From NCBI GenBank assembly GCA_947450675.1, contig CANFWI010000009.1, positions 1 through 64,000 of the forward strand: DNA of 64,000 bases. Reading direction: 5' to 3'. Shown here piece after piece: positions 1-64,000 of the stretch (the stretch's first letter is position 1; each line of letters opens with the position of its first letter). This DNA is from Comamonadaceae bacterium. GTDB taxonomy: Bacteria > Pseudomonadota > Gammaproteobacteria > Burkholderiales > Burkholderiaceae_C. The position numbers and the translations under genes were made by a program. A model generated the notes under the pieces. The model saw only the letters and a program-made list of their open reading frames with translations. It ran no database searches and had not been told where the DNA came from.

Positions 1-233
1 CCGAAATAAATCGCGTCATGGCCGCCGACCAAGTCTTTCCAGTTGTCCGGCATCATCTGGCCGTGCTTCTCGTAGTAGTCCCAGCTGGCGAAGTCGAAGT
101 GGTCAAACTGCAGGTCAATGCCGAACTTTGTAGCGGCGGCTTCCATCACGCGAACGCCTTCAGGCATGGTCTCTTTGCCGATGCCGTCGCCGGCGATCAC
201 AGCGATTCTTTTTTTACCGATATTTGTAGCCAT
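1..233 (-). CDS. Isocitrate/isopropylmalate dehydrogenase family protein (tartrate dehydrogenase-like), partial, runs off the left edge
   Basis: Reverse-strand translation from the ATG at 233: MATNIGKKRIAVIAGDGIGKETMPEGVRVMEAAATKFGIDLQFDHFDFASWDYYEKHGQMMPDNWKDLVGGHDAIYFG; typical IPMDH/TtuC N-terminus (GDGIGxE). Confidence 0.85.
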   Translation of the reverse strand, partial: MATNIGKKRIAVIAGDGIGKETMPEGVRVMEAAATKFGIDLQFDHFDFASWDYYEKHGQMMPDNWKDLVGGHDAIYF

Positions 234-257
234 GGTAAGTCCTTGAGTTAAAAATGT

Positions 258-1139
258 TCAGGGTTTGAAAAACTGGAGAGCCTCTTCAAGCAGCAGCTCA
301 GGTGCTTCTTCGGCAATGTAATGACCGCAGGGCAAGCACCGGCCAGACATCTGGTGAGCGCGCTCAGCCCACAGGCCGGGCACATCAAAGCACTTGCCGA
401 CGGCACCATGCTCGCCCCACAAGACGCGCAACGGCTGCGCGAGTTTGAGGCCGGCCGTCACATCGGCGCGGTCATGCACAAGGTCGATGCTGGCCGAAGC
501 CCGGTAATCTTCGCAGAGGCTCATGGCCGTGCCCGGAATCAGCGCGCAACGCTCGTAGTCGGCCAGCGCTTCCGGCGCAAAAGCGGCCAGGCCGGCATGT
601 CGCTTACCCATCACGCTGCGCAAGTAACGAACCGGGTCCGACTCAATCAAAGCCTCTGGCAGCGGCGGCGGCTGGATCAGAAAAAACCAGTGCCAGTAAG
701 CCCGCGCAAACTCATCAGAGGTGTTGTTGTACATGCCCAGCGTGGGAGCGATGTCGAGCAGCATCAAGCGCTCCACTTTATCGGCATGGTCTTGCGCCAG
801 CCGGTGCGCCACGCGCGCGCCGCGGTCGTGCGCCAAGACCTGAAAGCGCTCAAAGCCATAGTGACGCATCACGGCCACGGCGTCTTGCGCCATGGCGCGT
901 TTGGAATAAGGCGTGTGCTCGGCGTCGCTGGCCACGCGCGCTGAGTCGCCGTAACCGCGCAAATCCATCATCACCACCGTGAACGACTGGCTCAACGCAC
1001 CCGCGACGCGGTGCCACATGGCCTGTGTCTGCGGATGGCCGTGCAACAACAGCAAAGGCGCACCATTGCCGCCCGCGCTCGTGCGCAAGCTTCCGGCCGG
1101 GCCGGCCACATCGATCGTCTTAAAACCGTCAAAGAGCAC
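258..1139 (-). CDS. Alpha/beta hydrolase, fluoroacetate/haloacetate dehalogenase-like
   Basis: 293 aa; HGHPQ, AHDRGARVAHRL nucleophile region, YWHWFFLIQPPPLPE and CGHYIAEEAPE, resembling haloacetate dehalogenases. Confidence 0.8.
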   Translation of the reverse strand: MLFDGFKTIDVAGPAGSLRTSAGGNGAPLLLLHGHPQTQAMWHRVAGALSQSFTVVMMDLRGYGDSARVASDAEHTPYSKRAMAQDAVAVMRHYGFERFQVLAHDRGARVAHRLAQDHADKVERLMLLDIAPTLGMYNNTSDEFARAYWHWFFLIQPPPLPEALIESDPVRYLRSVMGKRHAGLAAFAPEALADYERCALIPGTAMSLCEDYRASASIDLVHDRADVTAGLKLAQPLRVLWGEHGAVGKCFDVPGLWAERAHQMSGRCLPCGHYIAEEAPELLLEEALQFFKP

Positions 1140-1268
1140 TGGAATGTTCCTGTTTTTTGAATTCTCAGCAAAGCGTATTTTGAAGCAGTATCAAGACCTA
1201 TTCAAGCAATAATCCAGCAATCAATTATTTCTTTTAAAGCATCAATCAGTGGCCTTGGCTTAGACAAA

Positions 1269-2219
1269 ATGGAACGCAGCGATCTGAAATTGGTACTCGC
1301 CGTGCGCGAGCACGGCAGCTTGGCCGGTGCCGCGCTGAGTCTGGACGTGGCAGCGCCCGTCGTGACCAAACGCTTGGCCGCACTAGAAGCGCGGCTTGGC
1401 CAGAAGCTGTTTCAGCGCACCACGCGGCGCGTGAGTGCAACAGCCGAAGGCGAAACCTTGTGCGAGCGCGCCATCGTCCTGCTACAGGGCTTTGAAACCC
1501 TAGAGGCCGAGCTGCAAGAGCGCAAGGCCGAACCGACCGGCTTGATCCGGCTGGCCGCAACTTTTGGCTTTGGGCGCTTGTGGCTGGGGCCGGCGCTGGC
1601 CAGTTTTCAGGCGCAGTACCCGCGCATCGAGATCCAGTTGCAACTCACCGAACAATTGCCCGACTTGGCGGCCGACGGCTATGACGGCGCCATCTGGCTC
1701 TGGTCGGTCGACAGCCGGCAAGCAGCGCAGTGGGTGTCGCGGCGCTTGGCCCGCAATCAGCGCGTGCTGGTGGCCGCGCCGGCCTATATCAAGCAACACG
1801 GGCTGCCCGCCAACCCGGAAGCGCTGAAAGACCACGCCTGCCTGATAGTCCGTGAAAACGGCAATGCAGCCGGTCAACGCTTTGACGTTTGGACTTTGCA
1901 AAAAGAGCGTGCCAAGCTGCCGATTCGGGTTCGCGTCAGCGGCCCGCTTTCGAGCAACTCCGGCGAATTGGTGCGCGACTGGTGCACGGCCGGCCGCGGC
2001 ATCATGCTGCGCAGCCTGTGGGACATTGCACCGCAACTAGCCACCGGTGAGTTGGTCCGCGTACTGCCCGCCTACGCCATGCCGGATGCCGACATTCATT
2101 GGTTGGCGCCTTACCGGGCTGATGCACCGCGGCGGATCAGGCTGCTGATTGATTTTTTGGTGGAGCAGTTTGCCGCCGCACCTTGGGAAACCAAAACACC
2201 CCCCAATGTCAACGTCTGA
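1269..2219 (+). CDS. LysR family transcriptional regulator
   Basis: 316 aa; N-terminal wHTH (LVLAVREHGSLAGAALSLDVAAPVVTKRLAALEARLGQKLFQRTTRR) and LysR substrate-binding domain; divergent from the dehalogenase-like gene. Confidence 0.93.
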   Translation: MERSDLKLVLAVREHGSLAGAALSLDVAAPVVTKRLAALEARLGQKLFQRTTRRVSATAEGETLCERAIVLLQGFETLEAELQERKAEPTGLIRLAATFGFGRLWLGPALASFQAQYPRIEIQLQLTEQLPDLAADGYDGAIWLWSVDSRQAAQWVSRRLARNQRVLVAAPAYIKQHGLPANPEALKDHACLIVRENGNAAGQRFDVWTLQKERAKLPIRVRVSGPLSSNSGELVRDWCTAGRGIMLRSLWDIAPQLATGELVRVLPAYAMPDADIHWLAPYRADAPRRIRLLIDFLVEQFAAAPWETKTPPNVNV

Positions 2220-2322
2220 GACAAAGTCGCACCAAAGTTGTGCAACGTCAGTCTGATGGCACGGCAAAAAATTGGCATGGAGCTTGCAAATAGACCCGCA
2301 CCCATCATCCACAAGGTCAGAC

Positions 2323-3264
2323 ATGTTTGCTCGCAGAAAATTCATCACTTCCATGGCCGCGACTGTCGCCAGCGCCTCTCTGCCGCTGGCAGCCCTAGCG
2401 GCTGACAAAGTCATCCGCGTTGGCACCCTCAAGTTGATGCATTCCATCACGCCGCATTTTTATGAGCAATTTGCGCCTGCTGGCTACAAGATTGAAGTCG
2501 TTGCATTTGAAACGCCCACCGATGGCAAGAATGCTGTGGTCACCAAGTCCGTCGACTTCGGCGCGTTTGGCATTGCAGCCGCAACGCTGGGCGGCGCTGC
2601 AGGCGAGCCCGTGGTGGTCGTTGGTGCACAGTGCAACAAGGGCATGGCCGTTGTCGCGGGCAAAGACTCCGACATCAACTCCATCAAGGCCCTGAAAGGC
2701 AAAAAAGTCGGCATTCTGCCGGGTTCAACGCAAGAAGTGGTGATCCTCGATCGACTCAAACAAGAGGGACTGACCATCAAAGACATCACGTCGGTGCGCT
2801 TGGCTTTCAGCGAGATGCCATCTGCCCTTGAGCGCGGTGATATCGATGCCTATGTCGGTGCCGAACCCGGCCCCTCGATTTCAGTGAGCCGGGGCGTTGG
2901 CAAAATCGTCGAATACCCTTACGGCACGCCCACCGGCTCGCTCAACATGGTGTTGGGAACGCACTCAGACACCGTTAAAAACAATCCTGCACTGGTCAAG
3001 CTTTACCTGCAAATGCACCGCAAGGCCACTGAATACGTGTTGGCCAACCGGGCTGCATTCGTCGAGATGTCCGAGAAAAAACTGGGACTGCCAGCCAAGA
3101 CCGTCGAGTTGGCTGCGCCCAATATTGAATTGACTTGGCGGATTGACGACGACTGGGTCACGCGGGCCAAATACTACGGCTCACAAATGCTCGACAAAAA
3201 GCAGATACGCCAACTGCCTGACTACAAAACATTCATCGACACCAGCTTTGCCAAGAGTCTGTAG
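2323..3264 (+). CDS. NitT/TauT-type ABC transporter substrate-binding protein
   Basis: Signal peptide MFARRKFITSMAATVASASLPLAALA, then VIRVGTLK...GAFGIAAATL...GKKVGILPGSTQE; followed by permease and ATPase. Start placed at ATG 2323. Confidence 0.87.
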   Translation: MFARRKFITSMAATVASASLPLAALAADKVIRVGTLKLMHSITPHFYEQFAPAGYKIEVVAFETPTDGKNAVVTKSVDFGAFGIAAATLGGAAGEPVVVVGAQCNKGMAVVAGKDSDINSIKALKGKKVGILPGSTQEVVILDRLKQEGLTIKDITSVRLAFSEMPSALERGDIDAYVGAEPGPSISVSRGVGKIVEYPYGTPTGSLNMVLGTHSDTVKNNPALVKLYLQMHRKATEYVLANRAAFVEMSEKKLGLPAKTVELAAPNIELTWRIDDDWVTRAKYYGSQMLDKKQIRQLPDYKTFIDTSFAKSL

Positions 3265-4053
3265 TTGAAGCCGGATACTTTGCGGCGTCTGCTGACGCCC
3301 GCCCTTCTACCAATACTGTTGCTACTGGCTTGGCATGTCGGGGTCCGACTGACTGGCACACGACTTATTCCGTTGCCGCAAGACGTGGCCCTGATGCTTT
3401 ACGACTTTGCGTTCGGCGGCATCTACGACGACGCCTTCAGCCAGACCCTTCACCTGCATTTATGGAAATCGGTGACGCGCGTTTATGGCGGGTTTTTCGC
3501 GGCGGCGCTCGTGGCCATTCCACTGGGTTTGCTGATCGGCAGAATCAAGCTGATCCGCGAACTGGTCGACCCGACCTTGCAATTACTGCGTCCTGTCCCT
3601 GTGACAGCGTGGTTGCCCTTGTCCATGATTTTTTTCGGCATCGGCCCCAATGCCGCTATTTTTCTGGTCTTCCTCGGCGCTTTCTACCCCATCGTTTTCA
3701 ACACGATATTTGGCGTTCGCTCAGTCGACGAGCGTTTATTTGAAGCTGCCGCGATGTTGGGCTGCAAAGGCTCATCCCTGTTCAGACAAGTGGTGCTGCC
3801 GGCCGCCTTGCCGGCGATTTTGAATGGACTCCGGCTGGGCCATGGCTTTGCCTGGATTCTCATCGTCGTCGGGGAAATGACAGGGGTTCAGGAGGGGCTC
3901 GGGGCCATCATCATGGACGGTCGCATGCTGTCGCGATCGGAGCTGGTGATTGCGGGCATGGTGGTCATCGGCGTTGCCGGCTTTGCCACAGACCGCTTGC
4001 TGGTCGCGCTCAACAATCGCCTGCTCAAATGGAGTCCTCAACACAATGTCTGA
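3265..4053 (+). CDS. NitT/TauT-type ABC transporter permease
   Basis: 262 aa, multiple TM segments, EAA-like loop (FEAAAMLGCKGSSLFRQVVLPAALPAILNGLRLG); TTG start directly after the upstream TAG. Confidence 0.87.
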   Translation: MKPDTLRRLLTPALLPILLLLAWHVGVRLTGTRLIPLPQDVALMLYDFAFGGIYDDAFSQTLHLHLWKSVTRVYGGFFAAALVAIPLGLLIGRIKLIRELVDPTLQLLRPVPVTAWLPLSMIFFGIGPNAAIFLVFLGAFYPIVFNTIFGVRSVDERLFEAAAMLGCKGSSLFRQVVLPAALPAILNGLRLGHGFAWILIVVGEMTGVQEGLGAIIMDGRMLSRSELVIAGMVVIGVAGFATDRLLVALNNRLLKWSPQHNV

Positions 4054-4852
4054 AACCAACGCACCTGCGACGCCACGCCACCCCCTGCCGGTCTTGTCGG
4101 TCAAACACTTAGGCAAACAATTCAGCGTTGGCGGGCGCACTGTTCAGGCTTTGCAAGATGTGAACTTGAGCATCAAAAAAGGCGAGTTTGTTTGTCTGAT
4201 TGGCGCTTCTGGCTGCGGTAAATCCACCCTGCTGCGTATCCTTGCCGGCTTTGACAGCCCGACGCAAGGCAGTGCAGAAATGTACGGCGTGCCAATCAAA
4301 GGCCCCAGCCCAGAACGCGGCATGGTCTTCCAAGACTTTGGGCTGTTTCCTTGGCTGACCGTCAGACAGAACATCGGCTTTGGACAATACCAACGCCACT
4401 TGCCCAAGGCAAAGCTGGCAGTGTTAAGCGCGCACTACATGAACATGGTCGGCCTCGAAAAATTTGCCGACTACTACCCCGGCCAACTGTCTGGTGGCAT
4501 GAAGCAACGCGTCGCAATCGCCAGGGTGTTGGCCAACGACTGTGAAGTGCTGCTGATGGACGAACCGTTTGGCGCATTGGATGCGCTCACCCGAGAAAAA
4601 CTCCAGCAAGATCTGCTGGAGATTTGGGCGCGGACCAAGCTGACAGTGATCTTTGTGACGCATGCGGTCGAAGAAGCCGTGCTGCTGTCAGACCGGGTCG
4701 TGGTCATGACCGCCGGCCCGGGACGCATTGAAGAGGATGTGCCACTGACATTGCAACGACCGCGCGACATTGTCGGCATGGAGTTCAATCAGGTCCGACG
4801 CGACATCACTCAGTTGTTGTCCAGCCATGTGTCCATGCGGGCGGCCGCATGA
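4046..4852 (+). CDS. NitT/TauT-type ABC transporter ATP-binding protein
   Basis: Walker A GASGCGKST, signature LSGGMKQRVAIARVL, Walker B VLLMDEPFGALD; start placed at ATG 4046 overlapping the permease stop. Confidence 0.93.
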   Translation: MSETNAPATPRHPLPVLSVKHLGKQFSVGGRTVQALQDVNLSIKKGEFVCLIGASGCGKSTLLRILAGFDSPTQGSAEMYGVPIKGPSPERGMVFQDFGLFPWLTVRQNIGFGQYQRHLPKAKLAVLSAHYMNMVGLEKFADYYPGQLSGGMKQRVAIARVLANDCEVLLMDEPFGALDALTREKLQQDLLEIWARTKLTVIFVTHAVEEAVLLSDRVVVMTAGPGRIEEDVPLTLQRPRDIVGMEFNQVRRDITQLLSSHVSMRAAA

Positions 4853-5691
4853 GCGCGCTCTACCGAGGCATGGACCAAGCCAGCCTAGACGCCGGCTACA
4901 ACAACAGCGCGGCAGTGAAAAACAGCGCCGCACTGATCGCTGAATTCGACGTTCTCAGCGAAGGGCTGCGCCAGCAACCCGCAGCACGCATCGGCCTGCG
5001 CTACGGGCCAGCAGCACGGCAACTGATTGATTATTTCCCGGCCAGCCAGCCGGGTCCGGTGGTCGTGTTTATCCATGGCGGCTATTGGCAAATGCGGGCC
5101 AAAGAAAACTTCAGTTTCATTGCAAAAGGCTTGCTCGACCAAGGCCTGCATGTGGCCCTGGTCGGCTACACACTGGCACCCGACATCAGTTTGGCCGGCA
5201 TTGTGGATGAAGTTCGGGCCAGCATCGCTTGGCTTGGCGAGCACGCCGCAGATCTCGGCGGTGACCCGACACGCATGCTGCTGTCTGGCTGGTCGGCAGG
5301 CGCGCATCTGGTGGCCATGTGCCTAGACGAAGCGGGCGTCATCGGCGGCCTGGCCATCAGCGGAATCTACGACCTTGAGCCTGTGCGCCTGAGCTACGTC
5401 AATGACAAGCTGGGCTTAAAGCCAGAAGAGGTGATGTCACTCAGTCCCTTGTGCATGGCGCAAAGCCCGAAACCCATGCTGATTGCTTACGGGCAGTCAG
5501 AATTGCCTGAGTTACAACGGCAGTCTGAGGCGTTTTATGCGGCGCGCAAAGCCGCCGGAATGCCTAGCGAATTACTGGCGCTGCCGGACATGAACCACTT
5601 CACCATCCTGTGGCAACTGTCCGAAAGTCAGGGCGCACTGGCTGTCGCTGCGAAAGCCCTTTGCGCACGGGAAGTGAATCAGGCAACTTGA
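4849..5691 (+). CDS. Alpha/beta hydrolase (arylformamidase/kynurenine-formamidase-like)
   Basis: 280 aa, HGGYWQMR oxyanion motif, GWSAGAHL nucleophile elbow; ATGA overlap with the ABC ATPase. Confidence 0.82.
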   Translation: MSALYRGMDQASLDAGYNNSAAVKNSAALIAEFDVLSEGLRQQPAARIGLRYGPAARQLIDYFPASQPGPVVVFIHGGYWQMRAKENFSFIAKGLLDQGLHVALVGYTLAPDISLAGIVDEVRASIAWLGEHAADLGGDPTRMLLSGWSAGAHLVAMCLDEAGVIGGLAISGIYDLEPVRLSYVNDKLGLKPEEVMSLSPLCMAQSPKPMLIAYGQSELPELQRQSEAFYAARKAAGMPSELLALPDMNHFTILWQLSESQGALAVAAKALCAREVNQAT

Positions 5692-5694
5692 ACA

Positions 5695-6603
5695 TTAAGA
5701 CGTGTGAACTTTGGGAGCTGACGAAGGACGCACCACCAAGCTAACACCCAGCGCCGTCAGCGCAGTGCCAACAAGGGTGGCTGCGGTGATGCTCTCGCCA
5801 AACAAGGCCCAAGCCATCAAGGCGGTGGTCGGCGGCACCAAGTACAGCAAGCTGGTCACCGCCATGGCCGCACCGCGTTGCAACAACAAGTACAACAAGG
5901 AGCTCCCCCCCACGGTCAGCACCAACACCGACCAAGCCATCGCCCCAATGAACTTAGCGTTCCAATTGATGGCTTCAGTTTCAAACAGCATCAGCGGCAG
6001 CGTGACCAGCAGCGCTGCGAACAACTGAATCACGTTGGCGGTGCGCACATCGTTTGCACTCACAAAATGCTTTTGGTACAAAGTGCCGGCCGTGATGCTG
6101 AGCAAAGCAAACACAGCGGCAGCCAGCGTGAAGCCACTCACCTCCATGCCAACGCCCAACTTGCGCCAAACCACCAGCAGCAAACCGGCCAGACCGAGCG
6201 TCAAGCCCAACCATTGCAGGCGACTGATCTTCATGCCCGCCCACTGAGAGATCCAAACCGCCGTGAGCACGGGCTGCAAACCGACCATCAAGGCGACCAA
6301 ACCAGACCCCATACCCGCCTTGACGGCCACCCAGACGCCGCCCAAATAGCCCGCATGCATCAACAAGCCGGTGACGGCGAGGTGCCCCCACTGACTGCGG
6401 CGCGTTGGCCAAGGAGCGGCCGACAACTGAATCCAGACTAAAAAACAAAGGATGGAAAGCACGTAACGCATGACCAGAAAAGTCAGCGGCGGCGCGTAAG
6501 GCAGGCCGAACTTGGCGACGATAAAACCCGTGCTCCAAATCAGCACAAAAACCCCCGGCATGGCGCGCAGCCAGACGCTGGTGGTTGCGTGAGCGCCGCT
6601 CAT
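5695..6603 (-). CDS. DMT family transporter (EamA domain)
   Basis: Hydrophobic; start at MSGAHATTSVWLRAMPGVFVLIWSTGFIVAKFGLPYAPPLTFLVMRY (CAT 6601-6603); two EamA-like repeats. Confidence 0.88.
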   Translation of the reverse strand: MSGAHATTSVWLRAMPGVFVLIWSTGFIVAKFGLPYAPPLTFLVMRYVLSILCFLVWIQLSAAPWPTRRSQWGHLAVTGLLMHAGYLGGVWVAVKAGMGSGLVALMVGLQPVLTAVWISQWAGMKISRLQWLGLTLGLAGLLLVVWRKLGVGMEVSGFTLAAAVFALLSITAGTLYQKHFVSANDVRTANVIQLFAALLVTLPLMLFETEAINWNAKFIGAMAWSVLVLTVGGSSLLYLLLQRGAAMAVTSLLYLVPPTTALMAWALFGESITAATLVGTALTALGVSLVVRPSSAPKVHTS

Positions 6604-7166
6604 TTGGCGCGAGCGCGAATTTCCGGAATGGCTTTTTGCAGGTAATAAACCATCGACCAGACCGTCAACACGGCTGACAGCCAGATCAGCCAAGTGCCCC
6701 ACAGCTGCGTGTCCACTCTGCCAAACAAGGTGCCGTGGTACAGCAGGAAGGGGATGGCAATCATTTGAACGGTGGTTTTGAGCTTGCCAACCATGTGAAC
6801 AGCGACGCTTTTGGTCGCGCCAATCATGGCCATCCATTCACGCAGGGCCGAGATCGCAATTTCGCGACCAATGATGATGAGCGCTACAAAAACGTCAGCA
6901 CGCTGCAAATCCACCAACACCAACAAAGAAGCGCAGACCAAAAACTTGTCGGCCACCGGGTCCAAGAACGCGCCAAACGAAGACATCTGGTTCAGCTTGC
7001 GGGCCAAGTAACCGTCGAGCCAATCGGTGGCGGCGAAGACGACAAACATCGCCGTGGCAATCAGGTTCTTGTTGGTGGGAGAAATATCGAGGTAAAAAAT
7101 ACCTACGATCAGCGGAATCGCCACGATGCGAGTCCAAGTCATGAGGGTAGGTATGGTTAAAAACAT
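6600..7166 (-). CDS. pgsA: CDP-diacylglycerol--glycerol-3-phosphate 3-phosphatidyltransferase
   Basis: MFLTIPTLMTWTRIVAIPL... and CDP-alcohol phosphatidyltransferase motif DWLDGYLARKLNQMSSFGAFLDPVADK; adjacent to uvrC. Confidence 0.93.
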   Translation of the reverse strand: MFLTIPTLMTWTRIVAIPLIVGIFYLDISPTNKNLIATAMFVVFAATDWLDGYLARKLNQMSSFGAFLDPVADKFLVCASLLVLVDLQRADVFVALIIIGREIAISALREWMAMIGATKSVAVHMVGKLKTTVQMIAIPFLLYHGTLFGRVDTQLWGTWLIWLSAVLTVWSMVYYLQKAIPEIRARAK

Positions 7167-7206
7167 GGTCGGATTTTGGCACGAGTGGCCAAACTGCTCC
7201 GCAGGC

Positions 7207-9234
7207 TCAGTGCAGGGCCCGGTAAATTTCCTCCGACAGCTCCTTCGAAATACCCTCCACCGTCGCAATATCTTCTGCGCTGGCCGAGGTCACACCGCGA
7301 ATTCCGCCAAAGCGCTGCAGCAAGTTGGCGCGTTTTTTAGGACCAATACCGGCGATGTCTTCGAGCTTGCTGCCACCGACCCGCACCTTGGCCCGCCGCG
7401 CCCGCATGCCGGTGATGGCAAAGCGGTGCGCCTCGTCGCGGATCTGCGCGATCAACATCAAAGCGGCTGAGTCACGGCCTAAGTAAACCTTCTCTCTTCC
7501 ATCGGCAAACACCAACTCTTCCAAGCCAACTTTACGGCCCTCGCCTTTCTCAACGCCGGCGATCAAACCCAGGTCAAGGCCCAACTCCTCAAACACCTCA
7601 CGCGCCATCGAGACTTGGCCTTTGCCGCCGTCAATCAGCACCAAGTCGGGCAGTTTGGCTTCGTTGTTACGCGCCGCCTCGGCCAACTTGGTGTAGCGGC
7701 GCAGCAGCACTTGGCGCATGGCCGCGTAGTCGTCACCGGGCGTGATGCCGTCGATGTTGTAGCGCCGGTATTCGGCGCTTTGCATCTTGTGGTCATGGAA
7801 CACCACGCACGAAGCCTGCGTCGCCTCGCCCGCCGTGTGCGAGACATCAAAGCACTCAATCCGCAGCAAATCTAGTTTGTCGGTCGGCAGTTCCAGCGCC
7901 TCGGCCAGCGCCCGCGTACGCGCCTGCTGCGAGCCCTGCTCGGCCAGCAAACGGGCCAGCTGCAAGTCGGCATTTTTCTGCGCCATCTCCAGCCAGATGC
8001 GGCGTTGTTCGCGCGGCTGATGGACGGCACTGATGCGCACCCCGGTTTGCGCCGACAGCGCCCGGATCAGGTCTTTGTCAACCGGCGCACAGCAAACCAG
8101 CGTGGGCGGCACCAGCACGTCAATGTAGTGCTGGGCGATGAAGGCTTCGAGAATCAGGGACTCGACCGACTTCGGCACTTTCAGCTTGACGGGCTTGAGG
8201 TCTGTGGATGGCGCGGCTTCAGTCGTTGCATGAGTCGTTGTGTCAGTCGTTATTTCAGTTACCGCTTCCGACAGCTCAACATCCAAAGCCGCCATGTCGG
8301 TGGCGTCTTGCACATGGCTGGGGAAGTACGGCCGGTCACCCAAGTGACGACCGCCGCGCACCATCGCCAAGTTGACGCAGGCTTTGCCGCCATGCACTTT
8401 GACAGCCAAAATATCAACATCTTTGTCGCCGCCCGTTTCCATCGCCTGCTGATGCAAGATGTTCGACAGCGCGGCGATCTGGTTGCGCAACTCGGCGGCC
8501 TGCTCAAACTCCAGCAGCTCGGCGTGATGCTGCATTTTTCGCTCCAGATCGGTCACGATGTCCTGCGTCTGACCGCGCAAAAACCGCGCTGCATTGGCGG
8601 TGTCCAAGGCGTATTGCTCAGCGCTGATATGCCCCACACAAGGCGCCGTGCAACGCTTGATCTGGTACAGCAAACAAGGCCGGGTGCGGTTGTTGAACAC
8701 CGTGTCCTCACAGGTGCGCAAGCGGAACACTTTTTGCAGCAGCAGGATGCTTTCTTTCACCGCCCAAGCGCTCGGGTACGGGCCAAAGTAATGGTGTTTT
8801 TTTTCAATCGCGCCGCGGTAATAAGCCATGCGCGGGAAAGCCGTGGCGGGCAGTTGCAGCGCGCTTTTTTCCGCGGCTCGCTCCGGAATGTGCGCCGCCG
8901 TGAGCTTCAGATACGGATAGCTTTTATCGTCCCGAAACAGAATATTGAAGCGCGGGTTCAGCGTCTTGATCAGGTTGTTTTCAAGCAGCAACGCTTCGGC
9001 CTCTGAGCGCACCACCGTGGTTTCCATGCGCACGATGCGCGTGACCATCAGGCCAATGCGTGTGCCACCATGGTTTTTCTGAAAATAGCTGGTGACTCGT
9101 TTTTTCAGGTTGCGCGCCTTGCCCACGTAGAGCACGCCGCCTTCAGCGTCAAAGTAACGGTAGACGCCGGGCATGGCGGGCAGTGCCGCCACTTCGCTGA
9201 GCAGTTGGGGATCGAATTCGTGAGGCAGGGTCAT
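7207..9234 (-). CDS. uvrC: Excinuclease ABC subunit UvrC
   Basis: 675 aa; GIY-YIG domain ([27 protein letters not shown]), UvrC RNase H-like domain ([22 protein letters not shown]), HhH C-terminus. Confidence 0.97.
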
Positions 9235-9293
9235 GGTGTGGGAACGGGAAGGTCAGTTTGCGGCAATCCTGCCGTATTGTGGACAATCCTTGC

Positions 9294-10391
9294 ATGAATC
9301 GCCGCCACCAATGGGACATTTTTTGCAAAGTCATCGACAACTTTGGGGACATTGGCGTTTGCTGGCGGCTCAGCACCGACTTGGCCGCGCGCGGCGAACA
9401 GGTGCGCTTGTGGGTTGACGACGCTTCGGCCCTGAGCTGGATGGCACCGGCGGGTGCAAAGGGTGTCGAGGTGCTGCCATGGATACAGTCGATTGAATCC
9501 CCCGCGGTGAGCGCCCTCCTCGCCAAGCAACCCAGCGACGTGCTGATCGAAGCCTTTGGCTGCGAGATTCCGCCTGAGTTTTTGGCGCGCTGGGTCGCCC
9601 AACCGGCACCAAGTCAGCAGGCGCGTTGCTGGCTGAATCTGGAATACCTGTCCGCTGAAAGCTATGTTGAACGCTGCCACGCCATGCCGTCGCTGGTCAG
9701 CCACGGGCCTGCAGCGGGCTGGACCAAATGGTTTTTTTATCCCGGCTTCACGCCCCAAACCGGCGGCTTGCCGCGGGAACCTTGGCTAACCCAACGCATG
9801 ACTGATGTGGATGCGCAAGTCGAGCCACATCGCGCCTCGTCCCGACTGCAGGTCACGCTGTTTTGTTACGAGCCACCGGCCCTTGCGGCCTTGCTAGCGG
9901 AATGGTCTCGCCACGGCTTGGCGGGTCAACCGGTCGAACTGCTGGTGACGGCAGGTCGGTCGGCGCAAGCGGTCAAGGCGGTGCTGAGCCAGTTGACAAC
10001 AAATACAGAATTGCTCCATATCACTTGGCTGCCATGGCTGAGCCAGACCGAGTTTGACCACTTGCTCTGGGGTTGCGACTTGAATTTTGTCCGCGGTGAA
10101 GACTCGGTGTTGCGCGCGCTGTGGGCCGGAAAACCCTTCGTTTGGAGCATTTACCCGCAGGACGACGGCGCACACCTCCCCAAACTGGAGGCTTTTTTGC
10201 AGCGATTAGACGCACCCGCCTCGCTCAAAGCCTTTCACCGGGCATGGAACACCGCTGGTGAAAAACGGCTCGCCCCCAGCGCCGTCGACCTGTCAGAGTG
10301 GCGGCAACACGCCAAGGTCGCGCGGACGGCGCTGCTCGGGCAAGAAGACATGACAAGCCGTCTGCTTCAGTTTGTGGCTAAAAACCGCTAA
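9294..10391 (+). CDS. earP: Elongation factor P arginine rhamnosyltransferase EarP
   Basis: MNRRHQWDIFCKVIDNFGDIGVCWRLSTDLAARG; located directly upstream of efp; start placed at ATG 9294. Confidence 0.92.
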   Translation: MNRRHQWDIFCKVIDNFGDIGVCWRLSTDLAARGEQVRLWVDDASALSWMAPAGAKGVEVLPWIQSIESPAVSALLAKQPSDVLIEAFGCEIPPEFLARWVAQPAPSQQARCWLNLEYLSAESYVERCHAMPSLVSHGPAAGWTKWFFYPGFTPQTGGLPREPWLTQRMTDVDAQVEPHRASSRLQVTLFCYEPPALAALLAEWSRHGLAGQPVELLVTAGRSAQAVKAVLSQLTTNTELLHITWLPWLSQTEFDHLLWGCDLNFVRGEDSVLRALWAGKPFVWSIYPQDDGAHLPKLEAFLQRLDAPASLKAFHRAWNTAGEKRLAPSAVDLSEWRQHAKVARTALLGQEDMTSRLLQFVAKNR

Positions 10392-10509
10392 AATCAGAGG
10401 CTTTCGGGAAATAGGTGGTCTGGACATATGGCCACGTTGCACCCCGCTAACTTGCCGCATCACGCCAGCACCTTCCCGCTCCGGCTGCGGCCCTTAACTT
10501 CACATTCTT

Positions 10510-11064
10510 ATGAAAATCGCTCAAGAAATCCGCGCCGGCAACGTCATCATGCACGGCAAGGACCCGATGGTCGTGCTGAAAACCGAATACAGCCGCGGCG
10601 GTCGCAACTCCGCCACGGTGCGCATGAAGCTGAAAAGCCTGATCGCCAACTTCAACACCGAACAAGTGTTCAAGGCCGACGACAAGGTTGACCAGGTCAT
10701 CCTCGACAAAAAGGACTGCACCTACTCTTACTTCTCCGACCCGATGTACATCTGCATGGACGCTGAGTACAACCAGTACGAAGTCGAAGCCGAAAACATG
10801 GGCGACGCCCTGCACTACCTGCAAGACGGCATGGAACTCGAAGTCGTGTTCTATGACGGCAAGGCCATTTCTGTTGAAGTGCCAACCAGCGTGCAACGCG
10901 AAATCACGTGGACCGAGCCAGCCGTCAAAGGTGACACCTCCGGCAAGGTGCTGAAGCCTGCCAAGATCGCCACAGGCTTTGACCTCGGCGTGCCGATTTT
11001 TGTCGCACAAGGTGACATCGTCGAGATCGACACCCGCACGGGCGAATACCGCAAGCGCGTTTAA
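10510..11064 (+). CDS. efp: Elongation factor P
   Basis: 184 aa; [42 protein letters not shown], Arg at position 32. Confidence 0.97.
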
Positions 11065-11076
11065 AGTTTGAGCTCA

Positions 11077-11099
11077 ACTGGCGGCACCATGCCGCCAGT
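11077..11099 (+). terminator. Perfect 10-bp hairpin downstream of efp (possible U-tract-less terminator or 3' stabiliser)
   Basis: ACTGGCGGCA-CCA-TGCCGCCAGT immediately 3' of the efp stop; no T-run follows. Confidence 0.45.
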
Positions 11100-11142
11100 G
11101 TTCAGCTTCGGCAGAGCCGCTTAGCTGGCCGACAATGGGGTC

Positions 11143-12006
11143 ATGAAATCAACTCAAGACCTTTCCGACAGCCCCCTCGCCGACGCCTGGGCTGAACTGC
11201 AAGCGCATTCAAATCAAGGCTATGCGCTGAACCCAGACGCTTACCGGCTGGCCTTTGCCGACCCCGAATTTTTGTTGCGCCGTGAAACCCGTGGTTTGCG
11301 CATGCAGCTTGAAATGCTCAAGCCCGAATCAGAGCAGCAGGCGCAAGGCGTCGAAAACACCATCGTCGTCTTTGGCAGCGCACGCTTCCCAGCGCCAGAG
11401 CAAGCCAACGCAGCCCTCGCATCCGCTAAAAAATCGGGTGATGCAGCGGCCATCGTGCTGGCTGAACGGCACGTCCGAAATTCAAAATACTACGATCAAG
11501 CGCGCCTTTTCAGTCGACTGGTCGCCGCCCACAGCAAAGCCAGTTCACCGCAAGAGCAATTGTTCATCTGCACCGGCGGTGGTCCCGGCATCATGGAAGC
11601 AGCCAACCGCGGCGCGCACGAATTGGGCATGCTGAACGTCGGCTTGAACATCGCCTTGCCGCACGAACAAAGTGCCAACCCCTACGTGTCGCCGTCGCTG
11701 AACTTCAAGTTCCATTACTTTGCCATGCGCAAGATGCATTTCATGATGCGCGCCAAAGCGCTGGTGGCTTTCCCGGGCGGCTTCGGCACGCTCGATGAGT
11801 TGTTTGAAGTCATCACGCTGGTGCAAACCAAAAAAGCCAAGCCGGTGCCGATTGTGTTGTTTGGCAGCAGCTACTGGAAGCGCTTGTTCAACTTCGATGT
11901 GCTGATCGAAGAAGGTGCCATCTCACCGGAAGACTTGGATTTATTGACCTACGTGGACGATCCGCAAGACGCTTGGGACGCCATCAAGAGTTTTTACGAG
12001 CTGTAA
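11143..12006 (+). CDS. LOG family protein (TIGR00730-type Rossmann fold / putative cytokinin riboside phosphoribohydrolase)
   Basis: IVVFGSARFPAPE..., CTGGGPGIMEAANRGAHE, FPGGFGTLDELFEVITLVQ motifs. Confidence 0.88.
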   Translation: MKSTQDLSDSPLADAWAELQAHSNQGYALNPDAYRLAFADPEFLLRRETRGLRMQLEMLKPESEQQAQGVENTIVVFGSARFPAPEQANAALASAKKSGDAAAIVLAERHVRNSKYYDQARLFSRLVAAHSKASSPQEQLFICTGGGPGIMEAANRGAHELGMLNVGLNIALPHEQSANPYVSPSLNFKFHYFAMRKMHFMMRAKALVAFPGGFGTLDELFEVITLVQTKKAKPVPIVLFGSSYWKRLFNFDVLIEEGAISPEDLDLLTYVDDPQDAWDAIKSFYEL

Positions 12007-12017
12007 ATGCAACAGGC

Positions 12018-13214
12018 CTAAGGCCGTTGGAGGCCGTGCGGGCTGGCTGGCAAACTGTCTTTCAGCAACCAAGCCGAACGAGCGCCAGCCCCAACCACCG
12101 TCCCGGTGATCCAGAACACGCCGGCCACGCCGATGATGGCACCAGCCGTGCCGAACAACAAAGGCATGATCACGCTAGAAGCGTTGATCGCCATCAGACG
12201 CAAACCCAGCGCTTCGCCATGTCGCGCCTCGGGCGTCAGCTGATGCAGCATGCTCATCACCATCGGCTGCACCATGCCCAGCGTCAAACCCAACATGACC
12301 GAGCACACGCCCATGGCCAGCGCGGTGCTTGTCAACGGATAAACACCGAACAGCAGCGCGGTGATCAGCATCGCGGTGCACAGCACTGCCCATTCACGCA
12401 CGCGGTTGGCGATCAAAGGCAAGAGCACGCGCACGGCCGCCGCCGCGATGGCAAAGGCACCCAAAATCGTGCCGATCACCGAGGCCGGAATGCCGCGCTC
12501 AAAGCCGAGCACCGGCACCACAAAAGTGTGCACATCCCAGCAAGACGATAAGAACCAGTTGACCAACATCAGTTGCCTGAATTTCGGATCGTGCAGCAGG
12601 TCCCAAGTCTTGGTCGGCGCACTGCCCGGCACGGCAAAGATGGGCGGCAATTCCTGCACGCGTCTGAGCAACCACCAACTGGCCAGCGGCAAAATCGCCA
12701 TCATCAAAAAAGCCGCCCGGTAGCCCGACAAACTCCCCGGGTTGGCGCCAACATGGTCAATCAGCAAGCCCGCGGAAAAGGTGCCGATGAAATTTGAAAC
12801 CGCCGGCCCGATCGCCAGCCAGCTGAAGACTTGCCGCAGTTGCAGGGGACCGTGAGCCGCACGACCGACATGACGCTGCAGCGCAATCACTGCTGCGCCC
12901 GTCGCTCCGCCGGTCAACAAGGCGGCCAGGCACAACACCGGAAACACCGGGGACACCACAGCAGCGCCAGCGCCGGTCATGGCCGCCAGCATGCTGAAGA
13001 TCATCGGCTTTCGCAGCCCGTGGCGGTCGGCATAACGCCCCGCCGGCAACGCCAAAAACACCTGTGTCAAGGCGAACAAGGCCAGCAGCACACCCACCGC
13101 CGCCGGGCTGTAGCCCTCGCGCAAAGCCAGCAACGGTGCAGCCATGCGCGTGCCCGCCATGCAGGCGTGCAGACAAATCTGCGCCAGGATGATGCGGGCC
13201 AATTCTCTGGTCAT
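12018..13214 (-). CDS. MFS transporter
   Basis: 398 aa, 12-TM-like hydrophobicity, GRYADRHGLRKPM loop motif. Confidence 0.87.
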   Translation of the reverse strand: MTRELARIILAQICLHACMAGTRMAAPLLALREGYSPAAVGVLLALFALTQVFLALPAGRYADRHGLRKPMIFSMLAAMTGAGAAVVSPVFPVLCLAALLTGGATGAAVIALQRHVGRAAHGPLQLRQVFSWLAIGPAVSNFIGTFSAGLLIDHVGANPGSLSGYRAAFLMMAILPLASWWLLRRVQELPPIFAVPGSAPTKTWDLLHDPKFRQLMLVNWFLSSCWDVHTFVVPVLGFERGIPASVIGTILGAFAIAAAAVRVLLPLIANRVREWAVLCTAMLITALLFGVYPLTSTALAMGVCSVMLGLTLGMVQPMVMSMLHQLTPEARHGEALGLRLMAINASSVIMPLLFGTAGAIIGVAGVFWITGTVVGAGARSAWLLKDSLPASPHGLQRP

Positions 13215-13237
13215 GTTCGGCGGCTTATGGCTGTCGA

Positions 13238-14623
13238 TTAATCTGCGTCACGGTCTAAGGGGTCCATCGGAATCAGCCGGGCCGACTCCGCTTCAGGCAA
13301 GGCCTCGACCTGCCGCAGCGCCTTGCCCATGACACGGCTGCGTTGCTCGGCGCTGTTCAGTGTGTTCAGCACCGTCTCGGTTTGGGACTTGACCTTGGCC
13401 AGCACGTCACCGAATTTTCCAAACTCAGTTTTGACCGCGCCCAGCACTTGCCAGACCTCGCTCGAGCGCTTCTCCAAGGCCAAGGTTCTGAATCCCATTT
13501 GCAGCGAGTTCAGCATGGCCAGCAAGGTGGTCGGGCCCGCCAACACGACGCGGTGGTCACGCTGCAGCGACTCCATCAAACCCGGACGCCGCAGCACTTC
13601 GGCGTACAGCCCTTCGGTCGGCAAAAACAAAATCGCAAAGTCGGTGGTGTACGGCGGCTCGATGTATTTGTCGCTGATGGATTTGGCTTCTAGGCGAATC
13701 CGCAACTCCAGCGCCTTGCCAGCCACCTCGGCACCCGGGGCGTCAGCGCGTTGCTGGGCGTCCAGCAGTCGTTCGTAATCTTCGTTCGGGAATTTCGCGT
13801 CAATCGGCAACCACAGCGGCTCGCCGGAGTCACTCCGGCCGGGCAGCTTGATGGCGAAATCCACCGTGTTCTTGCCGCCGGGACGGGTTGCAATTTGGGC
13901 CGCATATTGGTCCACGGTGAAGACCTGCTCAAGCAAGGCGGCGAGCTGCGCTTCGCCAAAAATACCGCGCGTTTTGACGTTGGTCAGCAGGTGTTTGAGA
14001 TCACCCACGCCCTGCGCCAGGCTTTGCATTTCACCCAGGCCCTTGTGCACTTGCTCCAACCTGTCAGCGACTTGCTTGAAGCTTTCACCCAGCCGAGTTT
14101 CGAGTGTTGCCTGGAGTTTTTCATCCACCGTCGCCCGCATCTGGTCGAGCTTTTTCTCATTGCCTTCCTGCAAGGCGGTGAGCCGCTGCTCGACCACCAA
14201 GCGCACTTCACCGAGCTTGCGCTCGTTGCCCTCCGAGACCTGCCGCAATTGTTCGTTCAAGCCATCAGAAAAGCGCTGCAAGGTCTCAGACACGTGCTGC
14301 TGCATGGCGCCCAGCTGCATGCGAAAAGAGTCAATCTGCTCGTTCTGTGTGCGCGCCACATCGCCAGACTGCGCCAGCAGCGCTTGCTGAAACAGCGACA
14401 GACCCTGCGCCAGTTCAGCGCGGGTACCGCGCGCGCTGATTTGCACCTCGGCGCGCAGTTCACGTTCCAGCCGCTCGTTGGCCGAGGCCAAGCTGGCCAG
14501 CTCGTTCAAAACTTTTTGCGGGTCTTCCGAACGCCTGCGAAGCTGACTGACCAGCAAGGCCAACAGCAGCAACACACTGACAACGGCCAGCACCAACAAC
14601 AACCACACAAACACATCCGACAT
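13238..14623 (-). CDS. rmuC: DNA recombination protein RmuC
   Basis: N-terminal TM, long coiled-coil, then RmuC nuclease-like domain (NVKTRGIFGEAQLAALLEQVFT...LPIDAKFPNEDYERLL). Confidence 0.94.
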   Translation of the reverse strand: MSDVFVWLLLVLAVVSVLLLLALLVSQLRRRSEDPQKVLNELASLASANERLERELRAEVQISARGTRAELAQGLSLFQQALLAQSGDVARTQNEQIDSFRMQLGAMQQHVSETLQRFSDGLNEQLRQVSEGNERKLGEVRLVVEQRLTALQEGNEKKLDQMRATVDEKLQATLETRLGESFKQVADRLEQVHKGLGEMQSLAQGVGDLKHLLTNVKTRGIFGEAQLAALLEQVFTVDQYAAQIATRPGGKNTVDFAIKLPGRSDSGEPLWLPIDAKFPNEDYERLLDAQQRADAPGAEVAGKALELRIRLEAKSISDKYIEPPYTTDFAILFLPTEGLYAEVLRRPGLMESLQRDHRVVLAGPTTLLAMLNSLQMGFRTLALEKRSSEVWQVLGAVKTEFGKFGDVLAKVKSQTETVLNTLNSAEQRSRVMGKALRQVEALPEAESARLIPMDPLDRDAD

Positions 14624-14689
14624 GAAGGCCTTTTTGAGACGATGAACCCATGAAAACGACTAAGGCACTCGCCTCAAGCTGACAACGAC

Positions 14690-15676
14690 TTACTTGCTCG
14701 CAAGCGCAGCCAGATTGAGTGGCGTGAGCGGTGGTTTGCCGCTTAAAAAAGCAATCAAGTTGTCAGCGGCCAACGCCGCCATGGCGAGTCGTGTCGGCAT
14801 CGTCGAGCTGGCGATGTGCGGCGTCAACACCACGTTCGGCACGGTCAGCAAATCAGGGTGCACCTTGGGCTCGCCCTCGAACACATCCAAACCGGCCGCT
14901 GCGATGACTTTGTTTTTCAGCGCTTGGGCCAAAGCAGCATCGTCGACAATGCCGCCGCGCGCGATGTTCACCAGCGTCGCCGTGGGCTTCATCATGGCCA
15001 GCTCAGCCGCGCCAATGGTGTGATGCGAGGCAGCCGAATAAGGCACCACCAAGACCACGTGGTCAGCGGTTTTCAGCAGCTCTTCTTTGCTGACATAGCT
15101 CGCTTTGCAGTCCGCCTCAAGCGCTGCATCGAGGCGCGAACGGTTGTGGTAAATCACCTTCATGCCAAAGCCGTGGGCGCCGCGCTTGGCAATCCCTTGG
15201 CCAATCCGGCCCATGCCCAGAATGCCGAGTGTGGATCCGTGAATATCCGAACCAGCAAACATGTCAAAGCTCCATTTGGTCCACTGGCCGGCGCGCAAAT
15301 AATGTTCGCTTTCGGTCATGCGACGGGCCGTCGCCATCAGCAGCGCAAAGCCGAAGTCAGCGGTGGTTTCGGTCAGTACATCGGGTGCATTGGTGGCCAA
15401 CACGCCCGCTGCGGTCATGGCGTCGATGTCGAAGTTGTTGTAACCCACAGCCATGTTGGCGCAGATTTTGAGGTCGGGACAAGCCGCCAGCACCTCGGCG
15501 TCAATCCGTTCGCCACCTGTGGTGAAAACACCCTGTTTGCCTTGCAGGTGTGCGATCAGTTCGGCCTTCGACCAAAGCACGTCAGCCTGATTTGATTCGA
15601 CCTCGAAATGCTGCGATAAGCGCTCGATGATGTCAGGGAAAACTGCGCGTGCAACGAGGATCTTGGGCTGGCTCAT
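14690..15676 (-). CDS. D-2-hydroxyacid dehydrogenase (glyoxylate/hydroxypyruvate reductase-like)
   Basis: 328 aa; LGILGMGRIGQGIAKR nucleotide-binding motif, LVNIARGGIVDDAAL, HPDLLTVPNVVLTPHIAS. Confidence 0.92.
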   Translation of the reverse strand: MSQPKILVARAVFPDIIERLSQHFEVESNQADVLWSKAELIAHLQGKQGVFTTGGERIDAEVLAACPDLKICANMAVGYNNFDIDAMTAAGVLATNAPDVLTETTADFGFALLMATARRMTESEHYLRAGQWTKWSFDMFAGSDIHGSTLGILGMGRIGQGIAKRGAHGFGMKVIYHNRSRLDAALEADCKASYVSKEELLKTADHVVLVVPYSAASHHTIGAAELAMMKPTATLVNIARGGIVDDAALAQALKNKVIAAAGLDVFEGEPKVHPDLLTVPNVVLTPHIASSTMPTRLAMAALAADNLIAFLSGKPPLTPLNLAALASK

Positions 15677-15755
15677 GAGGGTGTCCTAGATAAAAGGATG
15701 GAGGGGAATTTAAAAATAGCTTTGGAAACGACGCTTTGACAGCCACCAAGCGCCA

Positions 15756-16943
15756 TCACTCTATCTCAAAGACCTGCCGCAAATACGCCAGATATTTCAC
15801 GTCGTCACACATATTTTTAGACGGCGTGTCTGACACCTTGGCGACCGGCTGTCCGTTGCACTGAACCATCTTGATGACGATCTGCAGCGGCTCGTAGCCG
15901 AGGTCGTTGGTCAGGTTGGTGCCGATGCCGAAAGCCAATTGACAGCGCCCCTTGAACTGGCGGTACAGCTCAATGGTTTTAGGCACGGTCAGGCCATCGC
16001 TGAAGATCAATGTCTTGGTGCGCGGGTCGACGCGGTTGATGCTGTAATGCTGGATCAAGCGCTCGCCCCAGGCGGCAGGGTCGCCACTGTCATGCCGGGC
16101 GCCGTCAAAGAGCTTGCAAAAGTACATGTCAAAGTCGCGTAAAAAGGCGCTCATGCCGTAAACGTCGCTCAGCGCGATGCCGAGGTCGCCGCGGTACTCT
16201 TTGGCCCAGGATTCAAAGGCGAACACTTGGCTGTCGCGCAACCTCGGGCCCAGCGCCTGGCAGGCCTGCAAAAATTCATGCGCCATGGTGCCCAGCGGGG
16301 TCAAACCCAGCTTCATGGCAAACAGCACGTTGCTGGTGCCGGCAAACTGCCCGGCAGTGCCCGCACCCACCCGAGCGATCAGAGTGCGCAAGACCTCTTC
16401 GTGCCAAGCTCGGCTGAAGCGCCTTCGGGTGCCGTAGTCGGCGATCTTCAGCGCACTCAAGCCTTCGCCTTTGAGTTGCTCAATCTTCACGTCCAAGCGA
16501 CGCCGGCCTTCCATGACGTCGGGCAGTTTCTGGGTGTTCCGAAAGTACACCTCATTGATGATGGCGAGAATCGGAATTTCAAACGGGATGGTGTGCAGCC
16601 AAGGGCCTTTGATGGACACCTCAATGTCACCCGACGCCAGAGCCGTGACGGTGACGTATTTTTCATTCAGCCGGAACAGCCCCAGAAAGTCCACGAAGTC
16701 GCTCTTGATGAAGCGCATGGATTGCAGATAGGCCAACTCCGCGTCCTGAAAGCGCAGGGTGCACAGCGCCCGAATTTCCTCGCGGATTTCGTTCACCATC
16801 GGCGCCAGTGGGCTGACGCCCGGACTGGCTGCGTTCCGGCACTGAAAGCGATATTCGACCTGGGCGCCCGGAAATTGGTGCAGCACCACCTGCATCATGG
16901 TGAACTTGTACAGATCGGTGTCGAGCAGGCTGGTGATGATCAT
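15756..16943 (-). CDS. pncB: Nicotinate phosphoribosyltransferase
   Basis: 395 aa; [34 protein letters not shown]-terminus and [22 protein letters not shown]. Confidence 0.95.
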
Positions 16944-17010
16944 GGCGGTGGCAAGGCCGCGGGTGAGCGCGGCGAGGTCTGCAAAAGTGGGCCGTGAAGT
17001 GTGGTGACGA

Positions 17011-17361
17011 TCAGCCGAGGAAGTCGACTTCGAACAACAGGGTTGCGTTCGGTGGAATCACGCCGCCCGCACCGCGCGCGCCGTAGCCCAGCTCCGCCGG
17101 AATGACCAGGCGGCGCGTGCCACCGACCGACATGCCTTGCACGCCTTCATCCCAGCCGCGAATCACCTGACCAGCACCGAGTGAAAAACCAAATGGCTGG
17201 CCGCGGTCTTTGCTGGAGTCGAATTTGGCGCCCTGCACGCCGTCATTGAACAGCCAGCCGGTGTAATGAACGCTGACCTCTTGGCCGGCCTTGGCAATCG
17301 CGCCGGTGCCGAGCACGGTGTCTTCATATTGGAGGCCTGATGGCGTAGTGGTCATGGTCAT
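17011..17361 (-). CDS. FKBP-type peptidyl-prolyl cis-trans isomerase
   Basis: [15 protein letters not shown]...VSVHYTGWL...[26 protein letters not shown]...[15 protein letters not shown]. Confidence 0.94.
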
Positions 17362-17451
17362 AAAGAAAACTTTCAAAAAATAAAAAAATGAGGGCTGTTT
17401 GCCGGTCACAGGGGAGCCCCTGACTTTACCCGCAACCAGCGCCCTGCGTGC

Positions 17452-18180
17452 TCATTTCACCCAAGTGGTGAAGTCTTCAGCGCTGACACGGGGCGTGTGA
17501 AACGTGTTCACCAAGGCAGACTCGTCGGCATAACCCAGCGCCATGCCACAGACCAGCATGTCGTCAGCACCCGCGCCAATGTGCGGCAAGATGATTTTGG
17601 CAAAACCATTCCAGGCAGCTTGTGGGCAGGTGTGCAGGCCATGGCCACGGGCGGCCACCATGATGCTCTGCAAAAACATGCCGTAGTCGACCAAGCTGCC
17701 GCGGTTCAAGACTCGGTCAATCGTGAACATGAGCCCGACAGGCGCATCAAAAAATCGGTAATTACGCTGGTGCTGGGCGTGCATCTTGTCTTTGTCGCCC
17801 TTGCCGATGCCGAGCAAGCCATACAAGCCCCAGCCGTTTTCACGCCGCCGGTCGATGTAGGGCGAGACCCATTTTTCAGGGTAGTAGGCGTACTCTTCTT
17901 TGTACTGCGCGCCGAGTTCCGGATTGTCGCGAACGGCATCGTGCGCGGCGCAGACCTTGTCCACCAGCGTGTCGCGACTTGGCCCTTGCAAAACGTAAAC
18001 CTTCCAGGGCTGGGTATTGGTGCCCGAGGGCGCGCGGCTGGCGACCTCCAGCAAGTGCATGAGGATGGACCGGTCAACCGCTTGGGGTAAAAACGCCCGC
18101 ACCGACATGCGGCTGGTGATGGCTTGGTCGACAGGGTTCACGGCATTCACCGTATTTGCAGGGTTCGTATGTATCGTCAT
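17452..18180 (-). CDS. Nitroreductase family protein
   Basis: ITSRMSVRAFLPQAVDRSILMHLLEVASRAPSGTNTQPWKVYVLQG; ORF opens at 18216 (TTG), first ATG at 18180. Confidence 0.9.
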   Translation of the reverse strand: MTIHTNPANTVNAVNPVDQAITSRMSVRAFLPQAVDRSILMHLLEVASRAPSGTNTQPWKVYVLQGPSRDTLVDKVCAAHDAVRDNPELGAQYKEEYAYYPEKWVSPYIDRRRENGWGLYGLLGIGKGDKDKMHAQHQRNYRFFDAPVGLMFTIDRVLNRGSLVDYGMFLQSIMVAARGHGLHTCPQAAWNGFAKIILPHIGAGADDMLVCGMALGYADESALVNTFHTPRVSAEDFTTWVK

Positions 18181-18212
18181 CACTTGAGACTGTCCAATCT
18201 TGGTGGCTTGAT

Positions 18213-18578
18213 TCAACGCAAACGGATTTCCATGATTTCGAACTCCAGTGCGTCCCGGTAGGTTCGAAGTTCTCGCTGCGCGAGAAACAGCAGAATTTTT
18301 GGCGCATGCGCTTTGACCACGCGGGGCAGCAAGAAACCGATGGCGATCAGCGGCAAACCGACCCAGCTATAGCCCGACCAACTCAGCGCGGTGCCAAGTC
18401 CGATGATGGGCAGCGCAATACCGACGACGAACAACCGGTGTTTGATGTATTTTTGCGCCTTTTCTGGGTTCACGATCAGGCTAAAACGGCCCGCCGGCAG
18501 GCCCGCACAAAACGCTTCGTGCGACACCTCCACTTGGCGACCCGCGTCGGAGGCGGTTTCAAAGGACAGATCGGGCAT
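18213..18578 (-). CDS. Small hypothetical membrane protein
   Basis: 121 aa with two hydrophobic segments (LFVVGIALPIIGLGTALSW; WVGLPLIAIGFLLPRVV); no confident family. Confidence 0.65.
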   Translation of the reverse strand: MPDLSFETASDAGRQVEVSHEAFCAGLPAGRFSLIVNPEKAQKYIKHRLFVVGIALPIIGLGTALSWSGYSWVGLPLIAIGFLLPRVVKAHAPKILLFLAQRELRTYRDALEFEIMEIRLR

Positions 18579-18617
18579 GCTTGTTTGTCTCCGTGGCTTT
18601 TTATCTTCACGCCCATC

Positions 18618-19643
18618 TTATGCGGTCAAGCCTTGCCACTTCTCCCAATACGCCAAAGCCACCCGGTAAGTGTTCATTTGCACTTGCACGGTTTCATCGA
18701 TATCAACGCCGTAGCCACCGGCCATGGCCATGGCCAGCGTTATGCGGCGCTGCCAAGCCCAGTCAAAAACCCGCCGGTCGCGCGCCTCAAGACCGTCGTA
18801 GCTCAAACTCAAACGACCCAAACGATCGCCCTCAAACGGATCGGCACCGGCCAAATAAATCACCAATCCCGGTTGAAAGCGCCGCTCCATCTCATCAAGT
18901 GCGTGCTCTAGCGCCTGCAGGTAATCCGCATCGTTGCAGCCATCCGGCAAGTTCACGTCCAGGTCACTGACTTCCTTGCGAAATGGAAAGTTGTGTTGCC
19001 CGTGCAGCGACAGCGTGAAAACGCTGGCGTCATCCTTGAAGATGCTGGCCGTGCCATTCCCTTGGTGCACATCCAGATCAATCACCGCCACGCGCAAGGC
19101 CGGCCGCAGGTGTCCGTGGCGCCTGGCCCACTCGGCTTGCATCAAACGGGCCGTCACAGCAGCGTCGTTAAAAACGCAGAAACCACCGCCTTTGTCTGCG
19201 CTCGCATGGTGCGTGCCGCCGGCCATGTTGGCCGCTACGCCCTCAGATTTGGCTTGCGCACCACCGCGCAGACCCAGCGCTGCGCGTGCAGCCGCAATGG
19301 TCGCACCGGCCGATCGGCGTGAGCGCTCGACCATCTCCAAGCTCCAGGGAAAACCGATTTCGCGCATGGCGACTGCCGGCAATTCACCGCTGCTCACTGC
19401 GTTGATGTACGCAGGGTCGTGCGCCAGAGCCAATTCGCCATCCGTGGCGCTCGGCGCCTCAGCCATGCTCACCGCCGGCAACTCTGTCGCCACACGCTGG
19501 CGCAGACGTGCGTACTTTTCCATCGGAAAGCGGTGCCCCGCAGGCAGTGGCAATACAAAGTGATCCGCGTAATAGGCTTGCAAAATAAATAAGGCGTGAA
19601 AAGAAACAGGGACTATCTCAATCGACCGGCGCACAGGTCGCAA
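18618..19643 (-). CDS. Histone deacetylase family protein (acetylpolyamine/acetoin-utilisation-like)
   Basis: PAGHRFPMEKYARLR, GGTHHASADKGGGFCVFNDAAVTAR, VIDLDVHQGNGTASIF, LAGADPFEGDRLGRLSLS. Exact start uncertain (the family usually begins near LQAYYADHF, TTG at 19583). Confidence 0.9.
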   Translation of the reverse strand: MRPVRRSIEIVPVSFHALFILQAYYADHFVLPLPAGHRFPMEKYARLRQRVATELPAVSMAEAPSATDGELALAHDPAYINAVSSGELPAVAMREIGFPWSLEMVERSRRSAGATIAAARAALGLRGGAQAKSEGVAANMAGGTHHASADKGGGFCVFNDAAVTARLMQAEWARRHGHLRPALRVAVIDLDVHQGNGTASIFKDDASVFTLSLHGQHNFPFRKEVSDLDVNLPDGCNDADYLQALEHALDEMERRFQPGLVIYLAGADPFEGDRLGRLSLSYDGLEARDRRVFDWAWQRRITLAMAMAGGYGVDIDETVQVQMNTYRVALAYWEKWQGLTA

Positions 19644-19772
19644 CGCATTTTAAAAGCTCTTCATGAAGCTCAACATTGTGATTCGAAGTTAACGCTCAAA
19701 CCGCAGCTGAATCGTTTTAAAAACCCAGAAACCACCAGCCCATGCGGCCTAGAGGCGCACATCTAAAATGAT

Positions 19773-19843
19773 GCATTGCAGCAAAATTGACTTGCAATCA
19801 TCGCGCCACCCCCTATACTTTGTGTCATGTTGCAGTGCAGCAA
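19773..19843. promoter_or_regulatory. Predicted phasin-gene promoter (TTGCAA-16-TATACT) flanked by two GCA[T/G]TGCAGCAA motifs (PhaR-operator-like)
   Basis: GCATTGCAGCAA at 19773-19784 and GCAGTGCAGCAA at 19832-19843; -35 TTGCAA 19792-19797, -10 TATACT 19814-19819. On the minus strand both read CTGC-N3-GCA. Confidence 0.5.
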
Positions 19844-19909
19844 TTGGTGGTTCGAGAAATCACCCAATCAAGCTGAGCAACTATTTTTTAACTCACAGGA
19901 GATTTGAAT

Positions 19910-20455
19910 ATGTTGACCGCTGAACAAGTTATTGACTCGCAAAAAACCACTTACGAAACCCTTTTTGGCCTGACCAACAAAGCCTTCGAAGGCGTTGAAA
20001 AACTGGTCGAATTGAATCTCCAAGCGTCCAAAGCCGCTTTGGCAGAAACCGCCAATCAAACGCAAGCGATGATGAGCGTGAAAGACGCCCAAGAATTTTT
20101 GGCCATGCAAACAGGCATGTTGCAGCCTTTGGCAGAGAAGTCGGCCGCTTACAGCCGCCACCTTTACGACATTGCCACCAGCACCAGCGCCGAGTTCAGC
20201 AAAGCTCTTGAAGGTCAAGCCGCAGAAACCCAAGCCAAGCTCATGGGTTTGGTCGATGGTGCTGCTAAAAATGCGCCAGCCGGTTCAGAAACCGCCATGG
20301 CCGTCATGAAAAGCGCAGTTGCTGCGGCCAACAACGCTTTCGAGTCGGTTCAAAAAGCCGTTAAACAAGCCACCGACATGGCTGAAGCCAACTTCACCAC
20401 CGTCAGCAATACCGCCGTCAACGCGGTCAAAGCACCAGCTGCGAAAAAGCGTTAA
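19910..20455 (+). CDS. phaP: Phasin family protein (PHA granule-associated)
   Basis: [46 protein letters not shown]...; AGGAG RBS upstream; typical phasin length and composition. Confidence 0.92.
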
Positions 20456-20512
20456 TTTTCATTGAGTTGTCTCCTCGGGTCTCCGGCAAACATCGCGTTT
20501 CCAGACCCGTTT

Positions 20513-20539
20513 AAAGCCCGCCTTGTGCGGGCTTTTTTT
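20513..20539 (+). terminator. Rho-independent terminator downstream of the phasin gene
   Basis: AAAGCCCG-CCTTGTG-CGGGCTTTTTTT: GC-rich stem followed by a T-run. Confidence 0.85.
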
Positions 20540-20567
20540 GTGTCTATGTTCAGGGCTATGGATGGAT

Positions 20568-21659
20568 CTACCGCAGCGCCACAGAAGCCGCCTCCAGTTT
20601 TAAGCGGAGTGCCGGCAGTGCTGCAAGCATGGCTGCCCTGCCCGCCTCAATGGCTTTCAGTCGGGCTGAAAAGTCAGCGCTTTTAAGCCCCACCAGCGAG
20701 GGCCGAATGATGAGGTCCGCATCTTTCAGCTCGTGCTGGTTGATGCTTCTGCCCATGATCGAAAAGGTCTGCAGCAAGATTTGCAAGGTGTCGTTGGCGG
20801 CGTTGTCTTCGGGCACGGTCGAGATGTCAACCGCAATCACCAGTTCGGCCCCCATTTGACGTGCAAAACGCACCGGCACCGGGGCCACCAAGCCGCCATC
20901 GACGTAGTCGCGCCCGCTGATCCGCACGGGCACAAAAACGCCAGGCACGGCACTCGATGCGCGTACGGCCATGCCGGTGTCGCCGCGCCGAAACAGCATG
21001 GCCTGCCCATTGCCCAAGTCGGTCGCGACCACGCCCAGCGGAATGCTCATTTGGTCGAGCAAGCGACCGCCCACGGCCTCGTTCACATAGCGGCCCAGCG
21101 CATCGCCGCGGAACATGCCGCGCCCGACCAAAGGCAGCATCCAGTCGGTGATGGCCACCTCTTCAATCGCCAAAGCGGCTTTTTGCAACTCGACACTGGA
21201 CTTGCCGCTGGCATACAGCGCGGCCACCAAACTACCGGCCGAGGTGCCTACAACGTAGGACGGGCGCAAACCCGCTTCTTCCAGCACAGCAATGACGCCG
21301 ACGTGCGCAAAGCCTTTGGCGGCGCCGCCGCCCAGTGCCAAGCCAATGCGCGGCATGCGTTTGGCCGCCACGGGCACGGGGGGTGCCTCCGGAGAGACAA
21401 CGGGTCCAACACCTAAGCCAGCACAACCTCCCATCAACAGCATCGAGCCAAGGGCAGCGCCACCCAACAAGCGGCGCAGAACGACTTTCAAGCGCTGAGA
21501 AGCGCTTGAAAGCAAGGCATCGGAGCGTGCACGCTCTGCGCACAGGGTCAGCGTTGCGTCCAACTTGGAGCGCAATAACCTTGCGTCAGCTTCGAGCACT
21601 TTAAAGTTATTAAGAATTATTCGCGTTTGCATTAAACTAGCTTCCATCGCAACTTTCAC
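20568..21659 (-). CDS. Patatin-like phospholipase family protein, probable lipoprotein
   Basis: GLALGGGAAKGFAHVGVIAVLEEAGL, GTSAGSLVAALYASG, DYVDGGLVAPVPV catalytic motifs; lipobox-like LLMGGC. Start uncertain. Confidence 0.9.
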   Translation of the reverse strand: MKVAMEASLMQTRIILNNFKVLEADARLLRSKLDATLTLCAERARSDALLSSASQRLKVVLRRLLGGAALGSMLLMGGCAGLGVGPVVSPEAPPVPVAAKRMPRIGLALGGGAAKGFAHVGVIAVLEEAGLRPSYVVGTSAGSLVAALYASGKSSVELQKAALAIEEVAITDWMLPLVGRGMFRGDALGRYVNEAVGGRLLDQMSIPLGVVATDLGNGQAMLFRRGDTGMAVRASSAVPGVFVPVRISGRDYVDGGLVAPVPVRFARQMGAELVIAVDISTVPEDNAANDTLQILLQTFSIMGRSINQHELKDADLIIRPSLVGLKSADFSARLKAIEAGRAAMLAALPALRLKLEAASVALR

Positions 21660-21670
21660 TCATCAAACCC

Positions 21671-22720
21671 ATGTCCAAAAAACCGCTTCTTGCCGGCCTT
21701 GTCACCGCTGCCCTGCTGAGCGTCACGGCCAGCGTTGTCGCTCAAGAGCAGGTGCTCAACCTCTATTCTGCCCGTCACTACCAAACAGATGAGGCGCTTT
21801 ACGGGAATTTCACCCAAGCCACCGGCATCAAAATCAACCGCGTGGACGCCGATGACGCCGGCATTCTGGCGCGCCTGAAAGCCGAAGGCGCTGCCTCGCC
21901 AGCCGATGTGGTCTTGCTGGTCGACGCCGCTCGGCTCGGTAAAGCCGACATGGACGGTCTGTTTCGCCCGATCAAGTCAGCGCTATTAGAAGCGGCCATT
22001 CCAGCTCAGCTGCGCGCCAAGCCGAGCGCTGAGGGCACCACTTGGTTCGGCTTTTCGACCCGCGCCCGCATCGTCGTGTACAACAAAATGCGGGTCAAAA
22101 AGACCGATGTTGACACCTACGAAGCCTTGGCCGACCCGAAGAACAAAGGCCTGCTGTGCACCCGCTCAGGCGCCCACCCCTACAACTTGTCCTTATTCGG
22201 TGCGGTCACCGAACACCTCGGCGAAGTCAAAACAGAAGCCTGGTTGAAAGGCCTGGTCGCCAACATGGCACGTGCGCCCAAAGGCGGCGACACCGACCAG
22301 ATCAAGGGTGTGGCCAGCGGCGAGTGCGGCGTGGCATTGACGAACAGCTATTACCTAGCGCGCATGATGCGGTCGACAGATCCGCAAGACAAGGCCATCG
22401 TTGAGAAAATCGGCGTGGTCTTTCCGAACCAACAAACTTGGGGCACCCACGTCAACGTGGCGGGCGCGGGCGTGGCCAAAAACGCCAAAAATCTAAGCAG
22501 CGCCGTGAAGTTCATGGAGTATTTGGCCAGCCCGGCCGCACAAAACTACTTTGCCGACGGCAACAACGAATGGCCTGCCGTGGCCGGCGTGAAGGTCAAC
22601 AACCCGGCCTTGCAAGCCATGACGGGCGGCAGCTTCAAGTCGGAAACCATCCCGATCAGCGCCGTCGCCAACAACCAGACCAAGGTGCAGCAAATGCTGG
22701 ACCGCGTCGGCTATAAATAA
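21671..22720 (+). CDS. Fe(3+) ABC transporter substrate-binding protein (FbpA/FutA-like)
   Basis: Signal peptide; QEQVLNLYSARHYQTDEALYGNFTQATGIKINRVDADDAGILARLKAEG, typical of ferric-binding periplasmic proteins. Confidence 0.9.
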   Translation: MSKKPLLAGLVTAALLSVTASVVAQEQVLNLYSARHYQTDEALYGNFTQATGIKINRVDADDAGILARLKAEGAASPADVVLLVDAARLGKADMDGLFRPIKSALLEAAIPAQLRAKPSAEGTTWFGFSTRARIVVYNKMRVKKTDVDTYEALADPKNKGLLCTRSGAHPYNLSLFGAVTEHLGEVKTEAWLKGLVANMARAPKGGDTDQIKGVASGECGVALTNSYYLARMMRSTDPQDKAIVEKIGVVFPNQQTWGTHVNVAGAGVAKNAKNLSSAVKFMEYLASPAAQNYFADGNNEWPAVAGVKVNNPALQAMTGGSFKSETIPISAVANNQTKVQQMLDRVGYK

Positions 22721-22826
22721 GGAATTGGGCGCAGCCGATGCGTGATAATTGAGTTGACGTTAACGTCAAGTCAGGTCCATCAAGGCGTCTGGCTTTTCAT
22801 TCCCTTTCACCCTTTTAGGATCACCC

Positions 22827-23585
22827 ATGGACATCGCAGGCAAGGTTTTCATCGTCACAGGCGGCGCATCAGGTCTCGGCGAGGGCACAGCCCGCATGCT
22901 GGCCGCCAACGGCGCCACGGTGGTGATTGCGGACATGCAAACTGACAAAGGCGAAGCCATCGCCAAAGACATCGGCGGTGCATTTGTGCGTTGCGATGTG
23001 AGCCAAGAAGCCGATGGCCAAGCCGTCGTCGCCAAAGCTGTGTCGCTCGGCAAACTGATGGGCTTGGTCAATTGCGCAGGCATTGCACCGGCCGAAAAAA
23101 CCGTCGGTAAAAACGGCGCGCATTCGTTGGCTTTGTTCAGCAAAACCATCACCGTCAACCTGATCGGCAGCTTCAACATGATCCGCTTGGCGGCTGAAGC
23201 CATGAGCCAGAACGAACCGGAGTCCACCGGCGAGCGCGGCGTGATGATCTCGACGGCATCGGTCGCCGCCTACGACGGCCAAATTGGCCAAGCTGCGTAC
23301 AGCGCGTCCAAAGGCGGCGTGGTCGGCATGACCTTGCCGATTGCCCGTGACTTGGCGCGCAACGGCATCCGCAACATGACCATCGCACCCGGCATTTTCG
23401 GCACGCCGATGATGTTTGGCATGCCGCAAGAAGTGCAAGACTCGTTGGCCGCCAGCGTGCCCTTTCCGTCACGTTTGGGCACGCCGCAAGACTACGCCAA
23501 ACTGGCCCGCCACATCATTGAAAACGAGATGCTCAACGGCGAAGTGATTCGTCTGGACGGCGCCATCCGCTTGGCACCGCGTTAA
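22827..23585 (+). CDS. SDR family NAD(P)-dependent oxidoreductase (3-hydroxyacyl-CoA dehydrogenase type 2-like)
   Basis: [67 protein letters not shown]. Confidence 0.92.
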
Positions 23586-23612
23586 GCCAGCAACGCACGG
23601 CGCCATCTGACA

Positions 23613-25409
23613 ATGCCTGTGAGGTTTCTGGCCGCAGCAGGGCTCACTACCTTTCTGACGGCTTGTGCCGCATCACTGGCAGCGCAAGTCGAGCCTCAAA
23701 CCGCGCCCTTGCAGCCCGAGGAGGCGTCAGGCTACACCGAAAAGCCCGGCTGGGCGACCCGGCATTTTGCCGTGGCTGCGGCTCATCCGCTGGCCACCGA
23801 TGCGGGTTACAAGATCCTCAAAGCTGGCGGCTCCGCCATCGACGCAGCCATCGCTGTGCAGATGGTGCTGGGTCTGGTCGAGCCGCAATCGAGCGGCATC
23901 GGCGGTGGTTCTTTCTTGTTGCACCACGATGGCCAACGCAACATGACAGAGGCATTTGACGGTCGCGAGACGGCCCCGGCCGCCGCCAATGAGAATCTTT
24001 TTTTGAACCCCGACGGTAAGCCGGTGGGGTTTTATGAAGGCGTTGTCGGTGGCCGCGCCGTCGGTGTGCCAGGCACTGTGCAGATGCTGGAAGATGCGCA
24101 CCGCCAGCACGGCAAACTGCCATGGGCACAACTGTTCGCCCCGGCGATTGCGCTCGCCGAGCAAGGTTTTAAAGTGAGCGAGCGCCTGCACAGCTTGCTG
24201 GTCAGCGACGTTTATCTCAAAAAAGACCCCGTCGCCGCAGCGTATTTTTATGACGCGGCCGGCCTGCCCTGGCCCGTCGGTCATCTGTTGAAAAACCCCG
24301 AACTGGCGAGCGTTTTCAAGCGCATCGCCAGAGGAGGATCGAAGGCGTTGATGACCGGCGACATCGCCCAAGCCATCGTCGACAAGGTCCGCCAGCACCC
24401 GAGCAACCCCGGGCAACTGGCGTTGGCAGACTTGGCCGACTACCAAGCCAAAAAACGCGAACCGCTGTGCCATGACTACCGGGTGGCTCCCCGCGACTAC
24501 CGCATTTGCGGAATGCCGCCGCCGAGTTCCGGCGCGATAACCATCGGCCAAATGTTGGGCCTGCTGACCCACACGCCCGCGCAAGCCATGCCGTTGATGG
24601 ACGGCCTGCCCGATGCGCGTTGGCTGCACCTGTACACCGAAGCCTCGCGCCTGGCCTTTGCCGATCGCGACCAGTACATCGCAGACCCGGACTTTGTGCA
24701 AGCGCCCGGCGGCCACTGGATGAGCCTGCTTGAGCCCGGCTATCTGGCGGAACGAGCCCGGCTGATCGGCCCCCTGCGCATGACAACGGCTGCGGCCGGA
24801 ACGCCAGGCGCGGTCAAGACGAGTTATGCACCGATGCCCGAGCAGCCCGAACATGGCACCAGCCACATCAGCATCGTCGACGCCGACGGCAATGCGCTGG
24901 CCATGACCAGCACCATCGAAAATGCTTTTGGCTCGCGCCAGATGGTCAAAGGCTTTTTGCTCAACAACGAGCTCACCGACTTCAGTTTCACACCCCGTGA
25001 CGCCCAAGGCAGGCCGGTTGCCAACCGGGTCGAGCCCGGCAAGCGGCCGCGCTCGTCGATGGCACCCACACTGGTGTTTGACAAGGTCAACGGCGAGTTG
25101 ATGATGAGTGGCGGCAGTCCGGGCGGCGCGCTCATCATCCATTACACCGCCAAGCTGCTGTATGGCACGCTCAACTGGGAACTCGATGCGCAGCAAGCCA
25201 TCAACCTGCCCAACTTTGGCAGCCTCAACGGCATGACACTGCTGGAAGACCAGCGCTTTCCGGCCGCTACCGTTCAATCTCTGCGCCAACCGGGTGCGCA
25301 AGTACGAGAAGTGCCCATGACCAGCGGCTTGCAAGCGATTCAAAGAACCCCGTCGGGCTGGTTTGGCGGGGCCGATCCGCGCCGCGAAGGCATCGTTCAA
25401 GGCGACTGA
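23613..25409 (+). CDS. ggt: Gamma-glutamyltransferase
   Basis: 598 aa; HPLATDAGYKILKAGGSAIDAAIAVQMVLGLVEPQSSGIGGGSF, GTSHISIVDADGNALAMTSTIENAFGS, MSGGSPGG. Confidence 0.95.
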   Translation: MPVRFLAAAGLTTFLTACAASLAAQVEPQTAPLQPEEASGYTEKPGWATRHFAVAAAHPLATDAGYKILKAGGSAIDAAIAVQMVLGLVEPQSSGIGGGSFLLHHDGQRNMTEAFDGRETAPAAANENLFLNPDGKPVGFYEGVVGGRAVGVPGTVQMLEDAHRQHGKLPWAQLFAPAIALAEQGFKVSERLHSLLVSDVYLKKDPVAAAYFYDAAGLPWPVGHLLKNPELASVFKRIARGGSKALMTGDIAQAIVDKVRQHPSNPGQLALADLADYQAKKREPLCHDYRVAPRDYRICGMPPPSSGAITIGQMLGLLTHTPAQAMPLMDGLPDARWLHLYTEASRLAFADRDQYIADPDFVQAPGGHWMSLLEPGYLAERARLIGPLRMTTAAAGTPGAVKTSYAPMPEQPEHGTSHISIVDADGNALAMTSTIENAFGSRQMVKGFLLNNELTDFSFTPRDAQGRPVANRVEPGKRPRSSMAPTLVFDKVNGELMMSGGSPGGALIIHYTAKLLYGTLNWELDAQQAINLPNFGSLNGMTLLEDQRFPAATVQSLRQPGAQVREVPMTSGLQAIQRTPSGWFGGADPRREGIVQGD

Positions 25410-25473
25410 CCCACCGCCCAACAAATGCCGCGTCAAGGCTTTGTGATTAAATCAGCCCTCGACTTTTGCACCC

Positions 25474-27549
25474 ATGGCCATCCCACAATCATTCATCCAG
25501 GAACTCCTGTCCCGCACTGACGTGGTGGACATCGTTGGGCGCTATGTTCAGCTGAAAAAGGGTGGCGCCAACTTCATGGGGCTGTGCCCTTTCCACGGCG
25601 AAAAGTCGCCCTCCTTCTCCGTCAGCCCAGCTAAACAGTTCTATCACTGCTTTGGTTGCGGCAAAAATGGCAACGCCATCAGCTTCTTGATGGACCATGC
25701 CGGCATGACCTTCGTCGAAGCGGTTAAAGACTTGGCTCAGCAATACGGCTTGCAAGTCCCTGAAGACGACGTCAGCCCGCAAGACCGGGCCCGCGCCGCA
25801 CAAGTCCGCGAGCAGCAAGCCACGCTCACCAGCGTGCTCGAAAAAGCCGCCGTAGCCTACGCCAAACAATTGAAAATTTCACCGCGCGCCGTCGACTACT
25901 TCAAAGGCCGCGGTTTGTCGGGCGACATCGCCAAAACCTTTGGCCTCGGCTACGCGCCCGAAGGCTGGCGCAGTTTGGCGAGTATTTTTGCCGACTACAA
26001 CGACCCGCTGCTGGTCGATAGCGGCCTCGTCATCACCGGTGAGCCCGGCGAAGAAAACCAGGCGGGTGAGACCAAACGCTACGACCGTTTTCGAGATCGG
26101 GTCATGTTCCCGATCCGCAACGTCAAGGGCGAATGCATCGGCTTTGGCGGCCGCGTGTTGGGCGACGACAAACCCAAATACCTGAACTCGCCAGAGACGC
26201 CGGTGTTCAGCAAAGGGCGCGAACTCTACGGCCTGTTTGAAGCCCGCACCGCCTTGCGCGAACACGGCTTTGCCTTGGTGACCGAAGGCTATATGGATGT
26301 TGTGGCACTGGCCCAACTCGGCTTCGCCAACACCGTGGCCACGCTGGGCACCGCCTGCACAGCAGACCACATTCAAAAACTGTTTCGCTTCACCGACGCT
26401 GTCGTCTTCAGCTTTGACGGCGACAGCGCCGGGCGCCGTGCAGCCCGCAAGGCGCTAGAGGCCGCCCTGCCTTTTGCCAGCGATGTGCGCAGCGTCAAGT
26501 TCTTATTTTTACCAGCCGAACACGACCCCGACAGCTACATCCGTGCGCACGGCCAAGAAGGTTTTGCCAGCATGGTCAAGCAAGCCGTGCCGCTCAGCCG
26601 CTTCATGATCGAAGCCGCCAGCGACGCCTGCGACATGAGCACCGCCGAAGGCCGCGCCCACATGGCCAGCAATGCGCGCGTGCTGTGGAGCCTGCTGCCC
26701 GACGGCGCACTGAAGCGCCAGTTGCTGGCCGAGATCGCCGACCAAGTGCAAATCGACAGCCGTGAATTGCTGCAACTCTGGCAACCGGCCGCACCTTACA
26801 AAAGCGGCCAGCGCAACAACAATTTCAACCCCAGCGCCAGCGGCAAAAGCTTCAAGGCCGGCACTAAAAATGCAGCCGACCGGACACCCCAACCCGAAGC
26901 GCCTGACTACAGCTACGCCTATGGCCCAGCGGGCGACGACGCCGACTACAACAGCTCCGAACCTGACTCGTACGGATCGAACGATTCACACGGCTTCAGC
27001 AGTCCCAGCAACTCGACCTTCAAACCCTCTGACGGCCAATTCTCCAGCCGATTTCCCAGCAAAAAAGGCAGCGCATCAGGCGGCTACAGCAGCTATGGCG
27101 ACAGGGCTTCAGCAGCGCGCCCACGCCGAATCGCTGGCCGCATTTTGTCAGCCAGCCGCGAAGACCGCGTGCTGCGCGCCTTGCTGACCGAGTCGCAAGC
27201 TTGGGACAAGCTCAACCACGACGAGCATGCTTTGCTATCCGGCTTGCCCGCGCCGCACGGCCCGCTCTTTGTCTGGCTTGAAAGCCAGCTGCACGAGCAT
27301 GGCCCCCAGCCGTGGGCCGCTCTGCGCGAAGGACTGCGTGAGCATGCGCATGAGAATTACGCGCTCAACCAATTGGCACAAATTCCCGAAGGCATCGAAT
27401 CCGACTGGACCGAGGTACGCAGCATTCTGGACCAGTTGAGCCGGCTGGCAAGGCAAGTTGAAATGCAAGACTTGGCCCTGCGCGCCAACACCGACCCGAC
27501 CGCCTTGGCGCGTTACCGCGAACTGGCAGCCCTGCAAAAACCCGCCTAA
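25474..27549 (+). CDS. dnaG: DNA primase
   Basis: 691 aa; CPFHGEKSPSFSVSPAKQFYHCFGCGKNGNAISFLM zinc finger, TOPRIM EGYMDVVALAQLG...SFDGDSAGRRAA; followed by rpoD. Confidence 0.97.
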   Translation: MAIPQSFIQELLSRTDVVDIVGRYVQLKKGGANFMGLCPFHGEKSPSFSVSPAKQFYHCFGCGKNGNAISFLMDHAGMTFVEAVKDLAQQYGLQVPEDDVSPQDRARAAQVREQQATLTSVLEKAAVAYAKQLKISPRAVDYFKGRGLSGDIAKTFGLGYAPEGWRSLASIFADYNDPLLVDSGLVITGEPGEENQAGETKRYDRFRDRVMFPIRNVKGECIGFGGRVLGDDKPKYLNSPETPVFSKGRELYGLFEARTALREHGFALVTEGYMDVVALAQLGFANTVATLGTACTADHIQKLFRFTDAVVFSFDGDSAGRRAARKALEAALPFASDVRSVKFLFLPAEHDPDSYIRAHGQEGFASMVKQAVPLSRFMIEAASDACDMSTAEGRAHMASNARVLWSLLPDGALKRQLLAEIADQVQIDSRELLQLWQPAAPYKSGQRNNNFNPSASGKSFKAGTKNAADRTPQPEAPDYSYAYGPAGDDADYNSSEPDSYGSNDSHGFSSPSNSTFKPSDGQFSSRFPSKKGSASGGYSSYGDRASAARPRRIAGRILSASREDRVLRALLTESQAWDKLNHDEHALLSGLPAPHGPLFVWLESQLHEHGPQPWAALREGLREHAHENYALNQLAQIPEGIESDWTEVRSILDQLSRLARQVEMQDLALRANTDPTALARYRELAALQKPA

Positions 27550-27574
27550 AAACAGGGTTTCGAGGGCCTTGAAG

Positions 27575-27604
27575 TTGCCTCAAAAATAAGCATCTGGGTA
27601 TAAT
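27575..27604 (+). promoter_or_regulatory. Predicted sigma-70-type promoter for rpoD
   Basis: TTGCCT (27575-27580), 18-nt spacer, TATAAT (27599-27604). Confidence 0.55.
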
Positions 27605-27739
27605 CCAAACTTAACGCTACGGCAAGCGCGAGAGCAGCACCTCCGGCACCGGCTCCCCGCACAACGGGACCTCTTTGGTACAGAGCCATTTTTTCCGCAA
27701 GGACTGCATCCCAAATGTTCGCCCAAACAACTTGCCATC

Positions 27740-27769
27740 ATGCCCAGCCAGCCGGTTTGGGCATTTTTT
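27740..27769 (+). terminator. Terminator-like hairpin in the rpoD leader (possible attenuator)
   Basis: ATGCCCA-gccagccggtt-TGGGCAT followed by TTTTT, between the predicted promoter and the rpoD ATG. Confidence 0.5.
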
Positions 27770-27890
27770 GCGCCCGCATGGACGCCTGCTCAGTTTCAAG
27801 CCATCTTTGCCGATGGACCTGAAATTTATGCACAGTCTGTCGTCAGGCGCTTTGTTGTGAAAAAGTTTTTTAAGACACCTGGAGCTCGCC

Positions 27891-30332
27891 ATGCCTGTTC
27901 AAAAGTCCAAGAAGCCCGTCAAGCCTGTCGCCCAAGCGGCTGCCAAGAAACCTGCTGCCAAAACAGCGGTCAAGGCGGTGCTCAAAGCAGCAACGAATTC
28001 AACCAAGCCCCGCGCCAAGGTTGAAATCTCCAAAAAGGCCGTCATATCCAACAAAGCAACTGACCGACCTGCCCCAGCGGGCAAAGCGTCTGTCAAATCC
28101 GAGAAGATCCTGAAGAAAGAAACGTCCGTGCCGTCCAAGACCAGCCCTACAGTCAAACCAGTCGCCGTCCGAGTGACCGCCAAAGAAGCAGCCCTCAAGG
28201 CCGCGCCTGTTGCAGCCGCAGCAGAAACGCCTGCTAAGAAAAAGCCCGGCCGCCCTCCCAAGAACCCCGCCGCCGAAGGCGACTCGCCAGCTGCTGGCGC
28301 CAAGCGCGGCCGCAAGCCAAAGGCCTCCCTCAAAGGTGACGGCGACGAAGACATGTCGGACATCGAAGACGACTTGGTCGGCGAACCGGTGGTGGAAACG
28401 ACCGAGAAGGTCAAGCCGCTGCGGATGAAAATCAGCAAGTCCAAAGAACGCGCTTTGATGAAAGAGTTCGGCCTCGACGAAGCCGTGCTGTCTGAAGAAG
28501 ACATGCTGAAGCGCCGCCAGCGTCTGAAAATTCTGATCAAGCTCGGCAAGACGCGCGGTTACTTGACGCATGGCGAAATTTCCGATCACCTTCCCGACAA
28601 ATTGGTCGACGCCGAAACGCTGGAAGTCGTTGTCAACATGCTCAGCGACATGGACGTTGCCGTTTTCGAGCAAGCACCTGACGCGGAAACCTTGTTGCTG
28701 AACAACACCGGTTCAACCGTCGCAACCGAAGAAGAAGCTGAAGAGCAAGCCGAGGCAGCGCTCTCCACCGTCGACAGCGAGTTTGGCCGCACCACCGACC
28801 CCGTCCGCATGTACATGCGCGAAATGGGCACGGTCGAGTTGCTGACCCGCGAAGGCGAGATCGAGATCGCCAAGCGCATCGAAGGCGGCCTCATGCGCAT
28901 GATGGAAGCCATCTCAGAAAGCCCAGCGACGATTGCTGAAATCTTGCGTCTGGCCGAAGAAATTCGCGAAGGCAAGATCGTCATCTCCACCGTGGTCGAC
29001 GGTTTTTCGAACCCCAACGAAGCCGACGATTACGTGGCCGAGGAAGACTTCGACGAATTCGATGAAGAAGACGACGACGACGGCAAGGGCGGCTCCAAAG
29101 CGCTGACCAAAAAACTCGAAGAGCTCAAAAAAGAAGCCCTCAGCCGCTTTGACAAAATTGCCCAGCACTTTGAGAAAGTCCATAAGACCTACGACAAAGA
29201 AGGCTACGGCACGCCGACCTACTTGAAGTCGCAAAAAGCCCTCAGCGATGAGCTGATGACGGTTCGCTTCACGGCCAAGTCGATTGAGAAATTGTGCGAT
29301 TTGCTGCGCGGCCAAGTGCTTGACGTTCGCAAAAAAGAACGCGAACTGCGCCGCATCATTGTGGACAAGTGCGGCATGCCGCAAGAAACTTTCGTCAAAG
29401 ATTTCCCACCCAATTTGCTCAACCTGAAATGGGTTGAAAAGCAAGTCGCGTCCAACAAGCCTTGGTCCGTGGTGATGGCTCGGAACATCCCACCGATTCA
29501 AGAGCTGCAAACCAACCTGGCCGAACTGCAATCACGCGTGGTCGTGCCTTTGACCCACCTCAAAGACATCAACAAGCGCATGAACGAAGGCGAGACCAAC
29601 TCGCGTGACGCCAAGAAAGAAATGATCGAGGCCAACTTGCGTTTGGTCATCTCGATCGCTAAAAAATACACCAACCGGGGTTTGCAGTTCTTGGACTTGA
29701 TCCAAGAAGGCAACATCGGCCTGATGAAGGCGGTCGACAAGTTTGAATACCGTCGCGGCTACAAATTCTCGACTTACGCCACGTGGTGGATTCGTCAGGC
29801 CATCACGCGTTCGATCGCTGATCAGGCCCGCACCATCCGTATCCCGGTGCACATGATCGAGACCATCAACAAGATGAACCGTCTGTCACGCCAGCATTTG
29901 CAAGAGTTTGGCTTTGAGCCAGACGCCAGCGTGTTGGCCGAGAAGATGGAGATTCCTGAAGAGAAAATCCGCAAGATCATGAAGATCGCCAAAGAGCCGA
30001 TCTCCATGGAAACGCCGATCGGTGACGACGATGATTCACATCTGGGCGACTTCATCGAAGACGCGGCCAACACCGCCCCTCTCGAAGCAGCGATGCAAGC
30101 GGGTCTGCGCGACGTGGTCAAAGACATCCTCGACAGCCTGACACCCCGCGAAGCCAAAGTGCTGCGCATGCGCTTCGGCATCGAAATGTCGACCGACCAC
30201 ACGCTGGAAGAAGTCGGCAAGCAGTTCGACGTGACGCGTGAACGGATTCGCCAAATCGAAGCCAAGGCTTTGCGCAAGCTCAAGCACCCGAGCCGCAGTG
30301 ACAAACTGCGCAGCTTCATCGACACGATGTAA
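27891..30332 (+). CDS. rpoD: RNA polymerase primary sigma factor RpoD (sigma-70) with lysine-rich N-terminal extension
   Basis: Region 2 ([76 protein letters not shown]) and region 4 ([33 protein letters not shown]). Confidence 0.97.
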
Positions 30333-30358
30333 CTGAGCTCAGCGTTCTCAGCGCCCAA

Positions 30359-30396
30359 AGCGCCTGCAGCCTTTACGGTTGCAGGCGCTTTTTTTT
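30359..30396 (+). terminator. Rho-independent terminator of rpoD
   Basis: AGCGCCTGCA-gcctttacggt-TGCAGGCGCT followed by a T-run; a second perfect hairpin ATACGCTT-TTT-AAGCGTAT follows at 30397-30415. Confidence 0.9.
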
Positions 30397-30546
30397 ATAC
30401 GCTTTTTAAGCGTATGCAGTTCCCACGCCGGCAGGAGGCTTGCGCTGACATATTTTTCTCAAAGATCTCTGAGACTAGGTGTTCATCGGCATCCGAAACC
30501 AACTCGCAGTGAGGTGGTTCGAATCAGCTTCACCTGAGGACTCTTC

Positions 30547-30852
30547 ATGCGCCGCGTACTGCTCACTTTGGTCATCGCTGGCAGCTTTGCAGCTGCCGCC
30601 GCAAACGTCCCACCCGTACAGCCCAACCAAGTTCCGACGCCCCCCCCGATCACGTTGAGCGTCATGGTCAAGGACAACAGCGCGCAATCTGGTCAGCGCG
30701 CAATCGCTGACGCGGCGACATCTGTGAGCCTGAAGCAAGCTTTGGCCCGCGCAGAAGATGACAGCAACGTGGGTATTTATGGGACGCTGTTGATCACCTT
30801 GGTCGTGATGGCCACGATTGCATTGCGACGCATCCGCACACGAAAGCCCTGA
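30547..30852 (+). CDS. Small secreted/membrane protein with N-terminal signal and C-terminal TM plus Arg-rich tail, first gene of EPS operon A
   Basis: 101 aa: MRRVLLTLVIAGSFAAAAANVPP...NVGIYGTLLITLVVMATIALRRIRTRKP; ends just before the flippase start. Confidence 0.65.
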   Translation: MRRVLLTLVIAGSFAAAAANVPPVQPNQVPTPPPITLSVMVKDNSAQSGQRAIADAATSVSLKQALARAEDDSNVGIYGTLLITLVVMATIALRRIRTRKP

Positions 30853-30854
30853 GC

Positions 30855-32375
30855 ATGAGTGGACTGGGCCAACCTAGTGTGGCGGCCGTGAAGTGGAGCA
30901 CGGTTGCGACGCTCGCCCGCTTTCTACTTCAGCTGTGTGCGCAAGTGATGCTGGCGCGCACTTTGGGGCCGGAGATTTTTGGCCTTTTCGCCATGGGCAT
31001 GGTGGTGTTGACTTTAGCGAGTTTTTTGACGGGCTTTGGCTTCAGCTGGAGCCTGCTGCAACGTGCTACCGTGCAAGCAGAAGACATTCGATTTGCATTG
31101 ACTTGGCAGGTCATCGTCGGCTTGATCACCACGACCTGGGTGTATTTTTTAGCCTCGTGGTTAGCGCTTTATTTCAAAGAACCCCGGGTGCAATTTGTCA
31201 TTGAGTGGCTGTCCTTGGCCTGCCTGCTGACGGCTGCCGCTGGGCCGGCCACCTACCTGCTGCAGCGGGACCTTAACTTTCGGGCCATCGGACTGATTCA
31301 GGTCGGCAGTTACGGTGCCGGCTACCTGCTGGTTGGTATTCCGATGGCTTGGCTGGGCTGGGGAGCTGCGTCACTGGTCGCCGCTTGGTTGGTGCAGGCC
31401 AGCGTCGTGTTGGTGGCGAGCTACGCGTTAAAACCGCACCCCTTACGGCCGCTACTTTGGTATGCCGGTGCCGCCACTGCGATCCGCACGGGACGCTCGG
31501 TTTTCATCACCAACATCGTCAACTGGTTGCTCAACAACATGGACCGCGTCTTGATCGGCCGCCTGCTGAACGCACAGGCGCTGGGCCTTTACAACGTGGC
31601 CTACAACATGGCGACCCTGCCTAACTCGCTGCTACTGGGCGCACTGCAACCAGCCTTTTTAGCGGCAGGTGCACAACTTCAAGATCAGCTGCCGCGCTTA
31701 GGACGTGTTTACCTGAACATGCTGGCGACGGTGTTGGTGCTGGTCTTGCCGGCCTTTGTTTTCTTGGCTTTGATATCGGATGATTTGGTGCGCTTGTTGT
31801 ATGGCCCGGCATGGCGTGAAGCCGGCTGGGTGTTGCAGATTTTATTTGTCAGCATGCCGGCTTATGTGGTGTGGGGTTTGTCGACGCCCGTGCTGTGGAA
31901 CACGGGCCGCCAGAACTTTGAGTTTGCGCTTCAACTGCCGCTGGTGCTGATCGGTGCCGCTGGCTTTTATGCCTTCGCGGGTCAAGGCTTGCGCAGCGCG
32001 GCCGGGGTGGCGGCAACGCTGCTGGTATTGCGCGCTGCGGTCATGAGTTTGGCGGCCATGCGCGCACTGCAACTCCGCTGGACGATTGTGTTGCCGCATG
32101 CTGTTCGTGGCGCATTGCTCAGCGGCCTCTGCGTCTTGGGGGTTTGGTCAGGGCACAACGCCACGTCGGGTTTTGACAGTCCGTGGCTGGCGCTGCTGGT
32201 CAGCGGACTGCTGACCCTGTGTGCAGTCGCCGTACCGATCCTGTGTCGACCGCAGCAACTGCTGGGTGCCGCCACCATCGACATGGTGCTCAGATTTTTC
32301 CCGCGACTCAGTCCCTTTTTAAACCGCAACGACTGGCTGTCACGTTCCGATGTGATCGGCGAACAACAAACTTAA
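30855..32375 (+). CDS. Polysaccharide flippase (MOP superfamily, Wzx/lipopolysaccharide biosynthesis protein)
   Basis: 506 aa, many TM segments; KWSTVATLARFLLQLCAQVMLARTLGPEIFGLFAMGMVVLTLASFL. Confidence 0.9.
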   Translation: MSGLGQPSVAAVKWSTVATLARFLLQLCAQVMLARTLGPEIFGLFAMGMVVLTLASFLTGFGFSWSLLQRATVQAEDIRFALTWQVIVGLITTTWVYFLASWLALYFKEPRVQFVIEWLSLACLLTAAAGPATYLLQRDLNFRAIGLIQVGSYGAGYLLVGIPMAWLGWGAASLVAAWLVQASVVLVASYALKPHPLRPLLWYAGAATAIRTGRSVFITNIVNWLLNNMDRVLIGRLLNAQALGLYNVAYNMATLPNSLLLGALQPAFLAAGAQLQDQLPRLGRVYLNMLATVLVLVLPAFVFLALISDDLVRLLYGPAWREAGWVLQILFVSMPAYVVWGLSTPVLWNTGRQNFEFALQLPLVLIGAAGFYAFAGQGLRSAAGVAATLLVLRAAVMSLAAMRALQLRWTIVLPHAVRGALLSGLCVLGVWSGHNATSGFDSPWLALLVSGLLTLCAVAVPILCRPQQLLGAATIDMVLRFFPRLSPFLNRNDWLSRSDVIGEQQT

Positions 32376-32390
32376 AACGCCAAGACTCTC

Positions 32391-33863
32391 ATGCACAACA
32401 CACTGAACACATTGGTTTTGGTCGGCGGCAGCATGCTGGCCGCACTGTTGGCCACGATCAGCATGGTTGGATCCGCACACATCATTGCCAGGCGCGAGCA
32501 GGGCTACATGCATCTTATTTTTTTCGCCATGCTGTTCTCTGTAGCCGCCGGCAGCTTGTTGTCGGGGCGTGACATCAGCAGCAACTTTTTGATTGAAGAG
32601 CAAGCACTGCCTGAAGCTAAAAACCTGTTCATGCTCATCCTGCAACCGATTATTTCGTTGCTGATTTTGGCGGTTTGTGGCGAGCGCATCATCGCCCATT
32701 GGCTGCAACGCCATGCAGTGCCGCCGGCATGGCTGCTGCTCATCGCTTTTTTTGTCTTTTGGGCCTGCACGGTTGCAGCGCCGGCCTTGTTCGGGGCTCA
32801 CCCGAAGCTGTCCCATGATGACGTTTACCCTCTGGTGATCGGGGTTGCCGCAACCCTCGCCTCAAGTCTGGAGCGAGATCAAGCGCTCAGGGCCGCACGC
32901 GATGCTATTTTTATATTCATGTTGCTGGGGCTGATGATGATGCCGATCAATCCTCACATGGTCTTGGACAGTGCCTACACCCAGGGGCTGATACCCGGGC
33001 TTCCGCGTCTGGCGGGGCTGTCGCCGCATCCTGTCGGCATGGGCTTGCTGTCGCAGTTGGGTCTGCTGTGCTTGATGGCTCGCCCCTACCAACATCGTTG
33101 GCTCAACCGCTTGGCTTGGACGGCCGGACTGACGAGCCTTTTCTTGGCGCAATCCAAAACGGCTTGGCTGGCATTTTTTCTCTGCGCGGGTACGCTGCTG
33201 GCCGTACAACGTGGGCCTGCTGTGTGGCGCCGTGTCTCCGATCCGATGCGTCCTGCTGCCGGCATGACAGCTCTGGTTGGCGTCATGCTGGCCGTGGTGA
33301 TGCTGACCGCCATACTGACTTATGGCGACTTGAGCGAACGCATCAGCGCCTTCATCAATACGCCGGAAGGGGCGCAGCTGACATCGCTGACGGGGCGCGA
33401 CCGCATTTGGGCCATTGCCTTTGACGAATGGCAGCGCAACCCTGTATTTGGCTACGGCCCAAGCATTTGGGATGAAGCCTTTCGGGTCAGCATCAACATG
33501 TCCAACGCCTCGCACGGACACAACCAATTCATGGACACGCTGTCCCGCGCCGGCACGGTGGGGGCCATAGGCCTGACGCTTTATTCGATCGTCTTACTCA
33601 TCCTGTCGTTGCGTTTCACACGCGCGACACAGGGTTTGTCTTTGGCCTTGTTATTGACTTTGATGTTGCGCTCTATCAGTGAGGTGCCTTTGCTGATGTT
33701 CGGTTATTCGACTGAGATGTTCATTCATGTGCTGTTGCTGATGGTGCTAGCGGCCGCTCTCCAAGAAGCGCGTCAAGCAAGGCCCCTTTCAGCTCAAACT
33801 CCATCCAAACCTTTGAACAGATCGCCCCTCGGTTCATTGGCAACAGCACGGTTCAGCCCATGA
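32391..33863 (+). CDS. O-antigen ligase/polymerase family protein (Wzy-like)
   Basis: 490 aa, polytopic; LTGRDRIWAIAFDEWQRNPVFGYGPSIWDEAFR...HGHNQFMDTLSRAG motif typical of the O-antigen ligase/polymerase family. Confidence 0.87.
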   Translation: MHNTLNTLVLVGGSMLAALLATISMVGSAHIIARREQGYMHLIFFAMLFSVAAGSLLSGRDISSNFLIEEQALPEAKNLFMLILQPIISLLILAVCGERIIAHWLQRHAVPPAWLLLIAFFVFWACTVAAPALFGAHPKLSHDDVYPLVIGVAATLASSLERDQALRAARDAIFIFMLLGLMMMPINPHMVLDSAYTQGLIPGLPRLAGLSPHPVGMGLLSQLGLLCLMARPYQHRWLNRLAWTAGLTSLFLAQSKTAWLAFFLCAGTLLAVQRGPAVWRRVSDPMRPAAGMTALVGVMLAVVMLTAILTYGDLSERISAFINTPEGAQLTSLTGRDRIWAIAFDEWQRNPVFGYGPSIWDEAFRVSINMSNASHGHNQFMDTLSRAGTVGAIGLTLYSIVLLILSLRFTRATQGLSLALLLTLMLRSISEVPLLMFGYSTEMFIHVLLLMVLAAALQEARQARPLSAQTPSKPLNRSPLGSLATARFSP

Positions 33864-34831
33864 AATTCACTGTCCTGATTCCGCTTTACAACAAGGCTGC
33901 GTACATTCGAAACACGCTTGAATCCGTGTTGGCGCAGACCTTCACCGATTTCGAAATTCTGGTGATCGATGATGGTTCCACCGATGCTGGCGCCCATGTT
34001 GTGGAAGATTTTTCGGACGACCGCATACGGCTGATTCATCAGCGCAATGCTGGCGTTTCGGCCGCACGCAACCGAGGCATTGCAGAAGCCCGCGGCGATT
34101 GGGTGGCTTTTTTAGATGCCGACGATTGGCAGCACCCTGAATTTTTAGCCGCGCTGGTGTTGGCTCAAACAACTTGCCCAGAGGCCTGCGCGGTGGCCAC
34201 TGATTTTTTGCGCTTCCCTCACACCGAAGGCGCTTGGCCGCCCCATTGGGCTTTACCGAGCAGTCAACCGCAGATTGAACTCATCACCGACCTGTCTGCG
34301 CGCTGGATGCACGGCCCTTCCCTGTGCAGCAGCTCGGTGGCCGTGAGGCGCGACTTGCTGCAATCTATGCAGCCGTGTTTTCCGGTGGGTGAGTCGGTTG
34401 GCGAAGACCTTGATTTATGGTTTCGATTGAGCGAGAAAACACCTATTGCGCTGGTCCATGTGCCATTGGCAGCCTACCGTGAGGCGGTCGCGGGAAGCCT
34501 CAGCACGCAGCACAACATATCAAACGTTCCACCGTTTTTTGAACGCATCCGTGACCGCGCCCTGTCGGGGCAGATGACGCCGACCCAGCGTCGATCGGCC
34601 CTGTGGCTGGTGGCCCAGCATGAAGTCACCTTGGCACGCATGGCCATCACCGCAGGCCAGCGCGCACTCAGTCTGCGCTGGCTGATACGCGGCCGCCATG
34701 CAGCACGAGGACAACGCTGGTGGCTGACGCTGGCCATGACGCTTTTTTTCCCCTACCACTTGGTCAGCCGTTGGCAGGTCTGGCGCATTCAACGCGGCAG
34801 ACAGGTCGCCCCCATGAACGAGGCGAGATGA
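33860..34831 (+). CDS. Glycosyltransferase family 2
   Basis: MKFTVLIPLYNKAAYIRNTLESVLAQTFTDFEILVIDDGSTDAG...VAFLDADDW; ATGA overlap with the upstream gene. Confidence 0.93.
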   Translation: MKFTVLIPLYNKAAYIRNTLESVLAQTFTDFEILVIDDGSTDAGAHVVEDFSDDRIRLIHQRNAGVSAARNRGIAEARGDWVAFLDADDWQHPEFLAALVLAQTTCPEACAVATDFLRFPHTEGAWPPHWALPSSQPQIELITDLSARWMHGPSLCSSSVAVRRDLLQSMQPCFPVGESVGEDLDLWFRLSEKTPIALVHVPLAAYREAVAGSLSTQHNISNVPPFFERIRDRALSGQMTPTQRRSALWLVAQHEVTLARMAITAGQRALSLRWLIRGRHAARGQRWWLTLAMTLFFPYHLVSRWQVWRIQRGRQVAPMNEAR

Positions 34832-34835
34832 ATCC

Positions 34836-35972
34836 ATGCAACATGACCCATTTTTTTTTGAGAAAACCAGCAGTCGTCAGCACCCGCCCAGCGCAGACGG
34901 GTCTTGCCCCGTGTCCATCATCATCAAAGCGCTGAACGAGGAAGAAGGCATCGCGACCACCCTTGAAAGCGCGCTGCGCGCAGTTCAAGTCGTCGGCGGA
35001 GAAGTGATTCTGGCGGACTCGTGCTCCACCGACCGAACCGTAGAGATCGCCCGTGGCTACCCCGTTCGCATCGTGCAATTGGCGCATGCGGACGAGCGTT
35101 GTTGTGGCGTCGGCCCGCAGTTGGGTTATCAGTTGGCACGCGGCGAATTTCTTTACTTGGTCGACGGCGACATGCAGCTCGTTGACGGTTTTTTGGAACA
35201 AGCGTTGTCGTTCATGCGCAGCCACCCAGACATCGCGGGCGTCGGTGGTCGCGTGCTGGAGATGAACCTTGACAACCCGGAATACCAGACCCGCAACGAC
35301 CACTGGGCGCAAGAAAAATCGGGGGCGTCAAGTCGACTCGACTGCGGTGGCCTCTACCGGCGTAGCGCCATCCAAGCCGTCGGCTATTTTTCTGACCGCA
35401 ACCTGCACAGCTACGAAGAGTTTGATTTGGCAGCGCGTCTGCGAACGCTGGGCTGGGGCCTGTGGCGCTTACCGGTCGATGCTGTCAGCCATTACGGTCA
35501 CACCACGCGCCCCTACCAACTGCTCTGGCGACGTTGGCACAGCGGCTATCTCTGGGGACTCGGTGAGATGCTACGGGCCAGCGCCCGCGGACCACAACAA
35601 AGGCTGAGACTGGCCCTCCAAGAGATTCACGAAATCCGCCTTTACACCGCGGTGTTGATATGGTGGATGGTCTTGTTGGCGCTGCTGTGCTTGCCCGCCT
35701 CTCCACCAGTCCGCGTCGGTGCGATGGCGATCCTGCTGCTTGCACCGCTGGCACTGATGACCTGGCGCAAGCGATCGCTGGCGCGTGGACTCTATGCGGT
35801 GACCGCGTGGTGTTTCAATGCCGCCGGCATGGTGCGCGGCTTGCTGCAAAAACCCCGCTTCTCACAACCTATTGCCGACAGCCGCCTGCTGCAAGACGCC
35901 AGTCCCATCGAGCCACAGCCATCCGCAAACTCGACCTCAACAACCCGCGCAGAAAGCTTGTATGCCCTTTGA
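34836..35972 (+). CDS. Glycosyltransferase family 2 with C-terminal membrane segments
   Basis: PVSIIIKALNEEEGIATTLESALRAVQVVGGEVILADSCSTDRTVEIARGYPVRIVQL...YLVDGDMQL. Confidence 0.92.
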   Translation: MQHDPFFFEKTSSRQHPPSADGSCPVSIIIKALNEEEGIATTLESALRAVQVVGGEVILADSCSTDRTVEIARGYPVRIVQLAHADERCCGVGPQLGYQLARGEFLYLVDGDMQLVDGFLEQALSFMRSHPDIAGVGGRVLEMNLDNPEYQTRNDHWAQEKSGASSRLDCGGLYRRSAIQAVGYFSDRNLHSYEEFDLAARLRTLGWGLWRLPVDAVSHYGHTTRPYQLLWRRWHSGYLWGLGEMLRASARGPQQRLRLALQEIHEIRLYTAVLIWWMVLLALLCLPASPPVRVGAMAILLLAPLALMTWRKRSLARGLYAVTAWCFNAAGMVRGLLQKPRFSQPIADSRLLQDASPIEPQPSANSTSTTRAESLYAL

Positions 35973-37155
35973 CGCCTTGCCGCATCCTGCGCAGACCAAA
36001 CACCAGCGACGCACCATCTTCATCGCCGGCCCCTCCACGCCCAAGGGTGGCGGTATGTTCAGGGTCGCAGACTATTTGGTGCAGTCGCAAGCACGCCCTT
36101 TGTCGCCCAACACCGAAGCGGCTGAATTGCGCTTGCTGGACACCCGTGGTGACGGCAGTGCGTTGTCCTCGCTGGGGGTACTGACACAAGCGCTTGGCAA
36201 GCTGCTGATATGCCGGCTCCGAGGCGAGTTGGCCGGGGTGCACGTGAATGTGGCCGAGCGGCTCAGCCTGTTCCGAAAAGGCATGTTGATCGCCGCCAGT
36301 CGGGCGCTGGGGGTGCCGGTCGTGCTGCATTTGCACGCGGCCCAGTTGCATCATTTGTACCCGGGCCTGCCGCGCCCGTTGCAAGCGCTGACGCGCTGGG
36401 TTTTTTCATTGCCGCAAAGTTGCGTGGTGCTGGGACAGGTCAGCCGGCAGTTTGTCATTGAGCAACTCGGCGTGCCAGCACAGCGGGTGGAGATCATCAA
36501 CAACGGTGTGCCCGAGCCGGCTGAAACCAGGCGGCAGTCAGAGCCAGACGGCGTACAACGCGTCTTGTTTGTGGGCAATTTGTCTGAGAGAAAAGGGGTT
36601 TCAGACCTGCTGGCGGCACTGGCCCGGCCCGGCTTCGACAGACGCCAAATGGAAGTGCAGATCGCCGGTGGCGGTGATGTGGCGAGCTACCAGGCGCGCG
36701 CCAACGCCTTGGGGTTGAAGAACTTGGTGCATTTTTCAGGCTGGGTCGGCCAGCCAGAGGTGGCGCGGCTGATGGCCGCAGCGGACGTGCTGGTGTTGCC
36801 GTCCTATGACGAAGGCCTGCCACTGGTGATTCTCGAAGCACTGGCCAATGGTGTCGCCGTGGTCTGCAGCCCGGTCGGCGAAATCGACTCCGTTCTCACC
36901 GATGGCCTCGACGCTGTTTTTGTGGCACCGGGTGATCAGCACGGCTTGGCCGAGGGTTTGCAACGGGTGCTGCGAAACCCGGTTTTGCGGGAGACGCTAG
37001 AGAAAAATGGTCGCCAGCTTTATACGCAAAAGTTTTCAGTGCAACAATTTTTTTCAGAAGTAGCCCGGTTGCACCAGCGCCATTTCGGCACCTCAGCCCA
37101 GAGCCCGTCAAGCGACTACACCACCGCAACGGTCAGCGTTGTTGAACCCATCTGA
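35962..37155 (+). CDS. Glycosyltransferase family 4
   Basis: Start at ATG 35962; RVLFVGNLSERKGVSDLLAAL, ADVLVLPSYDEGLPLVILEALANGVAVVCSPVGE. Confidence 0.92.
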   Translation: MPFDALPHPAQTKHQRRTIFIAGPSTPKGGGMFRVADYLVQSQARPLSPNTEAAELRLLDTRGDGSALSSLGVLTQALGKLLICRLRGELAGVHVNVAERLSLFRKGMLIAASRALGVPVVLHLHAAQLHHLYPGLPRPLQALTRWVFSLPQSCVVLGQVSRQFVIEQLGVPAQRVEIINNGVPEPAETRRQSEPDGVQRVLFVGNLSERKGVSDLLAALARPGFDRRQMEVQIAGGGDVASYQARANALGLKNLVHFSGWVGQPEVARLMAAADVLVLPSYDEGLPLVILEALANGVAVVCSPVGEIDSVLTDGLDAVFVAPGDQHGLAEGLQRVLRNPVLRETLEKNGRQLYTQKFSVQQFFSEVARLHQRHFGTSAQSPSSDYTTATVSVVEPI

Positions 37156-38260
37156 GTCGCAGGGCACGGAGCAAAAAAATCGGATTTCCGAGGACGTAAC
37201 GACGGAACAACCGAGTCGGCTCTTGCCCCAAACGATACAGCCATTCCAAGCCCAAACGGCGCATCCACAACGGCGCACGCGGCGTCTTGCCGCCCAAAAA
37301 ATCAATGATCGCGCCGCCGCACACAATCAGACAAGGTTGCGTCAGGGCAGCACGCAGAGCACAGGCCACTTCTTCTTGTCGCGGCATGCCCATGCCCAGC
37401 ACGATCAGCTCGCTTTCATGGGCGCGCACCAAGGCCAAGTAATAGTTTGGCCCCATGAAGCCGTGCGCTTTGGCGGCGCGTCTGTCGTGCTCTAGTTCGT
37501 TCTGCACAGCACCTGCAGCCCGCGTCAGGTAAGGCTCTTGCGTGCCCAACAAAGCGATGGCACGGCCGTGGAATTGACGAATCAAACGCGGGATCAGATC
37601 GGTCCCATTGAGGTTCTGACCGGGCGCCATGCCGAGCATTTTATAAAGCACCGACATGCCAGAGCCGTCGCGAAGCAAGATGTCAGCGGAGATCAGCGAC
37701 TCAAAAAAATCGGCGTCGTGGGCTGCTGAATTCATGGCGTGCGCGTTGACAAAGGCCAACACCGTCGGTCGTTTAGGTTGGTCCAGCTGACGCAGCAAGC
37801 TGGCCTCATCCGCATTGACAGGGACACGCTGGATTTTTGTCAGCAAAGCCTGCCAGCGATGGACCCATGCGTCGCCATCAGCCCTGCGGTAGGCCCAACC
37901 CATGAACACCGCTCCCAGCGAACCACCGACCAAATCGGCGAGCAGGTCTTCCCAGTCAGCGGTTCTGCCCGGCAAGCGCAGCTGGTGCAATTCGTCCATG
38001 GAGCCCACCACCAGCGCCCCCAATAGGCTGAACAACAGCAAGCGCCCGCCGCGCGCGCCCGAGGCCACACCGGCCGCCGCACCAATCACCGCAAATACGC
38101 TGGCGTGCGCCAGCAAATCCCACGGCGGCGTGAACAAGCCAACCGCCACGGGCTGCGCACCGCCAACATACAAGCCCGCAGCAACGGCGACCACGCTCAG
38201 CGCGGCCCACCATCGCAAACTGGTTGGCGGATGAAAGACCTGGCCACATGGCTCAAACAT
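37133..38260 (-). CDS. VanZ-like membrane domain fused to a WecG/TagA/CpsF-family glycosyltransferase
   Basis: N-term VanZ-like DELHQLRLPGRTADWEDLLADLVGGSLG; C-term FVNAHAMNSAAHDADFFESLISADILLRDGSGMSVLYKMLG...NGTDLIPRL...LGMGMPRQEEVA...VCGGAIIDFLGGKTPRAPLWMRRLGLEWLYRLGQEPTRLFRRYVLGNPIFL. Confidence 0.9.
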   Translation of the reverse strand: MFEPCGQVFHPPTSLRWWAALSVVAVAAGLYVGGAQPVAVGLFTPPWDLLAHASVFAVIGAAAGVASGARGGRLLLFSLLGALVVGSMDELHQLRLPGRTADWEDLLADLVGGSLGAVFMGWAYRRADGDAWVHRWQALLTKIQRVPVNADEASLLRQLDQPKRPTVLAFVNAHAMNSAAHDADFFESLISADILLRDGSGMSVLYKMLGMAPGQNLNGTDLIPRLIRQFHGRAIALLGTQEPYLTRAAGAVQNELEHDRRAAKAHGFMGPNYYLALVRAHESELIVLGMGMPRQEEVACALRAALTQPCLIVCGGAIIDFLGGKTPRAPLWMRRLGLEWLYRLGQEPTRLFRRYVLGNPIFLLRALRLRWVQQR

Positions 38261-39152
38261 CGTTCAGCACAGAGCCGAGAACCGTCACCCCAAACTCACG
38301 CAAGCCTTGGGTCAAGTGGGCCATTTGTGGCACCGAACTGCGGCCTTGCCGTGCCACCAACAAAGCGGCACCTGCACGCGCGGCAACGGTGTGCGCATCA
38401 GAGTACGCATTGGCCGCCGGTGTGTCGATGATGATGACGTCAAAACTTTCACCCATCGACTGCAACAAGCTCGAGAAATGTTGGCGCCCCAGCAATTCCT
38501 GGGGATTCGGTGGCATCACGCCAGCCGGCAACACAGACAAATCACGCAACTCAGAGATGTCGACGACGGCGTCTGGACCCGCCCGCCCGACCAACATATC
38601 GGACAGGCCAGCGCGCGCCCCGAGGTTGAACAGCTGGTGCTGCCGGGGGCTGCGCAAGTCCGCGTCGATCAGCAGGGTGCGCTCACCCAATTGGGAGAAA
38701 GCGATCGCTAAATTAGCCGCCAAGTAGCTTCTTCCTTCACCCTCGCCGGCGCTCGAAATCGCTAAGCTCCGGCGCTCGGCGCCCGTGTCAAACCAGCGCA
38801 GCATCAACTGGCTGCGCAAGGCACGCAGATCTTCTGCCGCCCGGCTGGCCGGCTCGTAAGCGGCAAACAGTTCCCGGCTCAGTTGGCAGTCATCGGACAA
38901 ATACGAGTAGTCAAACTGCACCGACAAGGCATAGCGCACATCGTCTTCAGTCAGCAGACCCAAGGCCTGGCCTGCATCACCAAAACGAACCCGAGTGCCT
39001 TTCTGAAACGACATGATGCGATCAACATCAATGGCTTTCAGGCGCTCAGCATCCAGCAAAATTTCACCGAAAAATCGACCTGCGCCAGTGGCTGATTGAC
39101 GCGGTACCGCCAGCGGAACCGACCGAACGACTTGAGTGTGGCTGAGGGTCAT
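38253..39152 (-). CDS. epsG: Chain-length determinant tyrosine kinase EpsG-like
   Basis: SSAGEGEGRSYLAANLAIAFSQLGERTLLIDADLRSPRQHQLF (modified Walker A/A'), DVIIIDTPAA; between the EpsF-like gene and the VanZ-WecG gene. Confidence 0.88.
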   Translation of the reverse strand: MTLSHTQVVRSVPLAVPRQSATGAGRFFGEILLDAERLKAIDVDRIMSFQKGTRVRFGDAGQALGLLTEDDVRYALSVQFDYSYLSDDCQLSRELFAAYEPASRAAEDLRALRSQLMLRWFDTGAERRSLAISSAGEGEGRSYLAANLAIAFSQLGERTLLIDADLRSPRQHQLFNLGARAGLSDMLVGRAGPDAVVDISELRDLSVLPAGVMPPNPQELLGRQHFSSLLQSMGESFDVIIIDTPAANAYSDAHTVAARAGAALLVARQGRSSVPQMAHLTQGLREFGVTVLGSVLNDV

Positions 39153-40576
39153 ACGGCTTTTCCATTTTCCAGTTTGATCGCACCGAGTGCCAGTCGACCC
39201 GGTCTTGGTAAGCGCGGGTTGTTCGTCTTTGACAACACCATGGGCGCACTGCTGATACGCCCCAGTACGGGCAAGTCCAATATCTGGGTGATGTCTTCAA
39301 CTGAACGAACACGACGGTTTGCAAACTCCAAGAACAACACGCAAGCAATGCCCAACAGAGTGCCGCCAAAAGCAGCCACCAACAAATTCAACAGGGTCTT
39401 GGGACTGGACGGGCTCAGTGGCTCTAGCGCGGTGTTGAGCCTGACGACATTGGTTTGATTGGTCAGACTTTGCAGCCGCGTTTGCGATGCATTTTTGCTG
39501 ACCTCCTCATAAGCCCGCTGCGCCGCCTCAACGTCACGGCGATAAACGTTGAGTTCATCGCGATCTTTGTTGATCTTCAAGACGCGCATCTTTTGCGAGG
39601 CCACGGCCCCCAGCAACTCACGTTCCCGGTCTTTGCCCACTTGGTAGGCGGTGTTGATGGACGCGCCGATGCTGCGGGTTTCAGTGGCGAGTCGCTGCCG
39701 CAATGCCGCCAACTCTGACTGCATTCGCTGCAACTGCGGATGGTTGGGTCCGAGATTGACGCTGGCCTCCTGCACCTTCGCTTCCATGCGGCCAATGTCA
39801 ATTTTCAAAGCATTGATCAGCGAGCTTTCCATCACCTCGGCCACACTGTCACTGCGGGCGTTGCGCTTGCTTTGGCTGTCCGTCGTCGCCACTTGGACGT
39901 CAGTGAGTTGCGAAGAAATCGCCCCGAGCTTGGCGGTTTCATAGTCCAGTCGCTCATCGCTGGTGACAAGGCCGGCTTTCTGCTGGTAGTCAGACAGGCG
40001 TGATTGGGCGTCTTCAAGTTTGCTGCGCAAGGCCTTGGCCTGCTCGTCAAACCACTCGGCGTAAATGCGCGCGGGCTCGGTTTTCAGCGCCAAGTTGGTG
40101 TCCATGTAAGCCTGCGCAAACGCATTGGCAATCTGCGCGGTGCTTTCTGCGTCGCCGCCTTTGTAGCTGATGTTGATGACGTTGCTCTCACGCGCAGGAC
40201 GCACGTCGAGCCGCTTTTGCAAGCCTTCAGCCAACCATGCTTGCAGCGAACCACGCCCTTCCGTCGCCGCCAACCAGCGTTGACGCTGTTCAGCTTTCTC
40301 ATCGAGCTTGAGCATGCTGACCACGCGCTGGGCGACCCGGTCGCCCGTGATGATGTCGACTTGCGTGGCCAAGTAGCTGGGAGCCACCACGCCGACCTGC
40401 GAGCCACCGGCCACCGGGTCTGGGGTGCGCAAGTCAACCAACACGGCGGTTTGTGCGGTGTATTGCCGCGGCATCAGCCAGCTCACCACCAAGGCAGCCA
40501 CCACGGCCGAGATCGCGATGAACAACGCCAGTCGGTAACGCGCCCGCAGTATCAAGAAAAATTGATGAAGTGACAT
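39149..40576 (-). CDS. epsF: Chain-length determinant protein EpsF-like (Wzz/GNVR)
   Basis: Wzz N-term (MSLHQFFLILRARYRLALFIAISAVVAALVVSWLMPRQYTAQTAVLVDL), coiled coil, C-terminal TM. Confidence 0.9.
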   Translation of the reverse strand: MSLHQFFLILRARYRLALFIAISAVVAALVVSWLMPRQYTAQTAVLVDLRTPDPVAGGSQVGVVAPSYLATQVDIITGDRVAQRVVSMLKLDEKAEQRQRWLAATEGRGSLQAWLAEGLQKRLDVRPARESNVINISYKGGDAESTAQIANAFAQAYMDTNLALKTEPARIYAEWFDEQAKALRSKLEDAQSRLSDYQQKAGLVTSDERLDYETAKLGAISSQLTDVQVATTDSQSKRNARSDSVAEVMESSLINALKIDIGRMEAKVQEASVNLGPNHPQLQRMQSELAALRQRLATETRSIGASINTAYQVGKDRERELLGAVASQKMRVLKINKDRDELNVYRRDVEAAQRAYEEVSKNASQTRLQSLTNQTNVVRLNTALEPLSPSSPKTLLNLLVAAFGGTLLGIACVLFLEFANRRVRSVEDITQILDLPVLGRISSAPMVLSKTNNPRLPRPGRLALGAIKLENGKAV

Positions 40577-40588
40577 GGCCAGCGCTTT

Positions 40589-41437
40589 CTAAAAAATACT
40601 TTCACGCACGTAAATAACGTCTTCGGGACGCACCGCGTCGGTCAGCAACGGGACGCTTTCAACCACCTTGCCACTCGCATCACGGCGGTGCAATTTAAGA
40701 CGGTTCTGGCTACCGCGCACCGTCGGGCCACCGCCTTGAGCCAAAGCCTGCATCACCGTCATACCGCGCTCAACTCGATAAGGGCCAGGACGTTGCGCCT
40801 CACCATAGATATAAAACACAGGCGCCTTGTTGACGAACAGCGTGTCACCACCAACCACCACGACGTCGTCTGCCGGCGTCTGATTCAGGAACAGGCCGGG
40901 AATGTCGATCACACGGCGAAACGCTTGGCCCTGTCGCTGGCCGGTGAGGATCAACACGTCGTCACCCGTCGGCGTCACGCCGCCGGCAGTCGCCAACATG
41001 TCGCTGACCCGTGTATTGCCCGTCTCCAGCGGGAAACGTCCGGGCCGGTTCACCTGACCCAGCACCGCCACTTGGTTGCCACGCACTTGCTTCAAAGTGA
41101 TGTTGACTTGGGGTGACCGCACGAAGCCGCCCGAGCGCAACGCATCCGCGATTGTTTTTTCCGCATCGGTCAAACTCAAGCCACCGATCTGCACATTGCC
41201 GATCAGCGGGTAGCTGATGACACCACTCTCTGCAACCCTCGCCTCGACAGTCAAATCCGGGTTCTGAAATACCTGCACACCGATCGAGTCGCCGGAGCCG
41301 AGTCGATAGTCTGGACTGGCCACGGTCGCCGGCGCGGTGACCGACGGGTCTGGCGCAAGCGCGCTGGTCTGCGCTTGCACAGCCACGCTCGCGCCGAAAA
41401 TACAAGCCAACACAAAAAGACGAATCAAACTTTTCAT
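40589..41437 (-). CDS. epsE: Polysaccharide export outer membrane protein EpsE-like (Wza family)
   Basis: YRLGSGDSIGVQVFQNPDLTVEARVAESGVISYPLIGNVQIGGLSLTDAEKTIADALRSGGFVRSPQVNITLKQVRGNQVAVLGQVNRPG. Confidence 0.92.
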   Translation of the reverse strand: MKSLIRLFVLACIFGASVAVQAQTSALAPDPSVTAPATVASPDYRLGSGDSIGVQVFQNPDLTVEARVAESGVISYPLIGNVQIGGLSLTDAEKTIADALRSGGFVRSPQVNITLKQVRGNQVAVLGQVNRPGRFPLETGNTRVSDMLATAGGVTPTGDDVLILTGQRQGQAFRRVIDIPGLFLNQTPADDVVVVGGDTLFVNKAPVFYIYGEAQRPGPYRVERGMTVMQALAQGGGPTVRGSQNRLKLHRRDASGKVVESVPLLTDAVRPEDVIYVRESIF

Positions 41438-41482
41438 CGTGTCACCCCATGCAGAAAATCAATGCAAAAAAATGAGACATCC

Positions 41483-42787
41483 TCAAAATTTCACCAAGGC
41501 TGACAGCCCCAGCACGTTCGCCTTGTAATCAAGGTTTTGAATATTGGAGCTGCGCTTGTCATAGGCCAGTGAGGCCGCGAGCTTGACGTTCCGACGCGGT
41601 TCCCACTCAAAGCTCACGCCGGACTGGTTGAGGTTGTCGCGCCGCCCTGCATACCCCGGTTCCAAGCTTCCTTTGTAGTCCCGCACCCCTTCGTCAAACC
41701 GCAGGCGAACCGCTGTTTTCTCCGTAGGCTTCCAAACCGGACTGATGTAAACACGGCCACTGACAAAGTAGCTGGGAATGAGAGCGTTGGGCTGGTAGCT
41801 GGATATTTCACGGATCACACCCACGTCTAGGCTGGACTTGCCCGTGATCACCCAATTCGCATTGACACGCCCAACAACGCCCGAAAATTCACTGCCGGCC
41901 GAATCGTCGCGCTTGCGCTCAAGGTGCGACACACGGCCGAGCAGGTTGATACTGCCCGAGGGCCTCATCTCAAAACTGAACTCATGCTCTACGTCAGAAA
42001 ATTGTCTGGACGGCAGTGTGCTGGTTGGCAGTCCGTTGTATTCGCCGTTGCCTTTTAAGTAGCGATAGGCCAAGGTATTGCCGGTATTGAACACATACTT
42101 GACACCGACGTCACCGCCAGTGACGCTTGTGTTGGCGATCGAAACCGCTGTCACGCTGTTGTTGACGCTGCGGTCAAAAACGCCAGCAAGCAGACGCACC
42201 GCACTGCCCAAGTCATACTCGCCATCAATCGCTTTTGCCGCTTCGGTGCGGTGATTGACGACGCCCGTGCTCTGCACCAGTGACGTGTTGTCAATGTACT
42301 CAGACCGATTCGCGGTCACGTTGCCAGTGAACCTGGGCGTCAGACTCCAACGCCAAGCGGCCACGTAGTTCACCGCGGTGAAATCCAGCGCAGTGTTGTG
42401 CTGATAACGGTAGTCTTGCGCGCTGACATCCAGCTCAATGCGCTGCAAGCCATAACGCTTGTCGAACTTCAATCCCAAGGTCGTGACGCCGTAGGTGTCT
42501 GACTGACGAGGCAAACTCCCAGGCAGCCTGAAAACATTGCTGTCGTGCTCAAGGGTTTGCCCAAGGCGGAACTGCAGCGTGTCGGGCAACAGCGGCTGGT
42601 TGCTCATCGGCGGAAGCTCAGGCAGGCGAGGCTGCTGTACCCAGTTGGGATCGATCGGGCTCTGCTGCGCCAGCGCTGGCACAGCCGCTGACAGCAACAC
42701 CACCAGCAGGCTGAGTGAAAATGGGATTCGAAATTGCACCAGGTTTGACCGGCGCGTTAAAAGGATGGGACTGGATGTTGATGCCAT
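41483..42787 (-). CDS. epsL: Exopolysaccharide biosynthesis outer-membrane beta-barrel protein EpsL-like
   Basis: Signal peptide, LQFRLGQTLEHDSNVFRLPGSLPRQSDTYGVTTLGLKFDKRYGLQRIELDVSAQDYRYQHNTALDF; alternating beta-barrel pattern. Confidence 0.85.
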   Translation of the reverse strand: MASTSSPILLTRRSNLVQFRIPFSLSLLVVLLSAAVPALAQQSPIDPNWVQQPRLPELPPMSNQPLLPDTLQFRLGQTLEHDSNVFRLPGSLPRQSDTYGVTTLGLKFDKRYGLQRIELDVSAQDYRYQHNTALDFTAVNYVAAWRWSLTPRFTGNVTANRSEYIDNTSLVQSTGVVNHRTEAAKAIDGEYDLGSAVRLLAGVFDRSVNNSVTAVSIANTSVTGGDVGVKYVFNTGNTLAYRYLKGNGEYNGLPTSTLPSRQFSDVEHEFSFEMRPSGSINLLGRVSHLERKRDDSAGSEFSGVVGRVNANWVITGKSSLDVGVIREISSYQPNALIPSYFVSGRVYISPVWKPTEKTAVRLRFDEGVRDYKGSLEPGYAGRRDNLNQSGVSFEWEPRRNVKLAASLAYDKRSSNIQNLDYKANVLGLSALVKF

Positions 42788-42823
42788 ATAAATAGTTCTT
42801 TCTTTGGTGCCGATGGATGCATT

Positions 42824-44374
42824 TCAATAAGCCGTACCGTCTTTAAAAACCAGCCGAATCGTTTTAAAAATGATGTAGAAGTCCAGCTGCAAGGACCAGT
42901 TGCGCAAGTAGTCCAAATCAAAATCAATCCTGGCCTGCATCTTGTCCAAGGTGTCTGTTTCTCCGCGCTGACCGTTCACCTGCGCCCAACCGGTGATGCC
43001 CGGTCTGACCTTGTGCCGCACCATGTAGCCCTTGATCAGACTGCGGTACTGCTCGTTGTGTGCAACTGCGTGTGGACGCGGCCCCACCACACTCATTCGA
43101 CCTTGCAAGACATTCAAGAACTGCGGCAATTCATCAAGCGACGTGCGACGAAGAAACGCCCCGAGGCGGGTGACGCGAGCATCGTTTTTTCGGGCTTGAA
43201 CGATCTGATGGCCGTCTTCTGCGACCACCATCGAACGAAATTTGTAAACGACGATTTCTTCACCATCCAGCCCGTAACGCCGCTGCTTGAAGAAAACAGG
43301 ACCAGGCGAGTCGAGCTTGACGAGCACTGCGATGAGCAGCAACAGCGGCGAAATCAGCAGCAAGATCAACACAGACAACAGCACATCACTGACCCGTTTG
43401 AGCACCCCGTTGTAGCCACGAAACGGCGTGTCACAGACGGCGATCACGGTGACGCCGCAGACCGTGTCACTGCGCCCTTGAATCAAATCGGTGATGAACA
43501 TGTCCGGCACAAAGTAAATCGACGCGGTGGTGTCCTTCAGCCCATCAAGTACCTGCAAGATGCGCGGACGCGAGGCCATGGGCAGCGACAGGTAAATAAG
43601 CTGGACGTGGTTTTTTTTGACATAGTTTGGTAACTCATCAATTTTCCCAACCAACTTGAATTCACCCTGCTTGGCGCATCTCTCATCGCCTCTATCGTCG
43701 ATAAAACCGAGCAACTCGATACCGGCATACTCGGAGCCCTTGATGCCCCGCGCCAAAGCTTCGCCCTGTGGATTCATGCCCACCACCACAGCCCGCGGCA
43801 ACGCCCCTTGCAATCGGACTAACTGCGGCGCAACGCGACGCAGAGTCAGGTGCGCGACCCCCTGGCAGAGCGGTGCAAACCACAACCAGTGACCGATAAC
43901 GTTGGGCGAAAAATAGTTGACGTAACCCGTCGAGTAGCCAATCACCAGCAAAAGTCCGGCTATCCAGATCCAGTTAAAACAAATGTTGAAGATCATCCGC
44001 ATCACGGACATGCGCAATTGCGAGGTGCCCGGAAATGACAGGGAGAAAACGATCACGCCCAAGATCATGTAGGCGGATGACAGGCGCCCGCTCACATAAA
44101 GCGCCAATCCCCACAGCGAGAAGACAAAAACCAGCGGGTCTAAAGCCGCCTCAACGACACGAAACACATGACTGCGTCCCAACCCCGCTACGCGCGATTC
44201 ATGTCCATTCAACCAAGTGGCAGCGCCATTGACCGAATGAAGATCAGCAGGGGAAAGTATCGGCATGGACGGTGCGTATGTAAGAGCGTGATCATCAAAA
44301 GCTCTGATTATTCCGACCCCATAACTCAGCAGATGTAGGACAGAAACCGTTGCCGATGACAGGCGGACACACAC
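42824..44374 (-). CDS. Undecaprenyl-phosphate glucose phosphotransferase (WcaJ/EpsB-like)
   Basis: C-term [24 protein letters not shown]...[36 protein letters not shown]. Alternative start at 44266 ([11 protein letters not shown]). Confidence 0.92.
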
Positions 44375-44419
44375 TTAACAGACTGCTTCATTTGCGCCTG
44401 TTGGTCCTGCTAAAGCTTG

Positions 44420-44510
44420 ATAGTCAGGAGAGATTTTTCACGAGAAAACCGCCGAAGGCACAAGCCTGTATCGCCGGACGAATCGCTCAGGTAAAGTGGA
44501 CACATGGGGC
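44420..44510 (+). promoter_or_regulatory. Glycine riboswitch aptamer (single visible copy) upstream of gcvT
   Basis: GTCAGGAGAGA...ACCGCCGAAGGCACAA...CGCTCAGGTAAAGTGGACACATGGGG matches the conserved glycine aptamer core and precedes gcvT. Confidence 0.85.
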
Positions 44511-44535
44511 AGCGCTTTGTCCCCGGAGAACCGCC

Positions 44536-45681
44536 GTGGCCACCCCAGTTTTCGAAGCTCTTTTGACCACCCCGCTGCACGCCTTGCATGCAGAACTCGG
44601 CGCCCGCATGGTGCCGTTTGCTGGCTACAGCATGCCGGTGCACTACCCGGCTGGACTGATGGCCGAGCACCTGCACACGCGTACCGCCGCCGGCCTGTTT
44701 GACGTCTCCCACATGGGCCAGCTGCGCCTGGTTGGCCCGGACGCAGCCGCCGCGCTGGAGAGCCTGATCCCGATGGATGTGATGGGCTTGGCCGTTGGCA
44801 AACAACGCTACGGACTGTTGCTGAACGACGCAGGCGGCATCATCGATGACCTGATGTTTGTCAACCGGGATGTGGTCCACGGCGGCGATCTCTTCCTGAT
44901 TGTCAATGGCGCCTGCAAGCTTGGCGACATCGCGCATATTCAGCAAAAAATCGGCCACCGTTGCGAGGTCATCCCCATGCCGGAGATGGCACTGCTGGCC
45001 TTGCAGGGGCCGCAGGCTGTGAGCGCTTTGGCGCGGTTGGCGCCTGGCGTGAGCGCACTGGTGTTCATGAGCGGCGGCGCTTTCCAAGTGGCGGGTTGCG
45101 ACTGCTACATCACCCGCAGCGGCTACACCGGCGAAGACGGTTTCGAAATTTCGGTGTCAGCGGCACAGGTTGAAACCGTGGCCCGCGCCTTGTTGGCCCA
45201 ACCCGAAGTCAAGCCAGTCGGTTTGGGTGCACGCAACTCGCTGCGCTTAGAAGCTGGACTCTGTCTGTATGGCAACGACATCGACAGCAGCACCACACCG
45301 GTTGAGGCTAATTTGAACTGGGCGATCCAAAAAATTCGGCGCATCGGCGGTGAGCGTGCTGGCGGCTTTCCGGGAGCCACCACGGTGCTGGCCCAATTGG
45401 CCAACCCTGCATGGCTGAACCGCCAACGCGTCGGGCTGGTGGCGCTGGAGCGCGTGCCGGTGCGAGAACACACCGAGCTGCTAACACTGGGCGGTGAACA
45501 CGCTGGCGAAGTCACCAGCGGACTCCTGAGCCCAAGCATCAACCAGCCGATTGCCATGGCCTATGTGGCGCCGGCCCATGCGGCCATCGGAAGCCGCCTG
45601 AACGCCATCGTGCGCGGCAAGCCGGTGCCCATGCAAGTGAGCCCCCTGCCCTTTGTCGCCAACCGTTACCACCGCGGCTGA
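44536..45681 (+). CDS. gcvT: Glycine cleavage system aminomethyltransferase GcvT
   Basis: GTG start at 44536 after [56 protein letters not shown]. Confidence 0.95.
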
Positions 45682-45751
45682 GTTTTTCCAGACCCCAACC
45701 TCGCGCACATCGTTCACAATAAACGCCATATTTATGGACAGAAAGAACAAC

Positions 45752-46117
45752 ATGATCAAGTACACAGAAGACCACGAATGGCTCAACATTGAAGGTGATA
45801 TTGCCACCGTTGGCATCACCGTCCACGCGCAGGACGCCCTGGGCGATGTGGTCTTTGTCGACCTGCCCGAAGTCGGCGCCAGCTTGGCGCAAAAAGTCAC
45901 AGCCGGCGTGGTCGAGTCGGTCAAGGCCGCCGCTGACGTCTACATGCCTGTCACCGGTGAAGTGGTGGAGGTCAACGAAGCCCTGCGCGATGACCCGTCT
46001 TTGGCCAACAGCGACCCATTGGGCGCCGGCTGGTTTTTCAAGGTCAAGCTGGCTGATGCCACGCAGCTGGACGCACTGATGGACGAGACCTCCTACACCG
46101 CTTTTTCTGCCAGCTGA
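45752..46117 (+). CDS. gcvH: Glycine cleavage system protein GcvH
   Basis: [42 protein letters not shown]...[21 protein letters not shown]. Confidence 0.97.
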
Positions 46118-46144
46118 CCCACTTGTCAAGAAGGTCTTCTAGTG

Positions 46145-49033
<2,889 letters not shown>

Positions 49034-49079
49034 GCAGCGACAAGCACCGACTGAACTCATTCACTTTTTCACGCACTTT

Positions 49080-49499
49080 ATGGACAAAATTTTGACATCA
49101 CGCCTCACTCCGCTTTTCGCCGTTCTGACCCTCGCCAGTGCCACCGCCTTTGCCGCGGCTCCGGCCGAAACCCTGCCCTCCGGCGTGAAAGTGACGCACA
49201 CCCAAGACGGCACAGGCGCCCACCCCAAGGCCTCTGATTCCGTCAAGGTGCATTACCGCGGCACGCTGGCCAACGGCACTGAATTCGACAGCTCGTACAA
49301 GCGCGGCACGCCTGCCACTTTCCCGCTGAGCCGGGTCGTGCCCTGCTGGACTGAAGGCATGCAAAAAATCAAAGTGGGCGGCAAAGCCACCCTCACCTGC
49401 CCACCGGCGACCGCCTACGGCAGCAGCGGTGCGGGCGGTGTAGTGCCGCCGAATGCAACCCTGACCTTTGAGGTCGAGTTGCTGGCTATCGAGAAGTAA
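49080..49499 (+). CDS. Secreted FKBP-type peptidyl-prolyl cis-trans isomerase
   Basis: Signal peptide (MDKILTSRLTPLFAVLTLASATAFAA) then FKBP domain SVKVHYRGTLANGTEFDSSYKRG...VPPNATLTFEVELL. Confidence 0.93.
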   Translation: MDKILTSRLTPLFAVLTLASATAFAAAPAETLPSGVKVTHTQDGTGAHPKASDSVKVHYRGTLANGTEFDSSYKRGTPATFPLSRVVPCWTEGMQKIKVGGKATLTCPPATAYGSSGAGGVVPPNATLTFEVELLAIEK

Positions 49500-49544
49500 A
49501 AAGGAGAAGTAAAAAGCGGCCGTCTGAGGCCTTGACTCAGCGCT

Positions 49545-50402
49545 TCAGTAGCGCTGCCCCAAGGCCAACAGCTCCGGCGTGCCGATGACCTCATTCAGCT
49601 GATCAAAGTCGAGCATCTGGTCTTGCATCTGTGCCGTGGTCTGGTGGGCGTGCAAGCTGGCATAGTATTTTTGCAAGGTGAAGGCCACGGCTCTGGCCGT
49701 GCCACCTGGAAAAATGACAATGCGAAAACCTTTGTCGCCCAAGACCTTGGCACTTTGCACCGGCGTCTTGCCGCCTTCGACCATGTTCGCCAGCAAAGGG
49801 ATGCGGCCGGCAAAGCGGGCGCAAGCCAAGGCCATTTGTTCTGGTGTGCGCAAAGCCTCAATGAAAAGAGCATCGACGCCGCAAGCCAAATAGGCCTCGG
49901 CGCGTTCCATCGCCGCTTCAAAACCCTCGACCGCCAGCGCATCGGTACGCGCCAAAATCAGTGTCTCAGAGGATTTACGGGCGTCGAGTGCCGCCTTCAG
50001 CTTGCCGCACATCTCCAGCGTGGGGACGACACTTTTGCCGTCCAGGTGACCGCAGCGCTTGGGGAATGTCTGGTCTTCGAGTTGCAACATGGCGGCCCCC
50101 GCCTGCTCGAAAGCACGCACGGTGCGCATCGTGTTGAGCGCGTTGCCAAAGCCGGTGTCGGCATCGACGATCACCGGGATGCTGACGCGCTCAGTGATGC
50201 GCGCCAAGGTGTCGGCAACTTCGGTCGCGGTCGTCAGACCAATGTCTGATCGGCCAAGTTTGGTGTAGGCGATGGACGCACCCGACAGGTACAGCGCTTC
50301 AAAGCCGGCCTGCTCGGCAATCAAGGCGGTGAGAGGGTCATAAATTCCCGGTGCCAGCAGCACCTTGGGCTGATCTAAGCGTTGTTTGAATGAAATGGAC
50401 AT
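49545..50402 (-). CDS. Isocitrate lyase/PEP mutase superfamily lyase (2,3-dimethylmalate/methylisocitrate lyase-like)
   Basis: APGIYDPLTALIAEQAGFEALYLSGASIAYTKLG...DADTGFGNALNTMRTVRAFEQAGAAMLQLEDQTFPKRCGHLDGK; KRCGH lyase signature present. Confidence 0.9.
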   Translation of the reverse strand: MSISFKQRLDQPKVLLAPGIYDPLTALIAEQAGFEALYLSGASIAYTKLGRSDIGLTTATEVADTLARITERVSIPVIVDADTGFGNALNTMRTVRAFEQAGAAMLQLEDQTFPKRCGHLDGKSVVPTLEMCGKLKAALDARKSSETLILARTDALAVEGFEAAMERAEAYLACGVDALFIEALRTPEQMALACARFAGRIPLLANMVEGGKTPVQSAKVLGDKGFRIVIFPGGTARAVAFTLQKYYASLHAHQTTAQMQDQMLDFDQLNEVIGTPELLALGQRY

Positions 50403-50454
50403 AGCTCTCCTTAACGATAAATGACAGTGGCTTGAAATGGCGATTCGATGTTTT

Positions 50455-51876
50455 TTATGCCGAAGCCAACTGCGCAGCGGCCGTACCGGCAGCCACCCAG
50501 CCACCGCCTAAAGCGCTGAGCAGACCGTTGCCAGACAGATAGCCCCAGACAGCATTGCCGGACACACCGCGGGCGGCCCCGCCGGCAGCCAACAAATTAG
50601 GCAGTGGCGTGCCGTCGGTGCGCAGCACGCGGCAGTGTTCGTCGATGTCCAAGCCACCTTGGGTATGGAACAAAGCGCCGGTGACTTTGACGGCGTAAAA
50701 AGGCGCCTTCAAGGCGCGCTTAAAGCTGCGACCAAAGGCATCCGTTGAGCCCGGCAAAAGCGCCGACAAAGTCTGCGCCAAGGTCGCAGCGTCGCAACCG
50801 ATCAACTGCGCCAGCGCCTGCACATCCGCCGCTTCCTTCACAGCGCCAGCGCCTTCGGCCTCGACAAAATCGGGGAAAGTCCGCACCAGTTCCAACAAGG
50901 GCGCGTCAAAGACATTGAAAGCGATGCCACCCGGCTGATCCAACACGTGCACGGCGGCTTCTGAGTAGCCTTGAGATTCGTCGTGGAAACGCTGTCCGCG
51001 CGCGTTGATCTGCGCGCCGCCTTCCATCATCACCGCCCAGCTCATGAGCGCGCCTTGCGGGGTGACCCAAGAACCGTGGCCTTGGTAGCCCCCCAGATCA
51101 GCCAGTCTGGCGCCCATGGCTTGGCCCCACGTGATGGCGCTGCCGTCATTGCCGACATGCCCGGCAAACAAGGCCTGACCCATGGCCGGCAACAGTTCGC
51201 TGACCATCTCAGGATTGCCGCCAAAACCATTGCAGGCCAAGAGCAGCACATCGCAAGCGAGGTACTCCATCGCCCCATCGGGTCGCAGATAACCCACGCC
51301 CTGAACGATGTCGTCGTCATTCATCCACAACTCGCGGACCAGCGCTTCATTCAGCACATCCGCACCCACGGCGCTGGCCGTGCGCTCGAGCTGCACCATC
51401 AGCGCAGCACCGGTGCGCTCGGGCAAGGCGTGCATTCGGCGCGCACGGTGGCCTGGGTACAAAAAGCCATCCAGCACTTCAAAGCCAATGCCATGCGCCT
51501 CTAGCGAGTCAATCGCTTGGGCCACGCCGACAGAGTAGGCGGCGACCAAATGCGGCGCGGCATCGCCGTGGGCTTTGGCCTGAATGTCCTCTGCAAAATC
51601 TTCGACCGAGTCGTCAATGCCCAAGGACTTTTGCAAACGCGTAGCGGCCGCTGGAATGAAGCCTGATGACAAGGCCGTCGAACCTTGGGACATGGTGTCG
51701 CGCTCTAGCAGCACGCAATCAATGCCAGCGTCGCGCAGTCGCACCGAGGCGGTCAGACCGCAGGCTCCTGCTCCGACGATCACCACTGGCACGTGGGGCG
51801 TGTCGCTTGGCATGTTGACCGCCCGCACGATGCGCGCAGGCACATGGGGAATGGCTGGGGGTTTCAGCGAGCTCAT
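50455..51876 (-). CDS. FAD-dependent oxidoreductase, fumarate reductase/tricarballylate dehydrogenase-like flavoprotein
   Basis: VPVVIVGAGACGLTASVRLRDAGIDCVLLERD; C-term GALFHTQGGLDIDEHCRVLRTDGTPLPNLLAAGGAARGVSG; ATGA overlap with the LeuD-like gene. Confidence 0.88.
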   Translation of the reverse strand: MSSLKPPAIPHVPARIVRAVNMPSDTPHVPVVIVGAGACGLTASVRLRDAGIDCVLLERDTMSQGSTALSSGFIPAAATRLQKSLGIDDSVEDFAEDIQAKAHGDAAPHLVAAYSVGVAQAIDSLEAHGIGFEVLDGFLYPGHRARRMHALPERTGAALMVQLERTASAVGADVLNEALVRELWMNDDDIVQGVGYLRPDGAMEYLACDVLLLACNGFGGNPEMVSELLPAMGQALFAGHVGNDGSAITWGQAMGARLADLGGYQGHGSWVTPQGALMSWAVMMEGGAQINARGQRFHDESQGYSEAAVHVLDQPGGIAFNVFDAPLLELVRTFPDFVEAEGAGAVKEAADVQALAQLIGCDAATLAQTLSALLPGSTDAFGRSFKRALKAPFYAVKVTGALFHTQGGLDIDEHCRVLRTDGTPLPNLLAAGGAARGVSGNAVWGYLSGNGLLSALGGGWVAAGTAAAQLASA

Positions 51877-52361
51877 ACGCCTCGTCCTTGGCGTTGGCGA
51901 AGTTGGTTCATCAGCCCGCCAGCAGCCACCATGGCGAGCAAAAACTCGGGGATCGGTTCGCACTGAAAGTGCTCGCCAGAAGGACGTGTCAACCTCAAGG
52001 TTTGCAGGTCAAGTTCTACTTGTTCGCCCTCCTCCAGTTGCTCAGCGTCAGGCGTCGTCAAGAGCAACAGACCGAGGTTGAAGGCATTGCGAAAAAACAG
52101 GCCACTGAAGGAAGGCGCAATCACCGCCTTGACCCCCAGTTGCACCAAGGCAGCCGCGGCTTGTTCGCGCGACGAACCAATGCCAAAGTTGGGTCCCGCA
52201 GCGATGACCGCACCCGGCTGTACCGAGGCAGCGAATTCTGGCCGAACGGATTCCAGACAATGCGGCGCAATGCCCTCAATGCCAAGCTTCATGTAGGCAC
52301 CGGGTGCCATGGCATCGGTGTCAATGTCAGCGCCAAATGTCCAAACACGGTGAGTGCTCAT
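51873..52361 (-). CDS. 3-isopropylmalate dehydratase small subunit-like (LeuD/DmdB-like)
   Basis: HRVWTFGADIDTDAMAPGAYMKLG...GPNFGIGSSREQAAAALVQLGVKAVIAPSFSGLFFRNAFNLGLLLL. Confidence 0.92.
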   Translation of the reverse strand: MSTHRVWTFGADIDTDAMAPGAYMKLGIEGIAPHCLESVRPEFAASVQPGAVIAAGPNFGIGSSREQAAAALVQLGVKAVIAPSFSGLFFRNAFNLGLLLLTTPDAEQLEEGEQVELDLQTLRLTRPSGEHFQCEPIPEFLLAMVAAGGLMNQLRQRQGRGV

Positions 52362-53644
52362 GCCAATATCTCCCTGGGATCAGAAATCAGTCCCCGCAGG
52401 GCAGAAGCCGCCACGGTGTAAGGCGACGCCAGATAAACCTGCGCCGTCTCCGAGCCCATCCGGCCTTTGAAATTGCGGGCGGTGGTGGCGATCACATTGG
52501 CACCATCTGGGATTCTGCCGCCATAGCCGGAACAAGCGCCACAGGCTGTGGGAAGCACTTCAGCACCGGCCTCGCGCAGCGTTGTCATGATGCCTTCCGA
52601 CTCGGCCTGTTGCTGGTCTTGCTGGCTCGCCGGGGCCACCATCAAACGCACGCCAGTGGCCACCTTGCGGCCCTTGAAAACCTGCGCAGCGGAGCGCAAG
52701 TCGTCGAGCTTGGCGCCCGTGCACGCACCGATGTAGGCCACATCTACGCGGACCTGGTCGAAGGCTTGAACCGGCTGGGTATTCGCCGGACTGTGTGGCG
52801 CGGCAACTTGAGGCGCCAGCGTCGCTGCATCAAAAACGTGCGTGGTCGCGCTCGCGCTGTCGTCCGTCATCCAGCCGCTGAGGTCCATCTCAGCTGCGGC
52901 TGCAACGCCGGCCTTGAGTAGCCATTCACGGGTGGTTTCGTCGGGTGCAATCAAGCCCACCTGAGCACCCATCTCGGCGCTCATGTTCGACAGCGTCATG
53001 CGCTCTTGCATGGACAGCGCCTGCACGCCGGAGCCACAAAATTCCACCGCTTGGTATTGGCCACCGTTCATGCCAAAGCGCCCGATCATGTGCAGCATCA
53101 TGTCTTTGGCTGCAACCCCCGGGCTCAAGGTGTTGTCCCACTGCATGCGAATGGTGTCGGGCACCCGCACCCAGAGCTCACCCGTGACCATCACTCCCAG
53201 CATTTCAGTGCTGCCGATGCCGAACATGTAGGCGCCAAAAGCACCGCCCGTGGGAGAGTGCGAGTCACCGCCGACGCAAAACATGCCTGGCCGAATATGG
53301 CCTTTTTGTGGCAACACGACATGGCAGATGCCGATGCTGTCGTACACATGCGGCAAGCGCTGCTCGATGGCCCAGTCGCGAGCGATGCGCACGATACGCC
53401 GCGAATCATCGTCTTGCTCAGGCACGTAGTGGTCCATCACCAGCACGACCTTGGACTTGTCCCAAATGGTGGCGCCCAGTTCTTCCAACATCGGCTTGAG
53501 ACGACGCGGGCCTGACGAGTCGTGAAACATCGCGAGGTCTACTCGGCAATTGAGAATCTCACCCACCGCCACCTGCGAGCGGCCAGCGGAAGTGGCTAAC
53601 AGTTTTTGGGCCAGCGTTTGGCCTGGAATTTGAAGTTGCGACAT
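52358..53644 (-). CDS. 3-isopropylmalate dehydratase large subunit-like (LeuC/DmdA-like, aconitase superfamily)
   Basis: Start MSQLQIPGQTLAQKLLATSAGRSQVAVGEILNCRVDLAMFHDSSGP; VMDHYVPEQDDDS, GDSHSPTGGAFGAYMFGIGSTEM, IGACTGAKLDDLRSA, CGACSGYGG Fe-S cysteines. Confidence 0.92.
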   Translation of the reverse strand: MSQLQIPGQTLAQKLLATSAGRSQVAVGEILNCRVDLAMFHDSSGPRRLKPMLEELGATIWDKSKVVLVMDHYVPEQDDDSRRIVRIARDWAIEQRLPHVYDSIGICHVVLPQKGHIRPGMFCVGGDSHSPTGGAFGAYMFGIGSTEMLGVMVTGELWVRVPDTIRMQWDNTLSPGVAAKDMMLHMIGRFGMNGGQYQAVEFCGSGVQALSMQERMTLSNMSAEMGAQVGLIAPDETTREWLLKAGVAAAAEMDLSGWMTDDSASATTHVFDAATLAPQVAAPHSPANTQPVQAFDQVRVDVAYIGACTGAKLDDLRSAAQVFKGRKVATGVRLMVAPASQQDQQQAESEGIMTTLREAGAEVLPTACGACSGYGGRIPDGANVIATTARNFKGRMGSETAQVYLASPYTVAASALRGLISDPREILA

Positions 53645-53696
53645 GCGACTATTTCTCAGTGATAGTTGAGGTTGGACACGGGCACCGAGGACAGCG

Positions 53697-54482
53697 TCAA
53701 CCGGCAGACCGGTCCTTGACCGAAATACGGGCATCAATGCTGCCAACCTGTGAAACTTCCAGTTGGTACTCGTAGCGATCGGGCCTGTAAAGTCCGTGCA
53801 GCCACTGCACCGGCTTGTCATGAATGTCAAAAACCAAACGTCGGACGGCCAGCAAGGCGGTCCCAATGGGCACCCCCAGTTCAGCCGCCACCACCGCATC
53901 CGCCTGACGGGCAGAGATGGTCTGCTGAGCGCGTCCGAGCTCAACACCGGACTCCTCCAGCAGCTGCAAAATCGGCGTGGTGGCCAGCTCGCGCCGACCA
54001 AAGCCGACGGCCAAATGCTCGGGTAGGTAAGCCGTGATGTAAGACAGCGGCCCCTCTTGTGAGCTGCGGATACGCACTGCTTTTTTGACCTTGGCACCCA
54101 AAGGAATTTGCAGCATCTCGGCAACTTCTGCCGAGGCATCAACCACTCTCCAGTCCAGCACCTTGACGGTGGTTTGGCGGGTGGTGCTGACGATGTTTTC
54201 CATCAGGCCTGTCAGTCGGGTTTGCACGCCCTTGCTTTGCGGGATCGACGTGCGGACGGCCTGACCAGCTGCGGGCCAGGTGCCACGACCGGCCGTCCGA
54301 ACGATCAAACCCTCGCTGACCAATTGTTCCAACGCACGTCGTACGGTGACACGGCCAACACCGAATTGCTGGGCCAGCACCATTTCCGCAGGCATGCCGT
54401 TGGCAAAACGGCCCTCTTGCAATTGCTCGCGCAGCACCAGATAAATCTGGTGGTATTTGGTCAGCGGAAGATGGAGGGACAT
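53697..54482 (-). CDS. GntR family transcriptional regulator with UTRA domain (HutC subfamily)
   Basis: MSLHLPLTKYHQIYLVLREQLQEGRFANGMPAEMVLAQQFGVGRVTVRRALEQLVSEGLIVRTAGRGTW, UTRA-type C-terminus. Confidence 0.92.
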   Translation of the reverse strand: MSLHLPLTKYHQIYLVLREQLQEGRFANGMPAEMVLAQQFGVGRVTVRRALEQLVSEGLIVRTAGRGTWPAAGQAVRTSIPQSKGVQTRLTGLMENIVSTTRQTTVKVLDWRVVDASAEVAEMLQIPLGAKVKKAVRIRSSQEGPLSYITAYLPEHLAVGFGRRELATTPILQLLEESGVELGRAQQTISARQADAVVAAELGVPIGTALLAVRRLVFDIHDKPVQWLHGLYRPDRYEYQLEVSQVGSIDARISVKDRSAG

Positions 54483-54502
54483 GGTTGAGAACGCACGACG
54501 CT

Positions 54503-55078
54503 TTAGCGCGCAGTGAAGCCACCGTCGGCACAAATCACCTGGCCAGTCGTGAAGGAAGCCCGGCTTGACAGCAAAAAGCTGATGAGCTCCGCGATCTCGG
54601 CCGGCTGACCCAGCCGGCCCATCGCTAGCGTCGACAACATCGTCGCCAATGCAAGCGGATCGTTCGGTGTTGTCTCGACCATCGGCGTCTGCACCGGACC
54701 CAGTCCCACAGTATTCAGCCGCAGGCCTTCCGAAGCCCACTCCAACGCGAGCGATCGAACCATGCCATTCAAGCCTGACTTGGAAGCGGCATAAGCAGCG
54801 CCGTGGGCATGGCCGACCAAGCCGATTTGGCTGGTGTTCAGCACGACACTGGCATCGCCAGTCCGGGCCTGACGCATCTGCGCCACCGCAGCACGTGTCA
54901 AAACAAATGTCGCATCAAGGTTCAAAGCCAGCGTCTTGCGCCATTCGTCAAGCGCCGTTTCATCAGAGTTTTTTATGTAAAAAATACCCGCGCAACAAGC
55001 CAAGGCGTCCGAGCCGTTGCCGGTGACCAACGCGTGTCGTCCCGCCCCCTCAAGTTCAAGCAAGGTGTTGGACAGCAC
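54503..55078 (-). CDS. SDR family oxidoreductase, apparently truncated by an in-frame internal deletion of the cofactor-binding region
   Basis: 191 aa; [49 protein letters not shown] joins the TG of TGxxxGxG almost directly to the NNAG-equivalent; C-terminal [19 protein letters not shown] intact. Confidence 0.8.
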
Positions 55079-55081
55079 GCG

Positions 55082-55783
55082 TTAAAGTCCCAGGTACTTT
55101 TTACGCAAATCCGGATCACGCGCCAAGGCCTGAGCCGGCCCTTGCATCGCCACCGCTCCGTTTTCAATGATGTAAGCCCGGTTGGCAATGGCCAAGGTCT
55201 GCAAGGCGTTTTGTTCCATCAAGAGAATCGATTGACCTTCCTTGTTGATCGCACGGATCAAGGCAAACATCTCATCGACCAACAACGGCGACAAACCCAG
55301 CGATGGCTCGTCCATGATCAGTAGTTCCGGCTCGGACATCAGGCCGCGTCCGATCGCCAGCATCTGTTGTTCGCCCCCCGACAGGGTACCGGCCAATTGG
55401 CCAAAGCGCTCCTTGAGGCGAGGAAAGATCGCCACCACACGCTCGAGATTTTTCTGTCGATTAGGCTTGCCACGCACCAAGCTGCCAAGTTCCAGGTTTT
55501 CCAACACATTGAGGTTGGGAAAAACCCGGCGACCTTCTGGCACATGGATCACACCCAGCTTGACGATGTCGGTCGAACTCATGCCGACCAACTCTTGTCC
55601 GTGAAATCGTATGGAGCCGGAAAATGGGCGGTACAGCGCAGAGATGTTGTTGTTGAGGGTCGACTTGCCCACACCATTGCTGCCCAACACCGCAACGATC
55701 TCACCCTGCGCCACATCAAGATCAATGCCGCGCAGGATTTCGACCTTGCCATAGCCTGCAAACAACGAACGAATTTCAAGCAT
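55082..55783 (-). CDS. Branched-chain amino acid-type ABC transporter ATP-binding protein (LivF-like)
   Basis: MLEIRSLFAGYGKVEILRGIDLDVAQGEIVAVLGSNGVGKSTL...LSGGEQQMLAIGRGLMSEPELLIMDEPSLGLSPLLV. Confidence 0.94.
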   Translation of the reverse strand: MLEIRSLFAGYGKVEILRGIDLDVAQGEIVAVLGSNGVGKSTLNNNISALYRPFSGSIRFHGQELVGMSSTDIVKLGVIHVPEGRRVFPNLNVLENLELGSLVRGKPNRQKNLERVVAIFPRLKERFGQLAGTLSGGEQQMLAIGRGLMSEPELLIMDEPSLGLSPLLVDEMFALIRAINKEGQSILLMEQNALQTLAIANRAYIIENGAVAMQGPAQALARDPDLRKKYLGL

Positions 55784-56519
55784 GCGAGCCCTCCTGAGCC
55801 ATCTGTTCGGCAGCACCACGGCCCAAATAGGCCTCAATCACCGCCGGGTTGTTGACCACCTCCTTCGGCGCGCCGTGAGCAATGATTTTTCCGTAAGACA
55901 GCACGTAAATGTGTTCAGACAAACTCATCACCGCCTGCATCACATGTTCAATCAGCAAAATTGTCACGCCACTGGCACGAATCCTCCGAATAATCTCAAT
56001 AATTTCAATGATTTCTGAGGGATTCAAACCCGCCATCACCTCGTCGAGCAACAGCAACTTGGGTGAGGTCGCCAGTGTGCGTGCCAGTTCCAATCGCTTG
56101 CGTCCGGCCACAGTCAGGTCAGCTGCCGGTTGTTCTAGCTGGGCACCCATACCGACTTGGTCAGCGATGCGGCGTGCGTGTTCCCACGCTTCGGAGGGGT
56201 CATGAAATTTTTGATATGCACCCACCGCAATGTTCTCGTGCACCGTGAGTTTGGCAAACGGCTGCGTGATCTGGAACGTGCGGACCATGCCGCTGCGTGC
56301 GATGTCGTGCACCGGCCAGCCAGTCGTGTCCTTCCCTTGAAAAGTGACCTTGCCGGAATTGATGGGCTGAAAGCCAGCGATGCAGGAAAAGAGCGTGGTC
56401 TTGCCCGCACCGTTGGGACCAATCAACGCCACGATACGTCCCTCTGCAACATCCAAAGAAGCGCTGTCAACAGCCTTGAGGCCGCCGAAAATTTTAGTCA
56501 ATCCTTCGACCTTGAGCAT
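55776..56519 (-). CDS. Branched-chain amino acid-type ABC transporter ATP-binding protein (LivG-like)
   Basis: MLKVEGLTKIFGGLKAVDSASLDVAEGRIVALIGPNGAGKTTLFSCIAGF...LLLLDEVMAGLNPSEI. Confidence 0.94.
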   Translation of the reverse strand: MLKVEGLTKIFGGLKAVDSASLDVAEGRIVALIGPNGAGKTTLFSCIAGFQPINSGKVTFQGKDTTGWPVHDIARSGMVRTFQITQPFAKLTVHENIAVGAYQKFHDPSEAWEHARRIADQVGMGAQLEQPAADLTVAGRKRLELARTLATSPKLLLLDEVMAGLNPSEIIEIIEIIRRIRASGVTILLIEHVMQAVMSLSEHIYVLSYGKIIAHGAPKEVVNNPAVIEAYLGRGAAEQMAQEGSHA

Positions 56520-57493
56520 CAAGCGCCCCTTTGTTTGAAACGTTGACCGATACGCTTGAATAAATCGATCAAACCGTTGGGTAAAAAGGCAATAATGATG
56601 ACCAGCAGCGTACCGTAAAGTACCAGTGACAGGCCTTGCACATCGGTCAGCACACGAGTCAAGTCGCCAACACCGGCCAGCAACAGCGCACCAATCAATG
56701 GGCCGTAGACGGTACCGGCACCACCGATCATGCTGACCAGCAGCATCTCGACCGACTTGTCGACACCGAACACGATGGTCGTGTCGATGTACAAAAAGTA
56801 CTGAGCAAAAAAACACCCGCCGACACCACACATCGCACCTGACAGCACCATGACCTTGACCTTCTCCCTGAAGACGTTGATCCCCAAGGCCCTGGCGGCA
56901 TCTTCGTTTTCACGAATAGCGGCCAGTTGAGCGCCAAATCGTGATCGCCTCAACCACACAGCCACGGCAACGGAGATGACCGTCAAAGCGAGAATCAGAA
57001 AATAAAAACCAATGCGCTCCGCAAACTGAAAGTTCGCCATGCTTGGTTTGGCGGGGATCAGCAAGCCAAGCCCACCCCCCGTGAAACCCACTGAATTAAC
57101 CAGGATGCGCAACACTTCGGCAAAGGCCAGGGTAATGAGCGCAAAGTACGAGCCCTTAAGACCCGCGCGGAATGACAGGAAACCGATGATCCAGCCCACG
57201 ATGGCGCCGGCCACCGCGCTCGCCGGCAAGCCCAACCAAGGGTTCATCCCGTAGCGCAACTGAAGGACCGTCGAGGCATAAGCACCCGCACCAAAAAACA
57301 CCACATGGCCAAATGACAACTGCCCGGCAAAACCACCTGAAATGTTCCACGACTGCCCAATGAAGGCATAGAACAGCGCCAGCACACCGAAGTTCACAAT
57401 GAAGGGCGAAGAAAAAACAAAAGGGAACATCACGGCGAGAGTCAACAGACTCAAATGCAATGGCCAACCGATTGAGCGCGTGTTGTCATTCAT
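56519..57493 (-). CDS. Branched-chain amino acid-type ABC transporter permease (LivM-like)
   Basis: 324 aa, polytopic; GQSWNISGGFAGQLSFGHVVFFGAGAYASTVL; GINVFREKVKVMVLSGAMCGVGG. Confidence 0.94.
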   Translation of the reverse strand: MNDNTRSIGWPLHLSLLTLAVMFPFVFSSPFIVNFGVLALFYAFIGQSWNISGGFAGQLSFGHVVFFGAGAYASTVLQLRYGMNPWLGLPASAVAGAIVGWIIGFLSFRAGLKGSYFALITLAFAEVLRILVNSVGFTGGGLGLLIPAKPSMANFQFAERIGFYFLILALTVISVAVAVWLRRSRFGAQLAAIRENEDAARALGINVFREKVKVMVLSGAMCGVGGCFFAQYFLYIDTTIVFGVDKSVEMLLVSMIGGAGTVYGPLIGALLLAGVGDLTRVLTDVQGLSLVLYGTLLVIIIAFLPNGLIDLFKRIGQRFKQRGA

Positions 57494-58359
57494 CGCTTAG
57501 CTCCGAAAAGACCTGATGGGCGAAACAGCAGAATCAAAATAAAGATCAATGAAATGCCAATCTGACCCAAGCTTTCACCCAGAAACAAACCGCCAAACGA
57601 CTCCGTCAGCCCGACGATCAAACCACCCACCACGGCCCCCAGGAAACTGCCCATCCCACCCAACACCACGATGGTGAAAGCCACCATCACAAAGACATGG
57701 CCAGTGGTCGGAGAAACGTAGAAAATCGGCATCAGCAAACAGGCTGCAGCCCCCAGCGTCGCCAGACCCATGCCATAAGAAATGGCAAAAATACGGTCGA
57801 CGTTGATCCCCACCAAACGAGCACCAACACGCTCCTTGGCCACCGCGCGAATAGCCCTGCCGGTATCGGTGTGCTGAATGAACAGTCCAAGGGCGGCACA
57901 CAAAGCCATGGCGGCCCCGAACGAGATAATTTTGGGCAGCGACACCAGCGTGGGGCCTACTTCGACCATCATGTCGGAGTAAGACACTGAAATGGTGCGT
58001 GTATTTCCCTTGAAAAACATCAACGCCAAGTTCTCAATCAAGATGGAGAGGCCCAGCGTGATGAGCAATATGTTCTCATCCTTGCCGTGCGCCATTCGGC
58101 CAATCAACAGCTTGTAAAGCAGAAACCCCAGAAGATACATAGCTGGCACCATGATCAACAGCGACATGTAGGGGTCTATCCCGAAAATCGTCAGCAAGTA
58201 GTAAACGCCAAACATGGCCAGCATCAGCATGCTTCCGTGCGCAAAATTGATGATGTGCAAAACGCCATAAATCAACGTGAGTCCTGACGCAACGAGGGTG
58301 TAAATACCCCCAATCAGAAGTCCGTTGATCGTGGCTGCGCCTAGGATCGTCAGGTCCAA
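57490..58359 (-). CDS. Branched-chain amino acid-type ABC transporter permease (LivH-like)
   Basis: 289 aa; INGLLIGGIYTLVASGLTLIYGVLHIINFAHGSMLMLAMFGVYYL; VVLGGMGSFLGAVVGGLIVGLTES. Confidence 0.94.
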   Translation of the reverse strand: MDLTILGAATINGLLIGGIYTLVASGLTLIYGVLHIINFAHGSMLMLAMFGVYYLLTIFGIDPYMSLLIMVPAMYLLGFLLYKLLIGRMAHGKDENILLITLGLSILIENLALMFFKGNTRTISVSYSDMMVEVGPTLVSLPKIISFGAAMALCAALGLFIQHTDTGRAIRAVAKERVGARLVGINVDRIFAISYGMGLATLGAAACLLMPIFYVSPTTGHVFVMVAFTIVVLGGMGSFLGAVVGGLIVGLTESFGGLFLGESLGQIGISLIFILILLFRPSGLFGAKR

Positions 58360-58454
58360 ATCGATACCCCTCAGTTGGGATGAAGTAAAGCCCTGGATTC
58401 GCCACGAAGGGCGAGTCCAAGACCTTCACTGCAAAGATGAAAAAACCAGCCGAA

Positions 58455-59672
58455 TCAACCGAGCTTAGGACGCGGGAAGATAGGCTTGGCTGATGCGAAC
58501 TGGTTAGGCCAAACCACGTCAATGTCGGTGGCCGTTGCCTGCAACAGGGCTGCCCGTCCACCTTCATTCTGTCCGTTGACGAATTTGGTTTCGCCGTAAG
58601 GCATAAAGTGGTTAGACCAGCGACTGCTTTCCAGTGCGGCGATCGCTTTGTCTTTGTCTGCCGACTTGGCTCGCTCCAGCGCGTCGGCATAGACCATGAC
58701 CGAGTTCCAGCCGCAATAGACTTCAAAGGTAAACAGATTGCCGGTGGCTTCGACCTTCTTTTTCAACTCGATGGCTTTCGGGTCACGAGGATTGAACCAA
58801 TGGTTGAAGTCCATCATGTACTGAGCCACCTGAGGTTGCTCTTTGACCAACTTATAGTTGAAGCCGCCGCCCAACACACTGAACATGCCAGCCAGCTCGA
58901 CCTTTTGCTGGTGCAGCGTGCGGGCAAGCAGCACGTATTCGTTCTGGTAATTGCTCATGATCACCAGGTCGGGCTTGATGCCCTTGATGCGCAAAGCCAC
59001 ATTGGAAAAATCGCGCGTCGGATTGGCGTGCTTGATGACCTCGGCCACCTGCACGTTGATCGACGGCAACTTACCTGCCAGCAGTTTGGCGGTGCCAGTT
59101 CCGAACTCAGACTCTTCATGCACCAGCACCGCGGTCTTGACCACGCTACCGGCGGCCTTGTTGACCTCACCCAAAGCAATGATGGCGTCATCAGCGCACT
59201 TGCCAAAGCCAGGCGCCAAACGGAACACATTTTTAAGGCCGCGGCTGACGATCAGATCGGACACGCCGACGTCAATCAGGAAAGGCGTGTTGTATTTGGC
59301 TGCGGCCTGCGTGGCAGCCAGTGCAATGGCACTGGCAAAGCAGCCGATGTATGCAGAAACGCCGGCCTGATGTAAACGCTCGACTTCGGCTACACCGATC
59401 TCGGGACGCGACTGGGAATCGCCCAAAGCGGCCTCCAGCTTGACGCCGCCCATGGACTTGATACCACCTGCCGCATTGACCGCATCAATGGCCATCTGGC
59501 AGCCCAAACGACCTTGGCCGCCGCTGTAAGCCAAACCGCCGCTGACGGGATGAATCAATCCGATCTTGATTGAGTTGGACTGGGCCCAAAGCAGGCCTGG
59601 GGACCCCAGTGCGGCACTTGCGGCACCAGCCTGAAGGATCAATCGACGAGTTAGCTTGGCATCGGTAGTCAT
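58455..59672 (-). CDS. Branched-chain amino acid-type ABC transporter substrate-binding protein (LivK-like, possible Tat signal)
   Basis: TRRLILQAGAASAALGSPGLLWAQSNSIKIGLIHPVSGGLAYSGGQGRLGCQMAIDAVNAAGGI; type-1 periplasmic binding fold. Confidence 0.93.
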   Translation of the reverse strand: MTTDAKLTRRLILQAGAASAALGSPGLLWAQSNSIKIGLIHPVSGGLAYSGGQGRLGCQMAIDAVNAAGGIKSMGGVKLEAALGDSQSRPEIGVAEVERLHQAGVSAYIGCFASAIALAATQAAAKYNTPFLIDVGVSDLIVSRGLKNVFRLAPGFGKCADDAIIALGEVNKAAGSVVKTAVLVHEESEFGTGTAKLLAGKLPSINVQVAEVIKHANPTRDFSNVALRIKGIKPDLVIMSNYQNEYVLLARTLHQQKVELAGMFSVLGGGFNYKLVKEQPQVAQYMMDFNHWFNPRDPKAIELKKKVEATGNLFTFEVYCGWNSVMVYADALERAKSADKDKAIAALESSRWSNHFMPYGETKFVNGQNEGGRAALLQATATDIDVVWPNQFASAKPIFPRPKLG

Positions 59673-59724
59673 GGGCAAATCCTCAAAAGAAGACAAACAA
59701 AAAGGTTAGGAATTTAGAATCGCT

Positions 59725-59750
59725 TAATTGTTCCATCATTAGAACAATTA
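59725..59750. promoter_or_regulatory. Perfect inverted repeat in the divergent livK/mmgE-prpD promoter, candidate operator
   Basis: TAATTGTTC-CATCATTA-GAACAATTA, both 9-nt arms exactly complementary. Confidence 0.65.
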
Positions 59751-59868
59751 CCCTAGACTATGTCGACAACTTTTGATGAAGTCAAGCATTAAAGCCGAGC
59801 TGCTAAAAAATTCAGCACTCAACCTGATGCCTAAAGCCGCCAACAGAAATCCCAAGAGAACCCACCCC

Positions 59869-61221
59869 ATGGACTACCTCGACACCTTCAGCAGCTTTGC
59901 CGCCAACACGCACTACCCCGCGCTGAGCAGCGACATTCAAGAACAAGTCGGCTGGATTCTGGCCGACACCGTCGGTGCCATGGTCGCCGGTTCGGCCGAG
60001 CCTGAGCTGCGATCACTGGCGGCCAAACAAGTCCCGGGCACCGCGGCACTGCTGGTCGGGCTAGGCCGCAGCGCTCCTGCCGAGGTCGCCGCACTCATCA
60101 ATGGGACCGCCGGCACATTTTTGGAGATGGACGAGGGCAATCGATTTTCACGCGGCCACCCCGCCATCCACGTGATTCCGGCGGCACTGGCGCTGAGCCA
60201 GGAACGCGGCACATCGGCAGCTGACTTTTTGTCAGCCATCGTGGCCGGCTACGAAGTCGGCTCTCGCCTTGGCGCCGCATCGGCCTTGCGCAGTGCTATG
60301 CACCCGCATGGCACGTGGGGCACGATTGCAGCCGCAGCCGCCTGCGCCCGGATCGCCGGCATGGACGCCAAGGCCATGCGCGAAACCATCAACATCAGTG
60401 CGTCGATGAGTACCGCCACATCCAAGCAAACCATGTTGGAAGGCGGACTGGTGCGGAATGTCTACGCGGGCCTGAGCAATCGCAACGGCTTGCTGGCCCT
60501 GCAATTGGCCGAGAGTGGCTTCACCGGCGAACACGATGGACTGAGCTCACTGCTCGGCAAGATCATTTCGGACAAATTTGACACGGCTGGACTGATCGAA
60601 GGCTTGGGTCAAGACTGGCATTTGATGCGCAACTATTTCAAGCTGCATTCTTGCTGCCGCTACAACCACGGCACGCTGGACGCCATTGACCAACTGGCTG
60701 CACAAGGCACCCTGCCCGCGCCCTCCGAGATTGCCCGCATCGACGTGGCCACCTACAACTTAGCGGCAGAGCTCAAGGACAAAGCCCCTCGCAACACACT
60801 GGCAGCCAAATTTTCAGTTCCGTTTGCGGTGGCAACGCGACTGGTCAACGGCAGCAGCGCGCTGTCAAGCTTCACCTGGGAGGCTGTTCGTGATCCAGCC
60901 GTGATGGCCTTGGCGCAAAAAGTGGAGGTCTCCGAAGACCCCAGCATGACGCAACGCCTGCCACTGGAACGGCCAGCCAAAGTGGTCATCACCTTGCTCA
61001 ACGGCCAACAAGTCACCGGCGAAGCCGGCGTGAACCGCGGCGATGATGCAGCGCCCTACACCCGAGATGAACTGCGTCACAAGTTCATGGACCTGACGCA
61101 GCGTGTGTGGCCTGCCGCACATGCCCACGACGTGCTCGAAGCCACGCTGCAGTTGGCTGCGTTGAAAGGCTCGCTGCCAGAATGGACCGCCTTGTTGAGC
61201 CAAGCACCCAAGCTCGGTTAA
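59869..61221 (+). CDS. MmgE/PrpD family protein
   Basis: Start at ATG 59869 (MDYLDTFSSFAANTHYPALSSDIQEQVGWILADTVGAMVAGSAEPEL); NGTAGTFLEMDEGNRFSRGHPAIHVIPAALALSQERG; HSCCRYNHGTLDAID. Confidence 0.93.
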   Translation: MDYLDTFSSFAANTHYPALSSDIQEQVGWILADTVGAMVAGSAEPELRSLAAKQVPGTAALLVGLGRSAPAEVAALINGTAGTFLEMDEGNRFSRGHPAIHVIPAALALSQERGTSAADFLSAIVAGYEVGSRLGAASALRSAMHPHGTWGTIAAAAACARIAGMDAKAMRETINISASMSTATSKQTMLEGGLVRNVYAGLSNRNGLLALQLAESGFTGEHDGLSSLLGKIISDKFDTAGLIEGLGQDWHLMRNYFKLHSCCRYNHGTLDAIDQLAAQGTLPAPSEIARIDVATYNLAAELKDKAPRNTLAAKFSVPFAVATRLVNGSSALSSFTWEAVRDPAVMALAQKVEVSEDPSMTQRLPLERPAKVVITLLNGQQVTGEAGVNRGDDAAPYTRDELRHKFMDLTQRVWPAAHAHDVLEATLQLAALKGSLPEWTALLSQAPKLG

Positions 61222-61239
61222 CGCCATGCTGGCGACTCT

Positions 61240-61641
61240 TCAGCCCAAAGAATTGTCGCCACTCATGTAAACAAACACCTCGACAAACAAACCGTCCTGC
61301 AGGCGAAAGAAGTTGCAGTTGTTCTTCAACAATGTCTGCCCATCGTGCGTGATGTTTTCCACTTCAAAACGGCTGGCGATGCATTGCTTCGCCACGTCGA
61401 CCACATGCTCGAAATGACCGTGCCAGACCTTGGCATAACGCGCGTTGAGTCGTTCGAACATGGCGCGTAATTCACTGTCCCGGCCGGTGTACAAGGTCGA
61501 ATAAGTGGCAATGCTGAAACGCGCCTCAGGGGCAAAGCAAGCCAACACCGCCGGCAGATCGTGACGGTCAACCGCAGCGAAGTAACGCTCAGCCAGTTCA
61601 ACCAGCGCTGGCGCGGCCAGTGGGGGATGTGACGCATTCAT
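61240..61641 (-). CDS. Nuclear transport factor 2 (SnoaL)-like domain protein
   Basis: 133 aa; ALVELAERYFAAVDRHDLPAVLACFAPEARFSIATYSTLYTGRDSELRAMFERLNARY; 4-bp overlap with the upstream racemase-like gene. Confidence 0.85.
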   Translation of the reverse strand: MNASHPPLAAPALVELAERYFAAVDRHDLPAVLACFAPEARFSIATYSTLYTGRDSELRAMFERLNARYAKVWHGHFEHVVDVAKQCIASRFEVENITHDGQTLLKNNCNFFRLQDGLFVEVFVYMSGDNSLG

Positions 61642-62405
61642 GGCTGCACATTTTTTTTAGCCGCGTCCATCATGGCGGTGAGCATGTCTAAGCGTGGATG
61701 CATCGGCCGTGGGTAGGCGGTTCTGCTGTGCGAATGTCCCAAGGCCAAGGCCGCTTCGGCCATCTTGTAACTCAGCGGCCCGGGATTGATCACGGGAACC
61801 GGCAAACGACCTTGGAGGTAACCGTGGGCTTGGTGCATCGTGGTCGACCCGAGGATGATGACGTCCGCACCATCGATCTCAATGGCTTTCATGGCCGCAG
61901 CTTCGAGCAAGGGAAAAACTTCTTCTTCCTTGCCCGACAGCAAGCCCTGGTTGTCGGGGCTGACTTCAATGGCCCTGACTGACGCGCATTTGTGATGCAT
62001 CCCCAGCTCGTCCAATGCTTTTTTATACAGCGGCTTCCAGCGGCTGGCCATGGTCAGAATGGAGAATTTGTCACCCAGCATGAGCGCCGTCAACATGGAC
62101 ACCTTGCCCGGCCCAAACACGGGAATGTCGAGCACGGATCGCAGCGCGGCCACGCCGGAGTCACTCATGGTGTCAATGCAGACGGCCGCAAAGCCTTCCT
62201 CTTGCGCCCTGCAGCCGGCCTCAAAAATAGAGGCATCGGCCAACACAAAATCATGGTGACTGGAATAGTTCACCGGCCCGGCTTTGACCGAACGGTATTC
62301 AAACTGCAGGTCCGGGCCAAACTGCAGCCCTTGAAGTTGCTGCTGCCGCAGCGCCAAATTGTCTGCTGACATGGCAAAGGGAACGATGGTCAACACTTTT
62401 TTCAT
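61638..62405 (-). CDS. Aspartate/glutamate (hydantoin) racemase superfamily protein
   Basis: MKKVLTIVPFAMSADNLALRQQQ...AAVCIDTMSDSGVAALRSVLDIPVFGPG...DVIILGSTTMHQAHGYLQGRLPVPVINPG. Confidence 0.88.
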   Translation of the reverse strand: MKKVLTIVPFAMSADNLALRQQQLQGLQFGPDLQFEYRSVKAGPVNYSSHHDFVLADASIFEAGCRAQEEGFAAVCIDTMSDSGVAALRSVLDIPVFGPGKVSMLTALMLGDKFSILTMASRWKPLYKKALDELGMHHKCASVRAIEVSPDNQGLLSGKEEEVFPLLEAAAMKAIEIDGADVIILGSTTMHQAHGYLQGRLPVPVINPGPLSYKMAEAALALGHSHSRTAYPRPMHPRLDMLTAMMDAAKKNVQP

Positions 62406-62508
62406 CAAGAACTCCAAGTTAAAAGACGCTCCAGCGTGCTGAACGCAAGTGAAGACTATTCAAAAGCAGGCATGATGCAACGTCCGTGAACCTCAGAAAA
62501 GCAAAATC

Positions 62509-63075
62509 ATGCCCGTCATCTCCATCACCTTGTTACCCGGCTACAGCGCAGAGGCCGAAGCGCGGCTGGTGGGCCGTGTAGCGGTCGCGGCACGCTCGGT
62601 TATTGCCGCAGCCGCAGCGGGCACCACGGTGTTCGTGAACCACGCCCACACCTACCAACGCGATGGCCGGGTGTTCTCCAAGGGCGGGCCGGAATGTGCC
62701 GACGCCAGTGCGCTGGTGCGTCATTTTCTGGAGCTGATGCAAGCGCGCCATTTGACGGCAGCCAGCGCCCTGCTTTCGCCAGATTTTGTGATGCACTTTC
62801 CGGGTGATACCCGCATGCAGCAACTCGACGAATGGGTCGCTTGGGCCAAAGTCCGCTACAGCCGCATCGCCAAAGACTACGAACGCTTTGACGAGAGCTG
62901 GGCCGACGGCGTCACCGTGGTGTACTGCTCGGGCACCCTGAACGGCCTTTGGCTCGACGGCACGAGCTTTGAGAAAATCCGCTTCATCGACCGTTTTGAA
63001 ATTGCCGATGGAAAAATCCAAAGACAAGACGTCTGGAATGACTTGGCGGAAGTCAAAGCCCAGACGCCCGTCTGA
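62509..63075 (+). CDS. Tautomerase-like N-terminal domain (Pro after Met1) fused to an NTF2/SnoaL-like domain
   Basis: MPVISITLLPGYSAEAEARLVGRVAVAARSVIAAAAAGTTVFVNHAHTYQRDGRVFSKGG then VRHFLELMQARHLTAASALLSPDFVMHFPGDTRMQQLDEWVAWAKVRYSRIAKDYERFDESW. Confidence 0.78.
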   Translation: MPVISITLLPGYSAEAEARLVGRVAVAARSVIAAAAAGTTVFVNHAHTYQRDGRVFSKGGPECADASALVRHFLELMQARHLTAASALLSPDFVMHFPGDTRMQQLDEWVAWAKVRYSRIAKDYERFDESWADGVTVVYCSGTLNGLWLDGTSFEKIRFIDRFEIADGKIQRQDVWNDLAEVKAQTPV

Positions 63076-63079
63076 AGGT

Positions 63080-64000
63080 TCAAGCCTGTGATGATTTCCA
63101 GGCATCCAGGATCTCGCTTCCAGTCGCCGCCCAGACACCTTTGTGACGCATGATGTGCGCCAGTGCTTCTTCTAGCGCGCGCATGCGGTAAGGCTGACCG
63201 ATCACCCAAGGGTGCAACGAAATGGCCATGACCCGCCCACCCGCCGTAGCCGACTCTTTGTACAGCAGGTCGAACTGGTCGCAGAGTTGGTCCCTGAAAT
63301 CATCTTCGGTGTGGTGGTTTTGAACCAAGATGGTGTGATCGTCCATGTCGATCGGGTGCGGCATCGCGTGAATCGGCCCGCTGGCCGTGCGCATGGCGTA
63401 GGGCATGTCGTCATTGACCCAGTCGCAGACGTAATCCATGCCCGCAGCGCCCAACAAGTCCAAGGTACTGGCCGACTCTGACTTGGCCGGTGACAACCAG
63501 CCCCGCACCGCCTGGCCACTGGCCCGACGCAAGATCTCTAGCGTGGTGTCAATCAGCTTTTTCTCATCGTCAAGCGCCAGACCCGCGTGGTGCAAATGAT
63601 CCATGTCCAGGCCATTCGCCATGATCTCCCAGCCCCGCTGCGTGCACTCTTTGATGAGCGATGGGTAGCGCACCGCGACCGCAGCGTTGACCGCCACAGT
63701 CGGGCGAATACCGTGTTTTTCAAGCGCCTTCATGATGCGGAAAATACCCACCCGGTTGCCATAGTCGCGCAAGGTGTAGTGACGCAAATCCGGGTAAGCG
63801 GTCTGCATGGCACCAGGCGGTTTGAAGGGCACGCCCGCCATGTTCAGCGGAAACCACTCCAGTGCCGGCACCACCCACAATGCAACTCGGGCGTTGTTTG
63901 GCCAGACCACGGGTTTGCGCTCAGGCAACATCGACCAGTCGTAATGGTCATGGTCCATGCCGTAGCGGCGCAGCGGATAGTCCAGATAATTCTCAGGTAC
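63080..64000 (-). CDS. Polysaccharide deacetylase family protein (NodB/PuuE-type), partial, runs off the right edge
   Basis: VPENYLDYPLRRYGMDHDHYDWSMLPERKPVVWPNNARVALWVVPALEWFP...HTLRDYGNRVGIFRIMKALEKHGIRPTVAVNAAVA; reading frame open to the window end. Confidence 0.9.
   Translation of the reverse strand, partial: VPENYLDYPLRRYGMDHDHYDWSMLPERKPVVWPNNARVALWVVPALEWFPLNMAGVPFKPPGAMQTAYPDLRHYTLRDYGNRVGIFRIMKALEKHGIRPTVAVNAAVAVRYPSLIKECTQRGWEIMANGLDMDHLHHAGLALDDEKKLIDTTLEILRRASGQAVRGWLSPAKSESASTLDLLGAAGMDYVCDWVNDDMPYAMRTASGPIHAMPHPIDMDDHTILVQNHHTEDDFRDQLCDQFDLLYKESATAGGRVMAISLHPWVIGQPYRMRALEEALAHIMRHKGVWAATGSEILDAWKSSQA

Follow-up and report, generated by a model that had tools for sequence, protein, structure and literature searches.

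The lower part of nicotinate fermentation in Eubacterium barkeri consists of a dimethylmaleate hydratase (DmdAB) followed by a dimethylmalate lyase, the dialkylmaleate arising from methyleneglutarate mutase. The locus described here, from a Comamonadaceae-type freshwater bacterium, resembles this route in having a LeuCD-like hydratase and then a PrpB-like lyase predicted to act on a substituted maleate/malate; unlike it, the route would begin here with the opening of a cyclic amide and an amidase step, and the glutarate genes that adjoin the cluster in several contexts suggest a tricarboxylate. The same chemistry and protein families are found, one carbon shorter, in the lower half of the methylcitrate cycle, where a hydratase and PrpB give pyruvate and succinate. 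In contrast to the latter, the cluster has no methylcitrate synthase, its PrpB-like protein falls below the equivalog cut-off and the predicted product is glutarate. As for ring opening, HxnM of Aspergillus nidulans and CIH of Pseudomonas putida are polysaccharide-deacetylase-fold openers of cyclic imides, and in A. nidulans HxnM is followed by an amide hydrolase leaving a C5 dicarboxylate (PMC9304392). HxnM and CIH group with HpPgdA, whereas the two PuuE proteins of this locus are nearer PuuE and lack the second metal histidine. By both sequence and fold, PuuE allantoinase provides the closest solved structures to the pair, but the pair differs from PuuE in consisting of two different adjacent copies, in its non-purine gene context and in scores far below the TIGR03212 cut-off.

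The window analysed comprises the first 64,000 bases (C9:1-64000) of an 84,552-base contig, and its relevant features, with those just beyond it, are listed in Table 1. A sequence-only reading had placed five genes next to the Liv operon; these genes, from MmgE/PrpD to PuuE1, are all open, coding-like frames with a family match, and the set is more than chance because its conserved order recurs in many genomes. When the contig was followed past 64 kb, as had been suggested, the PuuE-type gene proved to be the last member of an isochorismatase-PuuE2-PuuE1 triad, so that the earlier description needs correction in that the other two genes of the operon lie outside the window. Judging from the sequence, the locus, which covers roughly 49.5-65.7 kb of the contig, very probably constitutes one catabolic regulon, in all likelihood under the control of GntR.

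Table 1. Features of the locus (window coordinates unless given as contig positions).
Feature	Position	Strand	Remarks
PrpB-like lyase (isocitrate lyase/PEP mutase superfamily), predicted C-C lyase	49545..50504	-	KRCGH motif; TIGR02317
FAD enzyme, flavocytochrome-c fumarate reductase/TcuA (tricarballylate dehydrogenase) group	50455..51963	-	start codon uncertain
LeuD-like small subunit of aconitase-family hydratase	51873..52361	-	TIGR02087, LeuD/DmdB family
LeuC-like large subunit	52358..53605	-	TIGR01343 match; start placed from match
GntR-family regulator	53697..54482	-	family match
Short-chain dehydrogenase, shortened	54503..55078	-	191 aa
LivF, LivG, LivM, LivH ABC transporter subunits	55082..58359	-	
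LivK substrate-binding protein	58455..59672	-	ATG at 59672
Operator O1, perfect inverted repeat TTGTTC-N8-GAACAA, TTGTTCCATCATTAGAACAA	59728..59747	.	divergent LivK/MmgE promoter
MmgE/PrpD family protein	59869..61221	+	PF03972 and PF19305; ATG probably at 59869
SnoaL/NTF2-like protein	61240..61641	-	family match
Race, Asp/Glu/hydantoin racemase superfamily	61638..62417	-	PF01177
Tautomerase-like N-terminus fused to SnoaL domain	62509..63075	+	Pfam match in SnoaL part only
PuuE1, allantoinase-PuuE-like predicted ring-opening hydrolase, polysaccharide-deacetylase family	63080..64024	-	window ends at 64000
PuuE2	contig 64021-64938		beyond window; same operon as PuuE1
Isochorismatase-family amidase	contig about 64935-65621		beyond window; same operon as PuuE1
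Operator O2, second copy of repeat	contig 65673-65692 (L005:1673-1692)		before isochorismatase operon

In the first half, LeuD matches the LeuD/DmdB family model TIGR02087 with 160 bits (cut-off 109) and LeuC the homoaconitate hydratase family model TIGR01343 with 409 bits (cut-off 385.7). The PrpB-like protein reaches 289 bits with TIGR02317, below the cut-off of 354.4 for 2-methylisocitrate lyase; it is nearest to methylisocitrate lyase, resembles dimethylmalate lyase as well and, with its KRCGH motif, is probably a lyase, uncertified as PrpB. In the FAD enzyme, one of the arginines that bind substrate in fumarate reductase seems to be missing, a point against the route proposed below. In the second half, the earlier MmgE/PrpD and NTF2-like assignments agree with the family matches. 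The MmgE/PrpD protein carries both of its domains above the gathering score (PF03972, 132 bits; PF19305, 117 bits) and falls short of the PrpD equivalog models, its nearest solved structures being iminodisuccinate epimerase and Bacillus subtilis IRG1. Race belongs to the superfamily assigned to it and is nearest in fold to allantoin racemase, but Thr83 (32/32 sequences) and Ser191 (31/32) occupy the aligned positions of the two catalytic cysteines that define hydantoin/allantoin racemases and maleate isomerases. Of the proposed tautomerase-NTF2 fusion, the SnoaL part is confirmed by Pfam, while the N-terminus may be Pro-1 tautomerase-like on a reading of MPVISITLLPGY. Some versions of the cluster do without the FAD enzyme, MmgE, Race or NTF2 protein, which likewise counts against that route.

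The closest curated model for PuuE1 and PuuE2 is PuuE itself (TIGR03212), despite scores (125 and 156 bits, respectively) far below its cut-off of 424.6, and a model of a PuuE2 orthologue (mean pLDDT 76.6) has the overall PuuE fold, with 1z7a and 3cl6 as best Foldseek matches. The HxxxH metal pair of the CE4 fold, as in CIH and HpPgdA, is absent from both proteins: PuuE2 has HGTYN in its place, while in PuuE1 the first position is N or H and a second histidine that would fit is lacking. Membership of the polysaccharide-deacetylase/PuuE family was correctly recognised, but the likeness to cyclic-imide hydrolases is weaker than that to allantoinase PuuE. The amidase is of the CSHase/NicF type, with a catalytic triad (D57/K151/C184) invariant in all 69 aligned sequences, and N-carbamoylsarcosine amidohydrolases are its nearest structures.

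That the catabolic locus spans the divergent promoter had been suggested from the window, and gene order was compared in 80 related loci from Beta-, Alpha- and Gammaproteobacteria and Flavobacteriaceae, many of which end at contig borders. The triad recurs among them, and genes of the first half (LeuC/LeuD, the PrpB-like lyase, the FAD enzyme and LivK were counted) lie within 10 kb of PuuE1 in 40 of the 80, distant isolates included, or in 28 of the 46 loci of at least 15 kb. Complete operons were found in Paenalcaligenes suwonensis, Alcaligenaceae bacterium 429 and two Microvirga; both halves share one contig in Burkholderia sp. SRS-W-2-2016 and are also present on a conjugative plasmid of Burkholderia plantarii. 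The linkage is kept in Comamonadaceae and persists, rearranged, in Burkholderia, Alcaligenaceae, Microvirga, other Alphaproteobacteria and Flavobacteriaceae, with the PrpB-like lyase still linked to the triad in distant loci. An apparent separation of the halves in G083 and G038 was discounted, as the contigs break inside the locus. The two halves thus almost certainly form one conserved linked cluster, and the absence of linkage across genomes that would have refuted the earlier reading is not what the sequences show.

The perfect repeat TTGTTC-N8-GAACAA occurs three times in the 3.06-Mb genome, twice within the locus. Among relatives it is found upstream of LivK in 20 of 20 (about 0.3 expected) and upstream of the amidase of the triad in 25 of 33 (about 0.2 expected), and never before PuuE1, PuuE2 or Race. 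One operator is therefore shared by both halves and keeps its position among relatives, and the divergent transcripts appear at the sequence level to belong in all probability to a single regulon, contrary to the lack of co-regulation that had been named as a second refuting outcome. A GntR orthologue adjoins the operator in L045 (a hydantoinase variant), L068 and L141; we infer that the GntR protein binds it, and propose this protein as the ligand-sensing regulator of the whole locus. As no convincing site was found in the Microvirga and Paenalcaligenes loci or in plasmid loci other than that of B. plantarii, these probably use another operator.

Further hints come from enzymes that replace one another in otherwise equivalent clusters. 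The PuuE pair gives way to a dihydropyrimidinase-type hydantoinase in L045 and L152 and, in L144, to HyuAB with a RutB-like amidase; together with the conserved amidase, these exchanges lend support to the earlier idea of a cyclic imide substrate. PrpB is replaced or supplemented by a CoA-transferase and an HMG-CoA-lyase-like protein in five loci (L134, L145, L146, L147 and L148), a swap that suits a 3-hydroxy-3-methyl intermediate. On the B. plantarii plasmid, glutaryl-CoA dehydrogenase (GcdH), a succinate-glutarate-type CoA-transferase and ETF stand in series with PrpB; GcdH and a CoA-transferase follow NTF2 in L082, GcdH lies beside GntR in G065 and G043, and in G038 a CoA-transferase begins 15 bases after PrpB. 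Since GcdH is present in 141 of 151 genomes of the family, only its position counts as evidence; it is not adjacent to the cluster in most loci, the present genome among them, and a search of the genomes of 19 further loci established no adjacency. On balance, glutarate is the probable product of the pathway.

From gene content, linkage, operator, enzyme swaps and adjoining glutarate genes, we infer the substrate and every reaction of the following route. LivKHMGF would import the compound, the PuuE1/PuuE2 pair would open the ring hydrolytically to a half-amide, and the amidase would free ammonia to leave a dicarboxylate; where the substrate is a succinimide, the FAD enzyme would add a double bond. 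LeuCD would then hydrate the maleate-type double bond and the PrpB-like lyase would split the hydroxy acid into an oxoacid and a second acid. That the locus handles a substituted cyclic imide or closely related cyclic amide by such an imide/amide-to-lyase route is likely. Among specific substrates, hematinic acid fits best, owing to the homoaconitase-family hydratase, the methylisocitrate-lyase-family lyase and the glutarate genes, and a hematinic-type compound is put forward with slightly less than even confidence. Its imide would pass through the amide, methyl-cis-homoaconitate and methyl-homoisocitrate and yield pyruvate together with glutarate, which would feed into glutaryl-CoA metabolism. 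As a whole, the explanation of a GntR-controlled regulon converting a cyclic imide such as hematinic acid to pyruvate and glutarate is given a probability of about 0.5.

Heme and chlorophyll both give hematinic acid imide on breakdown, whereas the dihydro form derives from ring D of chlorophyll, which is reduced. The occurrence of hematinic acid and maleimides in senescent leaves and in lake sediments has been reported, and the yearly synthesis and degradation of chlorophyll is put at 10^12 kg (PMC7318184). A maleimide from tetrapyrrole breakdown, at first a speculation, has become the best-fitting specific candidate, since genes for glutarate catabolism are found next to the cluster in several settings, and it keeps its conditional standing; against it stands that no tetrapyrrole-cleaving enzyme is encoded within the locus. 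Searches for published gene clusters of maleimide or hematinic acid catabolism, or of imidases, brought up no description of this locus, nor was a bacterial pathway consuming one-ring chlorophyll oxidation products found in the literature searched. Tentatively, the cluster may be a horizontally mobile, dedicated pathway mineralising hematinic and dihydrohematinic acid imides via methyl-homoaconitate to pyruvate and glutarate. If true, this would connect substrate and genes at the last stage of tetrapyrrole breakdown, where only single rings are left of heme and chlorophyll, and give a coherent role to genes annotated merely as polysaccharide deacetylase, isochorismatase, isopropylmalate dehydratase and PEP mutase; the compact, probably GntR-regulated cluster and its precise predicted products make the consumption of one-ring chlorophyll products testable.

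The same locus and regulon could instead serve another alkylated maleimide or succinimide (such as methyl-, dimethyl-, ethylmethyl- or vinylmethylmaleimide), giving pyruvate and a monocarboxylate. Both this substrate range and the cleavage it would entail, by analogy with 2,3-dimethylmalate lyase in nicotinate fermentation, are unlikely: the match of LeuD to the LeuD/DmdB family model, the dimethylmalate-lyase likeness of PrpB and the extra PuuE3, PuuE4 and second isochorismatase of freshwater versions, as if several imides were handled, agree with it, but LeuC matches the homoaconitate hydratase model and the glutarate genes beside the cluster are left unexplained. A cyclic ureide also comes into consideration, given the allantoinase-like PuuE pair and the amidase structures named above; the pair and the isochorismatase would then convert a 5-substituted hydantoin or similar ring to an N-carbamoyl acid and an amino acid, with LeuCD/PrpB acting later or separately. 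The three interchangeable ring-openers, all of hydantoinase-type families, and the fold of Race accord with such a route, which is nonetheless quite unlikely, as no recurring transaminase or ammonia-lyase joins the amino acid to LeuCD/PrpB, Race has neither catalytic cysteine, and an amino-acid product needs no glutarate genes.

LeuCD-FAD enzyme-PrpB occurs without PuuE, and the triad without LeuCD, as would be expected of two independent modules (imide opening and LeuCD-PrpB) with different substrates, neighbours as nitrogen or carbon scavenging genes under the same regulator. The shared operator, the repeated joint operons in distant taxa and the hydantoinase or HyuAB that takes the operon place when PuuE is absent make this improbable. 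A maleamate pathway of the nicotinate/picolinate type (NicD-NicF-NicE), in which the alpha/beta hydrolase at contig 65739-66644 would serve as N-formylmaleamate deformylase, is highly improbable. In the present genome the genes for the isochorismatase, this hydrolase and the Asp/Glu racemase family member are indeed near one another, but the hydrolase is linked in only three close relatives, Race lacks the maleate isomerase cysteines, and the gene maps contain no set of ring hydroxylase, dihydroxypyridine dioxygenase and deformylase, neither of the first two being seen in the cluster; this candidate was rejected.

Protocatechuate/quinate genes lying downstream (67-76 kb) were likewise set aside as a part of the system, since their linkage is confined to the three loci that also have the alpha/beta hydrolase linked. 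The carriers of the cluster are freshwater, soil and marine bacteria, and conjugative plasmids carry it too. The short-chain dehydrogenase has 191 aa here, compared with about 252 aa in relatives.

The locus that spans the LivK/MmgE divergent promoter is supported, by gene order and shared motifs, as one conserved and apparently co-regulated catabolic unit. All five genes named in the sequence-only reading (MmgE/PrpD, racemase-like, NTF2-like, tautomerase-NTF2 and PuuE-type hydrolase) are present in the window, which takes in the first 64,000 of the contig's 84,552 bases. Followed beyond 64 kb, the last operon is completed by a second PuuE-like gene (PuuE2) and an isochorismatase-family amidase, which form a triad with PuuE1.

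Features of the locus, in contig coordinates
Feature	Position	Remarks
First half, one operon		Minus strand; LivK, H, M, G, F, SDR, GntR regulator, LeuC, LeuD, fumarate-reductase-like FAD enzyme, PrpB-like lyase
SDR	54503-55078	
Operator copy O1	59728-59747	Perfect inverted repeat TTGTTC-N8-GAACAA between LivK and MmgE
Race (Asp/Glu/hydantoin racemase family)	61638-62417	
PuuE-like gene (PuuE1)	63080-64024	
PuuE1 residue 137	about 63614-63616	
Second PuuE-like gene (PuuE2)	64021-64938	Precedes PuuE1 in operon
Isochorismatase-family amidase	about 64935-65621	Precedes PuuE1 in operon
Operator copy O2	65673-65692	Second perfect TTGTTC-N8-GAACAA, ahead of amidase operon
Upstream of triad operon		Alpha/beta hydrolase, arfB, protocatechuate/quinate cluster with own Liv transporter

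The window's locus is a reduced version of that of its close relatives, because PuuE3, PuuE4 and a second isochorismatase have been lost from its genome and the SDR is shortened. These three genes stand in the locus of the near relatives L057, L058 and L059 (compared with contig 59.7-65.7 kb), the last also holding a PhyH-like dioxygenase missing from the window's genome. The SDR, about 60 residues short of its 252-aa relatives and apparently without part of the Rossmann region, is possibly a decaying gene. In three relatives (L043 12841-14262, L044 4644-6128, L082 3-860) a protein read here as AtuA-like (DUF1446) separates SDR from GntR or sits at the contig edge there.

The linkage proposed across the divergent promoter recurs in both related and distant loci. 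Orthologues were compared across 150 same-family genomes, among which G083 carries isochorismatase-PuuE2-PuuE1, MmgE, PuuE4, LivKHMGF and SDR up to the end of one contig, while another contig terminates with LeuC-LeuD-FAD-PrpB; G038 is split in the same way. That the halves lie on different contigs in these genomes reflects contigs that break inside the locus. A PuuE1 profile scan of 85,462 species genomes yielded 80 loci, with PuuE2 in 77 and the amidase in 68, several of the loci without one or the other being truncated by contig ends. LivK, LeuC/LeuD, PrpB or the FAD enzyme lies at most 10 kb away in 40 of the 80, and within 10 kb in 28 of the 46 loci at least 15 kb long. Moreover, both gene sets form a single operon in the distant isolates Paenalcaligenes suwonensis, Alcaligenaceae bacterium 429, Microvirga antarctica and M. 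brassicacearum, and the halves are arranged back to back in Burkholderia sp. SRS-W-2-2016. Taken as an internal control, the adjacent alpha/beta hydrolase and pca genes show linkage in just 3 of the 80 loci, all of them very close relatives. A complete-looking protocatechuate/dehydroshikimate cluster adjoins the locus (L003 9224-19194; contig 67.2-77.2 kb), comprising PcaCD, PcaB, a split QuiC-like gene, LivFGMHK and IclR; its linkage to the locus is not conserved.

Co-regulation of the divergent transcripts is supported at sequence level, against the refuting case of no co-regulation, by a predicted operator shared by both halves, which together with the linkage bears out the earlier central inference that the catabolic locus extends over the promoter. 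Perfect matches to the repeat number only 3 in the 3.06-Mb genome, the third having an unrelated centre and lying beside a different regulator-like gene. In relatives, the predicted operator was found upstream of LivK in 20/20 loci (0.28 expected from shuffles) and of the amidase in 25/33 (0.22 expected); it was absent ahead of PuuE1, PuuE2 and Race. Loci L045 (the hydantoinase variant), L068 and L141 also have it adjoining gntR. Within O2 lies a -35-like hexamer, TTGACA, for which there is a matching -10; a protein bound there would presumably block the promoter.

From a biochemical perspective, an imide-to-lyase route is likely, in which a cyclic imide would undergo ring opening, half-amide hydrolysis, hydration of the substituted maleate and retro-aldol cleavage; such a substrate fits all steps. 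Cyclic imide hydrolases with the polysaccharide-deacetylase fold are known, namely HxnM and P. putida CIH (PMC9304392). A cyclic ureide is a possible substrate as well, since the PuuE pair is nearer to PuuE allantoinase than to CIH enzymes, by sequence and fold, and the amidase, whose catalytic triad is invariant in 69/69 sequences, is nearest to N-carbamoylsarcosine amidohydrolase. Clusters without PuuE have other genes in the slot that separates LeuD from the FAD enzyme or PrpB: a hydantoinase of dihydropyrimidinase type in L045 and L152, and HyuA/HyuB together with a RutB-like amidase in Paraburkholderia (L144). These replacements are all cyclic-amide openers. PuuE1 residue 137 is N in 41 and H in 35 of 81 sequences; PuuE2 conserves a His at this position, and its replacement by Asn in roughly half of the PuuE1 sequences suggests that one partner of the pair may be catalytically altered. 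Race has the predicted fold of allantoin racemase, yet where allantoin/hydantoin racemases carry their two catalytic cysteines it has Thr83 and Ser191, residues conserved in 31-32/32 orthologues; it possibly represents a new reaction type within the Asp/Glu racemase superfamily.

For the imide route, hematinic-type imides are the best-supported candidate substrate, still unproven. A PrpB-type lyase would release glutarate if a carboxyethyl group sat on the carbon adjoining the hydroxylated one, and a methyl on the latter would give pyruvate as partner product; the imide with both groups would be hematinic acid, its diacid being methyl-cis-homoaconitate. It is proposed because glutarate genes adjoin the cluster in several loci and this carboxyethyl and methyl pattern is that of its imide. 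On the Burkholderia plantarii plasmid, a porin gene, ETF beta and alpha and two further genes come after PrpB. The first of the two encodes an acyl-CoA dehydrogenase, clearly of the glutaryl-CoA type (735 bits to 3gnc); the second encodes a CoA-transferase that scores best against the succinate-glutarate CoA-transferase family, with 542 bits against a cut-off of 750. The glutarate gene GcdH occurs in 141/151 family genomes, mostly in single copy, and therefore only its cluster-adjacent positions are informative: in L082 NTF2 is followed by GcdH and CoA-transferase on the same strand, and in G065 and G043 GcdH is divergent from, and adjoins, gntR. In G038 a CoA-transferase starts 15 bases past PrpB.

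LeuC passes the homoaconitate hydratase family model and the PrpB-like lyase is nearest to methylisocitrate lyase, similarities that agree consistently with a hematinic acid route; LeuCD belongs to two different lineages among the loci. In some clusters (L134, L145-L148) an HMG-CoA-lyase-like protein occurs together with a CoA-transferase of CaiB type, either alongside PrpB or in its absence; the pair suits cleavage of a 3-hydroxy-3-methyl acid. More speculatively, the FAD enzyme, which distantly resembles tricarballylate dehydrogenase, might desaturate the dihydro form that chlorophyll ring D is expected to yield; the stereocentres of that form might be adjusted by MmgE or Race. Hematinic acid and maleimides have been reported in senescent leaves and lake sediments (PMC7318184).

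The module is probably horizontally mobile, because it is found on plasmids that are conjugative in Burkholderia plantarii, Acidiphilium multivorum and Sphingobium sp. TomTYG65, and mobilizable in Sphingomonas sp. JE1. Among the plasmid loci, which are L141 on B. plantarii p1, L146, L147 and L148, some adjoin transposases. A second contig of the window's own genome (G000:C25; L054, L056) holds a paralogous PuuE-like gene and a CaiB-like gene, and a PrpB-LeuD-LeuC-TctC/Bug-like set, 34-41% identical, lies elsewhere in that genome; these paralogues possibly serve a related pathway with another substrate.
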